Made by a program: the position numbers and the translations under genes. Shown here piece by piece: positions 1-64,000 of a stretch of DNA of 64,000 nt. Below the pieces are notes generated by a model that was not told the DNA's origin, searched no databases, and was given only the letters and a program-made list of their open reading frames with translations. The stretch comes from Plantactinospora mayteni (GTDB lineage Bacteria > Actinomycetota > Actinomycetes > Mycobacteriales > Micromonosporaceae): the NCBI RefSeq assembly GCF_016862935.1, contig NZ_BONX01000045.1, positions 124,001 through 188,000 of the forward strand, read 5' to 3'. Positions within the stretch are counted from its first letter, which is position 1. Every line of letters starts with the position of its first letter.

Positions 1-1484
1 CCCGCGTCCGCCGGATCGCCGTCCAGCTCGAACACCCGGGACAGCATCGTCTGGTACCCCCGAGGCAGCGTCTCGATGGTCTCGTGGATGCCGGCCCGGC
101 GGGCGGCGTCGGCGATCCGGGCGGCGTCCTCGGCGCGAACGTGGTCCGGGCCGGCCGGGTCGACGTCGCCGAGCCAGATGTTCTCCTCGGCCGTCAGGTC
201 GTAGGTCATGTAGTCCTGGAACACCGCGCCGATCCGGGCCCGCAGCTCGGGCACGGACAGCTCGCGGAGGTCGACGCCGTCCCACAGGATCGCGCCCCGG
301 GTCGGGTCGTAGAACCGGCAGAGCAGCTTGACCAGGGTGCTCTTGCCGGCGCCGTTGTGGCCGACCAGGGCCACCGCCTGTCCGGACGGAATGAACAGGT
401 CCACGCCGCGCAGCACCCACGGGTGCTCCGGACCGTAGCGGAACCAGACGTCGCGGAACTCGATCCCCCGCTTCAGCTTGGGCACCGGTCGTGGGCGGGT
501 CGGCTCCGGCAGGTCCGGTGGGGAGGTGACGATCTGCTCGTAGTGCCCGAGCAGCAGCATCGCCTGGTGGATGCCGGCAAGGTGGTCGATCAGGGTGGCC
601 AGGCTGCTCTGCACCGCGGCGACGGCGGCGATGAAGATGGCCACGTCGCCCACCGTGAGCCCGCCGGATCGGGCGGTGGCGATGGCCCATACCAGGCCGC
701 CGCCGGAGAGCGCCGCGCTGAGTATCGCGAGTAGCGCCTGGACGCGTACCTCCCGGCGCTCGTGGGCCCGGCGTGCGGCACTCGCCGTACCCAACTCGGC
801 GAGCATCCGGCGGCGGAACAGCCCGCCCAGCCGCAGCAGACGGATCTCCTTGGCCGCGGACAAGCTGGTCAGCAGGCTGGCGTAGAACATCTCGCGCCGC
901 TCCCCCGGCCCGATCTCCCACAGCAGGTTCGCCCGTCGCCGGCTCAGCCGCACCTCGGCCACCAGCGCCGGGATGCCACCGGCGGCGACCAGCACGGCCA
1001 TCACCGGGCTGATCACCACGAGGGCGCCGAGGAAGCCGGTCAGCAGCACCGCGCCCTGCACCAGGCCGACCAGACCGTCGACGCAGCGGCCGGGCCCGTC
1101 CCGCCCGGCCTGCTCGGCAAGCCGGAGCGTGTTCTGGAACGCCGGCTCCTCCAGCCGGCGCAGGCCGGGGAGGCGGTCGGTCGCCGCGTAAAGCTGGTCG
1201 AGCGCGACGACTGCGGACGAGCGGCCGAGGTCCGCCCGCAGATAGTTCGTCAGGTGCGGCACCAGGGCGAGGCCGACGGAGACCGCCGCCAGCCCGGTCG
1301 CCACCCCGAGGATCGCGCCGCCGGAGGCGTCCGCGACCCGGTCGAGGACGAGCTTGGTGAGCCAGGCCGCCAGCACCGGAAGCGCGCCCGCGATCGGCGC
1401 GAGCAGCACGTACGCCGCCAGGTTGGCACGCCCGGCCCGCCAGACCACCGCGACGGCCCGTGCGGTCCGGGCAATGCTGATCAT
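1..1484 (-). CDS. ABC transporter, fused permease and ATPase (C-terminus cut off by window edge)
   Basis: This looks like an exporter-type half transporter: an N-terminal membrane domain followed by a nucleotide-binding domain. The frame stays open from an ATG at 1484 to the window edge, giving 494 codons. The first 300 or so residues are hydrophobic stretches with short polar loops. A Walker A box GHNGAGKST lies near 340-375, and the Q-loop and following helix continue to the edge. The LSGGQ signature, Walker B and the stop lie outside the window. It lies 157 bp after the DUF5682 operon on the same strand, with a possible terminator between, so it may be a separate unit. The substrate cannot be told. 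Confidence 0.85.
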   Translation of the reverse strand, partial: MISIARTARAVAVVWRAGRANLAAYVLLAPIAGALPVLAAWLTKLVLDRVADASGGAILGVATGLAAVSVGLALVPHLTNYLRADLGRSSAVVALDQLYAATDRLPGLRRLEEPAFQNTLRLAEQAGRDGPGRCVDGLVGLVQGAVLLTGFLGALVVISPVMAVLVAAGGIPALVAEVRLSRRRANLLWEIGPGERREMFYASLLTSLSAAKEIRLLRLGGLFRRRMLAELGTASAARRAHERREVRVQALLAILSAALSGGGLVWAIATARSGGLTVGDVAIFIAAVAAVQSSLATLIDHLAGIHQAMLLLGHYEQIVTSPPDLPEPTRPRPVPKLKRGIEFRDVWFRYGPEHPWVLRGVDLFIPSGQAVALVGHNGAGKSTLVKLLCRFYDPTRGAILWDGVDLRELSVPELRARIGAVFQDYMTYDLTAEENIWLGDVDPAGPDHVRAEDAARIADAARRAGIHETIETLPRGYQTMLSRVFELDGDPADA

Positions 1485-1544
1485 GGCGCGAGGGTACGGA
1501 CGCCACCTCCAGGAGCAGCTACAGCGCGGGTACAGGTGGCGGTC

Positions 1545-1600
1545 GAGCCGTCGACCGGCCGGCCCCGACGACGGCTCGCGGCCGGCTGACTCGACGGCTC
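1545..1600 (-). terminator. Possible terminator hairpin after the DUF5682 operon
   Basis: A perfect 10-bp inverted repeat (GAGCCGTCGA at 1545-1554, its complement at 1591-1600) encloses a GC-rich loop with further self-complementarity. It lies 42 bp past the DUF5682 stop and before the ABC exporter start. No U-tract follows, as is common in actinobacteria. The assignment is tentative. Confidence 0.3.
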
Positions 1601-1641
1601 CGGCGGGCCGGCCCGACCATCTGGTGCCAAGGCTGTCCGGT

Positions 1642-4600
1642 TCACCGGGAGCCGGCCGGTTCGGCGAGCAGATCGGCGAGCAGATCGGCGACGGCGGATG
1701 CGGTCATCGGATGCGTGTGCAGCAGCAACGCCGCCTCGCTCGACCGCGCCCCGGCCGCAGGTGACCCGGCCGACTGCCAGCCGGTATCGCAGCCGAGCAG
1801 CTCGGCCACGGCGTCGCAGGTGGCCGGATGGTCACGAAGCAACCCGACAAGCGGCCCGGACGCTGACACCGGCAGGCCCCCCGCCCCGGCGTCCGGCACC
1901 GCCGAGGCGGGCCCGGTGGCGTCCGGTGACCACGGCGGCACCCAGGCGTCGAGCGCGGCGAGACCGGCCGGGAACGTCCGGCCCGCCTCCCGGACCAGCA
2001 GCGGTACGAGTTCCGGCGCCTGCTCCCGCAGCGTCGTGATCAGCTTGGGCAGCCAGGGCAGCAGCACCGGATCGGGCAGCCGGGCGAACGCCTCGGAGAT
2101 CACCTCCACGACGAACGGGGCCAGCGACGGCACCGGCTCCAGCGCCTGTACGAAGCCGCTCAGATAGTGCGGGAATGCCGGCACGACCAGCGGATTCGTC
2201 AACAGCTCGGCACAGCGGGACCGGAGTTGCGCCACCGAGAGCAGCCCCAGTTGGGACTGGGCGGCCCAGAGCAGCGCCACCTTTGCCGGGGCCTCCGGGT
2301 GCGACTGCCGCACCGCCAACTCCAGTTGGGCACGGTCGCAGCCGAGGGACAGCGCCAGGCTCTCCATGGAGAAGAGGAAGCCGAGCATCGCCCCGACCTG
2401 GCGTACGCCGGTCTCGTCGTCCACGAACGCGGTCGGCAAGAGGGTGCAGTAGTGCGCGTACCCGGTGGTGACGAAGGACTGGCACCAGGCCGGCAACTCC
2501 GGCTCGGTGTTCCGGTAGTGCGCCAGCAGCCGGCGGATCCGGCGCAGCACCTCGGGCGCGTCGTCCACGGTGCGCTCGGCGGAGAGGAGATCGACGGCCC
2601 GCCCACCGAGTTCGTCGACGAACCGCCGGCTGGGCAGGAACAGGATCGCGTCCTCCACCGCCGCCAGTGCGCCCGCGGCGGTGGCGTCCGGCGCCCAGAC
2701 CGAGCGACGCAGCCGCTTCTCCAGCACCTGCTCGACGGTGATGCCCTCGTAACCCAACTCGATCACCGCGCGCTGGTGCCGCCCCAGGCCGAGATCCCAG
2801 CTCTCCTGGATGGAGCGCTCACCGAGCCGCCGCTCCCCCATGATCGGCCGGACGACTCCGTCGGGCAGCAGGCGGTGCAGCACCCAGAGCAGGTCCGAGC
2901 AGGGCACCTGCTCCGGGTGGGCGGTCAGGTCCAGCAGGGCCCGCTGGATGGTACGGGCCTCCAGGGCCAGTCCCAGCGGGGCGAGCCGGTCGAAGACGTC
3001 CCGGGCCAGCGGCGGCAGGGCGTCGTAGCCCACCTGGCCGATCCGGTCGCCGCCGAGCAGGATGTCGCAGAGCCGGCGTACGTCCCGACGGCCGGGGACG
3101 ACGTCCTTCTCGATACAGGTGACCGCCGCGTCCGAGAAGTCGTAGGGCGTGGGCCGGGCCCGGTTGCGGATCCCGGCCAGCAGGATCGAGGTCTCGAAGA
3201 TGGCGATCGCGTCGGCGGTGCTGGCCAGGTAACCGTTGCGGCGGGCCAGCCGCACGATGTCGACGCACCAGGCGAGCAGTTCCGCCTCGTCGACCTCGTC
3301 CAGCACCGGCGGCCGGGACAGGAAGCCGGAGAGCCGGTCGGCGACCGGTGCCGGTGCCGCCGGTGCCGCCGCCTGCTTCTTCGCCCTGCCCCGCTTCCGC
3401 CCCGCCGGCTGCCCCACCAACTGGTACGGCGTGACGCCGCCCCGGCCGACCGCCTTCGCCCAGCCTGCCTGGGCGATCGACACCGAGCCGGGAGCCAGGT
3501 CGAACTGCCGCTCGATCGCGGAGTGGCTGGACGGGATGAGCCCGTACAGCCAGCGGGTGCCGGTGCGTGGGCTGATCTCCCAGTCGGGTGTGCCGGGTGC
3601 GGTGCCGAACTCCTCGACCGGGCTGGCCGCGTGGAAGGCGCCGCAGACGTACAGGCAGCGTGACCGGTCGACGCCGGACGCCGCCATGTGCTGCCGCATC
3701 CGGGTCCACATGTAGCGCTCGCGGTCCTCGTCACGGTCGTCGCGGCCGGAGTCGGCGGGTGGGCGCAGTCGGCGGAACAGGCTGCCGATCAGCACCATCA
3801 CCTGCCGGTACGTGTCGTAGTCGGCGTCGGCGAGCGGCTGCTCCACGTACTGGTCCCACCACTCGGACCAGTGCCGCACCTTGCCGTGGTGCAGCAGGTA
3901 GGACCGGAGTTCGGCGAACCGGGGCCGCAGGTCGCCCATGCCGATCCCGACCGCCTCGCCGTGCAGCGCCGCCTCCTCCGCCGGCTGCCCACCGGGGTCG
4001 TCCGGGGCGGCGTCGGTGTCGGCGGACTCCGGACCGGCGTCGGCCGCCGGATCGGACGACTCGGTGGGCGTCCACTGGAACACGTGGTCCGCCGACCGGT
4101 CCACCAGGACGAGTTCGACGCCAGGGGTGTCCAGCGCGTACGCGATGGCCTGGTATTCCGCCGACGCCTCGCTGATCGGGGCGACGATGTTGAGCGGTGC
4201 CCAGGCCGCCGGGAATCCGTCCAGTTCGGACGCGAACGCCTGCACCGCCACCGGCAGCCGGCAGTTGCGCAGCTCCTCCAGCAGCGGTCGCAGGTCTTCG
4301 CACAACTCCAGGTAGATCACCGCAGGCTGCTTCTCCCGCAGCCGGCGGGCCATCGCCAGCGCGGCGGCGGGTGAGTGGTGGCAGACCGGGAAGATCTCCA
4401 GATCCTCCCCCAGCGCCCGGTCGACGTCGTCGACGATGCCGGTGAGGATCTCGGCCACCGCGTCCGGACCGCCGGCGAACGTGGTCGCCGCCGACCGCAA
4501 CTGCTCACGCAGCGGGGCGAAGGTGCCCGGAGCGGAGATGCCCGGAGCGGAGATGCCCGGAGCGAAGGTGCCCGGGACGGAGGTGCCCGGGACGGAGGTG

Positions 4601-4683
4601 CCCGGGACGGAGGTGCCCGGAGCGGAGATGCCCGCCGACCGGTCCGGGGCCTCGACCCCGGACGCGTCCACTTCAGTGCTCAT
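1642..4683 (-). CDS. DUF5682 family protein, last gene of the SWIM/VWA/MoxR operon
   Basis: A 1013-residue cytoplasmic protein of the type called DUF5682, which I recognise by its neighbours and by its N-terminal half. Residues 18-57 are a low-complexity (APGxS/VPGTS) repeat. Then come VCHHSPAAAL and VIYLELCEDL near 100-130, and CLYVCGAFHAAS near 345, a pattern that resembles the TraB/EreA/ChaN-like fold (inference). The C-terminal 550 residues are helical and unassigned. It starts at ATG 4683, overlapping the stop of the AAA+ gene by 4 bp, so it is translationally coupled. Proteins of this kind travel with MoxR ATPases and VWA proteins. They may be the client or effector of that chaperone pair; the biochemical role is unknown. 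Confidence 0.8.
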   Translation of the reverse strand: MSTEVDASGVEAPDRSAGISAPGTSVPGTSVPGTSVPGTFAPGISAPGISAPGTFAPLREQLRSAATTFAGGPDAVAEILTGIVDDVDRALGEDLEIFPVCHHSPAAALAMARRLREKQPAVIYLELCEDLRPLLEELRNCRLPVAVQAFASELDGFPAAWAPLNIVAPISEASAEYQAIAYALDTPGVELVLVDRSADHVFQWTPTESSDPAADAGPESADTDAAPDDPGGQPAEEAALHGEAVGIGMGDLRPRFAELRSYLLHHGKVRHWSEWWDQYVEQPLADADYDTYRQVMVLIGSLFRRLRPPADSGRDDRDEDRERYMWTRMRQHMAASGVDRSRCLYVCGAFHAASPVEEFGTAPGTPDWEISPRTGTRWLYGLIPSSHSAIERQFDLAPGSVSIAQAGWAKAVGRGGVTPYQLVGQPAGRKRGRAKKQAAAPAAPAPVADRLSGFLSRPPVLDEVDEAELLAWCVDIVRLARRNGYLASTADAIAIFETSILLAGIRNRARPTPYDFSDAAVTCIEKDVVPGRRDVRRLCDILLGGDRIGQVGYDALPPLARDVFDRLAPLGLALEARTIQRALLDLTAHPEQVPCSDLLWVLHRLLPDGVVRPIMGERRLGERSIQESWDLGLGRHQRAVIELGYEGITVEQVLEKRLRRSVWAPDATAAGALAAVEDAILFLPSRRFVDELGGRAVDLLSAERTVDDAPEVLRRIRRLLAHYRNTEPELPAWCQSFVTTGYAHYCTLLPTAFVDDETGVRQVGAMLGFLFSMESLALSLGCDRAQLELAVRQSHPEAPAKVALLWAAQSQLGLLSVAQLRSRCAELLTNPLVVPAFPHYLSGFVQALEPVPSLAPFVVEVISEAFARLPDPVLLPWLPKLITTLREQAPELVPLLVREAGRTFPAGLAALDAWVPPWSPDATGPASAVPDAGAGGLPVSASGPLVGLLRDHPATCDAVAELLGCDTGWQSAGSPAAGARSSEAALLLHTHPMTASAVADLLADLLAEPAGSR
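4516..4635 (-). repeat. Eight tandem 15-bp units inside the DUF5682 gene
   Basis: Eight back-to-back 15-bp units of the form RRCGRAGRTGCCCGG (plus-strand reading) occupy exactly 120 bp. Three central units are identical (4576-4620), as are two flanking ones (4531-4560). They encode five-residue APG(I/T)(S/F) or VPGTS units. The unit length is a multiple of three, so copy changes alter only linker length. Confidence 0.95.
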
Positions 4684-5792
4684 GAGAGCGTGGCGATCGC
4701 CTCACGACCGCCCTCCAGGAACTCCGGCCAGGATCCGCCGTCGGCCTTGCTGCGCGGCTCGACCACGCCGTGCCAGTACTTGTTCAGGATCGCCAGGTCC
4801 TCCGGGGCGCGTCGGGCCAGCGAGCCGACCAGCGAGCCGGCCAGCGTCGCGGCCCGCAGGGTCCGGTCGCCGAAGAACTGGCTGTGCAGGATCGCGTCCT
4901 CGAGTACCCCGATCTGTTCGGCGGTGGAGAGCGCCGACTCCAGCTTCTCGTCGTCGCTGCCGGCCGCGGCTGCCGCCGCCCGCAGGTCGGCGAAGCTCTG
5001 CAACAGGATGTCCAGCAGCGTCGGCGGCACCTCCAGCTCGATCCGGTGCCGGCGCAGCAGTTCGGTGGTACGGAACCGGACGATCTCGGCCTCGCTGCGC
5101 TTGTTCGTCACCACGGGGATGCGGACGAAGTTGAATCGACGCTTGAGTGCCGAGGAGAGGTCGTTCACGCCCCGGTCCCGGCTGTTCGCGGTGGCGATGA
5201 TCGAGAAACCGGGCTGGGCGAAGACGATGTTGTCGTCGTCCAGCTCCGGAATGGAGACGTACTTCTCGGAGAGGATGGAGATCAGCGCGTCCTGCACGTC
5301 GCTGGTCGACCGGGTCAGCTCCTCGAAGCGCCCGACCACGCCCTGCTCCATCGCGGTCATGATCGGCGACGGGATCATCGACTGCCGGGACTGGCCCTTG
5401 GCGATCACCATCGAGACGTTCCACGAGTATTTGATGTGGTCCTCGGTGGTGCCGGCGGTGCCCTGCACCACCAGGGTCGAGTTGCGGCAGATCGCGGCGG
5501 CGAGCAGTTCGGCGAGCCAGCTCTTGCCGGTACCGGGGTCGCCGATCAGCAGCAGGCCCCGGTCCGACGCCAGGGTCACGATGCTGCGCTCGACGAAACT
5601 CCGGTCGCCGAACCACTTCTGCGGGATCTCCCGGTCGAGGCCGTCGGCCCGCTCGGAGCCGAGCACGAAGAGCCGGACCATCCGCGGGCTGAGCCGCCAG
5701 GAGAACGGCTTCGGGCCGTCGTCGACCGACTCCAGCCAGTCGAGTTCCTCGGCGTACTTCACCTCGGCGGGGGCACGCAACACGTCGGTCAT
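4680..5792 (-). CDS. MoxR-like AAA+ ATPase
   Basis: A 370-residue AAA+ ATPase of the MoxR/dynein-like group, expected to form hexameric rings that remodel or activate a partner VWA protein. Walker A is GDPGTGKS at residues 84-91, followed by a Walker B/linker region near VGRFEEL, sensor-1 IIATANSRDRG, and an arginine-finger-like ALKRRF. The length matches the family. The ATG at 5792 lies 12 bp after the VWA gene stop, and its own stop overlaps the DUF5682 start (ATGA). The gene order VWA-MoxR-DUF5682 supports a chaperone-substrate complex. What it acts on is not visible from sequence. Confidence 0.9.
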   Translation of the reverse strand: MTDVLRAPAEVKYAEELDWLESVDDGPKPFSWRLSPRMVRLFVLGSERADGLDREIPQKWFGDRSFVERSIVTLASDRGLLLIGDPGTGKSWLAELLAAAICRNSTLVVQGTAGTTEDHIKYSWNVSMVIAKGQSRQSMIPSPIMTAMEQGVVGRFEELTRSTSDVQDALISILSEKYVSIPELDDDNIVFAQPGFSIIATANSRDRGVNDLSSALKRRFNFVRIPVVTNKRSEAEIVRFRTTELLRRHRIELEVPPTLLDILLQSFADLRAAAAAAGSDDEKLESALSTAEQIGVLEDAILHSQFFGDRTLRAATLAGSLVGSLARRAPEDLAILNKYWHGVVEPRSKADGGSWPEFLEGGREAIATLS

Positions 5793-5804
5793 TCGGTGGG
5801 TCTC

Positions 5805-7370
5805 CTAGCTGAGGAAGTTCTTGAGTTCGAACACGAGCTTGCGGATGTGGCCGGAGAGGACCGGCGCACCGAGATCCTTGAAACGCTGCCGGAACCACGG
5901 GTTCACGCTCTGCTGGCCGCCGCTGCTGACCGAACCGACCGGGATCACCCGTACCCCGCTGCGGTGCGCCGCCGCCAGACCGTCGAAGACACCCTGTGGA
6001 TCCGACTCGTAGTAGTCCGAGATCCAGACGAGTACGGTGTTGCGCGGCTCGGCGATCTTGGGCCGAACCAGGGTGAGCGCGGCCGTCCCGTTCGTCCCGC
6101 CACCCAACTGGGTACGCAGCAGCACCTCGAACGGGTCGTGCACCCACGGCGTCAGGTCCAGTGCCCGGGTGTCGTACGCGACCAGGTGCACGTCGACCTT
6201 GGGCAGCCCGGCGAAGATCGAGGCCAGGATGGTGCAGTTCACCATCGCGTCCACCATCGACCCGGACTGGTCCACCACCACGATCAGCCGGGCCGGGGTG
6301 GTCCGCCGCGCGGTCTGCCGGTAGTAGAGCCGGTCGACGTAGAGCCGCTGGTCCTCCGGGCTCCAGTTGGTGAGGTTCTTCCAGATGGTCCGTTCGATGT
6401 CGAGGTTGCGGAACACCCGCTTCGGCGGCACCGATCGGTCGATGGTGCCGACACTCGTCTTCTCCACCTGCGTACGCAGCACCTCGGCGACCTCGTCGAC
6501 AAACCGCCGGATCAGCGCCTTGGCGTTGGCCAGCGCCACGCCCGACAGGTTGTGCTTGTCCCGCAGCAGTTGCTCGATCAGCGACATGCTCGGGGTCAAC
6601 TTGCTGGCCAGCGCGCTGTTGCCGAGTACCTCGCGCAACTGCATCCGGCGCACCAGGTCGCCTTCCAACCCGGCCAGTACCCCGGCCAGTTCGCCGGTGC
6701 CGGGCAGCGTGCCGCCCGGCTGGCGGGTGGCACCGGGCCGACCGCCGCGCAGTTGCCCCGGCTCCAGCCCGAGCGCCTGCTCGAACCAGCCGGCGTCGGA
6801 CTGCCAGCGGGCCAACTGGCCGGCGGTGACGTTGCCCGAGCCGGTCGCGAAGACGTTGAGCAGCAGCTTCGACACCAGGGCGGCCCGGCGAACCTCAGCG
6901 TCGCCGACCCGCTCGTCCGGACCCTGGTCGACATCGTCCGGACTTCCGTCGACCTCGCCCGGACCCTGGTCGACGTCGTCCGGGCTCTCGTCGACCTGGG
7001 TGGGTTCGGTGGTGTCGGCCGAGGGCTGGTCGGGCCGGACCGCCGCACCGCCGGCCGATCCTGTCGGGTCCGGCTCGTCCACCGGCCCGGCGGCACGGCC
7101 GTCGGCCGCCTCGTCGGGCGGCGGTGCCATCAGGTCGCGCAGATCGTCGGCCAGGTCGGGGAAGCGCTGCACGATGGTGTCCACCGAGACCGTCGGATCC
7201 AGCAGCGCCGCCGGCAGGCCGAGGTCGTCGACGATCGCCACGCTGGCCGACTCCAGCGCCGGCTGCTCGTCCGCGTCGAAGAGCCGGGCCAGCAGGCGCC
7301 AGTAGAGCACCTGTCGCCGGTTCTCCTGAGCCCGCGCCGTGACGCTCGGACGTCCACTGTGCTCGTTCAT
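5805..7370 (-). CDS. VWA domain protein with intact MIDAS
   Basis: A 521-residue protein with a C-terminal von Willebrand A domain from about residue 360. The MIDAS motif DQSGS is at 367-371, a GGTNGT threonine loop follows, and the third aspartate is in WISDYYE, so metal-dependent ligand binding is probably intact. Residues 1-80 are helical. Residues 85-155 are an acidic, repetitive linker in which SPDDVDQGP occurs twice. A helical middle domain precedes the VWA. The ATG at 7370 overlaps the upstream gene stop by 4 bp. MoxR ATPases are typically paired with such proteins; here it is most likely the MoxR partner. Confidence 0.9.
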   Translation of the reverse strand: MNEHSGRPSVTARAQENRRQVLYWRLLARLFDADEQPALESASVAIVDDLGLPAALLDPTVSVDTIVQRFPDLADDLRDLMAPPPDEAADGRAAGPVDEPDPTGSAGGAAVRPDQPSADTTEPTQVDESPDDVDQGPGEVDGSPDDVDQGPDERVGDAEVRRAALVSKLLLNVFATGSGNVTAGQLARWQSDAGWFEQALGLEPGQLRGGRPGATRQPGGTLPGTGELAGVLAGLEGDLVRRMQLREVLGNSALASKLTPSMSLIEQLLRDKHNLSGVALANAKALIRRFVDEVAEVLRTQVEKTSVGTIDRSVPPKRVFRNLDIERTIWKNLTNWSPEDQRLYVDRLYYRQTARRTTPARLIVVVDQSGSMVDAMVNCTILASIFAGLPKVDVHLVAYDTRALDLTPWVHDPFEVLLRTQLGGGTNGTAALTLVRPKIAEPRNTVLVWISDYYESDPQGVFDGLAAAHRSGVRVIPVGSVSSGGQQSVNPWFRQRFKDLGAPVLSGHIRKLVFELKNFLS

Positions 7371-8782
7371 CGCCGCAGCAACCGTCCCGCCCGCTCGCGG
7401 AGTACGGCCACCGCGTCGCCGGACTTCGCCTCCGTCTTGACCACCTTGGGATCGGTGGGGCCGAGCGCCCAGTCTCCGGTGTGCGCCTCCGCCGTCGCGC
7501 GTTTCACGGTGTAGCGCACCGCGAGTGGTTGCAGCAGCCAGCGGCCGGCGTCCCAGCGGAGCAGGCCGAGACAGGCCGACGACCGGGCCACCAGTTCCGG
7601 GGTCAGCGGCGCGCAGGCCGGCAGCCGGGACACGTCGACCGGAAGGGACTGCCCACCGACCTCCAGGGTGAGCCCGCCCCGATCGTCGGTGACGGCCGAA
7701 TAGTCCTCGATCAGGACGGGCTCGGCGATGCGTACCGGATGGCGGTCCAGTGGTGGGGCCGCCGGGGCGACCGCCTCGGGCAGCCGGAGCCGGGCGGTGG
7801 CGAACGGGTCGGCCGGCTCGGCCGGCCGGGCCTGGTCGTCCCGCCAGAGCAGGTCACCACCGGGCAGCAGCGGCAGATCGATGATCTCCACGGCGTGCCG
7901 CCGGGCGAGCGCGCCGAGCAGCACCCGGTGGCCGGCGAGCAGTCGCCATACCGCCGGGCCGACGATGGTCTCCACCTTCGCCGCGGAGACGCTGGTCCGG
8001 ACCAGCCGGGGCGGGGCGCCACCGGCCGGTTCGAGTATGGCGTGCACCTGCACCTGGATCGCGGTGCCGTGCTCGTGCACGTCGGCGCCGAGCGGCAACA
8101 GCCGCCCGGAGACCGTGCCGGCGGCGGCCAGCGCGTCCGGCCGGCCGCCGGGCTGGGCCAGCAGCAGGCCCCGGGCCCACAGGTCGGCCCAGCGCCGGGC
8201 CGGGAGCCGCTCCATCGTCGCCACCGGGCAGCATCCGCGCAGCTCGGCCGCCAAGCCGTCGAGCAGGACCGCCAGCCGGCGGAGCGACGGCACGGCCAGC
8301 GCCGCGTCGAGGGTCTGCGCCGAGGCGGCGACCAGGTCGTGGTCGACGCCGCGCCAGCCCGCGATGGCCAGCTCGCGCAGCCACGACCGGCACCCGGCCA
8401 GTACGTTGTCCGGCGCCGACGCCCCCGGATCGGTCGGCGCGGCTGCCTCCCAGTCCGCACGGGACCGGCCGAGCGCGGTGTCCAGTCGGACGAGCAACGC
8501 GTCGTGCACGGCGCCGAGCAGTGCGGCACGCCCGCCGGCCAGCGCGGTCAGGTGCTCGTCGGCGAGCGAGCCCGCGACCACCTTCTCCACGGCCTCCCGC
8601 ACCCGGTCACCGAGCGGCGTCACCGCGAGGGCGTCGGCCAGCGCGGTCAGCGCCGCCCGGGGCTGCTCACCCAGCCGGGCGAAGCCGTGGGTGAAACTGT
8701 CGTCGAAGCCGCCGACCAGGTCGAGCGCCTCCTCGATCCCGGGCTCGACGGCGTCGAGCCCGGCCAGTTGGGTAGCGAGCAT
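7367..8782 (-). CDS. Unknown protein of the SWIM/VWA/MoxR operon
   Basis: A 471-residue protein that I do not recognise. It is helical, without membrane segments or a signal peptide. There is a short CRSWLREL segment, CCP in the middle, and a more beta-rich C-terminal third. I chose ATG 8782 because it overlaps the stop of the SWIM gene by one base (TGATG), and the frame further upstream is arginine/proline-rich noise antisense in character. The 3' end overlaps the VWA start by 4 bp. Strict coupling on both sides says it is an obligate component of this operon, perhaps a scaffold for the zinc-finger protein. Confidence 0.8.
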   Translation of the reverse strand: MLATQLAGLDAVEPGIEEALDLVGGFDDSFTHGFARLGEQPRAALTALADALAVTPLGDRVREAVEKVVAGSLADEHLTALAGGRAALLGAVHDALLVRLDTALGRSRADWEAAAPTDPGASAPDNVLAGCRSWLRELAIAGWRGVDHDLVAASAQTLDAALAVPSLRRLAVLLDGLAAELRGCCPVATMERLPARRWADLWARGLLLAQPGGRPDALAAAGTVSGRLLPLGADVHEHGTAIQVQVHAILEPAGGAPPRLVRTSVSAAKVETIVGPAVWRLLAGHRVLLGALARRHAVEIIDLPLLPGGDLLWRDDQARPAEPADPFATARLRLPEAVAPAAPPLDRHPVRIAEPVLIEDYSAVTDDRGGLTLEVGGQSLPVDVSRLPACAPLTPELVARSSACLGLLRWDAGRWLLQPLAVRYTVKRATAEAHTGDWALGPTDPKVVKTEAKSGDAVAVLRERAGRLLRR

Positions 8783-9285
8783 CAGTCGACCGTCCCCATC
8801 GCCGGAAACCAGTGCAGTTCGGGCAGTGGCTCGGTGCTGCCCGGCACCTCGAGGTAGGCCAGGTGCCGCAGGAAGCGGCTGAAGACCACGGCCGCCGGCG
8901 TCGGCTCGTGACCGCCGTCGAGCCGGGCCGCCAGGTCGGCACCGGAGGACGCCCCGTCGGCCACGTCGATCCGCAGGTAGCGGGCGACCCGCTCGACGCC
9001 GTATTGCAGGGTGGCCTCGTCCAGCAGGGCGTGCAGGTGCTTGCAGGGCGCGCCCCGCAACCCGCCGCATGGACGGTTGTTGTTGGTACTGCAATTGAAG
9101 GCGTGGCTGCCGGCGGCGATCGACGAGACGTAGACCCGTTCGATGTCCGAACCGCTCGACACGACGCCCTGCAACCGCCCGTCCGCCAGCTCGACGAAGG
9201 GCACCTTCGCCAGCTTGCGGGGCTGCACCGCCGGCAGCACCCGGGCGACGCTACGCCGCTCCCACCCGACCTCGATCGTTCCCAC
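8782..9285 (-). CDS. SWIM zinc-finger protein, first gene of the operon
   Basis: A 167-residue protein with a SWIM-type zinc motif: Cys65, Cys73, then CKH at 81-83 with Cys81 and His83 as the last ligands. The spacing between the first two cysteines is longer than the usual CxC. SWIM domains bind DNA or protein. I chose GTG 9285 because a purine-rich GAGAGGGG lies just upstream and homology-like sequence (GTIEVGWERR) begins there; an upstream extension to 9504 reads through repeats and looks non-coding. It leads a five-gene operon with TGATG coupling to the next gene. It may recruit the machine to nucleic acid; this is inference. Confidence 0.8.
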   Translation of the reverse strand: MGTIEVGWERRSVARVLPAVQPRKLAKVPFVELADGRLQGVVSSGSDIERVYVSSIAAGSHAFNCSTNNNRPCGGLRGAPCKHLHALLDEATLQYGVERVARYLRIDVADGASSGADLAARLDGGHEPTPAAVVFSRFLRHLAYLEVPGSTEPLPELHWFPAMGTVD

Positions 9286-9330
9286 GACCCCCGCCCCTCT
9301 CGTTCGATGCCCCGAGAAGATAGACGGACG

Positions 9331-9475
9331 CGGCGACATTTTCCGCCCACCCGGACGGAACCGCTGGACACGGGGCGCGGCGGCATTTTCCACCCCGACG
9401 CAGGAGAGCGCCGGACACCGAAGCGCGGCGGCATTTCCGCCCCGCCGGGGGAGAGCGCCGGACACCGAAGCGCGG
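9331..9475. repeat. Three degenerate 47-50 bp tandem repeats upstream of the SWIM operon
   Basis: Copies at 9331-9380, 9381-9428 and 9429-9475 share CGGCATTTTCC at the left and CCGGACACCGAAGCGCGG at the right. The last two copies are nearly identical in their right halves. They fill the leader region between the SWIM gene start and the neighbouring ABC permease stop. They could be regulatory or simply expanded sequence. Confidence 0.75.
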
Positions 9476-9532
9476 TGGCCCGCACCCGGGGGCGGGACGG
9501 GCAACCGCCGTCCCGCCCCGGGGCCAACCTGC

Positions 9533-10372
9533 TCAGTCGGCGCTGCGGGCCATCGCCCGTACCCCGACGGTCAGGCCGACGGCGGCGGTGACCAGCGCCG
9601 CGACCCAGCCCCAGAGCACGGTCATGGAGCCGATCTCACCGGCGAACAGGGCGCGCTCGGCGTCGACCAGATAGGCCAGCGGGTTGACCTGCGAGGCGAC
9701 GCGCATCCACCCCGGGCCGGTCTCCAACGGCAGCAGCATGCCGGAGAGCAGCATCAGCGGGAAGATCAGCGTCTGCTGCACCACCCAGAACATCCAGTCC
9801 TGCTTGCGTACGGCGATCGCGAGCGAATAGCTCAGCGCGCCGAGCCCGACGCCGAAGACCGCGAGCAGCGCCAGCCCGAGCAGCGCGCCGACCGGATACA
9901 GCCGGAAGCCGAACGGGATCATCACCAGCACGATGATCACCGCCTGCCCGGCCAGCGGCACCATCTCCTTCAGTGCCCGGCCGACCAGCAGCGACGGGCG
10001 GGACAGCGGGGTGACCAGCATCCGCTCGTGTGCACCGGTCTGGAACTCGAAGAGCAGGTTGGCACCGGTTGCCGAGGTGCCGAACAGGGCGGTCATCACC
10101 AGGATGGCCGGTACGAACCACTGCCACACGCCGCCCGCGCCGAAGGCCGTACCGGCCTGGCCGCCGAGCGAGCCGACCAGCAGCGGGCCGAAGAGGCCGA
10201 GGAAGACCAGCGGCTGCACCATGCCGAAGACGACCGAGAACGGGTCGTGCCGCAGCGGGCGCAGCTCGCGGGTCAGTACGATGCCGACGTCGCGGAGCAG
10301 CCCGAGTGGACCGGTCCGGGTTCTCGCCGCTACGGGAGTCGGCGACGGGGCGGTGGCACCGATGGTGGTCAC
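9533..10372 (-). CDS. ABC-2 type permease (DrrB-like drug exporter subunit)
   Basis: A 279-residue integral membrane protein of the ABC-2 family, with about six hydrophobic segments after a roughly 35-residue cytoplasmic N-terminus. Sequence such as LLVGSLGG and GVWQWFVPAILVMTALFG is typical of DrrB/daunorubicin-resistance permeases. It is expected to form the membrane channel for the ATPase encoded just upstream, whose stop it overlaps by 4 bp (ATGA). The likely role is export of a hydrophobic compound or antibiotic; the substrate is unknown. The divergent WYL regulator gene probably controls the pair. Confidence 0.9.
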   Translation of the reverse strand: MTTIGATAPSPTPVAARTRTGPLGLLRDVGIVLTRELRPLRHDPFSVVFGMVQPLVFLGLFGPLLVGSLGGQAGTAFGAGGVWQWFVPAILVMTALFGTSATGANLLFEFQTGAHERMLVTPLSRPSLLVGRALKEMVPLAGQAVIIVLVMIPFGFRLYPVGALLGLALLAVFGVGLGALSYSLAIAVRKQDWMFWVVQQTLIFPLMLLSGMLLPLETGPGWMRVASQVNPLAYLVDAERALFAGEIGSMTVLWGWVAALVTAAVGLTVGVRAMARSAD

Positions 10373-11382
10373 GGGACGTCCTTCCGGGTCTGCGAATCCT
10401 GCGGGCTGTCCTGCGCGGTCGGAGTCTCCTGCTCGGCCTCGCGCAGGCTGCGGCCGGTGAGGGTGAGGAACACGTCGTCGAGGGTGGGTTGGTGCGCCTG
10501 GGCGGTACCGACCCGTACGTCGGCTTCGATCGCGGCCCGGAGCAGTTCCGGCAGCGCCGCCGGCCCGTCGGCGACGTGCGCCTCGACCCGGGACCCGGCG
10601 CAGACCAGGTCCCGGGCTCCGGGCAGCCGGTCGACGAGCCGGGCCAGCGGCCGGGCGTCGTCCCCGGCGACGGTGACGACGATCCGGTCCCCGGCGAGCT
10701 TCGCCTTCAGCGCCGCCGCCGAGTCGTCGGCGATGATCTCGCCGTGGTCGACGATGACGACCCGTTCGGCCATCGAGTCCGCCTCGTCCAGGTAGTGCGT
10801 GGTGAGCACCACCGTCATCGCGGCCTCGGCGCGCATCCGCAGGATGTGTTCCCAGAGGTTCGCCCGGTTCTGCGGGTCCAGCCCGGTGGAGGGCTCGTCG
10901 AGGAAGAGCAGGGACGGCGCGTGTACCAGGCCCATCGCCACGTCCAGCCGGCGACGCTGCCCGCCGGAGAGGGCCGAGACCTTCCGGTCGGCGAGGTCGG
11001 CGAGGTCGAGGCCGTCCAGCAGGTCGTCGGCCCGCCGCCGGGCGGCACGCCGGTCCAGGCCGTAGATCGCGCCCTGGGTACGCAGTTCGTCGCGGGCCCG
11101 CTGGGTGTGCCCGGCCCCGTTGCCCTGGCCGACGTACCCGATGTGCCGGCGCACCTTCCCGGGTTCGCGTACGACGTCGTGGCCGGCGACGGTGGCGGTG
11201 CCGGAGGTCGGCGCGATCAGGGTGGTGAGCATCCGCATCGTGGTCGTCTTGCCGGCGCCGTTCGGGCCGAGTAGCGCGACCAGTTCGCCGGGCTCGATCC
11301 GCAGGCTGATGCCCCGGACGGCGTGCACGGTCTGGCTGCGGCTCACCACGAAATCCCGGGTGAGCGAGCGGGCGTCGATCAT
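10369..11382 (-). CDS. ABC ATPase (DrrA-like drug exporter subunit)
   Basis: A 337-residue ATPase. Walker A is LLGPNGAGKTTT near residue 36, the signature is ALSGGQRRR, and Walker B is LLFLDEPSTGLDP. The C-terminal 90 residues form the DrrA-type extension that ends in LDDVFLTLTGR. It energises the permease encoded directly after it. The ATG at 11382 faces the WYL regulator gene across a 98-bp divergent gap, which suggests coupled control. The family exports hydrophobic drugs such as anthracyclines; the substrate here is not known. Confidence 0.92.
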   Translation of the reverse strand: MIDARSLTRDFVVSRSQTVHAVRGISLRIEPGELVALLGPNGAGKTTTMRMLTTLIAPTSGTATVAGHDVVREPGKVRRHIGYVGQGNGAGHTQRARDELRTQGAIYGLDRRAARRRADDLLDGLDLADLADRKVSALSGGQRRRLDVAMGLVHAPSLLFLDEPSTGLDPQNRANLWEHILRMRAEAAMTVVLTTHYLDEADSMAERVVIVDHGEIIADDSAAALKAKLAGDRIVVTVAGDDARPLARLVDRLPGARDLVCAGSRVEAHVADGPAALPELLRAAIEADVRVGTAQAHQPTLDDVFLTLTGRSLREAEQETPTAQDSPQDSQTRKDVP

Positions 11383-11480
11383 TCGTTGCTCCCCGGTCGG
11401 AGGGTCGGTCGTCTCATGCCCGGAACGCTAGGCGGCATAGCGGTCACTTTCTGGCCTGAATGTCGGGCAGACTTGTCGGC

Positions 11481-12494
11481 ATGGCGAACACCAGCTCCCG
11501 AACCCTCCGCCTGCTCTCGCTGTTGCAGACCCACCGCTACTGGCCCGGTACCGAACTCGCCGACCGACTCGACGTCTCGGTCCGTACCCTCCGCCGCGAC
11601 GTCGACCGGCTGCGCGAACTGGGCTACCCGGTCGAGGCGCACCGGGGCGTCGACGGCGGCTACCAGCTCGCCCCGGGCGCCGCACTGCCCCCACTGGTGG
11701 TCGACGACGAGGAGGCGGTCGCGCTCGCCGTCGGGTTGCAGGCCGCCGCGCACGGTGCGGTCGCCGGCATCCAGGAGTCGTCGATCCGGGCGTTCACCAA
11801 GGTCGTACAGGTGATGCCGGCCCGGCTGCGGCGTCGGGTCGACGCGCTGCGCGCGATGACCGTACCGGGGTTCTGGGGCGACGGCGGCGGGCCGACCGTC
11901 GAGGCGGCAACCCTCACCACCGTCGCCCAGTCCTGCCGGGACACCGAACGCCTGCGGTTCGGCTACACCGCCCGGGACGGGCAGCGGACCGAGCGGCACG
12001 TCGAGCCGTACCGGCTGGTCTCGCTCGGCCGGCGGTGGTATCTGGTCGGCTACGACCTGACCCGGCACGACTGGCGCAGCTTCCGGCTCGACCGGCTGCA
12101 CGACCCGCGCGGCACCGGGGCCCGGTTCCACCCCCGGCAACTGCCCGCCGAGGACGCCGCCGCGTTCGTCCGGGCCGGGATCGAGAACCTGCCCGCGCCG
12201 TACCGGGTGGAGGTGCTGGTGCGGGCACCGCAGGCCACCGTCGAGGAGCGGTTGGCCCGCTGGGCCACCGTCGAGTACGTCGACGAGCACCGCTGCCGGA
12301 TGGTGATGACCACCGACACGCTGGACTGGCCGGTCATGGCGCTCGGCTCACTCGGCGCGGAGTTCGAGGTGCTCTCCCCACCCGAGCTGGTGGACCAGCT
12401 CCGGGAGTGGAGCGACCGGTTCCGGCGCGCCACCGCGACCGGCCCGGCGGGCCGCCGCGACGGCGATGGCCGCACTTCGGACCCGGCGAGTTGA
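11481..12494 (+). CDS. WYL-domain transcriptional regulator (YafY-like)
   Basis: A 337-residue regulator with an N-terminal winged helix-turn-helix (residues 1-60, DVSVRTLRRDVDRL as the recognition part) and a WYL domain (RWYLVGYDL near 180) that binds small ligands in this family. A C-terminal extension follows. I prefer ATG 11481, directly before the conserved helix; an in-frame ATG at 11460 would add seven residues. There is little Shine-Dalgarno sequence, so it may be leaderless. It is divergent from the DrrAB-like exporter, the usual arrangement for a ligand-responsive repressor or activator of an efflux pump. Confidence 0.9.
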   Translation: MANTSSRTLRLLSLLQTHRYWPGTELADRLDVSVRTLRRDVDRLRELGYPVEAHRGVDGGYQLAPGAALPPLVVDDEEAVALAVGLQAAAHGAVAGIQESSIRAFTKVVQVMPARLRRRVDALRAMTVPGFWGDGGGPTVEAATLTTVAQSCRDTERLRFGYTARDGQRTERHVEPYRLVSLGRRWYLVGYDLTRHDWRSFRLDRLHDPRGTGARFHPRQLPAEDAAAFVRAGIENLPAPYRVEVLVRAPQATVEERLARWATVEYVDEHRCRMVMTTDTLDWPVMALGSLGAEFEVLSPPELVDQLREWSDRFRRATATGPAGRRDGDGRTSDPAS

Positions 12495-12574
12495 CGGCGA
12501 ACCCGACGTAGGCGAGGCTGCTGCAACCGATTGTGGATCATCGTCGCGAGGGCGCGGCCGGGGAAGCCTGGGAC

Positions 12575-13162
12575 ATGGGACAGACATTCGAGTTGACCGT
12601 CAACGGCGAGCGGCGGCAGGTCGAAGCCGACGCCGACAGTACCCTGCTGCACGTGCTGCGCGAGGTACTCGACCTCAAGGGTGCCCGGTTCGGCTGCGGC
12701 CTGGGCCTCTGCGGCGCCTGCTTCGTCCTGCTGGACGGCCGGCCCGCGCCGTCCTGCGACGTACCGCTCTGGTCGGCCGCCGGCAGGACGGTCACCACGG
12801 TCGAGGGGCTCGCCGACGGCGACGTACCGCATCCGGTCCAGCGGGCGTTCCTCGACGAGCAGGCCGCACAGTGCGGCTACTGCGTCTCCGGGATTTTGGT
12901 CAGCGCGGCGGCGCTGCTCGCCGAGCATCCCGAGCCGGACGAGTCGACGGTCGCCGCCGCGCTCGACCGGCACCTGTGCCGGTGCGGCGCCCAGGTGCGG
13001 ATGGTCCGGGCCGTGGTCCGAGCGGGGCAGGCGAAAGCCGACGCCACCGGCGCGACCGCCACCAGGACCGACGCAGGCGGCACCGGGACCGGCGCGGGCA
13101 CGGCCGGTGTCGACGCCGGCACGGCCGGTGTCGACGTCTTCGGAACGGTGGTCGACCGGTGA
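12575..13162 (+). CDS. (2Fe-2S) subunit of a molybdenum hydroxylase (IorA/xanthine dehydrogenase small subunit type)
   Basis: A 195-residue protein carrying two [2Fe-2S] clusters. The plant-ferredoxin type site is CGLGLCGAC with a further Cys after RPAPS (residues 38-66). The second site is CGYC and CRCG near 100-140. It passes electrons from the molybdopterin subunit encoded next. I chose ATG 12575 because ferredoxin-fold sequence (FELTVNGERR) begins there. The last 45 residues are a Thr/Ala/Gly-rich repetitive tail not typical of the family. The stop overlaps the next start (GTGA). There is no FAD subunit gene, which fits the isoquinoline-oxidoreductase/nicotinate-dehydrogenase style of enzyme. 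Confidence 0.9.
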   Translation: MGQTFELTVNGERRQVEADADSTLLHVLREVLDLKGARFGCGLGLCGACFVLLDGRPAPSCDVPLWSAAGRTVTTVEGLADGDVPHPVQRAFLDEQAAQCGYCVSGILVSAAALLAEHPEPDESTVAAALDRHLCRCGAQVRMVRAVVRAGQAKADATGATATRTDAGGTGTGAGTAGVDAGTAGVDVFGTVVDR

Positions 13163-15375
13163 GCGTCGAGCGTCGGGAGGTTGCCCCGGTCGCGCCGCCG
13201 CTGCCCCGGGGCGTGGTCGGCAATCCCCGGCTCGCCCGCTGGGTAACGGTGGAGCGGGACGGCACCGTCACGGTCCGGGTCGGCAAGGTGGAACTCGGGC
13301 AGGGCATCCTCACCGCGCTCGCCCAGCTCGCGGCCGACGAACTCGACGTCGACCTCGCCGCCGTCCGGATGGCGGCGGCCAGCACCGCCGAGGGGCCGGA
13401 CGAGGGTCTGACCGCCGGCAGCCTCTCCGTCGCCAACTCCGGCGCCGCGGTCCGCCAGGTGTGTGCCGAGGTACGGGCGCTGTTCGTCGCCGAGGCGGTG
13501 GCGAACCTGGCCCTCGACCCGGACACCGTCACCGTACGCAACGGGACGATCAGCGACGCGGCCGGTTCGCGACGCACGTCGTACGGGGAGCTGGCCGAAC
13601 GGGTCGACCTCGACCGCGAGGCGACCGGGGCGGTCCGGCCGAAGCCCCAGCACCAGGCGCGCTGGGTAGGCCGCAGCGTGCCCCGGCTGGACCTGCCCGA
13701 CAAGGTCTCCGGCCGGCCGCGCTTCATCCAGGACCTGGCACTGCCCGGACAGCTCTACGGCCGGGTGGTCCGGCCGCCGTCACCGGCGGCGACCCTGGTC
13801 GAGGTCGACACCGCCGCCGTACGACTCCGGCCCGGAGTGCGGGCGGTGGTCCGGGACGGCGACTTCCTCGGCGTGGTCGCCGAGGGCGAGGAGAACGCCG
13901 AGCGGGCCGCCACGGCACTGGCCGCCGCAGCGCGCTGGCATGAGGAGCCGACCCTGCCGGACGAGCACGACATCTCCCGCTTCCTCCGGGCGGGACCGGC
14001 CGAGTCGATCCCGGTACCCGACCCGGGCCACGCCGGCCCCGCCCCCACCAACCCAGCCCCCACCAACCCAGGCAACGCCGACCCAGGCCACGCCGACCCA
14101 GGCGCCGCCGGGCGGGTCGTCCGGCGGTTGCGGGCGACCTACAGCCGACCCTTCCTGGCCCACGCGTCGATGGCACCGAGCTGTGGCGCCGCCCGCTGGG
14201 CCGAGGACGGTACGGCGGTCAGCGTCTGGAGCCACAGCCAGGGCATCCACGGGCTGGGCCGGGCGATCGGGATGGGGCTGGAACTCGACGCCGACCGGGT
14301 CGACGTACGACACGTCGAGAGCGCCGGCAGCTACGGGCACAACGGCGCGGACGATGCCGCCTTCGACGCCGTACTGCTCGCCCGGGCGGTTCCCGGCCGG
14401 CCCGTGCACGTACGGTGGAGCCGGCGCGACGAGCTGACCTGGGCGCCCTTCGGCTCGGCAATGGTGGCCGAGGTGGAGGCCGGCGTCGACGCCGACGGTA
14501 CGGTGCTGACCTGGTCGTACGACGTGTGGAGCCAGGGGCACACCGCCCGGCCCGGTTACGCCGGCAGCCCCGGGCTACTCGCCGACACCCACCGGAACCG
14601 GTCCCGCCCTACCCCACCGGCGGTCGATCCACCGGCCCGGGGCGGTGGCGGGACGACCCGCAACGCCTGGCCGATCTACACCTTCCCGGAGCGCCGGATC
14701 CACGGCCACCGGGCGCTGCGGACCGCGCTGCGCTCCTCGTCGCTCCGCTCGCTCGGCGCGTTCACCAACGTCTTCGCCATCGAGTCCTTCATGGACGAGC
14801 TGGCCCTGGCGGCCGGGGCGGACCCGGTGGCGTACCGGCTGGCCCAGCTCGCCGACCCACGGGCCCGGGAGGTACTCTCGACCGCCGCCGAACTCGGCGG
14901 CTGGCAGCGGCGCGGCACCGAGGAGAACGTCGGCTACGGCATCGGCTTCGCCCGCTACAAGGACCGGGGTGCATACTGCGCGGTGCTCGCCGAGGTGGAG
15001 GCGGTGCACGAGGTACGGGTGCGCCGGCTGACCCTGGTCGTCGACGTGGGACGGGTGGTCAACCCCGACGGGGTACGCAACCAGATCGAGGGCGGTGCCG
15101 TCCAGGCGACCAGTTGGACGTTGAAGGAACGGGTCCGGTTCGACCGCTGGCGGGTCACCAGCGCGGACTGGGAGAGCTATCCGATCCTGCGGTTCAGTGA
15201 GGTGCCGCAGGTCGACGTACACCTGGTGGATCGGCCGGCGGAGCTGTCGGTCGGCGCCGGCGAGGCGGCCCAGGGCCCGACGGCGGCGGCCGTCGCCAAC
15301 GCCGTGGCCGACGCGCTCTCGGTCCGGGTACGCGACCTGCCGATCACCGCCGACCGCATCGTCGCGGCGCTCTAG
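13159..15375 (+). CDS. Molybdopterin-binding subunit of a xanthine dehydrogenase family enzyme (IorB-like)
   Basis: A 738-residue catalytic subunit that hydroxylates a substrate carbon using water at a Mo-pterin centre. The N-terminal motif GKVELGQGILTALAQ, a central AxPSCGAA/GTRNAW-type region, and the C-terminal SVGAGEAAQGPTAAAV with the expected catalytic glutamate are present. The GTG start at 13159 overlaps the small subunit stop by 4 bp. Residues about 287-319 hold a PGHAG/PTNPG/ADPGHAD low-complexity insert. A two-subunit complex without flavoprotein would hand electrons to a cytochrome or another acceptor. The substrate (aldehyde, N-heterocycle or other) cannot be told. Confidence 0.88.
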   Translation: MSVERREVAPVAPPLPRGVVGNPRLARWVTVERDGTVTVRVGKVELGQGILTALAQLAADELDVDLAAVRMAAASTAEGPDEGLTAGSLSVANSGAAVRQVCAEVRALFVAEAVANLALDPDTVTVRNGTISDAAGSRRTSYGELAERVDLDREATGAVRPKPQHQARWVGRSVPRLDLPDKVSGRPRFIQDLALPGQLYGRVVRPPSPAATLVEVDTAAVRLRPGVRAVVRDGDFLGVVAEGEENAERAATALAAAARWHEEPTLPDEHDISRFLRAGPAESIPVPDPGHAGPAPTNPAPTNPGNADPGHADPGAAGRVVRRLRATYSRPFLAHASMAPSCGAARWAEDGTAVSVWSHSQGIHGLGRAIGMGLELDADRVDVRHVESAGSYGHNGADDAAFDAVLLARAVPGRPVHVRWSRRDELTWAPFGSAMVAEVEAGVDADGTVLTWSYDVWSQGHTARPGYAGSPGLLADTHRNRSRPTPPAVDPPARGGGGTTRNAWPIYTFPERRIHGHRALRTALRSSSLRSLGAFTNVFAIESFMDELALAAGADPVAYRLAQLADPRAREVLSTAAELGGWQRRGTEENVGYGIGFARYKDRGAYCAVLAEVEAVHEVRVRRLTLVVDVGRVVNPDGVRNQIEGGAVQATSWTLKERVRFDRWRVTSADWESYPILRFSEVPQVDVHLVDRPAELSVGAGEAAQGPTAAAVANAVADALSVRVRDLPITADRIVAAL

Positions 15376-15427
15376 GTCACTACATCTGGAGCCTGGGCAA
15401 CCCCTTTCCCGAGTCGACGTCTTCGCA

Positions 15428-15452
15428 CCCCGTGTGCGACGGCCACACGGGG
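15428..15452 (+). terminator. Terminator-like hairpin after the molybdenum hydroxylase genes
   Basis: A perfect 9-bp stem, CCCCGTGTG and its complement, with a 7-nt loop sits 53 bp past the large-subunit stop. There is no T-run. It may end transcription or form part of the leader of the following small gene. Confidence 0.45.
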
Positions 15453-15472
15453 CGGATCGATAACTTTCGGTG

Positions 15473-15913
15473 ATGCGAGGCTCTCGGGAAGATGACGGTT
15501 CGGCCGACCTTGACGACGTCGAACGCCGGCTACGGGCGATCCGGGACGACCCGGGGAAGTCGACGACGCTCCGGGAGCTGGCGCAGTACCAGCTCGAACG
15601 GATCGCCGCGCTGCGGGCGGCGCGCTCCGGCAGCGGCACCGGTACGCCTGCGGTGACGGTGGACCGACTCGGCCCGTTCCGGTTCGCGGCGATCCCCGCG
15701 ACCGGCATCGTCAGCATCGAGATCGACCGGGGAGCCGACCTCGTCCCGCTGGTGGCCGTCGTCTCCGCGGACGAGATCCGCCGGTTGACGCCGCTCTTCC
15801 AGCACCTCCGGGACCATGCCGCGCGTGGCGACTCGATCCGGATCGACGTCCGGGAGGCGTTCCTCGAACTGCTCGGCCACGACCCGTTCCGTGACCAACT
15901 CGACGACCGCTGA
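15473..15913 (+). CDS. Unknown 146-residue protein
   Basis: A hydrophilic protein I do not recognise. The N-terminal half (residues 10-50) is a charged helix, possibly a short coiled coil (DDVERRLRAIRDDPG then LAQYQLERIAALRAARSG). The C-terminal half has beta-like stretches and ends in a helix EAFLELLGHDPFRDQL. There is no signal peptide or membrane segment. ATG 15473 follows a GTG at 15470 that would add one residue. Codon use matches neighbours, and the residue mix is that of a real protein. It follows the hydroxylase genes after a hairpin, so it may be independent. Confidence 0.6.
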   Translation: MRGSREDDGSADLDDVERRLRAIRDDPGKSTTLRELAQYQLERIAALRAARSGSGTGTPAVTVDRLGPFRFAAIPATGIVSIEIDRGADLVPLVAVVSADEIRRLTPLFQHLRDHAARGDSIRIDVREAFLELLGHDPFRDQLDDR

Positions 15914-15921
15914 CGGCCAAC

Positions 15922-16002
15922 CGCCCAGGCGTACCACCAGGCCCGACCCGCCCAGGCGTACCACCAGGCCCGACCCGCCCAGGCGTGCCACCAGGCTGGA
16001 CG
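15922..16002. repeat. Three 27-bp direct repeats between convergent genes
   Basis: The unit CGCCCAGGCGTACCACCAGG plus seven bases occurs at 15922-15948 and 15949-15975 exactly, and at 15976-16002 with a few changes. There are no spacers, so it is a simple tandem repeat and not a CRISPR. It lies in the gap between the small unknown gene and the MFS gene. Confidence 0.9.
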
Positions 16003-16137
16003 GCGGACCGGCCACCACCGGGGCCGCAGGCCCGCGCTGCGAGACGCGGCCCGGGCAACCGCTGACCGGCCGACCGCTGATCGGCCGGCCCGCGTCGCAC
16101 CTGCCATGGCAGACCAGCGCCACGGCGGCGCCAGCTC

Positions 16138-17505
16138 CTACCGGACGCCGGCGACCGGTTCCGAGGTGACCTGGCCGGCCGGCTCGTCGGGTCGCTCCGC
16201 CGGGTCGGCCGACTCCGCCGGTACGTCGAGCGGGTGCGCCAGTTCGTCCTGCGGCATCCGGGCCAGCACGATCGCCAGTACGGCGAGCACGGCGGGCAGC
16301 AGGCCGGCGAGCGCGAACGTCGTACCGAGGCCGATGCCGGTGCTGACCGGGCCGGCGACGGCCATCGACAGTGGCATGAAGACGAGCGAGACGAAGAAGT
16401 CGAGGCTGGAGACCCGACCGAGCATGTGCGGCGGGACGCGCCGCTGGAGCAGGGTGCCCCAGATGACCATCGGGGCCGAGAAGCAGATCCCGACGACGAA
16501 GACCGCCAAGGCGATCAGCCAGACCTGACCGGCGACGCCGACCACGGCCAGCGGCAGGCAGCTCAGCCCCCAGAGGAGGTTCATGATGGTGAGGTAGCGC
16601 CGGGGCATCCGGAACGCGGCCATCCCCAGCGAGCCGATCGCGCCACCGATGCCGAACGCCGCCATCACCAGGGCGTGGTCCCCGGGGCCGCCACCGGCCT
16701 GATCCTTGATCACGAACGGGATCAGCACCTCGATCGGCCCCATGATCAGCAGGATGAGGAGGGAGGCGTAGAGGAGCGTGGCGAGCAGCCACGGCGTACG
16801 GCCCATGTAGGCGAAGCCGTCCCGCAGGTCGACCAGTGTCGACCGGATCGGATGGGCCGCCGGTGCCGCCTGGCCGTGCCGCAGCGGCACCGGACGCAGG
16901 GCGAGCAGGAACGCCACACCGGCGACCTCCAACACGGTCACCACCAGCAGCGCGGCGCCGGGCGACCAGGTGGCGACCAGCACGCTGGCCAGGGCGGGGC
17001 CGGCGGCCTGCATGATCGCCGGCCGGAGCATCCCCTCGATACCGTTGGCCGGCATCAGGTCGTCGGGCGGCAGGATCGACGGCAGCAGCGCGGAGTATGC
17101 CGGATAGTGGAAGCCGTTTCCGACCCCGATCAGCAACCCCACCGCGGCGAGCTGCCACAGGTGCAGTCGGTCGGTCAGCGCCAGCGCCGAGACCAGGCCG
17201 ACGGCGACCGTCCGGCCCCCGGCCACCGCCAGCAGGATGCGGCGCTGCGGGATCCGGTCCGCCAGTACCCCGCCGAGCAGCGTGCTGGCCAGCATGCCGG
17301 CCGCCATCGCGGCGGAGACGAAGGAGAGCTGGCCCGGCCCGCCGTCCATCTCGATGACCTGCCAGACGACGGCGATCATCCACACCCCGGCGGCGAACAG
17401 CGACATCATCAGGGCACCGGCGAGGAGTTGGTACTGCCCGTTGCGGAACGGCCGCAGCGGCCCCCGCAGCCAGCCCGGTCCGCTCTCCCCCGTGACGCCC
17501 TCCAT
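16138..17505 (-). CDS. MFS transporter (EntS-like exporter)
   Basis: A 455-residue protein with about twelve membrane segments, of the MFS_3 / enterobactin exporter type. The loop-2 motif GGVLADRIPQRR is at about residues 88-99, and an intracellular loop precedes the second half. The C-terminal 35 residues are Pro/Glu-rich and cytoplasmic. ATG 17505 is preceded by GAGGAGGAGA, a strong ribosome-binding site. It stands alone between non-coding stretches. Proteins of this type export siderophores or drugs; no biosynthetic genes lie beside it to suggest a substrate. Confidence 0.9.
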   Translation of the reverse strand: MEGVTGESGPGWLRGPLRPFRNGQYQLLAGALMMSLFAAGVWMIAVVWQVIEMDGGPGQLSFVSAAMAAGMLASTLLGGVLADRIPQRRILLAVAGGRTVAVGLVSALALTDRLHLWQLAAVGLLIGVGNGFHYPAYSALLPSILPPDDLMPANGIEGMLRPAIMQAAGPALASVLVATWSPGAALLVVTVLEVAGVAFLLALRPVPLRHGQAAPAAHPIRSTLVDLRDGFAYMGRTPWLLATLLYASLLILLIMGPIEVLIPFVIKDQAGGGPGDHALVMAAFGIGGAIGSLGMAAFRMPRRYLTIMNLLWGLSCLPLAVVGVAGQVWLIALAVFVVGICFSAPMVIWGTLLQRRVPPHMLGRVSSLDFFVSLVFMPLSMAVAGPVSTGIGLGTTFALAGLLPAVLAVLAIVLARMPQDELAHPLDVPAESADPAERPDEPAGQVTSEPVAGVR

Positions 17506-17892
17506 CGCCCTGTCTCCTCCTCGTGTCGCGACCGCTCGGTGATGTCACGGCCCGGAACCCGCCGGCCGTCACTGCCCAGGCCCCGGACCAGCAGCGCGGC
17601 CCCGGAGCCAGAGCCCGCGCCATTGTCGTCGGCACCTCCGACATTTTCGACGATCCGATCGGGGCTGATCCCCGGATGAGCGGTTCGGCCGTGGCAGCGC
17701 CGAACCCGAGCCCGCCGTGCGGCGGCAGCGCCACCTTCCGGCTCTGGTCGTCGGCGTCGGCCACCCCAGTCCGTCCGGCACCGGCCCGGTGACCCGCGCA
17801 TACGTCTCCGTCCTCCGGCGGCGACACCCGGAGGACGGAGAAGGGAGAAGGGAGAACGGTTCGAGACCGAGGTGCTGGCCCTGAGCGGCCGG
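17506..17892. other. Gene-free stretch of 387 bp
   Basis: This region lies upstream of the MFS gene and downstream of an ABC permease, both on the minus strand. It should hold the MFS promoter, but I see no convincing -35/-10 pair. The only clear structure is the hairpin at 17806-17840. Open frames here are antisense-like GC noise. Confidence 0.6.
17806..17840 (-). terminator. Perfect 13-bp hairpin after the ABC permease gene
   Basis: The arms CTCCGTCCTCCGG (17806-17818) and its exact complement (17828-17840) flank a 9-nt loop, 52 bp past the permease stop. This is a likely terminator for the RHH-DUF4097-ABC operon, without a T-run. Confidence 0.6.
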
Positions 17893-18684
17893 TCAGCGTA
17901 CGGAGGCTCGGTGGTACGCGGCCCGGGCCCAGAAGTAGCCGACGGCGGCGATGCCGACGCACCAGAGCACGGCGACCGGTCCACTGCTGCCGATCGGGGT
18001 ACCGGTGAGCAGGCCGCGCAGCGTCTCGATGACCGGGGTGAAGGGTTGGTGCTCGGCGAACCAGCGCAGGCCACCCGGCAGCGTCTCGGTCGGCACGAAC
18101 CCGCTGCCGAAGAAGGGCAGCAGCACCAGCGGCATCGGCACGTTGCTGGCGTTCTCGACACTTCCGGACGCCATGCCGAGCGCGACGCAGAGCCAGGTGA
18201 GCGCGAGGGCGACCAGCGCGACCATCCCGGCCGTGCCGAGCCATTCGACCGGGCCGGCGGTCGGCCGGAACCCGACCAGCACCGCGACGCCGAGCACGAT
18301 CCCGACCGCGATCATGGTCTGCACGACGGTGCCGACGACGTGACCGGTCAGCACGGCAGCACGGGAGATCGCCATCGTCCGGAACCGGGCGACGATGCCC
18401 TCGTTCATGTCCATCGCGACGGAGAGCGCCGCGCCCTGGGCGGCGGCGGCCACCGCCATCAGGATGATTCCCGGTGCGACGTACTCGACGTACTCGGCCC
18501 GGCCGCCGGACGTGCCGCCGAGGCCGGCGCCGAGGGTGCCGCCGAAGACGTAGACGAAGAGCAGCAGGAAGATCACCGGCATTCCGGCGAGGATCACCGT
18601 GATCGACGGATAGCGCAGCATGTGCAGCAGGTTGCGCCGCAGCATCGTCCACGAGTCGCCGGCGGCGTAGGAGAGGCTGGTCAT
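17893..18684 (-). CDS. ABC-2 type permease, second exporter
   Basis: A 263-residue membrane protein with six predicted helices (ILAGMPVIFLLLFVYVFGG is the first) and the ABC-2 family layout. I chose ATG 18684, which overlaps the ATPase stop by 4 bp and has GGAG upstream inside the ATPase gene; the longer open frame upstream is a shadow of the ATPase. It forms the membrane part of an exporter with that ATPase. It is the last gene of a four-gene set starting with a ribbon-helix-helix protein and a DUF4097 protein. The substrate is unknown. Confidence 0.9.
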   Translation of the reverse strand: MTSLSYAAGDSWTMLRRNLLHMLRYPSITVILAGMPVIFLLLFVYVFGGTLGAGLGGTSGGRAEYVEYVAPGIILMAVAAAAQGAALSVAMDMNEGIVARFRTMAISRAAVLTGHVVGTVVQTMIAVGIVLGVAVLVGFRPTAGPVEWLGTAGMVALVALALTWLCVALGMASGSVENASNVPMPLVLLPFFGSGFVPTETLPGGLRWFAEHQPFTPVIETLRGLLTGTPIGSSGPVAVLWCVGIAAVGYFWARAAYHRASVR

Positions 18685-19634
18685 CGGAGGGTCTCCTGCT
18701 TCTGCTTGGCCTGGCCGGTCAGTGCCAGGAACACGTCGTCGAGGTCGGGGGTGTGCACGGAGAGCGTGTCGACCTCGATCGACTCGCCGTCGAGCCGGTC
18801 CAGCAGGGCCCGCAGGTCCCGTACGCTGCCGTCGGTCGGCACCTGGAGGGCGAGCGCGTCGTCGTCCCGGGCGGAGCCGTCCAGCCGGCGCGCCGCCGCG
18901 TCGAGGGCGAAGGCGTCGGCGAAGCGCAGCCGGACGTGCCCGCCGGGGACCATCCGCTTGAGCTGGTCCGGGGTGCCCTCGGCGACGAGCTTGCCCGAGT
19001 CGAGCACCGCGATCCGGTTGGCGAGCTGGTCCGCCTCCTCCAGGTACTGCGTGGTGAGGAAGATGGTGACCCCGTCGGCCACCAGGTCGCGGACGATCCG
19101 CCACATGGTGCGCCGGCTACGCGGGTCGAGTCCGGTGGTCGGCTCGTCGAGGAAGATGATCCGGGGCTCGCCGACCAGGGTCATCGCGAGGTCCAGCCGG
19201 CGCCGCATCCCACCGGAGTACGTCGAGGCGACCTTGCGGGCCGCGTCGACCAGGTCGAACCGGTCGAGCAGTTCGGTGATCCGGTTCCGCCCCTCGCGGC
19301 GGCCGAGATGGCGCAGGTCCGCCATCAGCCGTAGGTTCTCCTCGCCGGTGAGCAGGTTGTCCACCGCCGAGAACTGACCGGTCACCCCGATCGCCGCGCG
19401 TACCCGGTCGGGGTGCCGGGCCGGGTCGTGCCCGGCGACCCGCAGCTCGCCGGCGTCGGCGGCGAGCAGGGTGGAGAGGATCTGCACCGTGGTCGTCTTG
19501 CCGGCACCGTTCGGGCCGAGCATGGCGAAGATGCTTCCCTCCGGAACGTCGAGGTCGATGCCGTCGAGTACGAGGTGCGTGCCGAACGACTTGCGCAGTC
19601 CGGTCACCGTGATCGCCGATGATGGCGTTGTCAT
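18681..19634 (-). CDS. ABC ATPase, second exporter (DrrA-like)
   Basis: A 317-residue ATPase with Walker A LGPNGAGKTTT, signature TYSGGMRRRLDLA, Walker B IIFLDEPTTGLDP, and the DrrA-type C-terminal domain ending in LDDVFLALTGQ. I chose ATG 19634, which is preceded by AGGAGAAGAG; an upstream in-frame start at 19688 would add 18 Pro/Thr-rich residues and overlap nothing useful. It lies 50 bp after the DUF4097 gene and overlaps the permease by 4 bp. It powers export of an unknown compound. Confidence 0.92.
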   Translation of the reverse strand: MTTPSSAITVTGLRKSFGTHLVLDGIDLDVPEGSIFAMLGPNGAGKTTTVQILSTLLAADAGELRVAGHDPARHPDRVRAAIGVTGQFSAVDNLLTGEENLRLMADLRHLGRREGRNRITELLDRFDLVDAARKVASTYSGGMRRRLDLAMTLVGEPRIIFLDEPTTGLDPRSRRTMWRIVRDLVADGVTIFLTTQYLEEADQLANRIAVLDSGKLVAEGTPDQLKRMVPGGHVRLRFADAFALDAAARRLDGSARDDDALALQVPTDGSVRDLRALLDRLDGESIEVDTLSVHTPDLDDVFLALTGQAKQKQETLR

Positions 19635-19684
19635 GTCCACTCTTCTCCTGGTCGTCGGGGTCTGGGGTGGAGTCCGGGTCGGGG

Positions 19685-20545
19685 TCACTGGGGTGGGGTC
19701 GGCGTGGCACGCCGGATCACGATGTCGCCGGTGACGGTGCGGGCGCGTACCCGGACCGTCTCCTCGGCCTCGGCGGGTCCGTCGGAGGCGTCCAGCGCGT
19801 TGTCCACCCGGCCGATCGTGGAGCTCAGGTCGAGCCAGGCCGCGCTCCCCGCTCGGATCCCGAGTTCCAGCTCGCCGGAGACCGCGTCGAGGTCCACGGC
19901 ACCGCGCACCACCTCGTCGATCCGGATGTTGCCGTTGGCGGTCTTGGCGGCGACACCGGCCAGGGCCCGCCGGACCGTGATGTTGCCGTTGGCCGCGTTC
20001 AGCCGCAGTTCGCCGGTGACCTCGCCGACGGTGGTGCCGCCGTTGGAGTTCTTGATCACCGCCGGCCCGTCGATCCCGCCGAGCCGTAGCGCGCCGGAGT
20101 GGGTGGTGACCTCGGCCCGGCCCGCGATCCGGTCGACGGTCACCTTGCCGCTGCTGGTGTGCAGGTGTGCCGAGCCGGTCTGGTCGAGCTGGATGTGGCC
20201 CAGCTGGGTCTTGACCCGGGTCTCGCCGAGCCGACCCTCGACGGAGAAGTCCGCCGCCGCCGCGTCCCCGCGCAGCTCCGAACCGGCGGGCAGCGTGATC
20301 GACACGTCGATCGAGCCGGCCTTGTTGCTGAACAGCTGTCGCAGCCTCGGCGTCCTGACCAGGAGCTTGCCGTCCGCGTACGTGACCCGGGTCTGCTCGG
20401 CGGCCCGGACGTCGAGTTCCTTGGCCGGGTCACTCGGCCGCACCTCGACGGTGGTCTCGGCCCGGTCGTCGGCGTCGATGCGGACGTGCCCGACCACCAG
20501 CTCCACGGTGGCGGAGATCGGTGCCGGAGTGTCGAACGTTTGCAT
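19685..20545 (-). CDS. DUF4097 beta-strand repeat protein
   Basis: A 286-residue protein made almost wholly of short beta strands in a parallel-helix-like repeat (for example TSSGKVTVDRIAGRAEVTTH, then NSNGGTTVGEVTGELRLNAA, then ANGNITVRR). This is the DUF4097 family often found beside ABC exporters and envelope-stress genes. There is no signal peptide or membrane helix from the chosen start. ATG 20545 has GAAGGG eight bases upstream. The frame stays open to ATG 20797, adding a Pro/Gln-rich repetitive leader that I think is not translated. It probably acts as a scaffold or sensor for the adjacent transporter; the function is not established. Confidence 0.85.
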   Translation of the reverse strand: MQTFDTPAPISATVELVVGHVRIDADDRAETTVEVRPSDPAKELDVRAAEQTRVTYADGKLLVRTPRLRQLFSNKAGSIDVSITLPAGSELRGDAAAADFSVEGRLGETRVKTQLGHIQLDQTGSAHLHTSSGKVTVDRIAGRAEVTTHSGALRLGGIDGPAVIKNSNGGTTVGEVTGELRLNAANGNITVRRALAGVAAKTANGNIRIDEVVRGAVDLDAVSGELELGIRAGSAAWLDLSSTIGRVDNALDASDGPAEAEETVRVRARTVTGDIVIRRATPTPPQ

Positions 20546-20600
20546 GGGATCGCCCTTCTGGGACTGGTAGGAGACCGGCGGCGCGGTGTCGGGCCACCGT

Positions 20601-20681
20601 CCGGGGACCGGCTGGTCGGGCTGGGGCCCGGGGACGGGCTGGTCGGGCTGGCGCCTGGGGTCAGGCTGGTCGGGGCGCCGC
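20601..20681. repeat. Three 27-bp repeats upstream of the DUF4097 gene
   Basis: Units at 20601-20627, 20628-20654 and 20655-20681 share GGCTGGTCGGGCTGG or a one-base variant. They are in phase with the DUF4097 reading frame and would read PDQPVPG-type nonapeptides if translation began upstream. They lie between the RHH gene and the DUF4097 gene. Confidence 0.8.
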
Positions 20682-20784
20682 GCGGTGCCGTGCGGCGCGT
20701 GCGCCGAATCCATCCCCTCGCGGAAGACGGCGTGTGCGTCGGGAGCGAGACCGGGAGTGGGAGAGGGAGCGGGCGGGTGCACGG

Positions 20785-21330
20785 CTAGCGTGCCCATCCG
20801 GTGTAGGACTGGCCGAGCACGCCGCCGCGCCGGGCGGGCCGGCGACCCGGATCGTCCTGCTCCAGGGCGGCTGCGGCGACCCGGACCAGCCAGGCGTTGA
20901 CCGAGAGCCGCTCCCGGCCGGCGGACTCCTCGATCCTGGCCTTGAGCTGCTCGGGCAGCCGGAAGTTGATCCGGGCCACGGCTCCCTCGTCGACGTCCGG
21001 CTGCGGTGGCCGGCCGGCGGTGCCACCCGTGGTCGGGGCCGGATAGCCCGCCGCCTCCCCCGGCTCGGCGGGGAACGGCCGGTCGACCGGTGGCGGCGTC
21101 ACCACGAAGTCGGGCTCGCCGCCGCGCAGCCGCAGGTCGACCGAGCCCGGCGCGAGGTCACGGGTGATCTCGTCCGCCGCGGCTGACAGCGCGTCGAGCA
21201 GGGTGAGCCGGACGGCCGACTCGAGGGGGGCGGTGAGCCGCTCGGCCAGGACGCGCGCCTCCTCTCCGCCGGCCTCGGCAGCGATGGCGAGCTGCTGACG
21301 CAGGTTGTCGACGTACTGCGTGATGTCCAT
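20785..21330 (-). CDS. Ribbon-helix-helix (HicB/Arc-like) regulator
   Basis: A 181-residue protein with a C-terminal ribbon-helix-helix domain at about 120-160: strand ARINFRLPEQLKARIEE, then helix ERLSVNAWLVRVAAAAL. The N-terminal 70 residues are helical and the middle is Pro/Gly-rich. Such proteins bind DNA as dimers and repress their own operons. The ATG at 21330 lies inside an array of 11-bp-phased ATGGCGCCA repeats, a good candidate for its own operator. It leads the DUF4097/ABC operon. No toxin partner is visible, so a transporter regulator is likelier than an antitoxin. Confidence 0.8.
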   Translation of the reverse strand: MDITQYVDNLRQQLAIAAEAGGEEARVLAERLTAPLESAVRLTLLDALSAAADEITRDLAPGSVDLRLRGGEPDFVVTPPPVDRPFPAEPGEAAGYPAPTTGGTAGRPPQPDVDEGAVARINFRLPEQLKARIEESAGRERLSVNAWLVRVAAAALEQDDPGRRPARRGGVLGQSYTGWAR

Positions 21331-21392
21331 GGCACCATCATGGCGCCACTATGGCGCCAAGCGCAAGTCAGATCTGCGCCAGCATGGCGTCG
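21329..21392. promoter_or_regulatory. 11-bp-phased operator array at the RHH gene start
   Basis: The near-palindrome ATGGCRCCA occurs at 21329, 21340 and 21351, each exactly 11 bp apart. Weaker matches continue in phase at 21373 and 21384. One turn of spacing on one DNA face is the pattern bound cooperatively by ribbon-helix-helix repressors. The array overlaps the regulator start codon and lies upstream of the divergent CPBP gene. Confidence 0.65.
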
Positions 21393-21498
21393 AGCTGGCC
21401 AACGCCCTCGCCGGAACGGCGCCATCGACCGAAGGATGTATCGACGAATCGTCACGGCGGGCGACGAGAGGCCCGAATCCGATCGGCACGCTGGCAGC

Positions 21499-22356
21499 AT
21501 GCGCAGACGGATCTTGACCGGCATCGGCGTGGCCCTACTGATCGCCGCCCCGGTGGCACTGGCGCTGTCCACCGGATCGGAGGTGCGTACCTCCGCCGAT
21601 CCCGAGGCTCCGGCCAAGCCGCTGGCCGGGATCGTCGCCGCCACCCTGGTCGGCCTACTGCTGGTCCGGGTCGTCCCGCTCCGGCTGCCCGCGATGCCCG
21701 CCGCCGGAGCCGCCGAGCGGCCCGCACTCAGCCGGCAGGCCGGCGGGCTGGCCATGATCGCCCTGTTGCTGCCCGCCGTGGTGCTCGCCGTCGACCCCGG
21801 CATCTGGTACGCGCCGATCAAGCTCGCCCTCTTCTTCGGCGGCGCCACGCTGGTGCTGCGGTGCTGGCCGTCCGACTGGCGGGGCGGCCGGGCACACCGG
21901 CGGGCCATGCCGACCCGGTGGTACTGGCTGGGGCCGCTGCCCGCCCTGCTCGGCTGGGCCTACCTGCTCTACTACAGCCCGCTCGCCGGCAGCCAGGACA
22001 TGTCGGGCTACCGCCAGTACGACCGGCTCTACCTGCTCGCCGCCACGCTGCTGACCTTCGTCACCGCGAGCCTCGCCGAGGAGGTCTTCTACCGGGCGCT
22101 GTTGCAGACCCGCCTGGAGGCGCTCTACGGACGCTGGCCCGCCATCGTCGCCACCTCGCTGCTCTTCGCCGCGATGCACGTGCACCGGATCGGGGACGGT
22201 CCACTGTGGGAAATGGTCGCGGTGATGCTCGCCTGGAACGGAGGATTCGGCGTCCTCGCCGGTTATCTGTGGGCCCGCCACCGCAACATCTGGGCCATCT
22301 TCGCCCTGCACACCGCGGTCAACTCGCTCAGCCTGCTGCCACTGCTGGTCGGTTGA
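21499..22356 (+). CDS. CPBP family intramembrane protease
   Basis: A 285-residue membrane protein with about eight hydrophobic segments and all three CPBP motifs in order: EEVFYR (EExxxR, 194-199), FAAMH (FxxxH, 223-227) and HTAVN (HxxxN, 271-275). These form the metal-type active site of Rce1-like proteases. I chose ATG 21499 because the first membrane helix starts right after it; the open frame further upstream overlaps the operator array. Its substrate is unknown; relatives modify exported peptides or act in stress and self-immunity. It is divergent from the RHH operon. Confidence 0.88.
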   Translation: MRRRILTGIGVALLIAAPVALALSTGSEVRTSADPEAPAKPLAGIVAATLVGLLLVRVVPLRLPAMPAAGAAERPALSRQAGGLAMIALLLPAVVLAVDPGIWYAPIKLALFFGGATLVLRCWPSDWRGGRAHRRAMPTRWYWLGPLPALLGWAYLLYYSPLAGSQDMSGYRQYDRLYLLAATLLTFVTASLAEEVFYRALLQTRLEALYGRWPAIVATSLLFAAMHVHRIGDGPLWEMVAVMLAWNGGFGVLAGYLWARHRNIWAIFALHTAVNSLSLLPLLVG

Positions 22357-22419
22357 GCCGCACGCCCCGGTCCGCTGCCGAGGCGTCGTCCGGTGCCGAG
22401 ACGTCGCCGCCTTCCCCGG

Positions 22420-23925
22420 TCAGTTGATCCGGAAGGTGGCCCGTTCCCGGTCGGCGCGACGGTCTCCGGGCCGACCGACGGTCAGCCGCCCGTTGCCGTC
22501 GTGCGTGACGTACGTGTCGGCGTCGTCGGCCAGCCGCAGCGACACCGCCCGCCGGTCGGCGAGCCCGGGCACCTGGACGAAGCTCGCCGCGACGGCGTAC
22601 GCGTCGGTGTCCTCGTACGGGTCGATCCGCAGCACGGTGCCGTCGAGCCGGGCGTACCGGTCGGGGAAGTTGACCGACTGCACCGCCACCCGGCCCGGGC
22701 CGGTGAACCCGGGCACGAGCCGGAACTGTGAGTCGGCGACCTCCCGCACCCCGCCCTCGACCCGGAGCAGATAACCGAAGTGCCGGACGACGGCGTCGGG
22801 CGCGTCCAGCGGGGAGAACCGGAGCACCGGTCCACCGTCCCCGACCGGTACGCCGAAGCTGGGCGTGCCGTCGGTGTTCCAGTACAGCCGCTGCACCCGG
22901 GTGTGCCGATTGGGGTCGAAGAGCGGATCACCGGTGATGTCGCGGTAGTCCCGGGCGTGGTAGACGAGTACGTCCGTCTCGCCGTCCTCGGCGACGGTGA
23001 ACGAGTTGTGCCCCGGGCCGTACCGGCGGGTGTTCTCGTTGGTGGCGAAGACCGGCTGCGCCGACTTGGTCCAGGAGCGGGCGTCGAGCAGGTCGGCGTT
23101 CTCGTCTGCGGTGAGCAGTCCCACGCAGTAGCGGGCGTCGGTCGCGCTGGCCGAGAAGGTGACGAAGACCCGGCCGTTGCGGATCAGCACCGCCGGTCCC
23201 TCGTTGACCCGGAAGCCCTGCACCTCCCAGTTCAGCGTCGGCACGGCGATCCGGACCGGGTCGCCCTGGATGGCCAGCGGGGAGGACATCGCGGCGATGT
23301 ACAGGTTGCTGTTGGTGGCGATCCCCGGCTCGCTCTGCGCCCAGAGCAGATAGCGGACGCCCCGGTGCGCGAAGGTGGTGGCGTCCAGCGTGAAGGTGTC
23401 CCAGGCGGTCGTTAGCTGGCCGCGCAGCACCCAGCCGGCCGCCGTGCGCGGGTCGGGCTCGGCGGACTCCAGCACGTAGGTCCGGATCCGGAACGGGTTG
23501 TCGGAGTCCCCGGCGGCAAAGTAGATATACCAGCGGCCGTCGATATGGTGCAGCTCCGGCGCCCAGATGTAGCCGCCCATCCGGCCGGCGGCCGGGCGCC
23601 GCCAGACGGTACGCTCCCGCGCGCTGGCCAGCCCGTCCAGCGTCGACGCGCCGCGTACCACGATCCGGTCGTACTCCGGCACCGAGCCGGTCAGGTAGTA
23701 CATGCCCCGGACGGGCCGGGTGACGAACGGGTCGGCGCGCTGGGCGACCAGCGGGTTCCGGGTGGTCAGGCCGGCGGTGGCCGACTCGGCCCGGCGGTCG
23801 GTGTCGGGTGCCGCCCAGGCCGCACCGCCGGACGCCAGCGGCAACGCGCTGGCCGCTCCGGCGACGACCAGCCCACTTCCGGCGGCGTGCAGCAGCCCGC
23901 GCCGGCTGACTCCGTCAGTGCTCAC
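22420..23925 (-). CDS. Secreted GH43 arabinofuranosidase with C-terminal CBM42-like domain
   Basis: A 501-residue exported enzyme. The twin-arginine signal SRRGLLHAAG at 7-16 is followed by a hydrophobic stretch to about residue 39. The five-bladed GH43 domain follows, with the general base Asp65 (ADPF), pKa-modulating Asp181 (LDATTF) and general acid Glu242 (VNEGP). From about residue 370 there is an AbfB/CBM42-like arabinose-binding domain, as in exo-acting arabinofuranosidases of streptomycetes. It starts 4 bp inside the end of the GH51 gene (ATGA), so the two are co-translated and probably both act on arabinan or arabinoxylan outside the cell. Confidence 0.9.
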   Translation of the reverse strand: MSTDGVSRRGLLHAAGSGLVVAGAASALPLASGGAAWAAPDTDRRAESATAGLTTRNPLVAQRADPFVTRPVRGMYYLTGSVPEYDRIVVRGASTLDGLASARERTVWRRPAAGRMGGYIWAPELHHIDGRWYIYFAAGDSDNPFRIRTYVLESAEPDPRTAAGWVLRGQLTTAWDTFTLDATTFAHRGVRYLLWAQSEPGIATNSNLYIAAMSSPLAIQGDPVRIAVPTLNWEVQGFRVNEGPAVLIRNGRVFVTFSASATDARYCVGLLTADENADLLDARSWTKSAQPVFATNENTRRYGPGHNSFTVAEDGETDVLVYHARDYRDITGDPLFDPNRHTRVQRLYWNTDGTPSFGVPVGDGGPVLRFSPLDAPDAVVRHFGYLLRVEGGVREVADSQFRLVPGFTGPGRVAVQSVNFPDRYARLDGTVLRIDPYEDTDAYAVAASFVQVPGLADRRAVSLRLADDADTYVTHDGNGRLTVGRPGDRRADRERATFRIN

Positions 23926-26591
23926 CGCACCGTCCTCTCCATGCTTCCGCCACCGACCGCTCCGGTCGCGGTTCCCGCGACGCCGGCCGCTCCGGTCGCG
24001 GTTCCCGCGACGCCGAGCCGGATGAACGTCACCGAGTACGCCGGGAAGGTGTACGAGAAGCTGTTCCGGACCCCGGTCAGCCGCGACTCCCGGGGCTGGA
24101 TCGGCGTGAACGAGGCGGTGTTGACGTCGTCCGGGCCGCCGCTAAGGGTCGTCACCCGGGCGGTGGAGCCGACCCGCACCCGGTCGCCGAGGTCGATCCG
24201 GGTGGCCGCCTCGGACGCCTGTGCGTTGACCACCTTCAGCACCAGCTCGCCGGTGGCCCGGTCCCGGGTGACCACCTGACGGAACGGCTCGGCGACCCGG
24301 TCGTCGGTGAAGCTGCCCCACTCCTGCCCGTCCAGATACAGCGTCACCGTCCGGTCCCGTACCGAGATCCGCAGGTCGTAGGCGCGGCCGGTCTCGACGC
24401 TGCCGGGCTTGGCGATCATCGTCTGCTTGCCGCCGCCGCTGGCCTTCTCCACCGCCGTCTGGGTGTTGTTCCAGCCACCGACGTTCCACCAGTAGAAGTT
24501 GCCGGTGTCCCGGACTCCGAAGGCGACCAGGAAGCCCTCCCGGCCGGACCGCTTGGTGGCGGTGACCCGCAGGTCGTAGTCGCGCCAACCCGGGTCGCCG
24601 GCGGTGACCATGGTGTCCTCGGCGACCGCGTCGGACTGCACGTACGCGCCGTCCACGACGGACCACGAGCCCCGCCCGGTGGCGTGGGTCCACTGCCCGG
24701 CACCGCCGGAGAAGTCGTCCCGGAGCAGCGTGGCGCCGTCGGCGGCGGTGACCGTGACGTCGTCGTACGCCGCACTGGTGGCCCAGGTCGACAGCCCCAC
24801 AGCGCCGGTGATCGGGAGTGTGGTGCCCGGTGTCCCGGAGGCGCGGCTCGGCACCACCTCGTCGCCGACGTTGGTCATGAACAGCTTCTGCACCTGATAG
24901 CTCGCCGACGGCCAGGAGGTCGAGTTGTTGAACCAGATCAGGTCGGGCCGCCACTGCACGTAGTCCTCGTTCGCCAGCAGCGGCGCGTACGACGCCAGCC
25001 GGACCACGTCGGCGTTCCGCTCCAGCCCGGTCATGTACGCCGCCTCGGTCAGCGCGTTGTAGAACCGGTTGTCCTGCGAGGCGTACTCGCCGAGGAAGAC
25101 CTTCGGCCCGGCCCGGTCGTAGGAGTCGTACCGGTCGTTGTGCTGGAGGAACCACTCGGGGCTGTTGTAGTAGTGCTCGTCGACCATCTCGACCCCGGCG
25201 TCCCGGTTGAGCTGCCAGAGCCGGTCGAAGGTGCCCCCCGCGTCGTCCGGCCCCGAGTTGCTGATCACCATGATCTCCGGGTACGCGGCCTCGATCGCGG
25301 CCCGGAACTGCTGGAACCGGGTGAAGAACTCGTCCGGCAGGTTCTCCTCGTTGCCCACCCCGAGATGGGTCAGCCCGAACGGCGCCGGGTGCCCCATCCG
25401 GGCCCGCAGGCCGCCCCACTCCGACGTCGCCGGCCCGTTGGCGAACTCGATCAGGTCCAGGGTGTCCTGGACGTGCCGGCGGAGCAGCTCCGGGTCGTCG
25501 GTGGCCCGGTTCTGCCCGCACCCGGTGACCAGCGCCGGCACCACCGGCAGCGGCATCGCGCCGATGTCCTCGGCGAACTGGAAGTACTCGTAGTAGCCGA
25601 TCCCGTAGGACTGGTTGTAGCCCCAGAAGTTGGCGTTGGTGGCCCGCTCCTCGACCGGTCCGACGGTGTCCTTCCACTGGTAGGAGCGCCGCCGCTCGTA
25701 GTTCGGCGCGGTGTAGCCGTAGTGGCTGCCGGTGTTGACCAGGCAGCCGCCGGGGAAGCGCAGGAAGCCCGGCCGCAGCGCGGCGACCTTCTCCGCCAGG
25801 TCCCGCCGCATCCCGTTCGGCCGGTTCTTGAAGGTGTCCCGGGGGAAGAGCGAGACCATGTCGAGGCGTACGGTGCCGCCGCCGGTGCCGGTCACCGCCA
25901 GCCGGCCGGTGCTGCTGGTCGCGGTGGCCCGGAAGGTGCCGGTGTACCTCGTCCAGGTGTCGCCGCGCACCACGATCCGCAGCGGCGGGGCGAGGTTGGC
26001 GCCGGCCGGGTCGGTGAGCCGGACGGTCAGCGGCGTGCCGGCGGCGGCGCCGGTGCGGGCCCAGAGCGAGAAGTCGTAGTACCGCTGGCGGTCGAGCCGG
26101 ATGCCGGAGTTGTAGCCCGCGTTGACCACCCCGTAGCCCTGGCCGCCGGACGGCAGGTCCAGCCGCAGGTAGCGGCGGTTGCGCTCGTTGAGCCGCCCGG
26201 TGTCGTCGACCACTCCGACGGTGCCCCGGACCCCGTCCGGCGCGGTCGGGGCCCAGGCTGTCATCCCGGTGTACCCGGCATTGTCCGCCGGGTCGTACTC
26301 GAACGAGCGGTTCTGCACGAGTTCGGCGTAGAGCCCACCGTCGGCGGCCCGGTTGATGTCCTCGAAGAACACCCCGTACATGGTGTCGGCGATCGCCGGG
26401 CCGGTGCCGGCGGCGTCCACCTCGACGGTGTAGTCGGTCGCTGCCGGGGCCGCGTAGTCGGTCGTGACAGCGGCCGAGGCGGTGGAGCCGGGTGCGGCCG
26501 AGGCGGTGGAGCCGGCGGCCGGGACCGTGCCGAGCGCACCGGCCAGCACCAGGGCGCTGGCGAGCGCGCGGGTCGGGCGGGATCGGGACAT
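23922..26591 (-). CDS. Secreted GH51 alpha-L-arabinofuranosidase
   Basis: An 889-residue exported enzyme with a Sec signal (LASALVLAGALGTVPAAG, residues 10-27). A CBM4_9-type module lies at about 130-250 inside the extracellular GH51 layout. Then comes the catalytic (beta/alpha)8 domain with acid/base Glu415 in GVGNEEN and nucleophile Glu502 in FLGEYASQD. A LamG-like beta-sandwich at about 620-800 probably binds sugar. A GGAGGAG site precedes ATG 26591, and a canonical promoter lies 76 bp upstream. The gene overlaps GH43 by 4 bp. Confidence 0.92.
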   Translation of the reverse strand: MSRSRPTRALASALVLAGALGTVPAAGSTASAAPGSTASAAVTTDYAAPAATDYTVEVDAAGTGPAIADTMYGVFFEDINRAADGGLYAELVQNRSFEYDPADNAGYTGMTAWAPTAPDGVRGTVGVVDDTGRLNERNRRYLRLDLPSGGQGYGVVNAGYNSGIRLDRQRYYDFSLWARTGAAAGTPLTVRLTDPAGANLAPPLRIVVRGDTWTRYTGTFRATATSSTGRLAVTGTGGGTVRLDMVSLFPRDTFKNRPNGMRRDLAEKVAALRPGFLRFPGGCLVNTGSHYGYTAPNYERRRSYQWKDTVGPVEERATNANFWGYNQSYGIGYYEYFQFAEDIGAMPLPVVPALVTGCGQNRATDDPELLRRHVQDTLDLIEFANGPATSEWGGLRARMGHPAPFGLTHLGVGNEENLPDEFFTRFQQFRAAIEAAYPEIMVISNSGPDDAGGTFDRLWQLNRDAGVEMVDEHYYNSPEWFLQHNDRYDSYDRAGPKVFLGEYASQDNRFYNALTEAAYMTGLERNADVVRLASYAPLLANEDYVQWRPDLIWFNNSTSWPSASYQVQKLFMTNVGDEVVPSRASGTPGTTLPITGAVGLSTWATSAAYDDVTVTAADGATLLRDDFSGGAGQWTHATGRGSWSVVDGAYVQSDAVAEDTMVTAGDPGWRDYDLRVTATKRSGREGFLVAFGVRDTGNFYWWNVGGWNNTQTAVEKASGGGKQTMIAKPGSVETGRAYDLRISVRDRTVTLYLDGQEWGSFTDDRVAEPFRQVVTRDRATGELVLKVVNAQASEAATRIDLGDRVRVGSTARVTTLSGGPDDVNTASFTPIQPRESRLTGVRNSFSYTFPAYSVTFIRLGVAGTATGAAGVAGTATGAVGGGSMERTVR

Positions 26592-26666
26592 CGCTCCTCC
26601 GTCCGTTTGCCGGTCGGCCGGTAGCCGCCCGCCGCGCCGAAGCGGTCGCTGGCATGGATGAGCGTT

Positions 26667-26695
26667 AACATAGATAGATCGACATTAGGTGTCAA
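26667..26695 (-). promoter_or_regulatory. Sigma-70-type promoter of the GH51-GH43 operon
   Basis: On the minus strand, TTGACA (complement of 26690-26695) and TATGTT (complement of 26667-26672) are separated by exactly 17 bp, about 75 bp before the GH51 start. A direct repeat GAGCGTTMACA at 26660-26670 and 26727-26737 flanks the promoter and may be a regulator site. Confidence 0.65.
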
Positions 26696-26805
26696 CCCTG
26701 GGCTGTTCTCCGCTCCACGGCGCAGTGAGCGTTCACACCACTGCTCCGGCACCGAGTGTGTGGCCAGTGCCGTGACCACGATCCGGTTGACCGTTGTCGT
26801 TCCGA

Positions 26806-28572
26806 TCAGGAGAGAATGTTGGTTTCTTCGGTGGCGACGCTGTCGGTGGCTCCGCCGTGGCGGCGCCGGTGTTCGTAGCCGGCGGCGAGGATGAGATAGC
26901 CGCTGGCCGTCCAGGTGTAGGCGCGGTCGCGCAGCCCGGCGCCGGTGAGGGCGTCGAAGTTCTCGGCGAACCCGGAGCGTTCGCACAGTGCCCGGAAACG
27001 GCTGCTGATCTCGTCGGCCAGTGCGGTGAAGCCGCCGCGGCGCAGCCCGTCCTCGACGAGCACCGTCGTCGGCGCCCAGATCGGTCCGCGCCAGTAGCCG
27101 TCGGCCCGGTAGTGCGGTGACGTGGTCAGCTCGGTGGCCAGGCCGTACGGCGTCAGGTGCCGCTGGATGCGCCGGGCCAGGACCTGCCGTATCGCGTCGG
27201 GCAGCTCGTCGGCGAGCAGGACCGGCATGAGGTCGATCAGGCTGGCGCTGGTCCAGGTCCGCTGGGTGAGTGCGGCTCGCGCCACGAAGCCCTCGGGTGT
27301 CCACAGCTCCAGCAGCGCCGCGCGCATCTGCTCCGTCGCGCGTCGCCACGACCTGGCTTCGCCGGCCAGGCCCAGCTCGCCGGCCAGGTCGGCAAGCTCG
27401 CGCAGTTGGAGTACGAGGAACGAGGCCAGGTCCGCGGACTCGACGACGCGTTCGGGGTCGAAGGTCGTGGCGTTGTCCCAGCCGCTGTCGTTGCCGTGCT
27501 GGTAGTGCGCCAACTCGTTCCCGGGCACCCGCCGGGCGGTGAGCCAGAAGCGGGTCCAACGCTCCAGCCCCTGGTACGCCTCCAGTAGCTGTTCCCGCCG
27601 GAGTCCGGGGATGCGCCGGCGGAGCTCGCGTAGGGCCCAGCCGTGGATGGGTGGTTTGACGAAGTTGTAGAGGACCTCCGAGTGGGTGACCGAGTCCGGC
27701 AGCGCGCCGGCGCTGTCCTGGTGCTCGAAGGGTAGCCGGAACTGGTCCCAGGCCAGCTCCGGCGCGCCCGTGGCGAGGGCGAGGGCGTTGAAGCAGTGGT
27801 CCCAGCTCCACACCTTGTCCATCCAGTGCTTGGACATCAGCACCGCGGGCCGGGTGACGAATCCGGCGGGGCGCACGGTGGCCGACCACACCACGTACGC
27901 GGCGAGCTCGGCGGCCGGCGTGTCGACGCTGCGCCACGGGGCGACCGCGTCGACGTACCGGCTGAACTCGGTGGCGGCGGACGCGGCGACCTGGTCGAAG
28001 GTCCGCACCGAGCGGTAGGGGGTGCGGGCGCTGTCGTACTCCTCGATCGCCAGCTCCCACGCCCGGTGGTCGCCGAGGGTGAGTCCCCGCTCGGCCGTGC
28101 CGAGTTGTTGGGATCCGGTGACGGTGGTGGGCCGTCCGGTGAGCACCGTGACGCGGTAGCGGCGGCCGGTCTCGTAGAGGGTGAACAGGTAGGAGCCGTC
28201 GACCGGGTCCTGCAGGAAGTACGGTCCGGTGAAGGGGGTCAGCGCGGCGTCGGCGGCGAGGATGCGCAGGCCGAGCCCGTCGCCCCGGACCCGCACGGTG
28301 TCGTCCGACTCGTAGGCCAGCTCGATCCGGCCCTTGCCGCGGGTCCACACCAGCCGGGACGGCACCGCGGTGACGGCGGTCTCCACCGAGGCCCCGCCGA
28401 CGTGCGGAACGAGTCGCAGCACCGGGTGCAGCCGGGTCTGGTGCGAGACCAGGTGGACGTCGTCCGCGTAGGTCCTCTCCGCGACCACCGGGGAGAAGTT
28501 GAACCAGGATCCGGAGTGGCTGAACGGGATCTCCCAGATCGAGAACTCCGGACCGGCTGGGGCGACGGGCAT
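26806..28572 (-). CDS. GH63/MGH1-like glycosidase
   Basis: A 588-residue enzyme without a signal peptide. The N-terminal 190 residues form a beta-sandwich. The rest is an (alpha/alpha)6 barrel of the MGH1/GH63 type, with conserved-looking WSWDHCFNALAL, GNDSGWDNATTF and YWRGPIWAPTT. Such enzymes trim glucose, mannose or rhamnose-containing oligosaccharides inside the cell. ATG 28572 has GGAAAGCGAG upstream and lies 31 bp after the fused transporter remnant, in what was a LacI-controlled sugar-uptake operon. The exact bond cleaved cannot be told. Confidence 0.85.
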   Translation of the reverse strand: MPVAPAGPEFSIWEIPFSHSGSWFNFSPVVAERTYADDVHLVSHQTRLHPVLRLVPHVGGASVETAVTAVPSRLVWTRGKGRIELAYESDDTVRVRGDGLGLRILAADAALTPFTGPYFLQDPVDGSYLFTLYETGRRYRVTVLTGRPTTVTGSQQLGTAERGLTLGDHRAWELAIEEYDSARTPYRSVRTFDQVAASAATEFSRYVDAVAPWRSVDTPAAELAAYVVWSATVRPAGFVTRPAVLMSKHWMDKVWSWDHCFNALALATGAPELAWDQFRLPFEHQDSAGALPDSVTHSEVLYNFVKPPIHGWALRELRRRIPGLRREQLLEAYQGLERWTRFWLTARRVPGNELAHYQHGNDSGWDNATTFDPERVVESADLASFLVLQLRELADLAGELGLAGEARSWRRATEQMRAALLELWTPEGFVARAALTQRTWTSASLIDLMPVLLADELPDAIRQVLARRIQRHLTPYGLATELTTSPHYRADGYWRGPIWAPTTVLVEDGLRRGGFTALADEISSRFRALCERSGFAENFDALTGAGLRDRAYTWTASGYLILAAGYEHRRRHGGATDSVATEETNILS

Positions 28573-28603
28573 GGTGATGCTCGCTTTCCGGGGGTTGCGG
28601 TTG

Positions 28604-29248
28604 TCAGTCCTTCACGGCGCCGGTGGTGACGCCGGTGGCGATGTAACGCTGGGCGACGACCAGCAGCGCGGCGGCCGGGATCGACGCCACGACGGCGGTC
28701 GCCATGATGGCGTTCCACTGCTGGTTGTTGTTGCCGATGTACTGGTAGATGCCGAGCGTGATCGGCCGCAGCCGACCCCCGCCGTCCAGAGCGGACGCGA
28801 AGACGAAGTCGGACCACGCCCACAGGAACGCGAAGAGGCCGACCGTGATTGTCGCGTTGCGGCTGATCGGCAGGACGACCGACCAGAACATCCGCAGCGG
28901 TCCGGCACCGTCCACTGTGGCGGCCTGGATGACCTCCTCCGGGATGCCTGACATGAACGCCTGGAAGACGATCACTCCGAACGGGATGGCGATTGTGTCG
29001 TCGGCGACGACGAGGCCCGGAAGCGTGTTGAGCAGACCGAGGCTGAGGTAGATGGCACCGCAGTCGGCGAGGAGTTCGCCCCGGTCCGAGCCGTTGTCGA
29101 ACTGCGGATACGGGTCCCAGATGGTGTAGGCGCCGCCGCTGTCACCGGAGCTGCCGTCCGATGACGAACACCCGACCGTCCCGCCGGCCACGGCCAGAGC
29201 CGCGAGCGCCACACCGATGGCGCGCCGGCTGTCTGCCAACGATCTCAC
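28604..29248 (-). pseudogene. In-frame fusion of a sugar-binding lipoprotein start to a MalG-like permease end
   Basis: A 214-codon frame made of two unrelated parts. Residues 1-64 are the start of an extracellular solute-binding lipoprotein: a signal, a lipobox-like GTVGCSSS, a Ser/Gly linker, and YTIWDPYPQFDNGSD. From about residue 66 it becomes the C-terminal half of a MalG-type permease: SLGLLNTLPGL, an EAA loop IQAATVDGAG, and the membrane helices to the end. The rest of the binding protein, the MalF partner and half of MalG are missing, so a deletion near 29050-29065 joined them. GTG 29248 has GAAGGG upstream. A working transporter is not possible from this gene alone. Confidence 0.8.
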
Positions 29249-29308
29249 GGTCTGTTCCCTTCAGGTCGATCGCTCAGGGTCCCTGCGCCCGCCAGGGCGA
29301 CGGGCTGT

Positions 29309-29333
29309 CGAACCGGTTCTCCGAATCGGTTCG
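29309..29333. promoter_or_regulatory. Double LacI operator on the transporter-side promoter
   Basis: CGAACCGGTTCT (29309-29320) and CGAATCGGTTCG (29322-29333) lie side by side and together form a larger palindrome TGTCGAACCG...CGGTTCGACA. They sit immediately downstream of the -10 box, where a bound LacI protein would block transcription. Confidence 0.8.
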
Positions 29334-29337
29334 ACAG

Positions 29338-29366
29338 AACATAGAACTGCGATACGAGACCGTCAA
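29338..29366 (-). promoter_or_regulatory. Promoter of the former sugar-uptake operon
   Basis: On the minus strand, TTGACG and TATGTT are spaced by 17 bp, and the double LacI operator follows within 5 bp. It would drive the fused transporter remnant and the GH63-like gene. Confidence 0.65.
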
Positions 29367-29432
29367 GAGTTCAAATGCCCCTGACGAGCGCGACCCCCCG
29401 AAGAACGTCGGCCAGGTCAGGGAGACCGGGCA

Positions 29433-29461
29433 TTGACATCTGTCGGGGTGATACCTACGCT
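29433..29461 (+). promoter_or_regulatory. Promoter of the LacI regulator gene
   Basis: TTGACA (29433-29438) and TACGCT (29456-29461) are spaced by 17 bp. An operator copy at 29467 follows directly, suggesting autorepression. Confidence 0.5.
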
Positions 29462-29466
29462 TCGGT

Positions 29467-29478
29467 CGAATCGGTTCG
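29467..29478. promoter_or_regulatory. Third LacI operator
   Basis: CGAATCGGTTCG, identical to the copy at 29322, lies just after the putative -10 box of the regulator promoter. Confidence 0.75.
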
Positions 29479-29549
29479 CCCAGCTCGGCGCCCCCATGCC
29501 CAGCCCCGTCGGCCGATGAGCAAGGCTGCTTCCATCTCCGGGTGTCAGC

Positions 29550-29561
29550 CGAACCGGTTCG
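29550..29561. promoter_or_regulatory. Fourth LacI operator
   Basis: The perfect palindrome CGAACCGGTTCG lies directly before the GAGGAG ribosome-binding site of the regulator gene, a position suited to autoregulation. Confidence 0.75.
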
Positions 29562-29574
29562 TGAGGAGTACCCG

Positions 29575-30585
29575 ATGAACATCGGTGAGATCGCCCGCCG
29601 GGCCGGGGTGTCCCGCAGCACCGTCTCGTACGCACTCAGCGGCAAGCGAACCGTCTCCGACGAAACTCGGCGCCGCATCCAGGCGATCATCGACGAGTTG
29701 GACTACCGGCCGAATGCCGCCGCCCGGGCGTTGAAGGAGGGTCGCACCCGCACCCTCGGGCTGGTGATCCCGCCAGCGAGCCTGCGGCTGACCGACATGC
29801 AGCTCGGCTTCGTCGCCAGCGTCGTCGAGGCCGCCGCCCGCGCCGACCTCGACGTACTCCTGTCTCCCTCCGGCGGGGACCACGACCGCTCCTTCGAACG
29901 GGTCGTCACCGGCCGGCGGGTCGACGGCGTCATCCTGATGGAGATCCGCCTGGAGGACACGCGTGTCACCCGGCTACAGCAGGCCGGCCTGCCATTCGTC
30001 ACGATCGGACACACCGCCCACCCGCACGGCACCTGCTGGGTCGACGTCGACTACGCGACCCTGATCGCCCGGTGCGTGCACCACCTCGCCGACCTCGGCC
30101 ACCGCCACATCGCCCTGATCAACCGCTCGCCCGAACTTGTCGCCGCGGGCTACGGACCCGCCCAACGCGCGCTGGCCGGGTTCACCGAGGCCGTCACCCA
30201 GCGCGGGCTGACCGGCGTCGACCTGTGCTGCGGCGACGACGCCGCCGCCGGGGAGTCCTGCCTCGAACAGTTGCTCGACGAGCGCCCCGAGATCACCGCC
30301 ATCGCCACCCTCAACGAGGCCGCCCTGCCGGGCATCGAACGCGCCCTCGAACGCGCGCGCATCTGCGTACCCCGCGATCTGTCCATCGCCGGCGTCGCCG
30401 CCCGGCACTGGGCCGAGGGCTTCCGGCCGGCGCTGACCGCCGCGGACGTGCCCACCGAGATGGGTACCCACGCCGTCGAACTGCTCCTCGAACGCATCGC
30501 CACTCCCGACGCCCCGCCCCGGCACCTGCTGCTCACCCCGCCGATCTCGCTGCGCGCCAGCACCGGCCCGGTACCCGCCCGGTAG
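29575..30585 (+). CDS. LacI family transcriptional regulator
   Basis: A 336-residue repressor. The N-terminal helix-turn-helix NIGEIARRAGVSRSTVSYAL is at residues 2-21, with the hinge helix near 50. The periplasmic-binding-protein-like sugar domain fills residues 60-330. I chose ATG 29575, which has GAGGAG seven bases upstream. Four near-identical CGAAYCGGTTCG sites in its upstream region are its likely operators. It controls a divergent operon whose sugar transporter has been lost by deletion, so the inducer may now have no dedicated uptake system. Confidence 0.93.
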   Translation: MNIGEIARRAGVSRSTVSYALSGKRTVSDETRRRIQAIIDELDYRPNAAARALKEGRTRTLGLVIPPASLRLTDMQLGFVASVVEAAARADLDVLLSPSGGDHDRSFERVVTGRRVDGVILMEIRLEDTRVTRLQQAGLPFVTIGHTAHPHGTCWVDVDYATLIARCVHHLADLGHRHIALINRSPELVAAGYGPAQRALAGFTEAVTQRGLTGVDLCCGDDAAAGESCLEQLLDERPEITAIATLNEAALPGIERALERARICVPRDLSIAGVAARHWAEGFRPALTAADVPTEMGTHAVELLLERIATPDAPPRHLLLTPPISLRASTGPVPAR

Positions 30586-30669
30586 CGCCTTCGTCACCAC
30601 GACCTCGCGGACGAGCCCACGGCTCGCCCGGCGATCCCCCACACCCCTTCCCTGCCCGAGGAGTCGCGA

Positions 30670-32496
30670 ATGGACACCACCACCAGGCACAGAGGTCGCC
30701 GTCTCGTCGCCCGGCTCGCGGTCGGCGCGCTCACCGCCGCCTGCCTCGTCACCGTCGGAGCGCCCGCCGAGGCCGCAGACGAATCCATCACCGTCAACTT
30801 CTCCGTAACCGGCGGCTCGCCCACCTACCGGGCATCCGGCTGGATCTACGGCATGACCGAGAACGCGTCCGGACCGGCCGACCACTTCTACCGCGACGTG
30901 CGGTTCCGCTACATGCGCGCCGGTGGGGCCCAGCTCGGCCAACCGGGCGGGTGGGTCGCCGGCAGGTACGAACGGCGGTGGAACTCGACCCTCGCACAGG
31001 CCCGCCGCACGATCGCGCTCGGTGGCCAGTTCATCCTGCTGCCCCACGACCTGTGGGGCGCCGACGGGTACCCGATCTCCCGCTTCCCCGGCGACAACAG
31101 CAACTGGACGGACTACGACGCCTTCCTCACCCGCCTCATCGGCGACGTCCGCGCGGCGGGGATCGCCGTGCAGTGGGACATCTGGAACGAGCCCAACCTG
31201 GGCCTGTTCTGGAACCGCCCGCAGGCGCAGTACTTCGAACTGTGGCGCCGCACCTACCAGCGCCTGCGGGCGGAGTTTCCGAGCCACCTGATCGTCGGCC
31301 CGAGCTGCGCCTGCGTGCCCTCGACCGGGGGCTGGTGGGTCCAGTACCTCGACTTCGTCCGCGCCAACAACCTCGTACCGGACATCGTCAGCTGGCACAG
31401 CCTGCCCGGCGACCCGGTCGCCAACGTCAACGTGGCCAACACCACCCTCAACGCGCGCGGAATCCCGCACCCGCGCCCGTACCAGATCAACGAGTACGGC
31501 TCACCCAGCGAACAGAACCCCGGCGACGGCTCCTGGTACATCGCCCGCCTCGAACGCGCCGGCGCCGACGGGCTACGCGCCAACTGGGCCAGTACCGCCA
31601 ACCTCCACAACGACCTCGCCAACCTGCTCGTACGCAACTCCGCCGGCCAGCACCAGCCCAGGGGCGAATGGTGGGTCTACCGCTTCTACGGGTCACAGAC
31701 CGGACTCATCTCCTCCGTCACGCCCAGCCCGGCCTACGACGCCTTCGCCACCAAGGCAAGCGGCGTCGCCAAGATCCTCGTCGGGGGCGGCGGCACCACC
31801 GGCAACATCGCCGTCAACCTACAGCGCCTCGACACCACCAACGGCATCGTGCAGAACAACCAGGTACGGGTGGTGGCTCAGCGCATCCCCTACAACGGCG
31901 GCGGCGCGGTCCAGGGCCCGATCACCATCGCCAACTCCGTCGTGACGCTGTCCGGCAACGGCACCACCGTCAACCTGCCGCACACCAACGCCGACGACAC
32001 CTTCACCATCACGCTCCTGCCGCCATCGGACGGCAGCTTCCAGACGGTGGCGGTCGCGCAGCACTCCCAACAGTGCCTGGACAACACCAACATGAGCACC
32101 GCCGACGGCAACCGGCAACAGCAGTTCTACTGCGAGGGCGGCGACCAACAGTTGTGGAACCTCCACCCGGTCAGCGGGGCCGCGAACACCTACACGGTCG
32201 TCAACCAGCAGTCCGGCAAGTGCCTGGACGTCAGCGGCTCCTCTGCCGCCGACGGCGCGGCGGTCGTACAGCAGCCGTGCACCAGCGGCGCACAGAACCA
32301 GCAGTTCACCTTGCGAAAGGTCACCTATTCGGGCAACGACGTCCACGACTACCAGCTCGTCGCGCGGCACAGCGGGAAGTGCGTCGACGTGAGCGGGATC
32401 TCCACGGCGGCACGCGCCCCCGTCCATCAGTGGACGTGCAACCCCGCCAGCCAGGGCAGCCCGCTCAACCAGACCTGGCGGCTCTGGGCCCGGTAG
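30670..32496 (+). CDS. Secreted clan GH-A glycosidase (GH39-like) with ricin-type lectin domain
   Basis: A 608-residue exported enzyme. A basic, hydrophobic signal ends near AEAADE (residue 37). The catalytic (beta/alpha)8 domain has acid/base Glu174 in WDIWNEPN and nucleophile Glu275 in QINEYG. A small beta domain follows, then a ricin-B type trefoil at about 465-608 with three QxW-like repeats (QQLWNL, QNQQFTL, NQTWRLW). ATG 30670 follows CGAGGAGTCGCGA, a good ribosome-binding site. It probably attacks xylan or a related hemicellulose and belongs functionally with the arabinofuranosidases. The exact GH family is uncertain. Confidence 0.85.
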   Translation: MDTTTRHRGRRLVARLAVGALTAACLVTVGAPAEAADESITVNFSVTGGSPTYRASGWIYGMTENASGPADHFYRDVRFRYMRAGGAQLGQPGGWVAGRYERRWNSTLAQARRTIALGGQFILLPHDLWGADGYPISRFPGDNSNWTDYDAFLTRLIGDVRAAGIAVQWDIWNEPNLGLFWNRPQAQYFELWRRTYQRLRAEFPSHLIVGPSCACVPSTGGWWVQYLDFVRANNLVPDIVSWHSLPGDPVANVNVANTTLNARGIPHPRPYQINEYGSPSEQNPGDGSWYIARLERAGADGLRANWASTANLHNDLANLLVRNSAGQHQPRGEWWVYRFYGSQTGLISSVTPSPAYDAFATKASGVAKILVGGGGTTGNIAVNLQRLDTTNGIVQNNQVRVVAQRIPYNGGGAVQGPITIANSVVTLSGNGTTVNLPHTNADDTFTITLLPPSDGSFQTVAVAQHSQQCLDNTNMSTADGNRQQQFYCEGGDQQLWNLHPVSGAANTYTVVNQQSGKCLDVSGSSAADGAAVVQQPCTSGAQNQQFTLRKVTYSGNDVHDYQLVARHSGKCVDVSGISTAARAPVHQWTCNPASQGSPLNQTWRLWAR

Positions 32497-32525
32497 CCGG
32501 CACCAGTTCCGCATTCCCACCCGGG

Positions 32526-32560
32526 GTTGTCCGCCGCGCTGCCGGGGCGCGGCGGACAAC
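32526..32560. terminator. Bidirectional terminator hairpin
   Basis: A perfect 14-bp stem GTTGTCCGCCGCGC with its complement and a 7-nt loop lies between the convergent glycosidase (ends 32496) and etfA (ends 32583) genes. It can serve both strands. Confidence 0.8.
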
Positions 32561-32582
32561 CGCCCGGACAACGCCACTGGCG

Positions 32583-33542
32583 TCACCTGCGTTTGCGGAT
32601 CTCCTCGGCGGCCTGTGGGACGACCTTGAACAGGTCGCCGATCACGCCGTAGTCGGCCAGTTCGAAGATCGGCGCTTCGGCGTCCTTGTTCACCGCGACG
32701 ATGGTCTTCGAGGTCTGCATGCCGGCCCGATGCTGGATCGCGCCGGAGATACCCAGCGCGACGTACAACTGCGGGGAGACGGTCTTGCCGGTCTGCCCGA
32801 CCTGGAACTGGTGCGGGTAGAAACCGGAGTCGACCGCGGCACGGGACGCGCCGACGGCGCCGCCGAGCAGGTCGGCCAGCTCCTCGACCAGCTTGAAGTT
32901 GTCCGCGTTGCCGACACCGCGTCCACCGGAGACGACGACCGATGCCTCGGTGAGCTCCGGGCGGGAGCCCTGCTGCTCGGCAACCCGCTGCACCACCCGG
33001 GCCAGCTTGTCCGCGTCGCCGACGGTCACGGCGAGCTGCTCCACCGTCGGGGTGGCCGCCGCCGGGGTGGGGGTGAGCGAGTTCGGCCGGACGGTGACCA
33101 ACGGCAGCCCCTTGCTGACCTTCGACTTCACGATGGTGGAGCCGGCGAACGCGACCTGGGTGGCGGTGCCGTCCGCGTCGAGAGCGACCACGTCGGTCAG
33201 GATGCCGTTGTCCAGCTTCACGGCCAGCCTGGCGGCGATCTCCTTGCCCTCCTGGGACGAGGCGAGCAGCACCGTGGCCGGCCGTACCCGAGCGATGAGG
33301 TCGGCCAGCACGGTGGCCTTCGGCGCCACCAGGTAGTCGTCGATCTCCGCACCCTCGGCGGCGTAGATCCTCACCGCCCCGTACTCGCCCAACTTCCCGG
33401 CCAACGCCTGCGCCACGCCGGTGCCACCGAGCACGACAGCGGCGGGGGTACCCAGCTCGCGGGCGAGGGTGAGCAGCTCCAGGCTGACCTTCTTGACGCC
33501 GAACTCCCGAGTGGCTTCGACGACGACGAGAACCTCGGACAT
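32583..33542 (-). CDS. etfA: Electron transfer flavoprotein alpha subunit
   Basis: A 319-residue FAD-binding subunit. The C-terminal FAD domain shows [29 protein letters not shown] and the final [10 protein letters not shown], all family hallmarks. With EtfB it accepts electrons from acyl-CoA dehydrogenases and passes them to the quinone pool. ATG 33542 is preceded by GAGGGGTGGGGAC; a GTG at 33557 is possible. It lies 11 bp after etfB, the usual order. In this window it probably serves the three acyl-CoA dehydrogenases of the catabolic island. Confidence 0.95.
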
Positions 33543-33553
33543 GTCCCCACCCC

Positions 33554-34333
33554 TCACACGAACTTCTCGGTGGCGAGGAACTCGACCAGCCGTACGCCGC
33601 CGGAGCCCTCATCCGTGACCTTGGTACCGCCCGACCGCGGCGGGCGCCTGGTGTGCTCCAGCACCGTACTGGTCGCGCCGTCGAAACCGACCTCCGAGCC
33701 GGCGATGCCCAGGTCGGCCAGGGAGAGCGTCTGCACCGGCTTCTTCTTCGCCGCCATGATCCCCTTGAACGACGGGTACCGCGGCTCGTTGATCGTGTCC
33801 CACACCGACACCACCGCCGGAGTCGAGGCGGTGACCACCTCGTAGCCCTCCTCCGTCTGCCGCTCCACCGTCAACGTCGCACCGTCCACGGCCAGCCTGC
33901 GCGCACCGGTCAGCGCGGCCACCCCCAGCCGCTCGGCGATCATGTGCGGCAGCACCTGCACCCGACCGTCGGTCGACTCGGCACCACAGATCACCAGATC
34001 CGCGCCCAGCCGGCCGAGAGCGGCGGCGAGGACCTTCGAGGTGGCCACCGCGCACGACCCGTGCAGCGCATCGTCCAGCACGTGCACGGCCCTGTCCGGC
34101 CCCATCGACAACGCCTTACGGATCGACTCGGACGCCCGATCCGGACCCATCGTCAGGACGGTCACCTCACCGCCGTGCGCCTCCCGGACCTTCAACGCCT
34201 CCTCGATGGCGTACTCGTCCATCTCGTTGATCACGTTGCCTGCCGAACCCCGGTCGACGGTGTTGTCGTCCGGACGCAGGCTGCGGTCCGCGCCCGAATC
34301 AGGCACCTGCTTGACGAGTACGACGATGTTCAT
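33554..34333 (-). CDS. etfB: Electron transfer flavoprotein beta subunit
   Basis: A 259-residue subunit with NIVVLVKQVPDS at the N-terminus, the AMP-binding region LVICGAESTDG at about 110-120, and the recognition-loop-type RLGVAALTGA. ATG 34333 has AGGAGGAGG upstream; the open frame extends 21 residues further without a good site. It pairs with etfA to form the soluble electron carrier for fatty-acyl and related dehydrogenases. The gene follows an SDR gene by about 90 bp and is probably in the same unit. Confidence 0.95.
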   Translation of the reverse strand: MNIVVLVKQVPDSGADRSLRPDDNTVDRGSAGNVINEMDEYAIEEALKVREAHGGEVTVLTMGPDRASESIRKALSMGPDRAVHVLDDALHGSCAVATSKVLAAALGRLGADLVICGAESTDGRVQVLPHMIAERLGVAALTGARRLAVDGATLTVERQTEEGYEVVTASTPAVVSVWDTINEPRYPSFKGIMAAKKKPVQTLSLADLGIAGSEVGFDGATSTVLEHTRRPPRSGGTKVTDEGSGGVRLVEFLATEKFV

Positions 34334-34421
34334 CGCGCCTCGACCTCCTCCTGGTTGACGATCGCTGCAAAGGTCCTCATAGCCGCCGGGCGCCAACCGG
34401 CACGACGCCGCCCAGGAGGTC

Positions 34422-35180
34422 TCAACGCGGGCTCATCCGCAGGGCGCCGTCCATCCGGATGGTTTCGCCGTTGAGGTAGTCGTGTTCGATGATCGACAGT
34501 GCGAGTTGGGCGTATTCGTCGGGCCGGGCCAGCCGCTTGGGAAACGGCACGCCGGCGGCGAGGCCCGCGCGGAACTCCTCGGAGACGGTGGCGAGCATCG
34601 GGGTGTCGACGATGCCGGGGGCGATGGTGCAGACCCGGATGCCGTACTGCGCCAGGTCCCGGGCCGCGGGAAGGGTCAGGCCGAGGATCCCGCCCTTGGA
34701 CGACGAGTAGGCGGCCTGGCCGACCTGGCCCTCGTAGCCGGCAACGGATGCGGTGTTGATGACGACGCCGCGCTGCCCGTGCTCGTCGGCTTCGGTTTCG
34801 GCGATGCGCTCGCTGGCCAGGGCGAGGACGTTGAAGGAGCCGACGAGGTTGACCTGGACGACCTTTGCGTAGAGGGCCAGGTCGTGGACGCCCTTCTTGC
34901 CGAGGATCCGCATCGACGGACCGATGCCGGCGCAGTTGACGACGGTACGCAGCGGCGGACCCGAGCCGGCCGCCTGGTTCACGGCGGACCTGACCTGCAC
35001 CGGATCGGTGACGTCGACGGCGACGTACTCGATCCCGTCGCCGCCCTGCGCCCCCTCGACGCTGGCGGGCAGGTCGAAGGCGAAGACCTTCGCGCCGCGC
35101 CTGGCGAGCGCCTCGCTGGTGGCCGCGCCCAGCCCGGAGGCGCCTCCGGTCACGATGGCGGCGGTGTTCTCGATAAGCAT
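34422..35180 (-). CDS. SDR oxidoreductase, 3-hydroxyacyl-CoA dehydrogenase type 2-like
   Basis: A 252-residue classical SDR: cofactor loop TGGASGLG (11-18), Asp after the second strand (favouring NAD), NCAG, Ser in NTASVAG, and active site YSSSK. The long loop GPSMRILGKKGVHDL between NCAG and the catalytic serine and the ending NGETIRMDGALRM are typical of the HSD10-like 3-hydroxyacyl-CoA dehydrogenases. It would supply the third step of beta-oxidation beside the thiolase upstream (66 bp away). It is part of the thiolase-SDR-etfBA unit. Confidence 0.88.
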   Translation of the reverse strand: MLIENTAAIVTGGASGLGAATSEALARRGAKVFAFDLPASVEGAQGGDGIEYVAVDVTDPVQVRSAVNQAAGSGPPLRTVVNCAGIGPSMRILGKKGVHDLALYAKVVQVNLVGSFNVLALASERIAETEADEHGQRGVVINTASVAGYEGQVGQAAYSSSKGGILGLTLPAARDLAQYGIRVCTIAPGIVDTPMLATVSEEFRAGLAAGVPFPKRLARPDEYAQLALSIIEHDYLNGETIRMDGALRMSPR

Positions 35181-35245
35181 GATGTCCCTTACCTGTTGTC
35201 GGTGTTCCCGGTCCAGCCTGTCGGCTCGCCCGCCAGCGTCTCAGC

Positions 35246-36427
35246 TCAGACGCGGCGGAAGAGGGCGGCCATGGCCTGCCCCCCGCCGATGCACATGGTG
35301 ACGATGCCGAGTTCCCCGTCGGTACGGGCCAGGTGCTTGGCCACCCGCAGGGCCAGGATGGCGCCGGTGGCTCCGACCGGGTGGCCGAGCGCGATGGCCC
35401 CGCCGTACGGGTTGGTCCGCTCCGGGTCCAGCCCCGCGTCCCGGATCACCGCCACCGCCTGGGCGGCGAACGCCTCGTTGAGCTCGACCACGTCGATGTC
35501 GCGGACACTCGTACCGGTCCGGTCGAACAACTTCTTCAGCGCCGGCACCGGGGCGTAGCCCATCAGTTCCGGCTCCATCGCCGCGGTCGCCACCGCCTCC
35601 AGGCTCACCAGCGCGGTCAGGCCCCGCTCCGCGACGACGGACTCCCGGGCCAGCACCACCGCGGCGGCGCCGTCGTTGATCCCCGACGCGTTGCCCGCCG
35701 TGACGGTGCCGGCGGTTGCGAAGGCAGGCCGCAGCCCGGCCAGCGCCTCCAGCGTCGTTTCCGGCCTGGGGTGCTCGTCCCGATCGACCGTCACCGGCCG
35801 GCGCCCACCGACCTCGACGGCGACGATCTCCGTGCCGAAGGCCGCCCCGGCGGCGTCCGACGCCGCCCGACGCTGCGACTCCCACGCGAACTCGTCCTGA
35901 TCCTGGCGGGAGACGCCGTACTCGCGGGCCACATTCTCCGCGGTCACGCCCATGTGGATATCGTGGAACGGGTCGGTCAGCATCATCACCGTGCCGTCGA
36001 CCAGGGTACGGTCGCCCAGCTTGTAACCCGACCGGGCGCCGAAGTCGTAGAACGGCATCCGCGTCATGTTCTCGTCGCCGCCGGCGACCATCAGGTCCGC
36101 GCCGCCCCACCCGGCCTGCGCCGCCGCCGACCAGATCGCCTGCAACCCGCTGCCACACAACCGGTTGACCGTGTAGGCCGGGGTGCCGACCGGCAGGCCA
36201 GCGGCCAGCGCCACCCGGCGCGCGTTGTACGCGTCCGGACCGACCTGGCCGATGCAGCCCATCACCACCTCGTCGACCGCCTCCGCCGGCACGCCCGCCC
36301 GGGACAGGGCCTCCCGCACGGCGGTGGCCCCGAGTTCGTGGGCCGGGACGTCCCGGAACGCACCGCCGAAACTGCCCACCGGGGTCCGCGCCCCGTCGAC
36401 CAGGAGAACCTTCTCCCCGCTCACCAT
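35246..36427 (-). CDS. Thiolase (acetyl-CoA acyltransferase)
   Basis: A 393-residue thiolase with all catalytic residues: Cys in NRLCGSG (about residue 90), His in GHPVGATG, and Cys in MCIGGGQ near the end. It cleaves 3-ketoacyl-CoA with CoA. I chose ATG 36427 because GGGAGGTGG lies just upstream; a longer frame begins at 36535 with cysteine-rich, unlikely sequence. It is the first gene of the thiolase-SDR-etfBA unit. It is divergent from the OYE-type reductase gene, with a shared-motif site in the gap. Confidence 0.93.
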   Translation of the reverse strand: MVSGEKVLLVDGARTPVGSFGGAFRDVPAHELGATAVREALSRAGVPAEAVDEVVMGCIGQVGPDAYNARRVALAAGLPVGTPAYTVNRLCGSGLQAIWSAAAQAGWGGADLMVAGGDENMTRMPFYDFGARSGYKLGDRTLVDGTVMMLTDPFHDIHMGVTAENVAREYGVSRQDQDEFAWESQRRAASDAAGAAFGTEIVAVEVGGRRPVTVDRDEHPRPETTLEALAGLRPAFATAGTVTAGNASGINDGAAAVVLARESVVAERGLTALVSLEAVATAAMEPELMGYAPVPALKKLFDRTGTSVRDIDVVELNEAFAAQAVAVIRDAGLDPERTNPYGGAIALGHPVGATGAILALRVAKHLARTDGELGIVTMCIGGGQAMAALFRRV

Positions 36428-36547
36428 CCACCTCCCGATTGCCGCACCGCAGTCCCGGCACGGGTTCGTCACCGCCGCCGTCACGCTGCCGCCATGACCG
36501 AGGGGTACGGCTTCGACGCCCTGGCTCCGCACCAACGCCTAATAATG

Positions 36548-36565
36548 CCTATCATTATCATGCAC
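36548..36565 (-). promoter_or_regulatory. Island motif, copy A (thiolase-etf unit)
   Basis: Reads GTGCATGATAATGATAGG on the minus strand. It matches copies B, D and E in GTGCATGAT-like bases and lies about 120 bp before the thiolase start. Confidence 0.55.
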
Positions 36566-36730
36566 CAACGTCCAGATGACAACTCTTCCCCGATGCCGCG
36601 TCCGGCGGTCGATTGGCGTGCGACAGGGGACCGGGCCACACCGACCGCGAAGGCTGCACACGAACCGCGCACCCTCGGTACGGCGGAGCCGCCGCTCGCA
36701 CCCGAGGAAGCCTCCTCCAGTCAAACGTTA

Positions 36731-36748
36731 TCTCTAGTAATCATGCAC
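36731..36748 (-). promoter_or_regulatory. Island motif, copy B (OYE-type reductase unit)
   Basis: Reads GTGCATGATTACTAGAGA on the minus strand, 54 bp before the plus-strand reductase start. It is the copy closest to consensus. Confidence 0.55.
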
Positions 36749-36801
36749 ATGGACATGCTAGAAATAGCGATGCCGCCCACGCCGTCCCTGGGAGCCCGCC
36801 G

Positions 36802-38799
36802 ATGACCCGGACCACCGACGCTTCGGAGAGTGCTGCCGCCCACGGGTTTCCCCACCTGTTCTCGCCGATCACCGTGGGGACGATGCGACTACGCAACCGG
36901 GTGATGCTGCCCCCGCACGCGTCGGCGATCGGCAACATCTACGGCACCGACGAGGACGCCACCCGCAACATCGCCTACTTCGAGCAGCGGGTCCGCAACG
37001 ACGGGGTCGCGTGGGTGGCAAGCCTCTCCACCCACGTCAAGAACCACCTGATCCCGGGCTTCGAGCCGACCGGGGTCGGTGCGGCCACGCTCGGATTCTT
37101 CCGGCTGCCCTTCTTCGTCGAGCGGGTCCAACAGTTCTCCGACGCGCTGCACGCGCACGGCGCCACGGTGTCGGTGCAGATGGTGCACCAGGGCGGGATG
37201 CCGCACGGTGCCTCCCACACGATGAGCGCGCCGACGATCAACCTGATGCCGCACGTGATGAACCAGACCGACATCGATGCCTTCGTCAGGGAGTACGCCG
37301 AGTCCGCCCGGCTGGCCATGCAGGGGCGCGCCGACGGGATCGAGCTGCACCTCAACCACGACGACCTGCACGAGTGGTTCCTGTCCCCGCTCACCAACCA
37401 CCGCACCGACCGCTACGGCGGCTCGTTGGAGAACCAATGCCGATTCGCGGTGCAGACGATGCGGGCGATCCGCGAGGTGATCGGCACGAGCATGACGCTC
37501 GGCATCCGGCTCAACATCCGCGAGGAGGTCCCCGGCGGGTACGACGTGCCGGGCGGTGTCGAGCTCGCGCAGTACTTCGAGGCCACCGGGCTGATCGACT
37601 ACGTACACGGGGTCGTCGGCAGCCCGTGGGGCAACCCGAGCTACATCCAGCCGACGTACTTCGACCCGGCCCAGTTCGCCGGGCTCGCCGCCGAGCTGAC
37701 GAAGGGCATCTCGCTCCCCGTCGTGCACACCGGCCGGATCAACGGACCGGAGGTCGCCGAACGGGTGCTCAGCTCGGGCAGCGCCGACATCGTCGGCATG
37801 GCGCGGGCGCACATCGCCGACGGCGAGCTGCTGCTCAAGGCACGCGAAGGCCGGCTGACCGACATCCGGCCGTGCGTGGGCGGCAACGAGTGCATCAGCC
37901 GCCGCTACGTGGAGGGTCTGGCGTTCGGCTGCGCGGTGAACCCGGGCGCCGGCCACGAGGTGGCGGGGCCGTGGGCGCGGCCGAGCACGAGCCGCCGGCT
38001 GCTGGTCGTCGGCGGCGGCCCGGCGGGCATGGAACTCGCCGCGCTGACCAGCGAGGCCGGCCTCGAGGTGGAACTCTGGGAGGCCGAGGACGAGCTCGGT
38101 GGCCAGCTCCGCTACGCGCCGATGGCGCCCCGGCACGAGATGTACGGCGAGTACCTCACCTGGCAGCGCCGTCGCCTCGAAGGACTCGGCGTCAAGGTCA
38201 CGCTCGGCCGGCGCGCGACCGCCGGCGATGTCCGCGCTGTGAGTGCCGACGTGGTGGCCGTCGCCACCGGAGCCGGACCCCGCACCCCGGCGATCCAGGG
38301 CGTCGAGGCCGAGCACGTGCACGACATCCGCGACGTACTCGCCGGACGTGCGACCCCCGGCCGCCGGGTACTGATCGTGGCGCAGGACGACCACGTCGCT
38401 CCCCTTTCGGTCGCCGACCACCTGGCCAGCAACGGCCACGAGGTGACGGTCGTCTACGCCACCGCCCAGGCGGCGCCGCTGATGGGTCGCTACATCATCG
38501 GCGGCATCCTGGGCCGGTTGGACGACAACAACGTCGGCTTCCACTTCAACGAGGAGGTCGTGCGGATCGACCGGCACACGGTCGAGTGCCGGCACGTCTA
38601 CTCCTGGAAGATCCGCAGACGCGGCGAGTTCGACTCGGTCGTACTCGCCTGCGGCAGCGTCTCCGACCCCACCCTGTACGACGAGCTGCACCCCGACCTG
38701 CCCCGGGTGCACATCCTCGGCGACGCCTACGCACCACGGCGCCTGGTGTTCGCCACCCGGCAGGCCCGGGCACTCGCCGAGCAGCTCGTCACCGCCTGA
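36802..38799 (+). CDS. OYE-type FMN/FAD oxidoreductase (2,4-dienoyl-CoA reductase / TMADH-like)
   Basis: A 665-residue two-domain reductase. An FMN-binding TIM barrel spans residues 15-370, with catalytic-site sequence HLNHDDLHEWFLSPLTNHR. A C-terminal FAD/NAD domain has GGGPAG at 404-409. The iron-sulfur ligand run is Cys358-x2-Gly361-x2-Cys364-x12-Cys377, where the family normally has four cysteines, so the second ligand is Gly. ATG 36802 has GGGAG upstream; a longer frame upstream is not credible. It probably reduces an enone or dienoyl-CoA in the island pathway. Mycofactocin-associated members of this family are an alternative. Confidence 0.88.
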   Translation: MTRTTDASESAAAHGFPHLFSPITVGTMRLRNRVMLPPHASAIGNIYGTDEDATRNIAYFEQRVRNDGVAWVASLSTHVKNHLIPGFEPTGVGAATLGFFRLPFFVERVQQFSDALHAHGATVSVQMVHQGGMPHGASHTMSAPTINLMPHVMNQTDIDAFVREYAESARLAMQGRADGIELHLNHDDLHEWFLSPLTNHRTDRYGGSLENQCRFAVQTMRAIREVIGTSMTLGIRLNIREEVPGGYDVPGGVELAQYFEATGLIDYVHGVVGSPWGNPSYIQPTYFDPAQFAGLAAELTKGISLPVVHTGRINGPEVAERVLSSGSADIVGMARAHIADGELLLKAREGRLTDIRPCVGGNECISRRYVEGLAFGCAVNPGAGHEVAGPWARPSTSRRLLVVGGGPAGMELAALTSEAGLEVELWEAEDELGGQLRYAPMAPRHEMYGEYLTWQRRRLEGLGVKVTLGRRATAGDVRAVSADVVAVATGAGPRTPAIQGVEAEHVHDIRDVLAGRATPGRRVLIVAQDDHVAPLSVADHLASNGHEVTVVYATAQAAPLMGRYIIGGILGRLDDNNVGFHFNEEVVRIDRHTVECRHVYSWKIRRRGEFDSVVLACGSVSDPTLYDELHPDLPRVHILGDAYAPRRLVFATRQARALAEQLVTA

Positions 38800-38834
38800 C
38801 GCCGAACCGAAACCCGAAGGAGAACGGAGACACC

Positions 38835-39599
38835 ATGCTTCTCAAGGACAAGGTCGCACTGATCACCGCCGGGGCCTCCGGCATGGGCCGCGCGGCAGCC
38901 GAGCTGTTCGCCCGCGAAGGCGCCCATGTCATCGTCGTCGACGTGAACGGGGAGGCCGCCAAGGAGACGGTCGCGGCCATCGAGTCCGAGGGCGGCAGCG
39001 GCACCTCGTCGGTCGTCGACGTCCGCGACCTCGGGGCACTCAAGGCACTCGCCGAGCGGGTGACCGCCGAGCACGGTGCGCTGCACGTGCTCTACAACAA
39101 CGTCGGCATCCCGGGTGCGGCCGGTCTCGACCTGACCGAGGAGGAATGGAACACCGGCCTGGAGGTCAACGCACGGGCGTCGTTCTTCCTCAGCGGGTAC
39201 CTGACCGACGCGCTCAAGGCCGCCGGGAACGCCTCGGTGATCTTCACCAGCTCGACCTCGGGCCTGATCGGCTCGCCGTACAGCCCGATGTACTCCTTCA
39301 CCAAGGGTGGACTGATCGCACTCGTCCGGTCGATGGCGCTCGCGTTCGCCACCGAGGGCATCCGGGTCAACGCGATCGCCCCGGGCTCGGTGGAGACCCC
39401 GGGTCTGCCGGCGTTCTTCCGGATCGACGACCCGGTGGAGATCGAGAGGCGCAAGCAGGCGTTCTTCGCGACCATCCCGATGGGGCGGGCCGCCGATCCC
39501 AGCGAGATCGCCAAGGTGGCACTGTTCCTGGCCAGCGACCTGTCCTCGTACGTCACCGGCGTGACCATTCCGGTTGACGGCGGCATCACGGCCAAGTGA
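38835..39599 (+). CDS. SDR family oxidoreductase
   Basis: A 254-residue classical SDR with TAGASGMG cofactor loop (11-18), Asp at the end of the second strand (NAD), YNNVG in place of NNAG, SSTSG, active site YSFTK and the SYVTGVTIPVDGG ending. ATG 38835 follows AAGGAGAACGGAGA, a strong site, 35 bp after the reductase stop. It probably oxidises a hydroxyl to a ketone on the pathway intermediate. Its C-terminal half is very like the partial SDR at the right end of the window, so the two may be paralogues. Confidence 0.9.
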   Translation: MLLKDKVALITAGASGMGRAAAELFAREGAHVIVVDVNGEAAKETVAAIESEGGSGTSSVVDVRDLGALKALAERVTAEHGALHVLYNNVGIPGAAGLDLTEEEWNTGLEVNARASFFLSGYLTDALKAAGNASVIFTSSTSGLIGSPYSPMYSFTKGGLIALVRSMALAFATEGIRVNAIAPGSVETPGLPAFFRIDDPVEIERRKQAFFATIPMGRAADPSEIAKVALFLASDLSSYVTGVTIPVDGGITAK

Positions 39600-39700
39600 C
39601 CGCGAGCCGGGCACGGGTGGCGCGGTCGCACCGAGCTGCGCACGGCTCGAACGAGGTCCGAGCGCGCTGACCCCGACCCGGCCGGGGAGAACGGGCGCCG

Positions 39701-40528
39701 TCAGCCGGCCAGCGCCGACAACAGCGCGTCGACCCGAGCCTTGGCGAGCGGCACGGTGTCGGGTGCCGTCACCACGTAGGCACGCCGGGACTCGATGGCC
39801 TCGACCACCTGCTCGGCCACCACCTCGGCCGGAACCTTCCGCAGCTCCAGGCCGAAGTCCGGCTTCGGCAGAGCGTCAGGCGCGGTGGCCGGCGGGTCGG
39901 CCACCAGCGACGCGGGGCGGTTGCGTGCGGCGTCGTGGATCCGGCTCGGCACCGGACCGGGGCAGAGCACGGTCACGCCGACCTCCGGTGCCGCCCGGGC
40001 CAGCTCCACGGCCAGGGTCTCGGAGAGCCCGACGACGGCGTGCTTGGTGGCCGAGTACACACCGTTGCCGCCACCGGGAATCGTGGCCAGGCCGGCGATC
40101 GACGCGGTGTTCACGACGTGGCCGCGTCCGGCGCGGACCAGGTACGGGACGAACGCCCGAATCCCGTTGACCACACCGTAGAAGTTGACCCGGGTGGTCC
40201 ACTCCAGGTCGGCGAAGGACTGCTCCCACACCGGTCGGCGCGAGGTGACCACACCGGCGTTGTTGCAGACCACGTCGACCCGGCCGTACGTCGAGAAGAC
40301 GTGGTCCGCGAGCGCCTCCAAGCGGTCCGGCGTACCGACGTCGACGACGTGGCCCTCGACGGTGGCGCCGGTCGCGGAGACCTCGGCGACGGCGCCGTCG
40401 AGGGCGTCCCGCTCCACGTCGGCGAGGACCACGACGAGCCCGCGCGCCGCGAACGCGTCGACCATTGCCCGGCCGATCCCGCTCGCCGCCCCGGTGACGA
40501 CCGCGACCTGCCCCGTCTCGAGCCTCAT
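39701..40528 (-). CDS. SDR family oxidoreductase
   Basis: A 275-residue SDR with TGAASGIG (12-19), an Asp for NAD binding in VLADVERD, NNAG, NTASIAG and active site YSATK. The C-terminal 60 residues (DPPATAPDALPKPDF to the end) extend beyond the minimal fold, as in the SDRs often linked to acyl-CoA and steroid degradation. It starts at ATG 40528 inside the end of the luciferase-like gene (4-bp overlap) and is the last gene of the P450 unit. Confidence 0.9.
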   Translation of the reverse strand: MRLETGQVAVVTGAASGIGRAMVDAFAARGLVVVLADVERDALDGAVAEVSATGATVEGHVVDVGTPDRLEALADHVFSTYGRVDVVCNNAGVVTSRRPVWEQSFADLEWTTRVNFYGVVNGIRAFVPYLVRAGRGHVVNTASIAGLATIPGGGNGVYSATKHAVVGLSETLAVELARAAPEVGVTVLCPGPVPSRIHDAARNRPASLVADPPATAPDALPKPDFGLELRKVPAEVVAEQVVEAIESRRAYVVTAPDTVPLAKARVDALLSALAG

Positions 40529-41529
40529 CGGGTGAGCTCCGCGACCACCTTGGTGCCGAACTCCTCAAGCTGCTTCATCGCCTCGCGGTGCGGCAGGCCG
40601 GGCCAGTGCGGCTTGTACACGAAGTGGGTCATGCCGAGATCCTCCGCCAGCTTCGCCAAGCCGTCCGCGACCTCTGCGGCGGAGCCGAGAATGAACCTGT
40701 CCATGATGTCGGCGCGCAGCCGCTCGCCGGATTCGATCGGGGTGTTCTCGCCGGACAGGCCCCACTTCTGGTACGTCTCGTAGCGGGCGCGGTAGCGCTC
40801 GAGGGCGGCGTCCATCCCGGCCACCCGGTCCGGTGCGAGGAGCACCTCACGGCGCAGCGGGAAGTCGCCGTCGAGGGAGAGCCCGTGCGCGGCCCGGGTG
40901 TCGAGGAAGAGCCTGCGCAGACCGGCCAGCTCGGTGTGCGTGGGGAACGGCGGTGAGTACCACGCGTCACCCATCCGGGCGGCGCGCTTGACCGCTCCGG
41001 CGGCCTGGCCGCCGACCCAGACCGGGATACCACCCTCGCGGATCGGGCGTACGGACGGCCGGGCACCGTGCACGCTGGTGAACTTCCCGCTGAAGTCGAC
41101 CTCCGCACCGCTCCAGAGCTGCTTGACCAGGCTCAGCGACTCCTCGAACCGGGCTACCCGGGTGCCCGGCTCGACCCCGAACGCGTCGAACTCGTGGCCG
41201 CTGTAGCCGAGGCCGGCGCCGAAGATCGCCCGTCCGTCGGTGAGGACGTCCAGCGTGGCCATCTGCTCGGCGATGTCGACCGGATTCACCATCGACAGCA
41301 GCACGATGCCGGTAGCCACCTCCATCGACGGCGCCACCTGTGCCATGTGGGTCAGCCACGGGACCGGCTGGAAGTAGCGCAGCTCGGAGCCGAGGAAGTG
41401 CTGCCCGCAGACCATCAGGTCGAACCCGAGCTGCTCGGAGGTCCGCACCAGGTCCTCGTGCTCGGCCCGCTGGACCCGGGCGTCGACGCTCGCGTCGTAG
41501 ACGGAGGTGAGCAGGATGCCGAACTTCAT
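40525..41529 (-). CDS. Luciferase-like (LLM class) flavin/F420-dependent oxidoreductase
   Basis: A 334-residue TIM-barrel enzyme of the bacterial luciferase superfamily: MKFGILLTS start, GQHFLGSELR near 43, IFGAGLGYSGHEFDAFG near 103, and GIPVWVGGQ near 165. Actinobacterial members use F420 or FMN for monooxygenation, dehydrogenation or Baeyer-Villiger type steps. Overlaps of 4 bp on both sides place it firmly in the operon between DUF4387 and an SDR. A second member with the same GQHFL..ELR motif is encoded at 60895-61953. Confidence 0.9.
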   Translation of the reverse strand: MKFGILLTSVYDASVDARVQRAEHEDLVRTSEQLGFDLMVCGQHFLGSELRYFQPVPWLTHMAQVAPSMEVATGIVLLSMVNPVDIAEQMATLDVLTDGRAIFGAGLGYSGHEFDAFGVEPGTRVARFEESLSLVKQLWSGAEVDFSGKFTSVHGARPSVRPIREGGIPVWVGGQAAGAVKRAARMGDAWYSPPFPTHTELAGLRRLFLDTRAAHGLSLDGDFPLRREVLLAPDRVAGMDAALERYRARYETYQKWGLSGENTPIESGERLRADIMDRFILGSAAEVADGLAKLAEDLGMTHFVYKPHWPGLPHREAMKQLEEFGTKVVAELTR

Positions 41530-41861
41530 TCGGGTACCCCTTCGGAGCGAGCCGGGACCAGCTCGCCGTCGGCGAGCGGGGTGTGCAGGTGTGCCCCGAA
41601 CATGTCGGCGCAGAACGGGTCGGTGCTGGAGGACCAGCGCAGCAACGAGACCTTGGCGGCGCGGATCCGGTCGTCGAAGTAGACGCCTTTCACCCGCGAC
41701 TCCTCGACGCCGTACGCCTGCGCGACGCCGGCCACGGTGAGCAGTGTCGAGCCCTTGGCGATCGAGTAGCGTTCCTCGTCACCGAAGAACAGATCGATGG
41801 TGAGCGTGAACGGTCCGGCGTTCTTGCTGCGGATGATGTCCGCGCACTCATACAGCCGCAT
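41526..41861 (-). CDS. DUF4387 protein
   Basis: A 111-residue protein of the DUF4387 type: RLYECADIIRSKNAGPFTLT, then a YSIAKGS segment and a C-terminal PFCADMFGAHLHTPL. It is usually encoded next to AtuA-like proteins, as here, and likely binds them. I chose ATG 41861; the frame extends 16 Pro/Arg residues upstream into the AtuA gene. It overlaps the AtuA stop by 14 bp and the luciferase-like gene by 4 bp. Its biochemical role is unknown. Confidence 0.85.
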   Translation of the reverse strand: MRLYECADIIRSKNAGPFTLTIDLFFGDEERYSIAKGSTLLTVAGVAQAYGVEESRVKGVYFDDRIRAAKVSLLRWSSSTDPFCADMFGAHLHTPLADGELVPARSEGVPE

Positions 41862-43263
41862 CGGCGGCCTCCTCCCGGACGGCGCCGGCACGCGGGAACC
41901 GCTCGACACCGAGCCGGAACGGCTCGACCGGGTCCGCCAACGGCAGCAGGTGGTAGATGGAGAAGGTGTAGACGGCGGAGACCGGGATCACCACCGGCAT
42001 GATCGGCGCCGCCGCGTTGCCCGCGGTGGTCTTGCGTCCCGGGTACGGGCCGATGAAGAGCCGGATGAAGGCGAAGTACGCCGCCTCCCTGGCCAACTCC
42101 TCGTCCGCCGCGACCACGTCGACGAGTACACCGGCCTCGTGACCGGTGACCTTCTCGTTCGGCTCCAGCTCACCGAGCACCGCGTCCAGCCCGAAGATCC
42201 GGGTACTGATCCGCAGCCTGCCGGCGGCAACGTGGGCCGCGAACCGGGGTGCGGACCGTACCTCCCGCTCGGCGGCCTCGGTCCAGGTGCGTGCCTGCCG
42301 GAGCAGTTCGGGCTCCCGTACGCCGAGCAGGGTGACCGCCCGGAAGCCCTCCCGGCGTGCGCCCTCGAGCAGCAGCGTGTACGGCGCCTCGTGCCACCGC
42401 GCACCCTCGCACCGGATGCCCGTCGCGGTCTCCTGGTAGGTGGCCTGGGACAGGTCGAGGGTGCCGCCGGGGTTCTCCTCCAGCGTCGGGTGCGCGCGCT
42501 CGTAGAAGGTGTGCGACACCAGCGAGCGGACCGAGGCCCGGGCGTGCCGCGAGGGGGAACGCACCTCGAAGCCGGTTTCGTCGAGGCTCGCCCAGACGCT
42601 CCGGCCCGAGTCACCCGGCTCCAGGGCGAGGCCACCGCACTCGAGCAGCTTGCCGGCGTGCGCGGCGACCGCGGTCGGGATGCCGCGCATCATCGGCAGC
42701 GCCATGAACAGTCCGATGTCGAGGGCGCGCCCGGTGAGCACGCCGTCCACACCGCGACCGAGCAACTCCTGCACCGGTTCCGGGCCGATCAGCGCGACCA
42801 CTCTTTCGACGTCCGCGACGTCGGCCAGCGTGAGTGGCTGGTGTCCCGCGCCTTCGGAGCAGGGCACCACCGGTGGGCCGTCCGCGACGGCGGCGGCCAG
42901 GTAGTCCTTGCCGATCTCGGAGCGGACCACGCCGACCTCGGGGCTCCACCCGTTGCGCTCGCACATCTCGTCGAAACCGCGCAGGCAGGTCTCCAGGTGC
43001 ACGTCGGCGCCCGCGATGCCGAGGGAGAAGACGAACGGCACCCCGTGCTGGAGCGCCGCCCGCACATAGGGCTCGACGTTCGCGGCCTGGTTGGCGGAGA
43101 CCTGCTCACCCGAGCCGAGCCAGTACGGCCCCCAGTCGCTGCCGGTGCCCTGGGCGACCACCACGTCGACGCCCCACTCGAACGCCTGGCGGATCTCGTC
43201 CTCGATGTCGGGCACCGGGGCGATGTGGTTGACGAAGCCGAGAATCCGGACGGGACTGCTCAT
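41848..43263 (-). CDS. AtuA family protein (DUF1446), first copy
   Basis: A 471-residue protein of the AtuA/DUF1446 family. AtuA is needed for acyclic terpene degradation in pseudomonads, but its reaction is not known. The features are a GSDWGPYWLGSGEQ glycine-rich start, VVRSEIGKDYLAAAV, DGVLTGRALDIGLF and the PGRKTTAGNAAAPIM end. This copy lacks the small C-terminal domain and is followed by DUF4387 (14-bp overlap). I chose ATG 43263. An in-frame ATG at 43356 overlaps the ligase stop and would add 31 residues encoded within a perfect inverted repeat. Confidence 0.83.
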   Translation of the reverse strand: MSSPVRILGFVNHIAPVPDIEDEIRQAFEWGVDVVVAQGTGSDWGPYWLGSGEQVSANQAANVEPYVRAALQHGVPFVFSLGIAGADVHLETCLRGFDEMCERNGWSPEVGVVRSEIGKDYLAAAVADGPPVVPCSEGAGHQPLTLADVADVERVVALIGPEPVQELLGRGVDGVLTGRALDIGLFMALPMMRGIPTAVAAHAGKLLECGGLALEPGDSGRSVWASLDETGFEVRSPSRHARASVRSLVSHTFYERAHPTLEENPGGTLDLSQATYQETATGIRCEGARWHEAPYTLLLEGARREGFRAVTLLGVREPELLRQARTWTEAAEREVRSAPRFAAHVAAGRLRISTRIFGLDAVLGELEPNEKVTGHEAGVLVDVVAADEELAREAAYFAFIRLFIGPYPGRKTTAGNAAAPIMPVVIPVSAVYTFSIYHLLPLADPVEPFRLGVERFPRAGAVREEAADAAV

Positions 43264-43355
43264 TGAACCTTTTTCAACCTCCCCTTGCGGTCCGACGGAC
43301 CGCAGGGTCGGACGCGGTGCGTGAGCGCCGCGCGGTTCAGGTTGAAAAAGGTTCA
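43264..43355 (-). promoter_or_regulatory. Long intercistronic hairpin sequestering the AtuA start
   Basis: A perfect 17-bp inverted repeat (43264-43280 and 43339-43355) encloses a second perfect 9-bp hairpin (43286-43304). In the mRNA the sequence directly after the ligase stop pairs with AGGTTGAAAAAGGTTCA, which abuts the AtuA ATG. Translation of AtuA would be masked unless the stem opens. Confidence 0.7.
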
Positions 43356-44867
43356 TCGGTACTGCTCCTGGAGTCGTCGCCGGAGGATCTTGCCGGTCGG
43401 GTTCCGGGGGAGGGCGTCGACCACCACCACGGTGCGCGGACGCTTGTAGCCCGCGAGCAGCCCGTCGGTGAACGCGACAAGCTCCTCGGGGGTCGGAACG
43501 CAGTCGGGTCGCGGCACCACGGCTGCCGCCACCGCCTCGCCCCAGCGCGCGTCGGCTACCCCGAAGACGGCGACCTCGGCAACACCCGGGTGCCGGCGCA
43601 GCACCTCCTCGACCTCTTCGGGGTAGACGTTCTCCCCGCCGGTGATCACCATGTCCTTGACCCGGTCGGTGAGGAAGAGCCTCCCCTCGGCGTCGAGCCG
43701 TCCGCCGTCACCGGTGCGCAGCCAGCCGTCGTCGGTGAGCAGCGTCCGCGTCTCCTCGGGCAGCCGGAAGTAACCGGGTGTGTTCTGCGCGGAGCGGGTC
43801 CACACCTCGCCGTACTCCCCGGTCGGCACCGACGCCCCGGTCTCGGGGTCGCGGATCTCTAGTTCGACCCAGGGGTACGGGCGGCCGGCGGAGCGCAGCA
43901 GCGGCGAGTCGGCGGGCAGGTCGGGGTCGGCCGGCATCTCGGTGAACGCGCCGGTGGTCTCCGACATCCCGTAGACGTGGTGCAGCACCGGACCGAAGGT
44001 GTGCAGCGCGGCCGACTGTGCCTCCGGTGTGATCGGTGCGGCGCCGTAGACGATCGCCCGCAGGTCGGGGAAGGTGGCGTCCGACTCCGCCGCCTCGCAG
44101 AGCCGGGTGATCATCGCCGGGACCAGGAACGTGTGGCTGATCCGGTCCTCGACGAGGTGCCGCAGCAGGGTGGCCGGGGACGCGTCGCCGGCGAGTACGG
44201 TGGTCGCTCCGGCGTACAGCCCGGTGAGCCCCCAGCTGAGCGCGCCGACGTGGAACAGCGGCGTGGCGAGCAGGCTCATGCTGTCGGCGGTCAACCCCCA
44301 CAGCGGGGTCACCTGCGGCACCTTGGCGTCGAGGTTCCGGTCCGTGATAAGCACGCCCTTGGGTCGTCCACTCGTACCGGAGGTGTAGACCTGCAACACC
44401 ACCGTCTCCGGGTCACCGGCCACCGGCGCGACAGCGCGTCGGGGGCGGGACAGCCATCGGTCGTACTCCTCCCCCAACCGGAGGCAGAGTCGCAGGTCGC
44501 GCCCGTCCGTCACGCTGCTGAGCAGGTCGGACAGCGACGGGTCGGCGACGACCGCGCGGGCCTGTGCGTCGCGGGCGACCGCGCGGGCCTCGGCGGGTGC
44601 GAGCCGCCAGTTGACGGGTACGGCGACCAGCCCCGCGCGGGCACAGCCGATCAGCAGTTCGAACGTCTCCGGCCCGTTCGGCATCAGCAGCAGCACCCGG
44701 TCCCCGGGCACCAGTCCGGCCTGCACCGCAGCAGCCGCGAACGCGGAGGCGCGAGCGTCCAGCGCGGCGAAGGTGACGCTCCGGTCACCGCGCACGAACG
44801 CGGGGGCGTCCCAGCGGCCGTCCGGCACCTGCGGCTGGTCTGCGAGGCGGTAGCCGTGCTCAGCCAA
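43353..44867 (-). CDS. Acyl-CoA synthetase (class I adenylate-forming)
   Basis: A 504-residue CoA ligase. It shows the P-loop YTSGTSGRPKG at about 165, the YGMSETTGAF aromatic/acid motif, TGDGGRLDAEGRL, the hinge VKDMVITGGENVYPEE and the C-terminal lysine in NPTGKILRR. It activates a carboxylic acid as an adenylate, then the CoA thioester. I favour TTG 44867, overlapping the P450 stop by 8 bp, as the frame further upstream is a P450 shadow; the start is the uncertain part. It sits between the P450 and AtuA genes, so it probably activates the acid made or used by the P450. Confidence 0.82.
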   Translation of the reverse strand: MAEHGYRLADQPQVPDGRWDAPAFVRGDRSVTFAALDARASAFAAAAVQAGLVPGDRVLLLMPNGPETFELLIGCARAGLVAVPVNWRLAPAEARAVARDAQARAVVADPSLSDLLSSVTDGRDLRLCLRLGEEYDRWLSRPRRAVAPVAGDPETVVLQVYTSGTSGRPKGVLITDRNLDAKVPQVTPLWGLTADSMSLLATPLFHVGALSWGLTGLYAGATTVLAGDASPATLLRHLVEDRISHTFLVPAMITRLCEAAESDATFPDLRAIVYGAAPITPEAQSAALHTFGPVLHHVYGMSETTGAFTEMPADPDLPADSPLLRSAGRPYPWVELEIRDPETGASVPTGEYGEVWTRSAQNTPGYFRLPEETRTLLTDDGWLRTGDGGRLDAEGRLFLTDRVKDMVITGGENVYPEEVEEVLRRHPGVAEVAVFGVADARWGEAVAAAVVPRPDCVPTPEELVAFTDGLLAGYKRPRTVVVVDALPRNPTGKILRRRLQEQYR

Positions 44868-46104
44868 CAGGTGCGCCCAGGTCGGTGGGGAGGTGCTGGA
44901 TCGCGCGCAGCATCGCACTGCCTCCGTAGCTCGGCTGGTCGTCGAGCAGCCGCGCGTCCGGGAAGCGGGTGAGCAGGCTGGTGAAGGCGACCTCGCCCTC
45001 CAACCGGGCGAGCGCGGCGCCGAGGCAGTAGTGGACACCGAACGCGAACGACAGGTGGTCGGCCTTGTTCGGCCGGGTCACGTCCAGCACCGACGGGTTC
45101 GGGAAGTAGCTCTCGTCGTGGTTCGCGGCACCCATGACCACGATCAGGGTCTGGTTCTTCTTCAGCTCGGTGCCGCGCAGCTCGAAGTCCTCGGCGACCA
45201 CCCGCGGGAGGTAGTGGTGTGGTGAGTCGTAGCGGATCAACTCCTCGATCGCGGGACGCACCAGTTCCGGCTCCCTGACCAGCATGTCCCACTGGTCGCG
45301 GTGGCGTTGCAGGGCGAGGAAGCCGTTGCCGAGCAGGTTGGTGGTGGTCTCGCTGCCACCGAAGAGGATCAGCAGGTACATCGCGACCAGCTCCTCCTCG
45401 GTGAGCGCCTCGTTGTCGCGCTGCTCCAGCATCGCCTTCGCGAGCTCAGGTCCCTCGCCGGTACGCCGTACCCGGTCGACGGTGCGTCCGACGTACTCGC
45501 GGAACGCGTCGATCGCCTCGTCCGCCTCGCGCAGGCTCTTCTCGTCGAGCGAGAACAGCCGGCCGACCGCCTCGGACCACTCCCAGATCAGATCCCGGTC
45601 CTCCTGGGGGACCCCGATCAGGTCCACGATCACCCGGACCGGCAGCTTGTTGGCGAGGTCCCGTTTCACGTCCGGGTCGGGCTTGCCGAGCATCTCCTCG
45701 ATCAGGTCGTCCACGTGCTTCTGCACCGATGCCCGAAGCTGCTCGATGCGCCGGGCGGTGAAGGCGCGGGCCGCGATCCGGCGCAGCCGGGCGTGCTCCC
45801 CGCCCTCCTTCCGGCTCATGAACAGGCCCTCGAAGTCGAGCACCTTGAAGAAGATCTCGTGCTGGTCCATGGGGAGCCGGGCAATCGTCCCCTCGGCGAG
45901 TTCACCGAAGCGGTACGCGTTCTGGATCGTCGGGTACGCGCCGGCCATCACGGCTTTGACGTCGGCGTAGTGCGTGACGACGGTGGCGGGCCCGCTCTCC
46001 CATCGCAACACTCCGGTGCCCTCGCGCCAGCGCTGGTACATGGGATAGGGCCACGAGATCGTCTCGGGGTCAGCGCTGAAGAAGGCGGTGATTTCCTCGT
46101 CCAC
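44860..46104 (-). CDS. Cytochrome P450
   Basis: A 414-residue soluble P450 with the I-helix oxygen-binding motif GGSETT (249-254), ExxR at 288-291 and the heme loop FAFGVHYCLGAALARLE with Cys360. Such bacterial P450s hydroxylate terpenoids, steroids or fatty acids, using electrons from ferredoxin, for which no gene is seen nearby. ATG 46104 is the natural start and heads the P450-ligase-AtuA-DUF4387-luciferase-SDR unit. An AT-rich promoter region with the island motif lies about 60 bp upstream. Confidence 0.93.
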   Translation of the reverse strand: MDEEITAFFSADPETISWPYPMYQRWREGTGVLRWESGPATVVTHYADVKAVMAGAYPTIQNAYRFGELAEGTIARLPMDQHEIFFKVLDFEGLFMSRKEGGEHARLRRIAARAFTARRIEQLRASVQKHVDDLIEEMLGKPDPDVKRDLANKLPVRVIVDLIGVPQEDRDLIWEWSEAVGRLFSLDEKSLREADEAIDAFREYVGRTVDRVRRTGEGPELAKAMLEQRDNEALTEEELVAMYLLILFGGSETTTNLLGNGFLALQRHRDQWDMLVREPELVRPAIEELIRYDSPHHYLPRVVAEDFELRGTELKKNQTLIVVMGAANHDESYFPNPSVLDVTRPNKADHLSFAFGVHYCLGAALARLEGEVAFTSLLTRFPDARLLDDQPSYGGSAMLRAIQHLPTDLGAPVG

Positions 46105-46163
46105 AGCTCACTCCATCCCCGTTCTCGACGCGCTACCGCGTCAACGAGTCCCTACTATTTATT

Positions 46164-46181
46164 ATCATAGTTATGCGGTTA
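46164..46181 (-). promoter_or_regulatory. Island motif, copy C (P450 unit)
   Basis: Shares the 11-mer ATAACTATGAT exactly with copy D; its left half matches less well. It lies 60-77 bp before the P450 start in an AT-rich patch that could also hold a -10 box (TATGAT or GATAAT). Confidence 0.5.
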
Positions 46182-46223
46182 GGCTAGTCCCACCGAACCG
46201 GGGGTGTCAACGTCCTCGATCCG

Positions 46224-46250
46224 GTGCCCGTCGCGGGCCGACACGGGCAC
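46224..46250 (-). terminator. Possible terminator after the second thiolase gene
   Basis: An 8-bp perfect stem GTGCCCGT with its complement and an 11-nt loop lies 103 bp after the thiolase stop, separating that unit from the P450 promoter. Confidence 0.3.
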
Positions 46251-46352
46251 GCATCCGACCGGCGCCCCTGGGTGCGGGGGCTGCGGCGCGATCGAGCCGA
46301 GCCCGTCGATCTCGTCGTGCTCCTCGACGTCTCGGTGATGCCGGCCGTCAGC

Positions 46353-47501
46353 TCAGACCAGTTCGAGCAGCGTGGCGTTCGCCATCCCGCCGCCCTCGCA
46401 CATGGTCTGCATGCCGTAGCGCAGGTTCTCCCGCCGCATCCGGTGCAGCAACGTCGTGAGCAGCCGGGCACCGGTGCCGCCGAGCGGGTGGCCCAGGGCG
46501 ATGGCGCCACCCTGCGGGTTGGTGCGCGCCGGGTCCGCGCCGGTCTCCCGCAGCCACGCCATCGGTACGCTCGCGAATGCCTCGTTGACCTCGAACGCCC
46601 CGATCTCCGACAGCGCGACGCCCGCGCGCTCCAGTAGTCTCTCCGTCGCCGGGATCGGGCCGGTGAGCATGTAGACCGGGTCCGAGCCGACGACCGTCAT
46701 CGTGTGCACCCGGGCCAACGGGGTGAGCCGCTGCTCGCGCACCGCGCGCCCAGAAGCGACGAGCAGCGCGGCGGCACCGTCGGAGATCTGGCTGGACAGC
46801 GCCGCGGTGAGCCGGCCGCCCTCCCGGAGCGGTTCGAGCGTGGCGAGCTTCGCCGGGTTCGTACCCGGTCGTGGGCCCTCGTCCCGGGTCACGTCGCCGT
46901 ACGGCAGGATCTCGTCGTCGAAGAGTCCCCGCTCGATGGCCTCGATCGCCCGGCGGTGACTCTCGACCGCGTACGCCTCCATCGCCTCTCGGGTGAGCCC
47001 CCACTTCTCGGCGATCAGTTCCGCACCGCGGAACTGCGAGATCTCCTGGTCGCCGTAGCGCTCCGCCCAGCCCTGCCCGCCGCGCGGGTGCGCCATCCCC
47101 GCCGCCAGGCCGATCGTGGTCGGCGACGCGATGGGTACCTGGCTCATCACCTCGACGCCGCCGGCGACGACGAGGTCCTGGGTACCCGACAGCACCGCCT
47201 GCGCCGCGAAGTGCAGGGCCTGCTGCGAGGACCCGCACTGTCGGTCCAGGGTCGTGCCCGGCACCGACTCGGGCAGCCCGGCGGAGAGCGCCGTGATCCG
47301 CCCGACGTTCGAGGCCTGTGGGCCGACCTGACCGACGCACCCCCACAGCACGTCGTCGATGCGCGCCGGATCGACCCCGGTCCGCACGACCAGGCCCCGC
47401 AGCGCGTGTGCCCCCAGGTCCGCCGGGTGTACGGCGGACAGCCCGCCACCGCGCCTGCCGACCGGTGTGCGGACCGCTCCGACGATGAACGCCTCAGCCA
47501 T
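46353..47501 (-). CDS. Thiolase (acetyl-CoA acyltransferase), second copy
   Basis: A 382-residue thiolase with Cys in DRQCGSS (about 85), His in GHPLGGTG and Cys in MCEGGGM. I chose ATG 47501, which overlaps the hydratase stop by 8 bp; the frame upstream of it is a hydratase shadow. It is the last gene of the unit that starts with two acyl-CoA dehydrogenases. It presumably performs the thiolytic cleavage of the ketoacyl-CoA produced there. Confidence 0.93.
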   Translation of the reverse strand: MAEAFIVGAVRTPVGRRGGGLSAVHPADLGAHALRGLVVRTGVDPARIDDVLWGCVGQVGPQASNVGRITALSAGLPESVPGTTLDRQCGSSQQALHFAAQAVLSGTQDLVVAGGVEVMSQVPIASPTTIGLAAGMAHPRGGQGWAERYGDQEISQFRGAELIAEKWGLTREAMEAYAVESHRRAIEAIERGLFDDEILPYGDVTRDEGPRPGTNPAKLATLEPLREGGRLTAALSSQISDGAAALLVASGRAVREQRLTPLARVHTMTVVGSDPVYMLTGPIPATERLLERAGVALSEIGAFEVNEAFASVPMAWLRETGADPARTNPQGGAIALGHPLGGTGARLLTTLLHRMRRENLRYGMQTMCEGGGMANATLLELV

Positions 47502-48306
47502 CCTCGCTCCTGTCCTCGCCGCTCCGCCAGGCCGGCGGTCGCTTGTCGAGAAAGGCCGAGGCACCCTCGGCCAGGTCACTGCCGAGGAAGAACGTGAGGT
47601 TCAGGAACTGCGCGGCCTCCAGCGACTGGCTTGCCGGCATCTCCGCGAGCAGGGCGAACGCGCGCCGGCCGAGCGCCACCGCCGTGGGGCTGGTGTCGGT
47701 GAACATTCCGGCGTACTCGTCGGCCGCCGCCCACATCTCCGCCGGGTTCGCGCAGACGCGGGAGAGGAAGCCCGCCCGCGCGGCCTCGTCCACGTCGATC
47801 GCTCGCCCGGTAAGCATCATGTCCAGCAGCAGCCGTCGAGGCAGCAGCCGGGCCAGGTGCGCGACGATGATCATCGGGAACAGTCCGACCCGGACCTCGG
47901 GCAGCGCGAAGGACGCGCGCCGGGTGGCCAGCACGATGTCGCAGATCCCGGCCAGCCCCATGCCTCCGGCGTACGCCGGGCCGTCGACCAGCGCGACCAG
48001 CGGCTTGGGCGCCCGCAGCGCCAACTGGTGCAGGTCCACGATGGCCCGGGGCCAGGCCCACGCCTCCTCGGCCGGGCGCCGAGCAAGCTCCTTCAGCTGC
48101 CGGAGATCGCCGCCAGCGCAGAACGCGGAGCCGTTCGCGCCGATCGCCACCGCCCGCACCTCGTCGTCGGCCAGCGCCGCGCGTAGCTCGTCGAGCAGCG
48201 CCTGGGACAGCTCCGGGTCGAGTGGGTTGCGGTCGTCCGGCCGGTTCAGGGTGAGCACCGCGAGCGGGCCACGCCGGGAGACCAGGACGTGCGGCTCGCT
48301 GATCAC
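47494..48306 (-). CDS. Enoyl-CoA hydratase/isomerase (crotonase family)
   Basis: A 270-residue crotonase-fold protein. The oxyanion-hole loops SAFCAGGDL and YAGGMGL are present, and the Glu164-type residue is kept in LPEVRVGLFP. The Glu144-type residue is replaced by Gly (GGMGLAG where rat hydratase has GGGxEL). This pattern is known in methylglutaconyl- and isohexenylglutaconyl-CoA hydratases (LiuC/AtuE type), which would fit the AtuA neighbours, but isomerase or other activity is possible. It overlaps the small AtuA-like gene by 4 bp. Confidence 0.9.
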   Translation of the reverse strand: MISEPHVLVSRRGPLAVLTLNRPDDRNPLDPELSQALLDELRAALADDEVRAVAIGANGSAFCAGGDLRQLKELARRPAEEAWAWPRAIVDLHQLALRAPKPLVALVDGPAYAGGMGLAGICDIVLATRRASFALPEVRVGLFPMIIVAHLARLLPRRLLLDMMLTGRAIDVDEAARAGFLSRVCANPAEMWAAADEYAGMFTDTSPTAVALGRRAFALLAEMPASQSLEAAQFLNLTFFLGSDLAEGASAFLDKRPPAWRSGEDRSEDG

Positions 48307-48620
48307 CCGGGCCCCTCGATCTCCATCCGCAGCAGCCAGGCGTACATCACCTTGCCGAGGTGGTCCGAGCGCAGCGAGAGCGTGCCACCGCCGTCGAGGG
48401 CCCGGGTGAGTACGAAGTTCAGCGCCTTGATGCCGGGCAGCTCGTAGCGAGTGACCGTGCCCTTCACCAGGTCACCGAAGTGCGCGGCGACCCGCTCCTC
48501 GGTCACCTCGCGGCAGAGGATCCGGTAGCCCTCGTCGTCCCATGCCACCAGCCCGACGTTGCAGGTGTCGCCCTTGTCGCCGGAACGGCCGTGGGCGATG
48601 TCGACGACGCGCATCCTCAC
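48303..48620 (-). CDS. AtuA C-terminal-like protein
   Basis: A 105-residue protein that corresponds to the small C-terminal domain of full-length AtuA: RVVDIAHGRSGDKGDTCNVG, then a helix, and the ending ALNFVLTRALDGGGTLSLR. In AtuA of pseudomonads this is fused to the DUF1446 part; here it is a separate gene directly after it, overlapping by 4 bp (ATGA). This indicates that the two products form one complex. The function is unknown. Confidence 0.85.
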   Translation of the reverse strand: MRMRVVDIAHGRSGDKGDTCNVGLVAWDDEGYRILCREVTEERVAAHFGDLVKGTVTRYELPGIKALNFVLTRALDGGGTLSLRSDHLGKVMYAWLLRMEIEGPG

Positions 48621-49981
48621 ACCTCCAGCAGCTCGACGGACTGGCGCACGTGCTCCCGTGGGATCAGGCAGGGCCAGATCGCGTAGAGCTCTTTCAGCGG
48701 CGGGCGGGTGCCGACACCGGCGACACCGGCGGGACCGTTGTTGTAGAGCGCGACGCTCTCGGTGAACACCTTGCGGGCCTGCGCCTGGTCGGGGCAGCGG
48801 GCGGCGTACCGGACGACGACCTCGGGGAGGTCCGGGTCACGGGGCTCCGGCACCCGGCTCCCCCACATCGAGGTGTGTCCGAGGTACTCGACGATCTCGT
48901 CGGTGTACTCGAAGCCGGCGCGCTCCAGCCGCTTCTTGAGGAACGTGATGCCACGCTGCGCCTTCTGCCAGGCGTCCGGCCAGGTGTAGCTGAACCGCGC
49001 CTCGCCGACGAACCCCGCGCGGTACCCCATGTTGACCTTCAGCGTCTGGGGAGCCGGCCTGCCGGTGCCACCGGTGATCCGGACCCGGTCCGGGCCGACC
49101 TCTTCCAGCGTCACTCCGGTGAAGTCCGCGGTCACGTCCGCCGTGAGGTAGTTGGCCGGGTCCAGGATCTCGTAGACCAGTTGCTCGCTGACCGTGCCGA
49201 CGTCGACGCGACCGCCGGAGGCGGGGGTCTTGGTGAGCACCGCGGTCCCGTCCTCGGCAACCTCCGCGATCGGGTACCCGAGCTGCTCCAGCCCGTCCAC
49301 CCCGGCCCAGTCCCCGGCGTACAGCCCGCCGGTCGCCTGCCCGCCGCACTCGATGGCGTGTGCGACGACGGTGGCCCTGCCGAGCCGTTCCCAGTCGTCG
49401 GGGGCCCACCCGAACTCGTGGACGAGCGGCCCGAGATAGAGGGCGATGTCGGTGACCCGGCCGCAGATGACGATGTCCGCGCCCTGCCGGAGCGCCGCCA
49501 CGATCCCCTCGCAGCCGGTGTAGACGGCGGCGTGGGTGAGTCGATCGCGTACGGTCGACAGCGGCTCGCCGGTGTCCAGGTTCGCGAAGTCGACGCCCTG
49601 GGCGACCAGGTCATCGATGTCCGCCCCGATGTCGTCGCCGGTGACCACCGCGACACGTACGCCGGAGAGCCCGAGTTCCCTACAGAGCGCCACCACGCTC
49701 TCCGCCGCAGCCCGGGGGTTCGCCCCGCCGGAGTTGGTGACGACCCTGATGCCCTTCTCGACACAGTGGGGCAGGGCGCCACGGAGCAGGTCGAGGATGT
49801 CCGGGGTGTAGCCGAGGGACGGGTCGCGGGCGCGCTGCTTGGCGAGGATCGACATGGTCAGCTCGGCGAGGTGGTCGCAGCAGAGGTAGTCGATGTCACC
49901 GCGCTCGACCATCTCGATCGCGGGCCTGACGCTGTCGCCCCAGAACGCCATACCGGCACCGAGCCGGACGTTGCCGCTCAC
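48617..49981 (-). CDS. AtuA family protein (DUF1446), second copy
   Basis: A 454-residue DUF1446 protein: NVRLGAGMAFWGDSVRPA start, YLCCDHLAELTMSIL, TNSGGANPRAAAE, DIVICGRVTDIALYLGPL and a central IECGGQATGG. GTG 49981 overlaps the amidohydrolase stop (GTGA). Its split partner, the C-terminal-like domain, follows. It is only distantly similar by eye to the other AtuA copy (41848-43263), so the two probably act on different intermediates. The reaction is not known for any member. Confidence 0.87.
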   Translation of the reverse strand: MSGNVRLGAGMAFWGDSVRPAIEMVERGDIDYLCCDHLAELTMSILAKQRARDPSLGYTPDILDLLRGALPHCVEKGIRVVTNSGGANPRAAAESVVALCRELGLSGVRVAVVTGDDIGADIDDLVAQGVDFANLDTGEPLSTVRDRLTHAAVYTGCEGIVAALRQGADIVICGRVTDIALYLGPLVHEFGWAPDDWERLGRATVVAHAIECGGQATGGLYAGDWAGVDGLEQLGYPIAEVAEDGTAVLTKTPASGGRVDVGTVSEQLVYEILDPANYLTADVTADFTGVTLEEVGPDRVRITGGTGRPAPQTLKVNMGYRAGFVGEARFSYTWPDAWQKAQRGITFLKKRLERAGFEYTDEIVEYLGHTSMWGSRVPEPRDPDLPEVVVRYAARCPDQAQARKVFTESVALYNNGPAGVAGVGTRPPLKELYAIWPCLIPREHVRQSVELLEV

Positions 49982-50778
49982 GCCGCGCTGTCCGGGAGCC
50001 CGAGGATCCGGGCCAGGTTGCCGCCGAGGACGGCGTCCTCCTCGTCCCTGGTGAGGCCGAGGTTGCGGATCGCGGCGATCTCGGCCCCGGGGTCCGCCAT
50101 CGGCCAGTCCGAGCCGAACACCACCCGGTCGGCCCCGTGCCTGCGGACCAGGTCGCGGATCCGCTCCGGCTCGAGCTCGGCCATGGTCGGCGGCCACGAG
50201 GTCTCGATCACCACGCGCGTGCCGACCACGTGCTCCTGCGCCTCGTCGAGCCGGTGGTAGCCGCCGTAGTGGCAGGCGATCAGGATCAGGTCGGGGATCG
50301 TCTCCGCGACCCTGCGCAGCAGGTGTGGCGCCCCCCGGTCGCTCGCCTCCCGGTCCCCACCGGCGCCGGCGTGGGTCACCACCGGGATGCCCGCCGTGGC
50401 GAGGGCGGCCAGGATCTCGTGCACCTTCGGGTCGGCCAGCGATACGGACTGGAACAGGGGATGCAGCTTCACCCCGACGATCCCGTTGTCGCGCAGGTGC
50501 CTGAGGTTCTCCTCGACCGACAGCTCCGGGTGCACGGTGCCGAAGGGCAGCAGCCGGTCACGCGGCACGGTGCCGATGAACTCGTTGGTCCGGGCAACCG
50601 TGGATGCCTTGACCGCGACTCCGAGTGCCAACGCCTTGTCGATGCCAGCCTCGTCCATGGTGCGCAGCAGCCCGGACACCGTGCCGTCGTACCGGAGCTT
50701 CAGCCCGGCCGGGCTCTGCTGCCGCATCGCCTCGGCGATGTGGTCGGGCCAGACGTGTGCGTGGCAGTCGATGATCAC
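49978..50778 (-). CDS. Amidohydrolase family protein
   Basis: A 266-residue amidohydrolase_2 TIM-barrel protein. Metal ligands are visible: HxH in DCHAHVWPDH, His in KLHPLFQS, His in VVTHAG and Asp in FGSDWPM. These enzymes hydrolyse or decarboxylate ring and acid substrates (for example ACMSD and resorcylate decarboxylase relatives). The start at ATG 50778 overlaps the dehydrogenase stop by 4 bp. Placed between the acyl-CoA dehydrogenases and AtuA, it could open a ring or lactone; this is inference. Confidence 0.87.
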   Translation of the reverse strand: MIIDCHAHVWPDHIAEAMRQQSPAGLKLRYDGTVSGLLRTMDEAGIDKALALGVAVKASTVARTNEFIGTVPRDRLLPFGTVHPELSVEENLRHLRDNGIVGVKLHPLFQSVSLADPKVHEILAALATAGIPVVTHAGAGGDREASDRGAPHLLRRVAETIPDLILIACHYGGYHRLDEAQEHVVGTRVVIETSWPPTMAELEPERIRDLVRRHGADRVVFGSDWPMADPGAEIAAIRNLGLTRDEEDAVLGGNLARILGLPDSAA

Positions 50779-51929
50779 TTCGTGGTCGCTCCCTTGGCCC
50801 GGTCCTTGACCAGCTTCTTGGCGAGTGAGTCGAGGATGACCTCGGTGGATCCCTCGTAGATCCGCATCGGCCGGGCCCCACGGTAGAGCCGCTCGATCTT
50901 GCTGCCGCGGATCAGCCCGAACCGGCCCATCACCTGTACGCAGCGGTCGGTGACCCGGCCGGCCACCTCGGTAGCGCCGACCTTCGCCATCGACGACAGG
51001 TCCAGCGCGCCGAGCGGGTCCTGCGCCGCCGCCGCAGCCGCCCGGTAGGTGAGCGAACGTGCCATCTCGATCTCGACCCAGCAGGTCGCGAGCGTCGCGG
51101 GCACACCGCCGAGCCTGGCCAGCGTCGTGCCGAACTGTTCTCGCTGGCTGGCGTGCCGGACCGCTTCGTCGAGCGCGGCCTGCGCCACCCCTACCGCGGC
51201 ACCGGCGACGGAGACCCGGAACGTGGCGAGGGTGGCGAGCATCAGCTTGAAGCCGGCGCCGGGCTTGCCGAGCCGGTTGGCCGACGGCACGTGCACGTCG
51301 TCCAGGATCACGTCGCCGAGCACGTGCGGCGCGATGATCTGATGCCGCTTCGCCACCGACAATCCCGGCGTGTCCGCAGGCACGAACACCAGGGAGTAGC
51401 CGTCGCCCTCCCTGGCCAGGATCTCGTAGAAGGACGCGTCACCGGCGTTGGTGATGAAGGACTTGTGGCCGTTGACGACCAGCTCACCGCCCTTCTCGAC
51501 CACGGTGGTGGTGATCGACCGCAGGTCGGAGCCGACGTCGGGCTCGGTCAGGCCGATCGCGCTGACCGCCTCCAGGGCGGCGACCTTCGGCAGCCACTCC
51601 CGGCGGATCTCGTCGGAGCCGGCGACGGAGACCGCGTAGCTGCCGATCCCCTGCATCGCGAACATCGAGTCGAGGTGGCCGCTCTCGTAGGCCAGCGCCT
51701 CGCGGACCACGGTGGCGGCGAGGGAGTCGACCGCCTCGTAGCGACCGCCGTACTCCGCCGCCACCAGCACAGCGGCAAGACCGGATTCCTTGAGCCGCGT
51801 ACGCACGTCGGGGTCGAAGCTGTCCGCCTCGTCGGCGCGGTCGGCGATGTCCGCGCAGGCAGCCGCCAACGCCCGCGCCTCGCTCCGCAGGTCGAGGTAC
51901 TTCTGACTCAGCTCGAACCAGCCGGACAT
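50775..51929 (-). CDS. Acyl-CoA dehydrogenase
   Basis: A 384-residue flavoprotein with the ACAD fold: AIGLTEPDVGSDL (FAD/substrate motif), GHKSFITNAG, and the RIYEGSTEV loop whose Glu is the usual catalytic base. It introduces a double bond beside the thioester and passes electrons to EtfAB. ATG 51929 overlaps the upstream dehydrogenase stop by one base. With that neighbour it may form a heteromeric alpha2beta2-type enzyme, as seen for steroid side-chain dehydrogenases. Confidence 0.93.
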   Translation of the reverse strand: MSGWFELSQKYLDLRSEARALAAACADIADRADEADSFDPDVRTRLKESGLAAVLVAAEYGGRYEAVDSLAATVVREALAYESGHLDSMFAMQGIGSYAVSVAGSDEIRREWLPKVAALEAVSAIGLTEPDVGSDLRSITTTVVEKGGELVVNGHKSFITNAGDASFYEILAREGDGYSLVFVPADTPGLSVAKRHQIIAPHVLGDVILDDVHVPSANRLGKPGAGFKLMLATLATFRVSVAGAAVGVAQAALDEAVRHASQREQFGTTLARLGGVPATLATCWVEIEMARSLTYRAAAAAAQDPLGALDLSSMAKVGATEVAGRVTDRCVQVMGRFGLIRGSKIERLYRGARPMRIYEGSTEVILDSLAKKLVKDRAKGATTK

Positions 51930-53107
51930 CAGCCCGCTCCCTCCCGAGGCCGCTGGTTGAATCTGCGCCCCGTCAGTTCCGACGCGATCCTGACCCGCTG
52001 GATGGCTGGTGTCCCGCCCGCGATCGCCCAGCCGTGCGCGTCACGGTGCAGCCGCTCGATGCCGTACTCCTCGCTGTAGCCGTTGCCACCGTGCAGTTGC
52101 ATCGACCAGTCCGAGACCTGCTTGCCCATCTCGTTGGCGAAGCACTTGGCCAGCGACACCTCGTAGGATGCCGGCAGCTCCGAGCCGGCGTTGAGCGCCG
52201 CGCGCTGGATGAGCAGCCGGGCCGCCTCGACCTGGGTCGCCATCGACGCGAGGGTCATCTGCACGTTCTGGAAGTCGATCAGCGGCCGGCCGAACTGCTC
52301 CCGCTCCTGGACGTACGCGACGGCCCGGTCCAGACTGGCCTGCCCGATAGCCAGGCTCATCGTCGCGTTGCCGAGCCGCTCGATCGAGAACACGCCGAAA
52401 AGGCGACGGAAGCCGCCCGGCGCGATCACAAGGTTCTCGGCGGGTACCCGCACCTCGTCGAAGTACAGGTCGGCGCTCGGGATGCCCCGGAATCCCATCA
52501 GCCGCTCGGGAGCACCGGTCGAGAAGCCCGGGGTGTCGGCCGGCACGATGATCGCACCGATGCCCTTCGCGCCCGGCTCGTCGGTCAGGCGGCAGTACAC
52601 CAGGTAATGGTCGGCGTGCCCGCCGTTCGAGATCCACCGCTTGGCGCCGGTGATCACGAACTCGTCCCCCTCGCGGCGCGCCATGGTGCGGATGTCGGTC
52701 GCCGCCGAACCGGCGTCCGGCTCGGAGATGCCGATCGCCATGGTCACCTCGCCACGGGTGACCGCCGGGATGTACCGCCGCCTCTGCTCCTCGGTGCCGA
52801 AGAACTGGATCACGCGGATCGGGCCGACGTTGGCCTCGAAGACCTGGAATGCCGCCGGGCGGCACTCCTTTGCCAGCTCCTCTATCACGATCAGCGCGTC
52901 GTAGAGGGTGCCGCCTTGACCGCCGTACTCCTCGGGAAAGACGATGCCGAGGAAGCCCAGCTCGGCCAGCCGCTTTACCTCGATGTCGGGAAGTGCGGTG
53001 CGATGCAGGTCCCATTCAGCGGCGTGCGGGGCGTAGACCTCACGGGCGACCTGGGCCGCCAGCTCACGCAGCTGGACTTGTTCTGGGGTCGGTTGGAAGC
53101 CCGTCAC
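51929..53107 (-). CDS. Acyl-CoA dehydrogenase
   Basis: A 392-residue ACAD family protein with AIGISEPDAGSAATD, GAKRWISNG and MQLHGGNGYSEEYGIERL. The loop that carries the catalytic Glu in short-chain ACADs reads AGGTPAIQ here, so the base must lie elsewhere or in the partner subunit. I chose GTG 53107, which has GGAAGGG upstream; longer frames run through the AT-rich promoter patch and are not credible. It leads a seven-gene unit to the thiolase at 46353 and is coupled (TGATG) to the next dehydrogenase. Confidence 0.9.
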   Translation of the reverse strand: MTGFQPTPEQVQLRELAAQVAREVYAPHAAEWDLHRTALPDIEVKRLAELGFLGIVFPEEYGGQGGTLYDALIVIEELAKECRPAAFQVFEANVGPIRVIQFFGTEEQRRRYIPAVTRGEVTMAIGISEPDAGSAATDIRTMARREGDEFVITGAKRWISNGGHADHYLVYCRLTDEPGAKGIGAIIVPADTPGFSTGAPERLMGFRGIPSADLYFDEVRVPAENLVIAPGGFRRLFGVFSIERLGNATMSLAIGQASLDRAVAYVQEREQFGRPLIDFQNVQMTLASMATQVEAARLLIQRAALNAGSELPASYEVSLAKCFANEMGKQVSDWSMQLHGGNGYSEEYGIERLHRDAHGWAIAGGTPAIQRVRIASELTGRRFNQRPREGAG

Positions 53108-53152
53108 GTGGGACCCTTCCGGGAAGGTCGAGTGAGCTGGGGTCCGCTCACC

Positions 53153-53170
53153 GTGGATGATAACTATGAT
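53153..53170 (+). promoter_or_regulatory. Island motif, copy D (between divergent dehydrogenase and SDR units)
   Basis: Reads GTGGATGATAACTATGAT on the plus strand, in the only AT-rich patch of the 133-bp divergent gap. ATGATAACTATGAT is nearly palindromic. It could serve both promoters. Confidence 0.55.
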
Positions 53171-53240
53171 CACCATACTGATAGATTGGCGCCGCAGCGT
53201 CAAGTAACTTCCCGCAACTACAGTGACCAGGAGCCGCAGC

Positions 53241-54002
53241 ATGACCACCTCCCCGCCGCACTTCGACCTGTCCGGAAAGATCGCCGTGGTCACCGGAGGT
53301 AGTCGCGGGCTGGGCCGCGCGATGACCTGGGGATTCGCCCGCGCGGGTGCCGACGTGGTGATCGCCAGCCGCAACGGCGCCTCCTGCGAGGAACTGGCGG
53401 CGGAGGTCGCCGGGGAGACCGGGCGTCGGGCGATCGGCATCGGCGCGCACGTCGGCCGCTGGGACGCGCTGGACGGCTTCGTCGACCAGGTGTACGACGA
53501 ACTCGGCCGCATCGACGTGTTCGTGAACAACGCCGGCATGTCCCCGCGCTACGACCGGGTCGTGGACGTCTCGGAGGCCCTGTTCGACAAGGTCGTCGAC
53601 GTCAACCTCAAGGGCCCGTTCCGGCTCACGGCGCTGGTCGGCAGCCGAATGGCCGAGGGCGAAGGCGGCTCGATCATCAACATCTCCAGTGCCGGCGCGG
53701 TCCACCCCAGGCCACACATCCTCCCCTACGCGGCGGCCAAGGCCGGCCTGAACGCGCTCACCGTCGGCTTCGCGCACACCTTCGGCCCCGGGGTGCGGGT
53801 CAACGCGATCATGGCCGGCACCTTCCTCACCGACGTCAGCAAAGCCTGGGACATGGACGCGTTCGCCAGGCGTGCGGAGACCTTCGCCCTCCGGCGCGGC
53901 GGGGAGCCCGAGGAGATCGTGGGTGCCGCGCTGTATCTGGCCAGCGACCTGTCCAGCTACACCACCGGTTCGGTCATCACGGTCGACGGCGGGCAGCCAT
54001 AA
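53241..54002 (+). CDS. SDR family oxidoreductase
   Basis: A 253-residue SDR with TGGSRGLG (17-24), ASRN after the second strand (an Arg that favours NADP), NNAG, NISSAGA and active site YAAAK, ending in SYTTGSVITVDGG. ATG 53241 has AGGAG seven bases upstream. It is a single-gene plus-strand unit between two minus-strand operons and ends only 3 bp from the CoA transferase stop. It probably reduces or oxidises a ketone/alcohol of the pathway. Confidence 0.9.
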   Translation: MTTSPPHFDLSGKIAVVTGGSRGLGRAMTWGFARAGADVVIASRNGASCEELAAEVAGETGRRAIGIGAHVGRWDALDGFVDQVYDELGRIDVFVNNAGMSPRYDRVVDVSEALFDKVVDVNLKGPFRLTALVGSRMAEGEGGSIINISSAGAVHPRPHILPYAAAKAGLNALTVGFAHTFGPGVRVNAIMAGTFLTDVSKAWDMDAFARRAETFALRRGGEPEEIVGAALYLASDLSSYTTGSVITVDGGQP

Positions 54003-54005
54003 CGG

Positions 54006-55205
54006 TCAGGCCAGCTTGACGGTCCCCGCGACGACGAGGGCGTTCAGCGCATCGGAGTCGAGTTTAAGCAGCTCACCGAGCACCTCACCGGTGTGCTCGC
54101 CGATCGACGGCACCCCGTCGTACGCGGGTCCGTCGTAGCTTTTCACGTGGAGCACCGGTCCGGGCATGAGTACTTTGCCGAGCGCTTCGCTGCCGGTGAG
54201 CTCCACCAGCGTCCGGTCCAGGTAGTGCGGGTCCAGCACGATGTCGCTGGCGTCGTTGACCTGCGAGCAGACCACCTCGAACCTGCCCAGCACATCGAGG
54301 ACCTCCGCGCGGGTCCGCTCGGCGACCCAGTCCTTGACGATCTCCTGGAGTTCGTCGTTGTGCCGCATCCGGACCTCGTTGGTCGCGTAGCGGGGGTCGT
54401 CGATCATCTCCGGCCGGCCCATCGCCGCGAAGAGCCGCTTGGCAATCCCCTGGTTCGACGCGGCGATCGACAGCCACCTGCCGTCGGCGGCCTCGTACAC
54501 CCCGCGCGGTGACGCCGAGCCGGTGCCGTTGCCGACCCGCCCCTGCACGAAGCCGGTGCCGGTGTAGTTGAGGATCATGTCGCCGACGATGAACATCAGC
54601 GGCTCGTAGAGTGCGACGTCCACGTGGTCGCCCTGGCCGGTGCGCTCGCGCCGGTACAGCGACATCGCGGTCCCCATCGCGGCGGAGATGCCGGCGATGG
54701 AGTCGGCGAAGCCGAACGGCGGAGAGGTGGGCGGTGTCTCGGGCCATCCGTTGATGTACGCGAAGCCGCTGCCGGTCTCGGCGACCGTGCCGAAGCCCGG
54801 ACGCGCGCGGTACGGGCCGGTCTGGCCGAACCCGCTGACGCTGGTGAGCACCAGGCCGGGGTTGTCGGCGGAGAGTGTTTCGTAGCCGATTCCCCACTCG
54901 GCCATCCGGCCCGGCCGGAACGACTCGATGACGACGTCGACCTGTGCCGCGAGCCGGCGGACCAGATCACGCCCCTCGGTGGTACGCAGGTCTATCGCCA
55001 CCGAGCGCTTGCCGGAGTTGATCCGGGCGAAGCCCATGGACTGGCCGTTCTTCATCGGGGTCCACTGCCGGGCGTAGTCGCCCGCCACGGGGTCCTCGAC
55101 CTTGATCACCTCCGCGCCGAAGTCGCGGAGCATCCGGCCACAGGTCGGCGCGGCGTACATCGAGCCGAGTTCGAGCACGCGAACGCCCGCGAGCGGCCCG
55201 GACAT
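54006..55205 (-). CDS. CaiB/BaiF CoA transferase (type III)
   Basis: A 399-residue type III CoA transferase: RVLELGSMYAAPTCGRML start, FGAEVIKVEDP, KRSVAIDLRT, and the catalytic Asp in FADSIAG at about 170. It moves CoA between acids through a covalent aspartyl-CoA intermediate. ATG 55205 overlaps the aldehyde dehydrogenase stop by one base. It is the last gene of an eight-gene unit, suggesting that CoA is recycled from a product thioester onto the incoming acid. Confidence 0.92.
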   Translation of the reverse strand: MSGPLAGVRVLELGSMYAAPTCGRMLRDFGAEVIKVEDPVAGDYARQWTPMKNGQSMGFARINSGKRSVAIDLRTTEGRDLVRRLAAQVDVVIESFRPGRMAEWGIGYETLSADNPGLVLTSVSGFGQTGPYRARPGFGTVAETGSGFAYINGWPETPPTSPPFGFADSIAGISAAMGTAMSLYRRERTGQGDHVDVALYEPLMFIVGDMILNYTGTGFVQGRVGNGTGSASPRGVYEAADGRWLSIAASNQGIAKRLFAAMGRPEMIDDPRYATNEVRMRHNDELQEIVKDWVAERTRAEVLDVLGRFEVVCSQVNDASDIVLDPHYLDRTLVELTGSEALGKVLMPGPVLHVKSYDGPAYDGVPSIGEHTGEVLGELLKLDSDALNALVVAGTVKLA

Positions 55206-56689
55206 CAGACCCTCCACTGGATGTGCTTGACCTCGAGGTACTCCTTCATGCCCCACTCGCCCAGCTCACGCCCGACACCGGAGCGCCCGTAGCCGCCGAA
55301 CGGGGCGTCCGGACGCATCCCGCCGCCGCCGTTGATCCAGACCGTGCCGGCCCGGACCTGCTCGGCCACCCGCCGCGCCTCGACCGGGTCGTCGCACCAG
55401 ACGTTGGCCGCGAGCCCGTACGCCGTGTCGTTCGCGAGCCGGATCGCCTCCTCGGTGTCCTTGAACGGCAGTACCACGGCGACCGGGCCGAAGATCTCCT
55501 CCTGGACCGCCCGGGCGTCGTGCGGCAGGTCACCGAGGAGTACCGGGTTGACGAAGTACCCCTTCTCCGGAAGCGGCCTGGTGACCTCGAGCAGCTTGGT
55601 GCCGCCGACCTGCACCGCCTCGTCGACGAAGCCGAGCACCCGAGCTTTGTGATCGGGCCGGATCATCGGGCCGACGTTCGTGGCCGGGTCCCAGGGGTCG
55701 CCGACGACCATCTGGTCGAACGCCGCCGCACCTGCCGCGAGGAACTGGTCGTACCTGCTCTCGTGCACGAGCAGCCGGGCCAGCGCGGCACAGCCCTGCC
55801 CGCCGTTGCGGGACCAGCGCAGGTGCATCTCGACGGCGATCTTGGTGACGTCGACGTCCGGCATCACGATGCTGGCCGACTTGCCGCCGAGTTCGAGGGT
55901 GACGCCGGCAAGGTTCTGCGCGGCCTGCTCCATGATCTTCGCTCCGACGCCGTCCGAGCCGGTGAAGGAGACCCGGTCGACGCCCCGGTGGGCGGACAAC
56001 TGCCGCCCGACGTCGGCACCGCCGATCAGCACGTTCATGACGCCGGCCGGCAGCCCGGCCTCCTGGATCAGCTCACCGAGCAGCAGGGTGGTCAGCGGGG
56101 TGCGCGGCGAGGGGAGCAGCACGACGGTGCAGCCGGCCGCGAGCGCGGCACCGAACTTGAAGATCGCCAGATTCAGCGGGTAGTTGTACCCGGTGATCGC
56201 GGCCACCACGCCGACGGGTTGGTGTACGACGTCGCTCTCCGTCGGGTGCGGCTTGTCGTAGCCACCCAGGTGGACGGTCCGGTCCACCTTCGCGGCCTCC
56301 GCCGCCCACCGCAGGTGCTCGTCGACGGCCATCTTGACCTGGAGGTACCGGGCGAGCGAGACCGGGGTGCCGACCTCGTTCACGATCGAGGGCAGCAGCC
56401 TGTCGGCGGCCTTCTCGAGTACGTCCGCGAAGCGGTGCAGGTGTGCTGAACGCTGCTCACCGGAGAGCGCGGCCCACGCCGGGAACGCCTCGCGGGCCGC
56501 GGCCACGGCGGCGTCGACCTGCGCGGCGGAGGCTCCGCCGACGGTCGCGATGACCTCCTCGGTGGCCGGATTCAGCACCTCCCAGGTCTCGCCCTCCGGG
56601 TCCCGCATCTCGCCACCGACGAGCAGCGTGCGGGTCGACGGGACCCAGTCCCGCATGGGGTGCTGTGCGGTGTCGGTGCTGGCGGTCAT
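55205..56689 (-). CDS. Aldehyde dehydrogenase
   Basis: A 494-residue ALDH with Asn169 (GYNYP), Glu266 (LELGGKS) and the catalytic Cys300 (GGQGCAA). The Lys of the KPS cofactor motif is Leu192 here (LLPSPRTPL), an unusual change at an NAD(P)-binding residue. It probably oxidises an aldehyde intermediate to its acid. The start at ATG 56689 overlaps the MaoC gene stop by 4 bp; the end couples to the CoA transferase. A CoA-acylating activity is less likely because the typical motifs are absent. Confidence 0.92.
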   Translation of the reverse strand: MTASTDTAQHPMRDWVPSTRTLLVGGEMRDPEGETWEVLNPATEEVIATVGGASAAQVDAAVAAAREAFPAWAALSGEQRSAHLHRFADVLEKAADRLLPSIVNEVGTPVSLARYLQVKMAVDEHLRWAAEAAKVDRTVHLGGYDKPHPTESDVVHQPVGVVAAITGYNYPLNLAIFKFGAALAAGCTVVLLPSPRTPLTTLLLGELIQEAGLPAGVMNVLIGGADVGRQLSAHRGVDRVSFTGSDGVGAKIMEQAAQNLAGVTLELGGKSASIVMPDVDVTKIAVEMHLRWSRNGGQGCAALARLLVHESRYDQFLAAGAAAFDQMVVGDPWDPATNVGPMIRPDHKARVLGFVDEAVQVGGTKLLEVTRPLPEKGYFVNPVLLGDLPHDARAVQEEIFGPVAVVLPFKDTEEAIRLANDTAYGLAANVWCDDPVEARRVAEQVRAGTVWINGGGGMRPDAPFGGYGRSGVGRELGEWGMKEYLEVKHIQWRV

Positions 56690-57159
56690 GATTCGGCTCC
56701 GTTCGCGGGTCGTTTCGCCATCAGGCCAACCCGGGTCATCTCGACGACCACCTGGTCACGCTGGTTCAACCCGATGTGCTCGAACCAGACGATCCCGGAG
56801 TCGGTACGGCTGCGGGACTCGCGCTTGTCGAGGATGGTGGTCTCGCCGCGCAGGGTGTCCCCGTGGAACACAGGGTTGGGAAACTTGATCTTGTCGTAGC
56901 CGAGGTTGCCCAGGGTGGTGCCCATGGTCAGCTCCGGCACGTGGAAGGCGCCGATCAGCGCCACCGTGAAGAGGCTGTTCAGGATTCGCTGGCCGTGCAC
57001 CGTGCTCTTGCTGAACTCCTCGTCGAGGTGCAGCGGCTGCACGTTCATGGTCAGCGAGGTGAACAGCACGTTGTCCATCTCGGTGACGGTCCGGGTGAGG
57101 CCGTGCCTGTAGTGTGCGCCGACCTCGAACTCCTCGAAGTAGAGACCTCGCATCGTCAT
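56686..57159 (-). CDS. MaoC family dehydratase
   Basis: A 157-residue hotdog-fold protein with the hydratase-2 motif QPLHLDEEFSKSTVHGQRI, in which Asp and His are catalytic. It hydrates an enoyl-CoA or dehydrates a hydroxyacyl-CoA, as in mesaconyl-CoA hydratases, which often lie beside CitE-like lyases as here. ATG 57159 overlaps the lyase stop by 4 bp (a second ATG at 57153 is possible). The length fits a single-domain member. Confidence 0.9.
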   Translation of the reverse strand: MTMRGLYFEEFEVGAHYRHGLTRTVTEMDNVLFTSLTMNVQPLHLDEEFSKSTVHGQRILNSLFTVALIGAFHVPELTMGTTLGNLGYDKIKFPNPVFHGDTLRGETTILDKRESRSRTDSGIVWFEHIGLNQRDQVVVEMTRVGLMAKRPANGAES

Positions 57160-58058
57160 CGGCCTTCTCCTGTCCGCTCGTCACCGTTGACCAGCGCTGC
57201 ACGGTCGAGCCACTCGACCGCCTTGTCGTAGTGCGCCCGGTCGATGTGCAGGCCCCGGTAGCGCAGCGCACCCCTACCCTCCGCGGCGGCAGCCTCGTAC
57301 GCCTCGACCATGCCCTGGTAGAACGCGATGTCGTCCGCCGACGGCGTGAACACGTCGTTCACCGTCGCCACGTGCGAGGGATGGATGGCGACCATCCCGC
57401 GGAAGCCGAGCTGCCGGCCGCGCAGCGCGAACTCCCGGAGCCCGTCGAGGTTCGCCAGGTCCTCCCAGAGGCCGGTCAGCGCGTGGATGCCCGCCTCGCG
57501 GCACGCGAGCAGGACTCGGCTGCGGAGGTAGAGCGTCTCCAGCCCTTCCGGGGTCCACTCGTAGCCGACCGCCCGCGCGATGTCGGCGTGCTCGGCGCTC
57601 GGGCCGATCATCGCGCCGACCCGTGGCGAGGCGAGCGCGATCTCCCGGCAGTTCTGTACCGCCGGCACGGTCTCGACCGGCACGACGTACTCCAGGCCCC
57701 CGACGCCGTTGCGTGCCTCGAAGTGGTCGAGCAGCGCGTCGTACCGGAGTACGTCGGTGGCCTTCTCGATCTTCGGCGTGAACACCCCGTCCAGGCCCGG
57801 TACGACGACCGCCTCGAGGTCGGCGCCGGTCAGCCTGGTGGCGAGCGGGTTCACCCGCACCAGCAGGCCCACCCGGTCGTCGGTCTGGCGGACCCGGGAG
57901 ATCGACTCGGCGACGACGGCGCGAGCGGCCTCCTTCTCCCCGTCGGGCACCGAGTCCTCCAGATCGAGGACGAGGCAGTCGGCTCCGGCGGCGATCGCCT
58001 TCTCGACCCAGGCCGGGCGGTGGCCGGGGACGAAGAGGACCGAGCGGTACGGCTTCAT
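57156..58058 (-). CDS. CitE-like CoA ester lyase (HpcH/HpaI family)
   Basis: A 300-residue TIM-barrel lyase: RSVLFVPGHRP, LVLDLEDSVPDGEK (metal-binding Asp/Glu), VRVNPLAT and MIGPSAEHADI. The family includes citryl-CoA, malyl-CoA and beta-methylmalyl-CoA lyases. Together with the MaoC hydratase it could hydrate a mesaconyl-like CoA and split it to a keto acid and a short acyl-CoA. ATG 58058 overlaps the dehydrogenase stop by one base. Confidence 0.9.
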   Translation of the reverse strand: MKPYRSVLFVPGHRPAWVEKAIAAGADCLVLDLEDSVPDGEKEAARAVVAESISRVRQTDDRVGLLVRVNPLATRLTGADLEAVVVPGLDGVFTPKIEKATDVLRYDALLDHFEARNGVGGLEYVVPVETVPAVQNCREIALASPRVGAMIGPSAEHADIARAVGYEWTPEGLETLYLRSRVLLACREAGIHALTGLWEDLANLDGLREFALRGRQLGFRGMVAIHPSHVATVNDVFTPSADDIAFYQGMVEAYEAAAAEGRGALRYRGLHIDRAHYDKAVEWLDRAALVNGDERTGEGR

Positions 58059-59224
58059 CAGTAGCTCCGGGGCAGTCCGAGCACGTGCTCGGCGACGTAG
58101 TTGAGAACCATCTCCTGGCTGATCGGGGCGATCCGCATCAGCCGGGCCTCGCGGAAGTAGCGCTCGACGTGGAACTCCTTGCCGTACCCGAAGCCGCCGT
58201 GCACCTGGAGCGCGACGTCGGCGGCATAGAAGCCCGCCTCGGCGCAGAGCCACTTGGCGTAGTTCGCCTCGGCGCCGCACGGCAGGCCCTGGTCGACCAT
58301 CCAGGTCGCCTTCTGCAACACCGCCTCGGCAGCCTCGATCCGGATCTTGGCCTCGGCGAGCTGGAACGCGATGCCCTGGTTCTTGCCGATCGGCCGACCG
58401 AACACCTCACGTTCGTTGGCGTACTGGACACCCCGGCGCAGCGCCGCCCTGCCCAGCCCGAGCGCCGCGTTGGCCGAGATCACGCGCTCGGCGTTCAGCC
58501 CGCCGAGGATCGCGCGGAAGCCCTTGCCGACCTCGCCCACGACGTCCTCGTCCGCCACGAAGAGCTCGTCGATGAAGAGTTCGTTGGTGTCGACCGCGTT
58601 GCGGCCCATCTTGGGGATCGGCCGGATCTGGACCCTGTCCCGGTCCATCTCGGCGAACATCAGCGTCATCCCGTCGGAGCGCTTGCCGTTCGGGTCGCGC
58701 GGGCTGGTACGGCAGAGCAGGAGCATCCGCTCCGCCTCCAGCGCCTTGGTGATCCACACCTTCTTGCCCGACACCAGCCAGCCGCCGTCGACCTTCCGGG
58801 CGAAGGTCGAGATGTTGGTGGTGTCGGTGCCGGCATCCGGCTCGGTGACCGCGAACGCGGTGTGCAGGTCTCCGGTGACCACGCGCGGCAGGAACCGCTT
58901 CTTCAGCTCCGCACTGCCGTGCTGGATGATCGGCTCGAAGCCGAAGATGCCGATGTGCACGGCGCTGCACCCGCCCATGCCCGCGCCGGAAGCCGAGATC
59001 TCCTGCTCCACGATCGCGGCCTCGGTCACGCCGAGCCCACCGCCGCCGTACTCCTCGGGGACGGTCAGTCCGAGCCAGCCCGCCTCGGCGATGGCGTGGT
59101 AGAACGTCCACGGGAACTCGTGGTTGGTGTCGTGCTCCATCCAGTACTCGTCCGGGAACTTCCGGCACAGCGCGCGCACCGCCTGCCGGATGTCCTCGTG
59201 GATCGGGTCGGGGGTGTAGTCCAC
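58058..59224 (-). CDS. Acyl-CoA dehydrogenase
   Basis: A 388-residue ACAD: AVTEPDAGTDTTN, GKKVWITKAL, QVHGGFGYGKEFHVERYFR, and an ending RIAPISQEMVLNYVAEHVLG in place of the YEGT loop, typical of a distinct actinobacterial ACAD group. It oxidises an acyl-CoA with EtfAB as acceptor. It starts 3 bp after the CoA ligase stop and couples to the lyase. The unit ligase-dehydrogenase-lyase-hydratase reads like a short activation and beta-oxidation route. Confidence 0.92.
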   Translation of the reverse strand: MDYTPDPIHEDIRQAVRALCRKFPDEYWMEHDTNHEFPWTFYHAIAEAGWLGLTVPEEYGGGGLGVTEAAIVEQEISASGAGMGGCSAVHIGIFGFEPIIQHGSAELKKRFLPRVVTGDLHTAFAVTEPDAGTDTTNISTFARKVDGGWLVSGKKVWITKALEAERMLLLCRTSPRDPNGKRSDGMTLMFAEMDRDRVQIRPIPKMGRNAVDTNELFIDELFVADEDVVGEVGKGFRAILGGLNAERVISANAALGLGRAALRRGVQYANEREVFGRPIGKNQGIAFQLAEAKIRIEAAEAVLQKATWMVDQGLPCGAEANYAKWLCAEAGFYAADVALQVHGGFGYGKEFHVERYFREARLMRIAPISQEMVLNYVAEHVLGLPRSY

Positions 59225-59227
59225 GTC

Positions 59228-60898
59228 TCAGCCTTCCTTCAGCGCCGAGAGCGCGGTCCGGTCGAAGGTGTCGGTGGTGATGCCGGCCTCGCGGAGCGCG
59301 GCCTTGCGCACCTTCTCCGACGGCGTCTTCGGCAGAGCGTCCACGATCCGCAGAAACCGTGGGATGGCGAACGCGGGGATCTTTCCCCTGCACCAGGAGA
59401 GCAGTGCCTGGGGGTCCACCGGCTCGGCGGTGACGACGACGGCGAGCACCTCGTCCTCGCCGGCTTCCACCTCCGCCGGTACGCCGACGACGGCACACTC
59501 GGTCACCGACGGGTGTTGCAGGAACGCCTGCTCGACCTCGTAGGAGCTGATGTTCTCCCCACGGCGACGCAGCGCGTCCTTGTACCGGTCGACGAAGTAA
59601 TACCAGCCGTCCTCGTCCCTGCGCAGCGCGTCACCGGTGTGGAACCACAGGTTGCGCCACGCCTCGAGCGTCTTCTCCGGCATGTTGTAGTAGCCGTTGC
59701 TGCACGTCCACGGCTGCACCGGACGCACCACCAGCTCGCCGATCTCCCCGACCGGGACCTCGCGGTCGGTCTCCGGGTCCACCAGCCGGATGTCGAACCA
59801 GTCCGCGGCCTGCAACCCCGCCGCGCCCGGGGGCCGCGGCACGCCATACGGCGAGAGGATCGGCGCGCACGTCTCGGTCAGGCCGAAGGCGTCCACGAAT
59901 GCCTCGATGCCGTAGCGCTGCTGGAACTGCTTGACGATCGTGCTCGCCGTCGGTGCCGCGTACACGCAGCGGAGCTTGTTGTCCCGGTCGTTCTCCCGGG
60001 GCTCCTGCTTCCAGGCGAAGTCCATCATCACGCCGACGAAGTTGGTCACCGTGACGCCGGAGTCGCGGACGTGGTCGATCCACCGGCTGGCGCTGAACTT
60101 CGCGCGGACGACCGCCCGGCCGCCCGCCACGATCACCGGATAGACGGCCATGAACTGCGCGTTGCCGTGGAACAGCGGCGTGGTGGTCAGGTAGACGTCC
60201 TCCGCCGTGAGCCGGGTCAGGCAGACCACCTCCTGCCCGAAGAAGTAGAGCTGGGAGTGCGGCATCGCGACCCCCTTGGACGGGCCGGTCGTGCCGGAGG
60301 TGTAGAAGATCGCGCCGAGGTCCTGCGGCTTCGGGGTGGGCAGCTCGACCTTCGCGCCGCTCTCGAGCTCCTCCCACGCCGCGGCCTGGAAGCCGGTCTC
60401 GGTGAGCAGGGAGATCGCCTTGTCCCTGATGCCGACGCCGGTGTCCCTGATCCAGAACTTCTCGATGCCCCGGACGTGCTCGGCGATCGCCACCCACCGC
60501 TCGACGAAGGCGTCGTCGATGACGGCGTACCGGGCCTGTGCGATGTCGAGCTGGTGGCGGAGGAACTCGCCCTCGTAGTTGGTGTTGATCGGCACCTCGA
60601 CGAGGCCGCCGACCGCCGTACCCCACCAGGTGCGGACGAGCTGCGAGGAGTTCAGGTTCATGATGACGACCCGGTCGCCCTGGGCCGCTCCGCTGCGGTA
60701 GAGCGTGCTGGCCACGCGCTCGGCGCTCTCCAGTGCTTGCGCGTAGGTCCAGGTCGCGTCCTCCTCCGGCACGTCGAGGCAGACCGCATCCGGTCGCTGC
60801 GCGGCATGGTGCCGGAGCACGTGGTCGAAGGTCCACGTCTCCGGGTCCGGGAAGGTCGGCACCAGGTCCCGGTAGACCATCGGCCTCGGCTGGCTCAT
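59228..60898 (-). CDS. Acyl-CoA synthetase (CaiC-like)
   Basis: A 556-residue adenylate-forming ligase: YTSGTTGPSKG (P-loop), FGLTETCAP, HTGDALRRDEDG, the hinge YKDALRRRGENISSYEVEQ and C-terminal lysine in KTPSEKVRK, resembling crotonobetaine/carnitine-CoA ligases. It activates a carboxylic acid with ATP and CoA. I chose ATG 60898, overlapping the luciferase-like stop by 4 bp. The island has two such ligases, suggesting two acids or two stages of breakdown. Confidence 0.92.
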   Translation of the reverse strand: MSQPRPMVYRDLVPTFPDPETWTFDHVLRHHAAQRPDAVCLDVPEEDATWTYAQALESAERVASTLYRSGAAQGDRVVIMNLNSSQLVRTWWGTAVGGLVEVPINTNYEGEFLRHQLDIAQARYAVIDDAFVERWVAIAEHVRGIEKFWIRDTGVGIRDKAISLLTETGFQAAAWEELESGAKVELPTPKPQDLGAIFYTSGTTGPSKGVAMPHSQLYFFGQEVVCLTRLTAEDVYLTTTPLFHGNAQFMAVYPVIVAGGRAVVRAKFSASRWIDHVRDSGVTVTNFVGVMMDFAWKQEPRENDRDNKLRCVYAAPTASTIVKQFQQRYGIEAFVDAFGLTETCAPILSPYGVPRPPGAAGLQAADWFDIRLVDPETDREVPVGEIGELVVRPVQPWTCSNGYYNMPEKTLEAWRNLWFHTGDALRRDEDGWYYFVDRYKDALRRRGENISSYEVEQAFLQHPSVTECAVVGVPAEVEAGEDEVLAVVVTAEPVDPQALLSWCRGKIPAFAIPRFLRIVDALPKTPSEKVRKAALREAGITTDTFDRTALSALKEG

Positions 60899-61953
60899 TC
60901 CGCACCCTCCGGCGCCCGGAACGACTCCTCCGGGATGTCGGTGCGCGGGGTGATCGCGTTCATCGCCGGCACCACCTCCTTGCCGAAGCGGCGGATCGCG
61001 GCGATGGTCTCGTCGCCGTCCATGGTCGGCCACTGCGGGCGGATCAGCAGCGGGTCCACCGGCAGCGTGGTGACCAGGTCGGTCAACTGGTTGACCACGT
61101 CCTCGGGGGTGCCGATCACGGCGTGCCCGGAGACGGCCTTGGCGAACTCGTTCTCCAGGTCGGTGTCCGCCATCACGTCCAGGCCCTTCTTCGCGTACGT
61201 GAGGTAGCGCCCCTGGGCGACTCGGGCGTACTCCACCATGGCCTGCTCGCGGCTGTCCGCGATGAGGCAGTTGCGGCGCAGCGGCTGCGGGGTGAACTCC
61301 TTGCCCCGCTCCGCGAACCCGTCCCGGACGACGGCGTACCGCTTCGCGACCTCGTGCTTCGGGGCCTCGGGTGGGCAGGCGTAGGCATCGCCGTACTTCG
61401 CCGCCCGCCGCACGCCGGGGATGGCGTGCGCGCCGATCCAGATCGGCGGGTGCGGCTGCTGGACCGGGAACAGGTGCGGGTGTACGTCCTCGAGGGTCCA
61501 GTACCTGCCCTGGTGGTTGACGGTCTCCTGGGTCCAGAGCTTCTTCATCAGCTCCAGCGACTCGTCGAACCGGCCGGCCCGCTGCTTGTAGGGCACGTCG
61601 AGGTAGTCGAACTCCTCGGGCCGGTAGCCCAGGCCGGCGCCGAAGATCAGCCGGCCCTCGGTGACCACGTCCAGGGTCGCGATCTCCTCGGCCAGCAGTA
61701 CCGGGTGGTAGAGCGGCGCGATCATGATCTGGGTGACCAGCCGGACGTCGGGGTCGACGTCGGCGGCCAACCGGGCCAGCAGCGGCACGGGCTGCAACCA
61801 GCGCAGCTCGCCGTACAGGAAGTGCTGCCCGATCGCGATGTACCTGAAGCCGCTCTCCTGAGCGGCTGCCACGATGCGCCGGACATCCGCGAACTGCCGC
61901 GCCGGGGTGACCGACTTCGGGACGTCGCTCAGGAGCAGACCGACCTGGACCAT
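60895..61953 (-). CDS. Luciferase-like (LLM class) flavin/F420-dependent oxidoreductase, second copy
   Basis: A 352-residue luciferase-superfamily TIM barrel with GQHFLYGELRWLQPVP, LIFGAGLGYRPEEFDYLD and PPIWIGAH. It resembles the copy at 40525-41529 in these motifs and probably performs a related oxygenation on a later or earlier intermediate. ATG 61953 has AGAGG upstream; the frame extends further but reads through the SDR gene. It follows that SDR by 43 bp and couples to the CoA ligase. Confidence 0.9.
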   Translation of the reverse strand: MVQVGLLLSDVPKSVTPARQFADVRRIVAAAQESGFRYIAIGQHFLYGELRWLQPVPLLARLAADVDPDVRLVTQIMIAPLYHPVLLAEEIATLDVVTEGRLIFGAGLGYRPEEFDYLDVPYKQRAGRFDESLELMKKLWTQETVNHQGRYWTLEDVHPHLFPVQQPHPPIWIGAHAIPGVRRAAKYGDAYACPPEAPKHEVAKRYAVVRDGFAERGKEFTPQPLRRNCLIADSREQAMVEYARVAQGRYLTYAKKGLDVMADTDLENEFAKAVSGHAVIGTPEDVVNQLTDLVTTLPVDPLLIRPQWPTMDGDETIAAIRRFGKEVVPAMNAITPRTDIPEESFRAPEGAE

Positions 61954-61996
61954 TGCTGCCTCTTCTCTTGCCTGGGGAACCAGTGACGGCGCGGAG

Positions 61997-62791
61997 TCAG
62001 CCGGAGGCCGGCAGTCCGCCGCCCGCCCAGCCGCCATCGACGGGGAGGACCACTCCGCTGATGTAGCTGGCCTGGGGTGATGCGAGATAGAAGACCGCGT
62101 CCGCGATCTCGTGCGGCTCGCCCACGCGCTCCAGGGGGATGCGGCCGAGGTACTGCTCGTTCGACGCCGCACCGCTGGCCACGGCGGCCCGCTGCATCTC
62201 GGTCCGGATGGTGCCGGGGGCGACCGCGTTGACCCGGATCCCGTCCGGTCCCCACTCCATCGCCAGCGAGCGGACCAGCCCGTCGATCCCCGCCTTCGAG
62301 GCACAGTACGCGGCGCGGCCGGCGAAGCCCTGCGAGGCGCAGATCGACGAGAGCATCACGACGCTGGAGCCGTCGGTGAAGTAGCCGCGCGCCACCCTGG
62401 CCCCGACGAACGCCGCCCGCAGATTCACGTCGATCAACCGGTCCCACTCCTCGAGCGGGTACTCCGTGGCGGGACCGGTCGAGTGCACGCCAGCGTTCAC
62501 GACGTACGTCCCGAGACCGCCGCCGCCGAGTTCGGCCGCTCGTTCGCACGCGCGGGCGACCGTCTCGGGGTCTCCGGCGTCCCCCACCACCGCGTCGTGC
62601 CCGGCACCGAGACCGCTGGCGAACGAGGCCGCGTCGGCGGAGACGTCGAGCGCGACCACCGCGTGCCCGGCAGCGGCGAACCGCTCGGCGATAGCCCTGC
62701 CGAGGCCACGGGCGGCGCCGGTGACGACGACGCCACGAGGGCGTTCGGCGGCAGCCGGTGCAGCGCTCTCGGCTGCGGAAAGAACGCTCAC
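61997..62791 (-). CDS. SDR family oxidoreductase
   Basis: A 264-residue SDR with TGAARGLG (22-29), Asp in VALDVSAD (NAD), VNAG in place of NNAG, LSSICAS, active site YCASK and ending SYISGVVLPVDGG. I chose GTG 62791, which has GAGGAG upstream; the open frame to 62959 passes through the promoter motif. It leads the eight-gene unit down to the CoA transferase. Confidence 0.87.
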   Translation of the reverse strand: MSVLSAAESAAPAAAERPRGVVVTGAARGLGRAIAERFAAAGHAVVALDVSADAASFASGLGAGHDAVVGDAGDPETVARACERAAELGGGGLGTYVVNAGVHSTGPATEYPLEEWDRLIDVNLRAAFVGARVARGYFTDGSSVVMLSSICASQGFAGRAAYCASKAGIDGLVRSLAMEWGPDGIRVNAVAPGTIRTEMQRAAVASGAASNEQYLGRIPLERVGEPHEIADAVFYLASPQASYISGVVLPVDGGWAGGGLPASG

Positions 62792-62873
62792 GACGCGCGA
62801 CTCCTCATGAGGTCCGAAGGCTGCGACCTGGGCCGCTGCCCGATGACGTGGCGACGGTAACACTTTGCCGAAG

Positions 62874-62891
62874 TCTCTGACAATCATGCGC
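62874..62891 (-). promoter_or_regulatory. Island motif, copy E (SDR-to-CoA-transferase unit)
   Basis: Reads GCGCATGATTGTCAGAGA on the minus strand and matches copy B at 14 of 18 positions. It overlaps a weak -35-like TTGTCA about 87 bp before the SDR start. Confidence 0.5.
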
Positions 62892-62992
62892 CTGAAATGG
62901 CCGCAGCTCGGGAGTCGAGCCGGAGAGACCGAGCCGCACACCGCGACCGGCATCGTCACCGGAGCGGCCGGACTGGCGCCCGAGGGGGCGCG

Positions 62993-63460
62993 TCACCCCT
63001 CAGCCGCCGACGTCGGTCGGTCCCGGCCGACGTGCGCGTACTGGCTGACCGCCGCCGGCAGGTGCAGGACGCGCTGCACGCGGATCCTCTTGTGGGCGAG
63101 CTTGAGCCGACCGCCCTGCTCGACGTGCACGTCGTCGTACACGCCGATGATCACCCGGGTTCCGTCGTCCTCGAGCATGGTCGCCTGGAAGTAGGCGTGG
63201 GTGACGATCTGGTCGCCGTCCCGCTTCGCGAGCACGTTGGTCACCACGTGCTTGCAGACCGGGATCCGCAGCGCGTTGTGGGCACGGTAGACCTCCAGGA
63301 AGGCCTCGACGCCCTGCTCTGTCGGGTTGTCTCCGCGGGTGATCCTGACGTCGTCCGTGACGATGTCGCGCAGCGTGTCGAGGTCACCCTCGTCAACGGC
63401 GCGGGCGTAGGTGTAATAGAGCTCCGCGCTGCGGGCGCCGAGGGTTGCGGTGTCGGTCAT
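62993..63460 (-). CDS. NTF2/SnoaL-like protein
   Basis: A 155-residue single-domain protein of the SnoaL-like/NTF2 fold: helix AELYYTYARAVDEGDLDTLRD, then strands with VRITRG, YFQATML and a C-terminal RIRVQRVLHLP. Members include ring-hydroxylating dioxygenase beta subunits, steroid isomerase and dehydratases. No dioxygenase alpha gene is visible, so a small dehydratase or isomerase role is likelier. ATG 63460 overlaps the SDR stop by 4 bp. Confidence 0.85.
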   Translation of the reverse strand: MTDTATLGARSAELYYTYARAVDEGDLDTLRDIVTDDVRITRGDNPTEQGVEAFLEVYRAHNALRIPVCKHVVTNVLAKRDGDQIVTHAYFQATMLEDDGTRVIIGVYDDVHVEQGGRLKLAHKRIRVQRVLHLPAAVSQYAHVGRDRPTSAAEG

Positions 63461-64000
63461 CTTGCGGTCAGTCCTCCGTCGATGGGAATGGTCACACCGG
63501 TCACGAAACCGGCGTCGTCACTGGCCAGGAAGGCCACGACCCCGGCGATCTCCTCGGGACTGGCGGGTCGCCCGAGCGGGACCAGGCCGATGAACTCGGA
63601 CATCAGGTCCTGCATGTTCGCGCCCGGGTCACGGCCGAAGAAAGTCGGCAGCATCGGGGTGTCCACGGGACCGGGGCAGATCACGTTCACCCGTACCCGG
63701 TCCGGCGCGGCGAACAGGGCAAGCGCCCGGGTGAAGGAGGTCAGCGCCCCCTTGGTCATGGAATACAGCGGACTGAAGGGCGAGCCGACGAGCGCGGCGG
63801 TGGATGCGGTCATCGAGATCGACCCCGCGCCGTCGGCCTTCTTCACCAGCTCGTACCCGAGGGTCGCAACGTAGAAGGCGCTCTTCACGTTGACGTCGAT
63901 GGCGCGGTCGAAGTCCTGCACCGACACGTCGATGCCACCGGCGCCGGGCATGCCCACCTGGTGGTGCAGCACGTGCAGCCTGCCGTGAGCGGCGTCGATG
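63457..64000 (-). CDS. SDR family oxidoreductase (N-terminus beyond the window)
   Basis: The last 180 or so residues of an SDR; the frame is open through the window edge, so the cofactor-binding start is missing. The catalytic Ser (MTASTAA) and YSMTK are present, with ending GFVTGVTIPIDGG. The usual NNAG reads HQVG (LHHQVGMPG). It resembles the SDR at 38835-39599, which has YNNVGIPG at the same place. It couples to the SnoaL-like gene. Confidence 0.85.
   Translation of the reverse strand, partial: IDAAHGRLHVLHHQVGMPGAGGIDVSVQDFDRAIDVNVKSAFYVATLGYELVKKADGAGSISMTASTAALVGSPFSPLYSMTKGALTSFTRALALFAAPDRVRVNVICPGPVDTPMLPTFFGRDPGANMQDLMSEFIGLVPLGRPASPEEIAGVVAFLASDDAGFVTGVTIPIDGGLTAR

What the first reader, a model, noticed from the sequence alone, without database searches (positions are those of the whole stretch)
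1642..9285. Five-gene coupled operon: SWIM finger, unknown protein, VWA, MoxR AAA+, DUF5682
The sequence shows five genes joined by one-base or four-base overlaps (one 12-bp gap). MoxR ATPases with VWA partners are known remodelling machines, and related MoxR-VWA sets have been proposed as conflict or stress systems. Here a SWIM DNA/protein-binding module leads, and a 1013-residue TraB/EreA-like protein ends the set. The combined function is not established, and the 471-residue component is unrecognised.
Basis: partly seen in the sequence, partly recalled or inferred. Interest (0 to 1): 0.75.

Follow-up and report, generated by a model that had tools for sequence, protein, structure and literature searches.

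The report
DNA-damage-linked MoxR-VWA protein-remodelling operon
Five tightly linked actinobacterial genes form a conserved protein-remodelling machine, a relative of an uncharacterised E. coli operon, and the DNA switch in front of them looks like the one that turns on DNA-repair genes, which gives this unexplained family a testable job.

Summary
The five genes are real, overlap as described, and form a sharply bounded unit. All five occur in the same order in 79 of 80 loci found with the 471-aa protein (the 80th ends at a contig edge) and in 11 of 11 found with the MoxR protein (at least three are shared). MoxR, VWA and DUF5682 are homologous to E. coli YehL, YehP and YehM: the core is known but functionally uncharacterised. 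New: a published LexA/RecA-independent DNA-damage promoter (RecA-NDp/PafBC, tTGTCRgtg-8nt-TannnT) sits before the operon, exact in 22 of 81 upstream regions against 0 of 709 control genes. Three other YehL-type lineages carry it too: 21 of 21 loci in one family hold an exact site. The window's own site has two mismatches, but keeps the core found before recA, uvrA and uvrB in the same genome; 31 of 80 loci lack that core. The 471-aa protein is predicted to end in two OB folds (modest scores). Best reading: a DNA-damage-induced MoxR/VWA remodeller aimed at nucleoprotein complexes. There is no wet evidence; the target is inferred.

The parts
9317..9338 (-). Putative PafBC/RecA-NDp-type promoter TGTCGCCG-8nt-TATCTT, 53 nt before the SWIM-like gene
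   Evidence: Core TGTC-N12-TAnnnT matched exactly; 2 mismatches to the full consensus. Same core near the starts of recA, uvrA, uvrB of this genome, 3 of 3; control 2 of 709. Block conserved by eye in L008 and, more loosely, L011.
8782..9285 (-). SWIM-like zinc-finger protein, 167 aa
7367..8782 (-). 471-aa protein: helical N-terminal half, predicted tandem OB folds at about 215-434
5805..7370 (-). VWA (CoxE-type) protein, YehP family, 521 aa
   Evidence: Pfam VWA_CoxE 104.7 bits; YehP 31% id, E 6e-44; profile probability 100%; D367-x-S369-x-S371 and D452 invariant in 81
4680..5792 (-). MoxR AAA+ ATPase, YehL subfamily, 370 aa
   Evidence: Pfam AAA_5 124 bits; YehL 40% id, E 3e-82 against RavA E 0.21; P-loop G87, G89, K90, S91 invariant (D85 and T88 in 80 of 81) and E157/E158 invariant
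1642..4683 (-). DUF5682 (YehM family) protein, 1013 aa, C-terminal alpha-solenoid
   Evidence: Pfam DUF5682 97.7 bits; profile vs YehM family 99.7%, E 4e-26 over 535 columns; invariant CHHSP, E126, E129-D130, H351; model from 50 of 80 sequences, pLDDT 70, pTM 0.47, solenoid part high

Best explanation
This is an actinobacterial lineage of the YehL-type MoxR/VWA/DUF5682/SWIM system. It lacks the DUF4132/WGR partner, and its zinc-finger targeting part is usually encoded as two genes (SWIM-like 167 aa and 471 aa). It belongs to the PafBC (LexA/RecA-independent) DNA-damage regulon: ssDNA made by damage activates PafBC, which switches the operon on (inferred from the promoter). The SWIM-like and 471-aa proteins, the latter with predicted tandem OB folds, then recognise DNA or a DNA-bound complex (inferred). 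The VWA protein grips a peptide of the target and the MoxR hexamer uses ATP to remodel or release it (described for other MoxR-vWA pairs, PMC7159879 passage; inferred here). DUF5682 acts as scaffold or possible hydrolase (inferred).
For: Core homology to YehL/YehP/YehM by BLAST and profiles. Natural fusion of SWIM and 471 in L143, 1 of 11 loci. Promoter: in 300 nt before SWIM, 22 of 81 exact and 20 more with one mismatch; controls 0 exact and 1 with one mismatch of 709 flanking genes, Markov about 0.1 of 81 with <=1 mismatch, antisense 0 exact and 2 with one mismatch of 80. Exact sites elsewhere in the 80 loci: 2 in 1.63 Mb, both strands. Three further lineages: 21 of 21 YehL-type loci of genomes in family f4 (3 of them window-type) hold an exact site before the operon or in the divergent MoxR/SWIM gap; the six f4 genomes counted have 47-70 exact sites each. 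Validity of the motif: exact site before recA in 5 of 5 whole recA loci (a sixth, broken recA was not scanned), and in G023 before uvrA, uvrB, an O6-methylguanine-DNA methyltransferase and a sliding-clamp paralogue. Window genome: recA, uvrA, uvrB share the same core, 3 of 3. In L126 the first gene behind the site is WGR-DUF4132; WGR is known from PARP-type damage proteins (recalled). A 927-kb Streptomyces plasmid has the same five genes and an exact site 66 nt upstream.
Confidence: 0.6

Rival explanations
1. Enzyme-maturation chaperone: like NorQ/NorD or CoxD/CoxE, the MoxR/VWA pair inserts a metal or activates one client enzyme; the damage promoter only reflects that the client is needed under stress.
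For: VWA is CoxE-type; NorQD acts in metal insertion (starts of the abstracts of PMC9976466 and PMC13036017). A 2Fe-2S protein gene (Fer2/Fer2_2; of the xanthine-dehydrogenase kind by recall) lies 3.2 kb away.
Against: Among flank genes called by a simple gene finder no family is in more than 13 of 80 loci, so no client enzyme travels with the operon; RavA, GvpN and MadB are not matched. A client elsewhere in the genome is not excluded.
Confidence: 0.2
2. Anti-phage or other conflict system, using DNA damage (ssDNA) as the trigger.
For: Patchy distribution: 12 of 148 class genomes; presence on a Streptomyces plasmid, two genes away from an N-6 DNA methylase gene; MoxR-vWA conflict systems are described (PMC7159879, passages).
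Against: No VMAP or known effector domain among the Pfam hits; PADLOC shows only weak matches; no phage-record copy of DUF5682 and no viral-contig copy of MoxR. Defence genes in the flanks were not scanned.
Confidence: 0.14
3. The upstream motif is a generic or differently regulated promoter (for instance ClgR) and not a PafBC damage promoter.
For: ClgR was also reported to recognise this promoter (PMC5656591, passages); one paper suggested that the M. smegmatis motif is not conserved in S. venezuelae (PMC9380542, passage).
Against: Exact sites are rare (47-70 per genome in six f4 genomes, reversed-pattern control 0-3) and sit before recA, uvrA and uvrB.
Confidence: 0.15

Closest known systems
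E. coli K-12 yehI-yehL-yehM-yehP-yehQ
   Same: MoxR (YehL), DUF5682 (YehM), VWA (YehP) and a SWIM protein (YehQ) in one cluster; three of the four are homologous by profile
   Different: Gene order; E. coli has DUF4132 YehI upstream; YehQ is one 614-aa protein with two SWIM stretches and no detectable sequence homology to SWIM+471. How the E. coli genes are controlled was not established here
Actinomycete YehL-type lineages found here (L126/L132; L117-L121 type; L127/L133/L136 type)
   Same: MoxR and VWA homologues with SWIM-type proteins and an exact RecA-NDp site; DUF5682 shown by Pfam in L132 and L133
   Different: MoxR only 44-49% identical; with WGR/DUF4132 (L126), with a protein of about 1,680 aa plus DUF4132 (L117), or divergent with DUF5691 (L133). 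DUF5682 was not detected in the L117 type with the window's profile, which also missed L133
NorQ/NorD and RavA/ViaA (MoxR/VWA pairs)
   Same: AAA+ MoxR with a VWA partner; expected peptide-gripping and remodelling
   Different: RavA is not matched (E 0.21); NorQ/NorD were not compared directly; no DUF5682 or zinc-finger partner known to me (recalled)
vWA-MoxR-VMAP ternary conflict systems (PMC7159879)
   Same: vWA and MoxR as the switch
   Different: No VMAP among the Pfam hits of the five proteins

Membership tests
YehL-type MoxR system | MoxR ATPase closest to YehL | tested here: met
   YehL 40%, E 3e-82; RavA E 0.21; profile 100%. Other MoxR subfamilies were not compared
YehL-type MoxR system | YehP-type VWA partner | tested here: met
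   E 6e-44; profile 100%, E 2e-46
YehL-type MoxR system | DUF5682 (YehM) partner | tested here: met
   Pfam 97.7 bits; profile 99.7%
YehL-type MoxR system | SWIM protein homologous to YehQ | tested here: inconclusive
   Four invariant Zn-type ligands; weak profile match of SWIM to the L133-type SWIM family (probability 22%, single-comparison E 1e-3); none to YehQ
YehL-type MoxR system | DUF4132/WGR protein (present in E. coli and some lineages; not universal) | tested here: not met
   None of the five is DUF4132; no flanking family in more than 13 of 80 loci. No DUF4132 among the three L133 proteins scanned either
PafBC / RecA-NDp regulon | tTGTCRgtg-8nt-TannnT promoter | tested here: met
   Family level: 22 of 81 exact, 42 of 81 with <=1 mismatch, vs 0 and 1 of 709. 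Window itself: core exact, full consensus 2 mismatches; 31 of 80 loci lack the exact core
PafBC / RecA-NDp regulon | PafBC-dependent induction by DNA damage | not testable with these tools
   Needs expression data
vWA-MoxR-VMAP ternary systems | VMAP component | tested here: inconclusive
   No VMAP family among hits at E<=1 in the five proteins; bpMoxR only E 0.09, 12.3 bits against cut-off 27. I did not check that Pfam holds a model for each VMAP type
RavA/ViaA | RavA-type MoxR and ViaA-type VWA | tested here: not met
   RavA E 0.21; ViaA vs VWA E 4.1
MADS / GvpN | NCBIfam MadB or GvpN equivalog score | tested here: not met
   MadB 38.1 bits against 475; GvpN 42.2 against 266.8
TraB/EreA/Tiki-like hydrolases | Fold and catalytic residues of that superfamily in DUF5682 | tested here: inconclusive
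   Invariant CHHSP...E..ED...H fits a recalled motif; N-terminal model is low confidence; no PDB sequence match and fold rows cover the solenoid only
Tandem OB-fold ssDNA-binding proteins (RPA70, SSB) | Two OB folds in tandem in the 471-aa protein | tested here: inconclusive

The most novel reading that the evidence does not exclude
YehL-type systems are bacterial extraction machines for proteins stuck on DNA (crosslinked or stalled topoisomerase, polymerase or repair complexes). They are switched on by ssDNA through PafBC, aimed by a SWIM/tandem-OB reader, driven by MoxR/VWA as unfoldase, with DUF5682 as hydrolase or scaffold: a functional counterpart of p97/SPRTN. E. coli yehILMPQ would be the same machine under other control.
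Probability: 0.22. Interest if true: 0.88.

Novelty: new variant of a known kind. Interest (0 to 1): 0.63.

Why it matters
The YehL subfamily of MoxR ATPases is named in print (PMC3893208, passages), but no function for yehL, yehM, yehP or yehQ turned up in the listings of the searches made (two of these lists were cut). Finding that four actinomycete lineages of this system carry a DNA-damage promoter turns an open question into a direct experiment: induce with mitomycin C, delete, test survival. It also puts an unrecognised protein with predicted tandem OB folds beside an AAA+ machine, which would be a new kind of repair or nucleoprotein-remodelling module if shown.

Tried and rejected
SWIM+471 as a split YehQ in sequence: position and the fused form in L143 suggest one functional unit, but hhalign found no homology to YehQ or to the L004-type SWIM family, while the same method found MoxR, VWA and DUF5682 at once. 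The idea that the split is a frameshift or assembly error was rejected: separate in 80 of 80 loci.

Molybdenum/xanthine-dehydrogenase link: dropped, because flanks are not conserved (a simple GC-based gene finder, 915 flank genes).

Phage or viral origin: no match for DUF5682 in phages or for MoxR in viral contigs. Plasmids: DUF5682 in 5 of 72,556 records, one of them chromosome-sized at 11.85 Mb. PHROGs, four proteins given, MoxR not: only a VWA family of unknown function (E 2e-40) and one marginal match.

LexA-type boxes in the E. coli yeh region: 11 with up to one mismatch, 8.2 expected by chance, so uninformative. Solved relatives: none for the A1 or A2 profiles or the VWA protein; MoxR finds only midasin. 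The DUF5682 fold search matched only the alpha-solenoid; other folds are not excluded. Mycobacterial MoxR1, MoxR2 and a von Willebrand protein fall 1.6- to 1.7-fold in an M. smegmatis pafBC mutant (PMC5656591, passages); whether they are of the YehL kind was not tested, so this was not used.

Limits: of 38 distant YehL-type places (44-49% identity) I looked at 20-kb neighbourhoods of 30; 8 were not fetched. Outside family f4 exact sites were not seen in the distant loci fetched; some one-mismatch sites were, e.g. at the SWIM starts of L124 and L130. The 709 control genes are what remained of 915 after leaving out upstream genes within 1.2 kb of SWIM and those with under 200 nt of upstream sequence. 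The site rows were cut in the output. Of 52 exact sites in G023, 13 were printed with a downstream gene and six of those genes were run against Pfam. Structure predictions used 56 of 81 (A1) and 50 of 80 (A2) sequences. The SWIM/471 fusion is one case of 11. Three of the 11 MoxR-sampled loci lie on contigs of the same length as contigs among the 80 (L137/L041, L138/L069, L139/L081), so the two samples overlap.
Full report
WHAT IS THERE. Five minus-strand genes run from 9285 to 1642: SWIM-like (167 aa), 471-aa protein, VWA, MoxR, DUF5682, with a 1-base overlap, a 4-base overlap, a 12-base gap and a 4-base overlap. Pfam names the last three and nothing for the first two. The SWIM-like protein has C65, C73, C81 and H83 in 81 of 81 sequences, a zinc-ligand pattern ending in CxH like SWIM, but Pfam's SWIM model does not reach E 1. 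The active parts look intact: P-loop, Walker B acids and the VWA metal site are invariant or nearly so (motif names recalled).

IT IS ONE UNIT. A scan of one genome for each of 84,980 species with the 471-aa protein gave 140 relatives, of which the best 80 were kept; titles name mostly Streptosporangiales and Micromonosporaceae genera (grouping recalled). In 79 of 80 all five genes occur in the same order and strand; in the 80th the contig ends before DUF5682. Because that sample was chosen by one member, I also sampled by MoxR: 12 of 148 class genomes, the own one included, have a MoxR at least 89% identical, and the 11 others have the five genes in order, 11 of 11. Flanking genes change from genome to genome: the commonest flank family, with a simple gene finder, is in 13 of 80 loci. 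SWIM and 471 are separate in 80 of 80 loci, with the 1-base overlap in 70 of 80, but are one open frame of 670 aa in L143.

WHAT FAMILY. E. coli K-12 yehL-M-P-Q encodes MoxR, YehM, VWA and a SWIM protein, beside the DUF4132 gene yehI; Pfam finds DUF5682 in YehM. The window's MoxR matches YehL (40%, E 3e-82) and not RavA (E 0.21); VWA matches YehP (E 6e-44); DUF5682 matches YehM weakly by BLAST (E 4e-5) and clearly by profile (99.7%). The SWIM/471 pair stands in the place of YehQ but is not shown to be homologous. The same genome has a second, more distant system at C26 (MoxR 46% identical) with a VWA match and a protein with a SWIM-type motif by eye (relatives). The YehL subfamily is named in PMC3893208 (passages). 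I found no functional study of yehL, yehM, yehP or yehQ in the listings (40 of 650 papers listed; 25 of 53; 4 of 4): only mutations of yehM in copper-evolved E. coli (PMC12409786, passages) and a yehQ strain in a butanol screen (PMC6442406, passages).

THE PROMOTER. Upstream of the SWIM gene a block of the form TGTCGGTG-8nt-TAAGTT recurs. It is the published consensus tTGTCRgtg-8nt-TannnT for LexA/RecA-independent damage genes (quoted from Gamulin 2004 in PMC5656591, passage), the RecA-NDp promoter through which PafBC activates its targets (PMC6789036, passages); PafBC is triggered by ssDNA (PMC11804915, start of the abstract and passages). In the 300 nt before SWIM: 22 of 81 exact, 20 one mismatch, 13 two, 26 three or more. 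Controls: 709 other genes of the same loci 0 exact, 1 with one mismatch, 17 with two; Markov shuffles 0.1 per 81 with one mismatch and 1.8 with two; antisense 0 exact and 2 with one mismatch of 80. Elsewhere in the 1.63 Mb of these loci there are 2 exact sites on both strands.

THE OTHER LINEAGES. All 21 contain an exact site: before SWIM in the 3 window-type loci; before the DUF4132 gene in L126 (which also carries WGR), L132 and L117 and at the same distance of about 6 kb before MoxR in L118, L119, L121, L171 and L173; and in the gap between the divergent MoxR and SWIM genes in 10. Six of the ten genomes were counted: 47-70 exact sites each, reversed-pattern control 0-3, so about 0.1 per 20-kb stretch is expected. 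Three further exact sites in these stretches lie elsewhere (L142, L117, L170). The motif is valid there: exact before recA in 5 of 5 whole recA loci (the sixth genome's recA is broken over contigs and was not scanned), and among 13 sites printed for G023 there are recA, uvrA, uvrB, an O6-methylguanine-DNA methyltransferase, a sliding-clamp paralogue and ribosomal protein S6; the other printed genes were not identified. In the distant loci fetched outside f4 no exact site was seen.

THE WINDOW'S OWN SITE. TGTCGCCG-8nt-TATCTT at 9338-9317, 53 nt before the GTG, has two mismatches to the full consensus. In this genome recA, uvrA and uvrB also depart from the full consensus (recA by two, uvrA and uvrB by more at the core site) but keep TGTC-N12-TAnnnT, 3 of 3, as the only core match on the gene's strand in the fetched stretches of 5.0, 1.5 and 2.0 kb and near the gene's start; that core occurs in the 300 nt before 2 of 709 control genes and is exact at the window site. 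The block is conserved by eye in L008 and more loosely in L011. Against: 31 of 80 loci lack the exact core, and of the 11 MoxR-sampled loci 5 show no site with up to two mismatches in the stretch scanned.

NOVELTY. The core is a known, uncharacterised kind. New here: the DUF4132-free lineage with two-gene targeting part and predicted OB folds, and the placing of four lineages in a DNA-damage regulon. Searches for prior mention showed none in what they listed; several lists were cut, and most subscription papers are not held.

Noticed in passing
G000:C22:41689-43566 (L161:450-2645, minus): recA of the window's genome looks interrupted by an intein: 731-aa frame with RecA in two pieces, a LAGLIDADG endonuclease (135 bits) and a below-cut-off intein-splicing match (30.7 against 35.8 bits).
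   Followed up: partly
window 9329-9479: Tandem array, period 47, 3.2 copies, just upstream of the SWIM gene; its edge overlaps the putative promoter. L008 upstream does not show it by eye.
   Followed up: partly
Family f4 genomes, e.g. G023: 47-70 exact RecA-NDp sites per genome in six counted, before recA, uvrA and uvrB in G023. PMC9380542 (passage) suggested that the PafBC motif is not conserved in S. venezuelae; f4 is unnamed and its identity was not established, but if it is Streptomycetaceae this deserves a second look.
   Followed up: partly
L127, L133, L136: A divergent YehL-type locus with SWIM and MoxR back to back, an exact RecA-NDp site on the SWIM side and a one-mismatch site on the MoxR side; in L133 a DUF5691 gene follows SWIM.
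   Followed up: partly
L117:3475-8526 and L004:4931-9856: Very large proteins (1683 and 1641 aa) without any Pfam family beside MoxR in a second lineage, in L117 preceded by a short DUF4132 protein.
   Followed up: no
window 11460-12494: WYL/WCX regulator with a below-cut-off PafC-type HTH match (25.6 against 32 bits), beside an ABC transporter pair at 9533-11382.
   Followed up: no
L197 (NZ_CP023408.1): The five-gene unit lies on a 927-kb Streptomyces fungicidicus plasmid, two genes away from an N-6 DNA methylase gene; SWIM and 471 are annotated hypothetical.
   Followed up: partly
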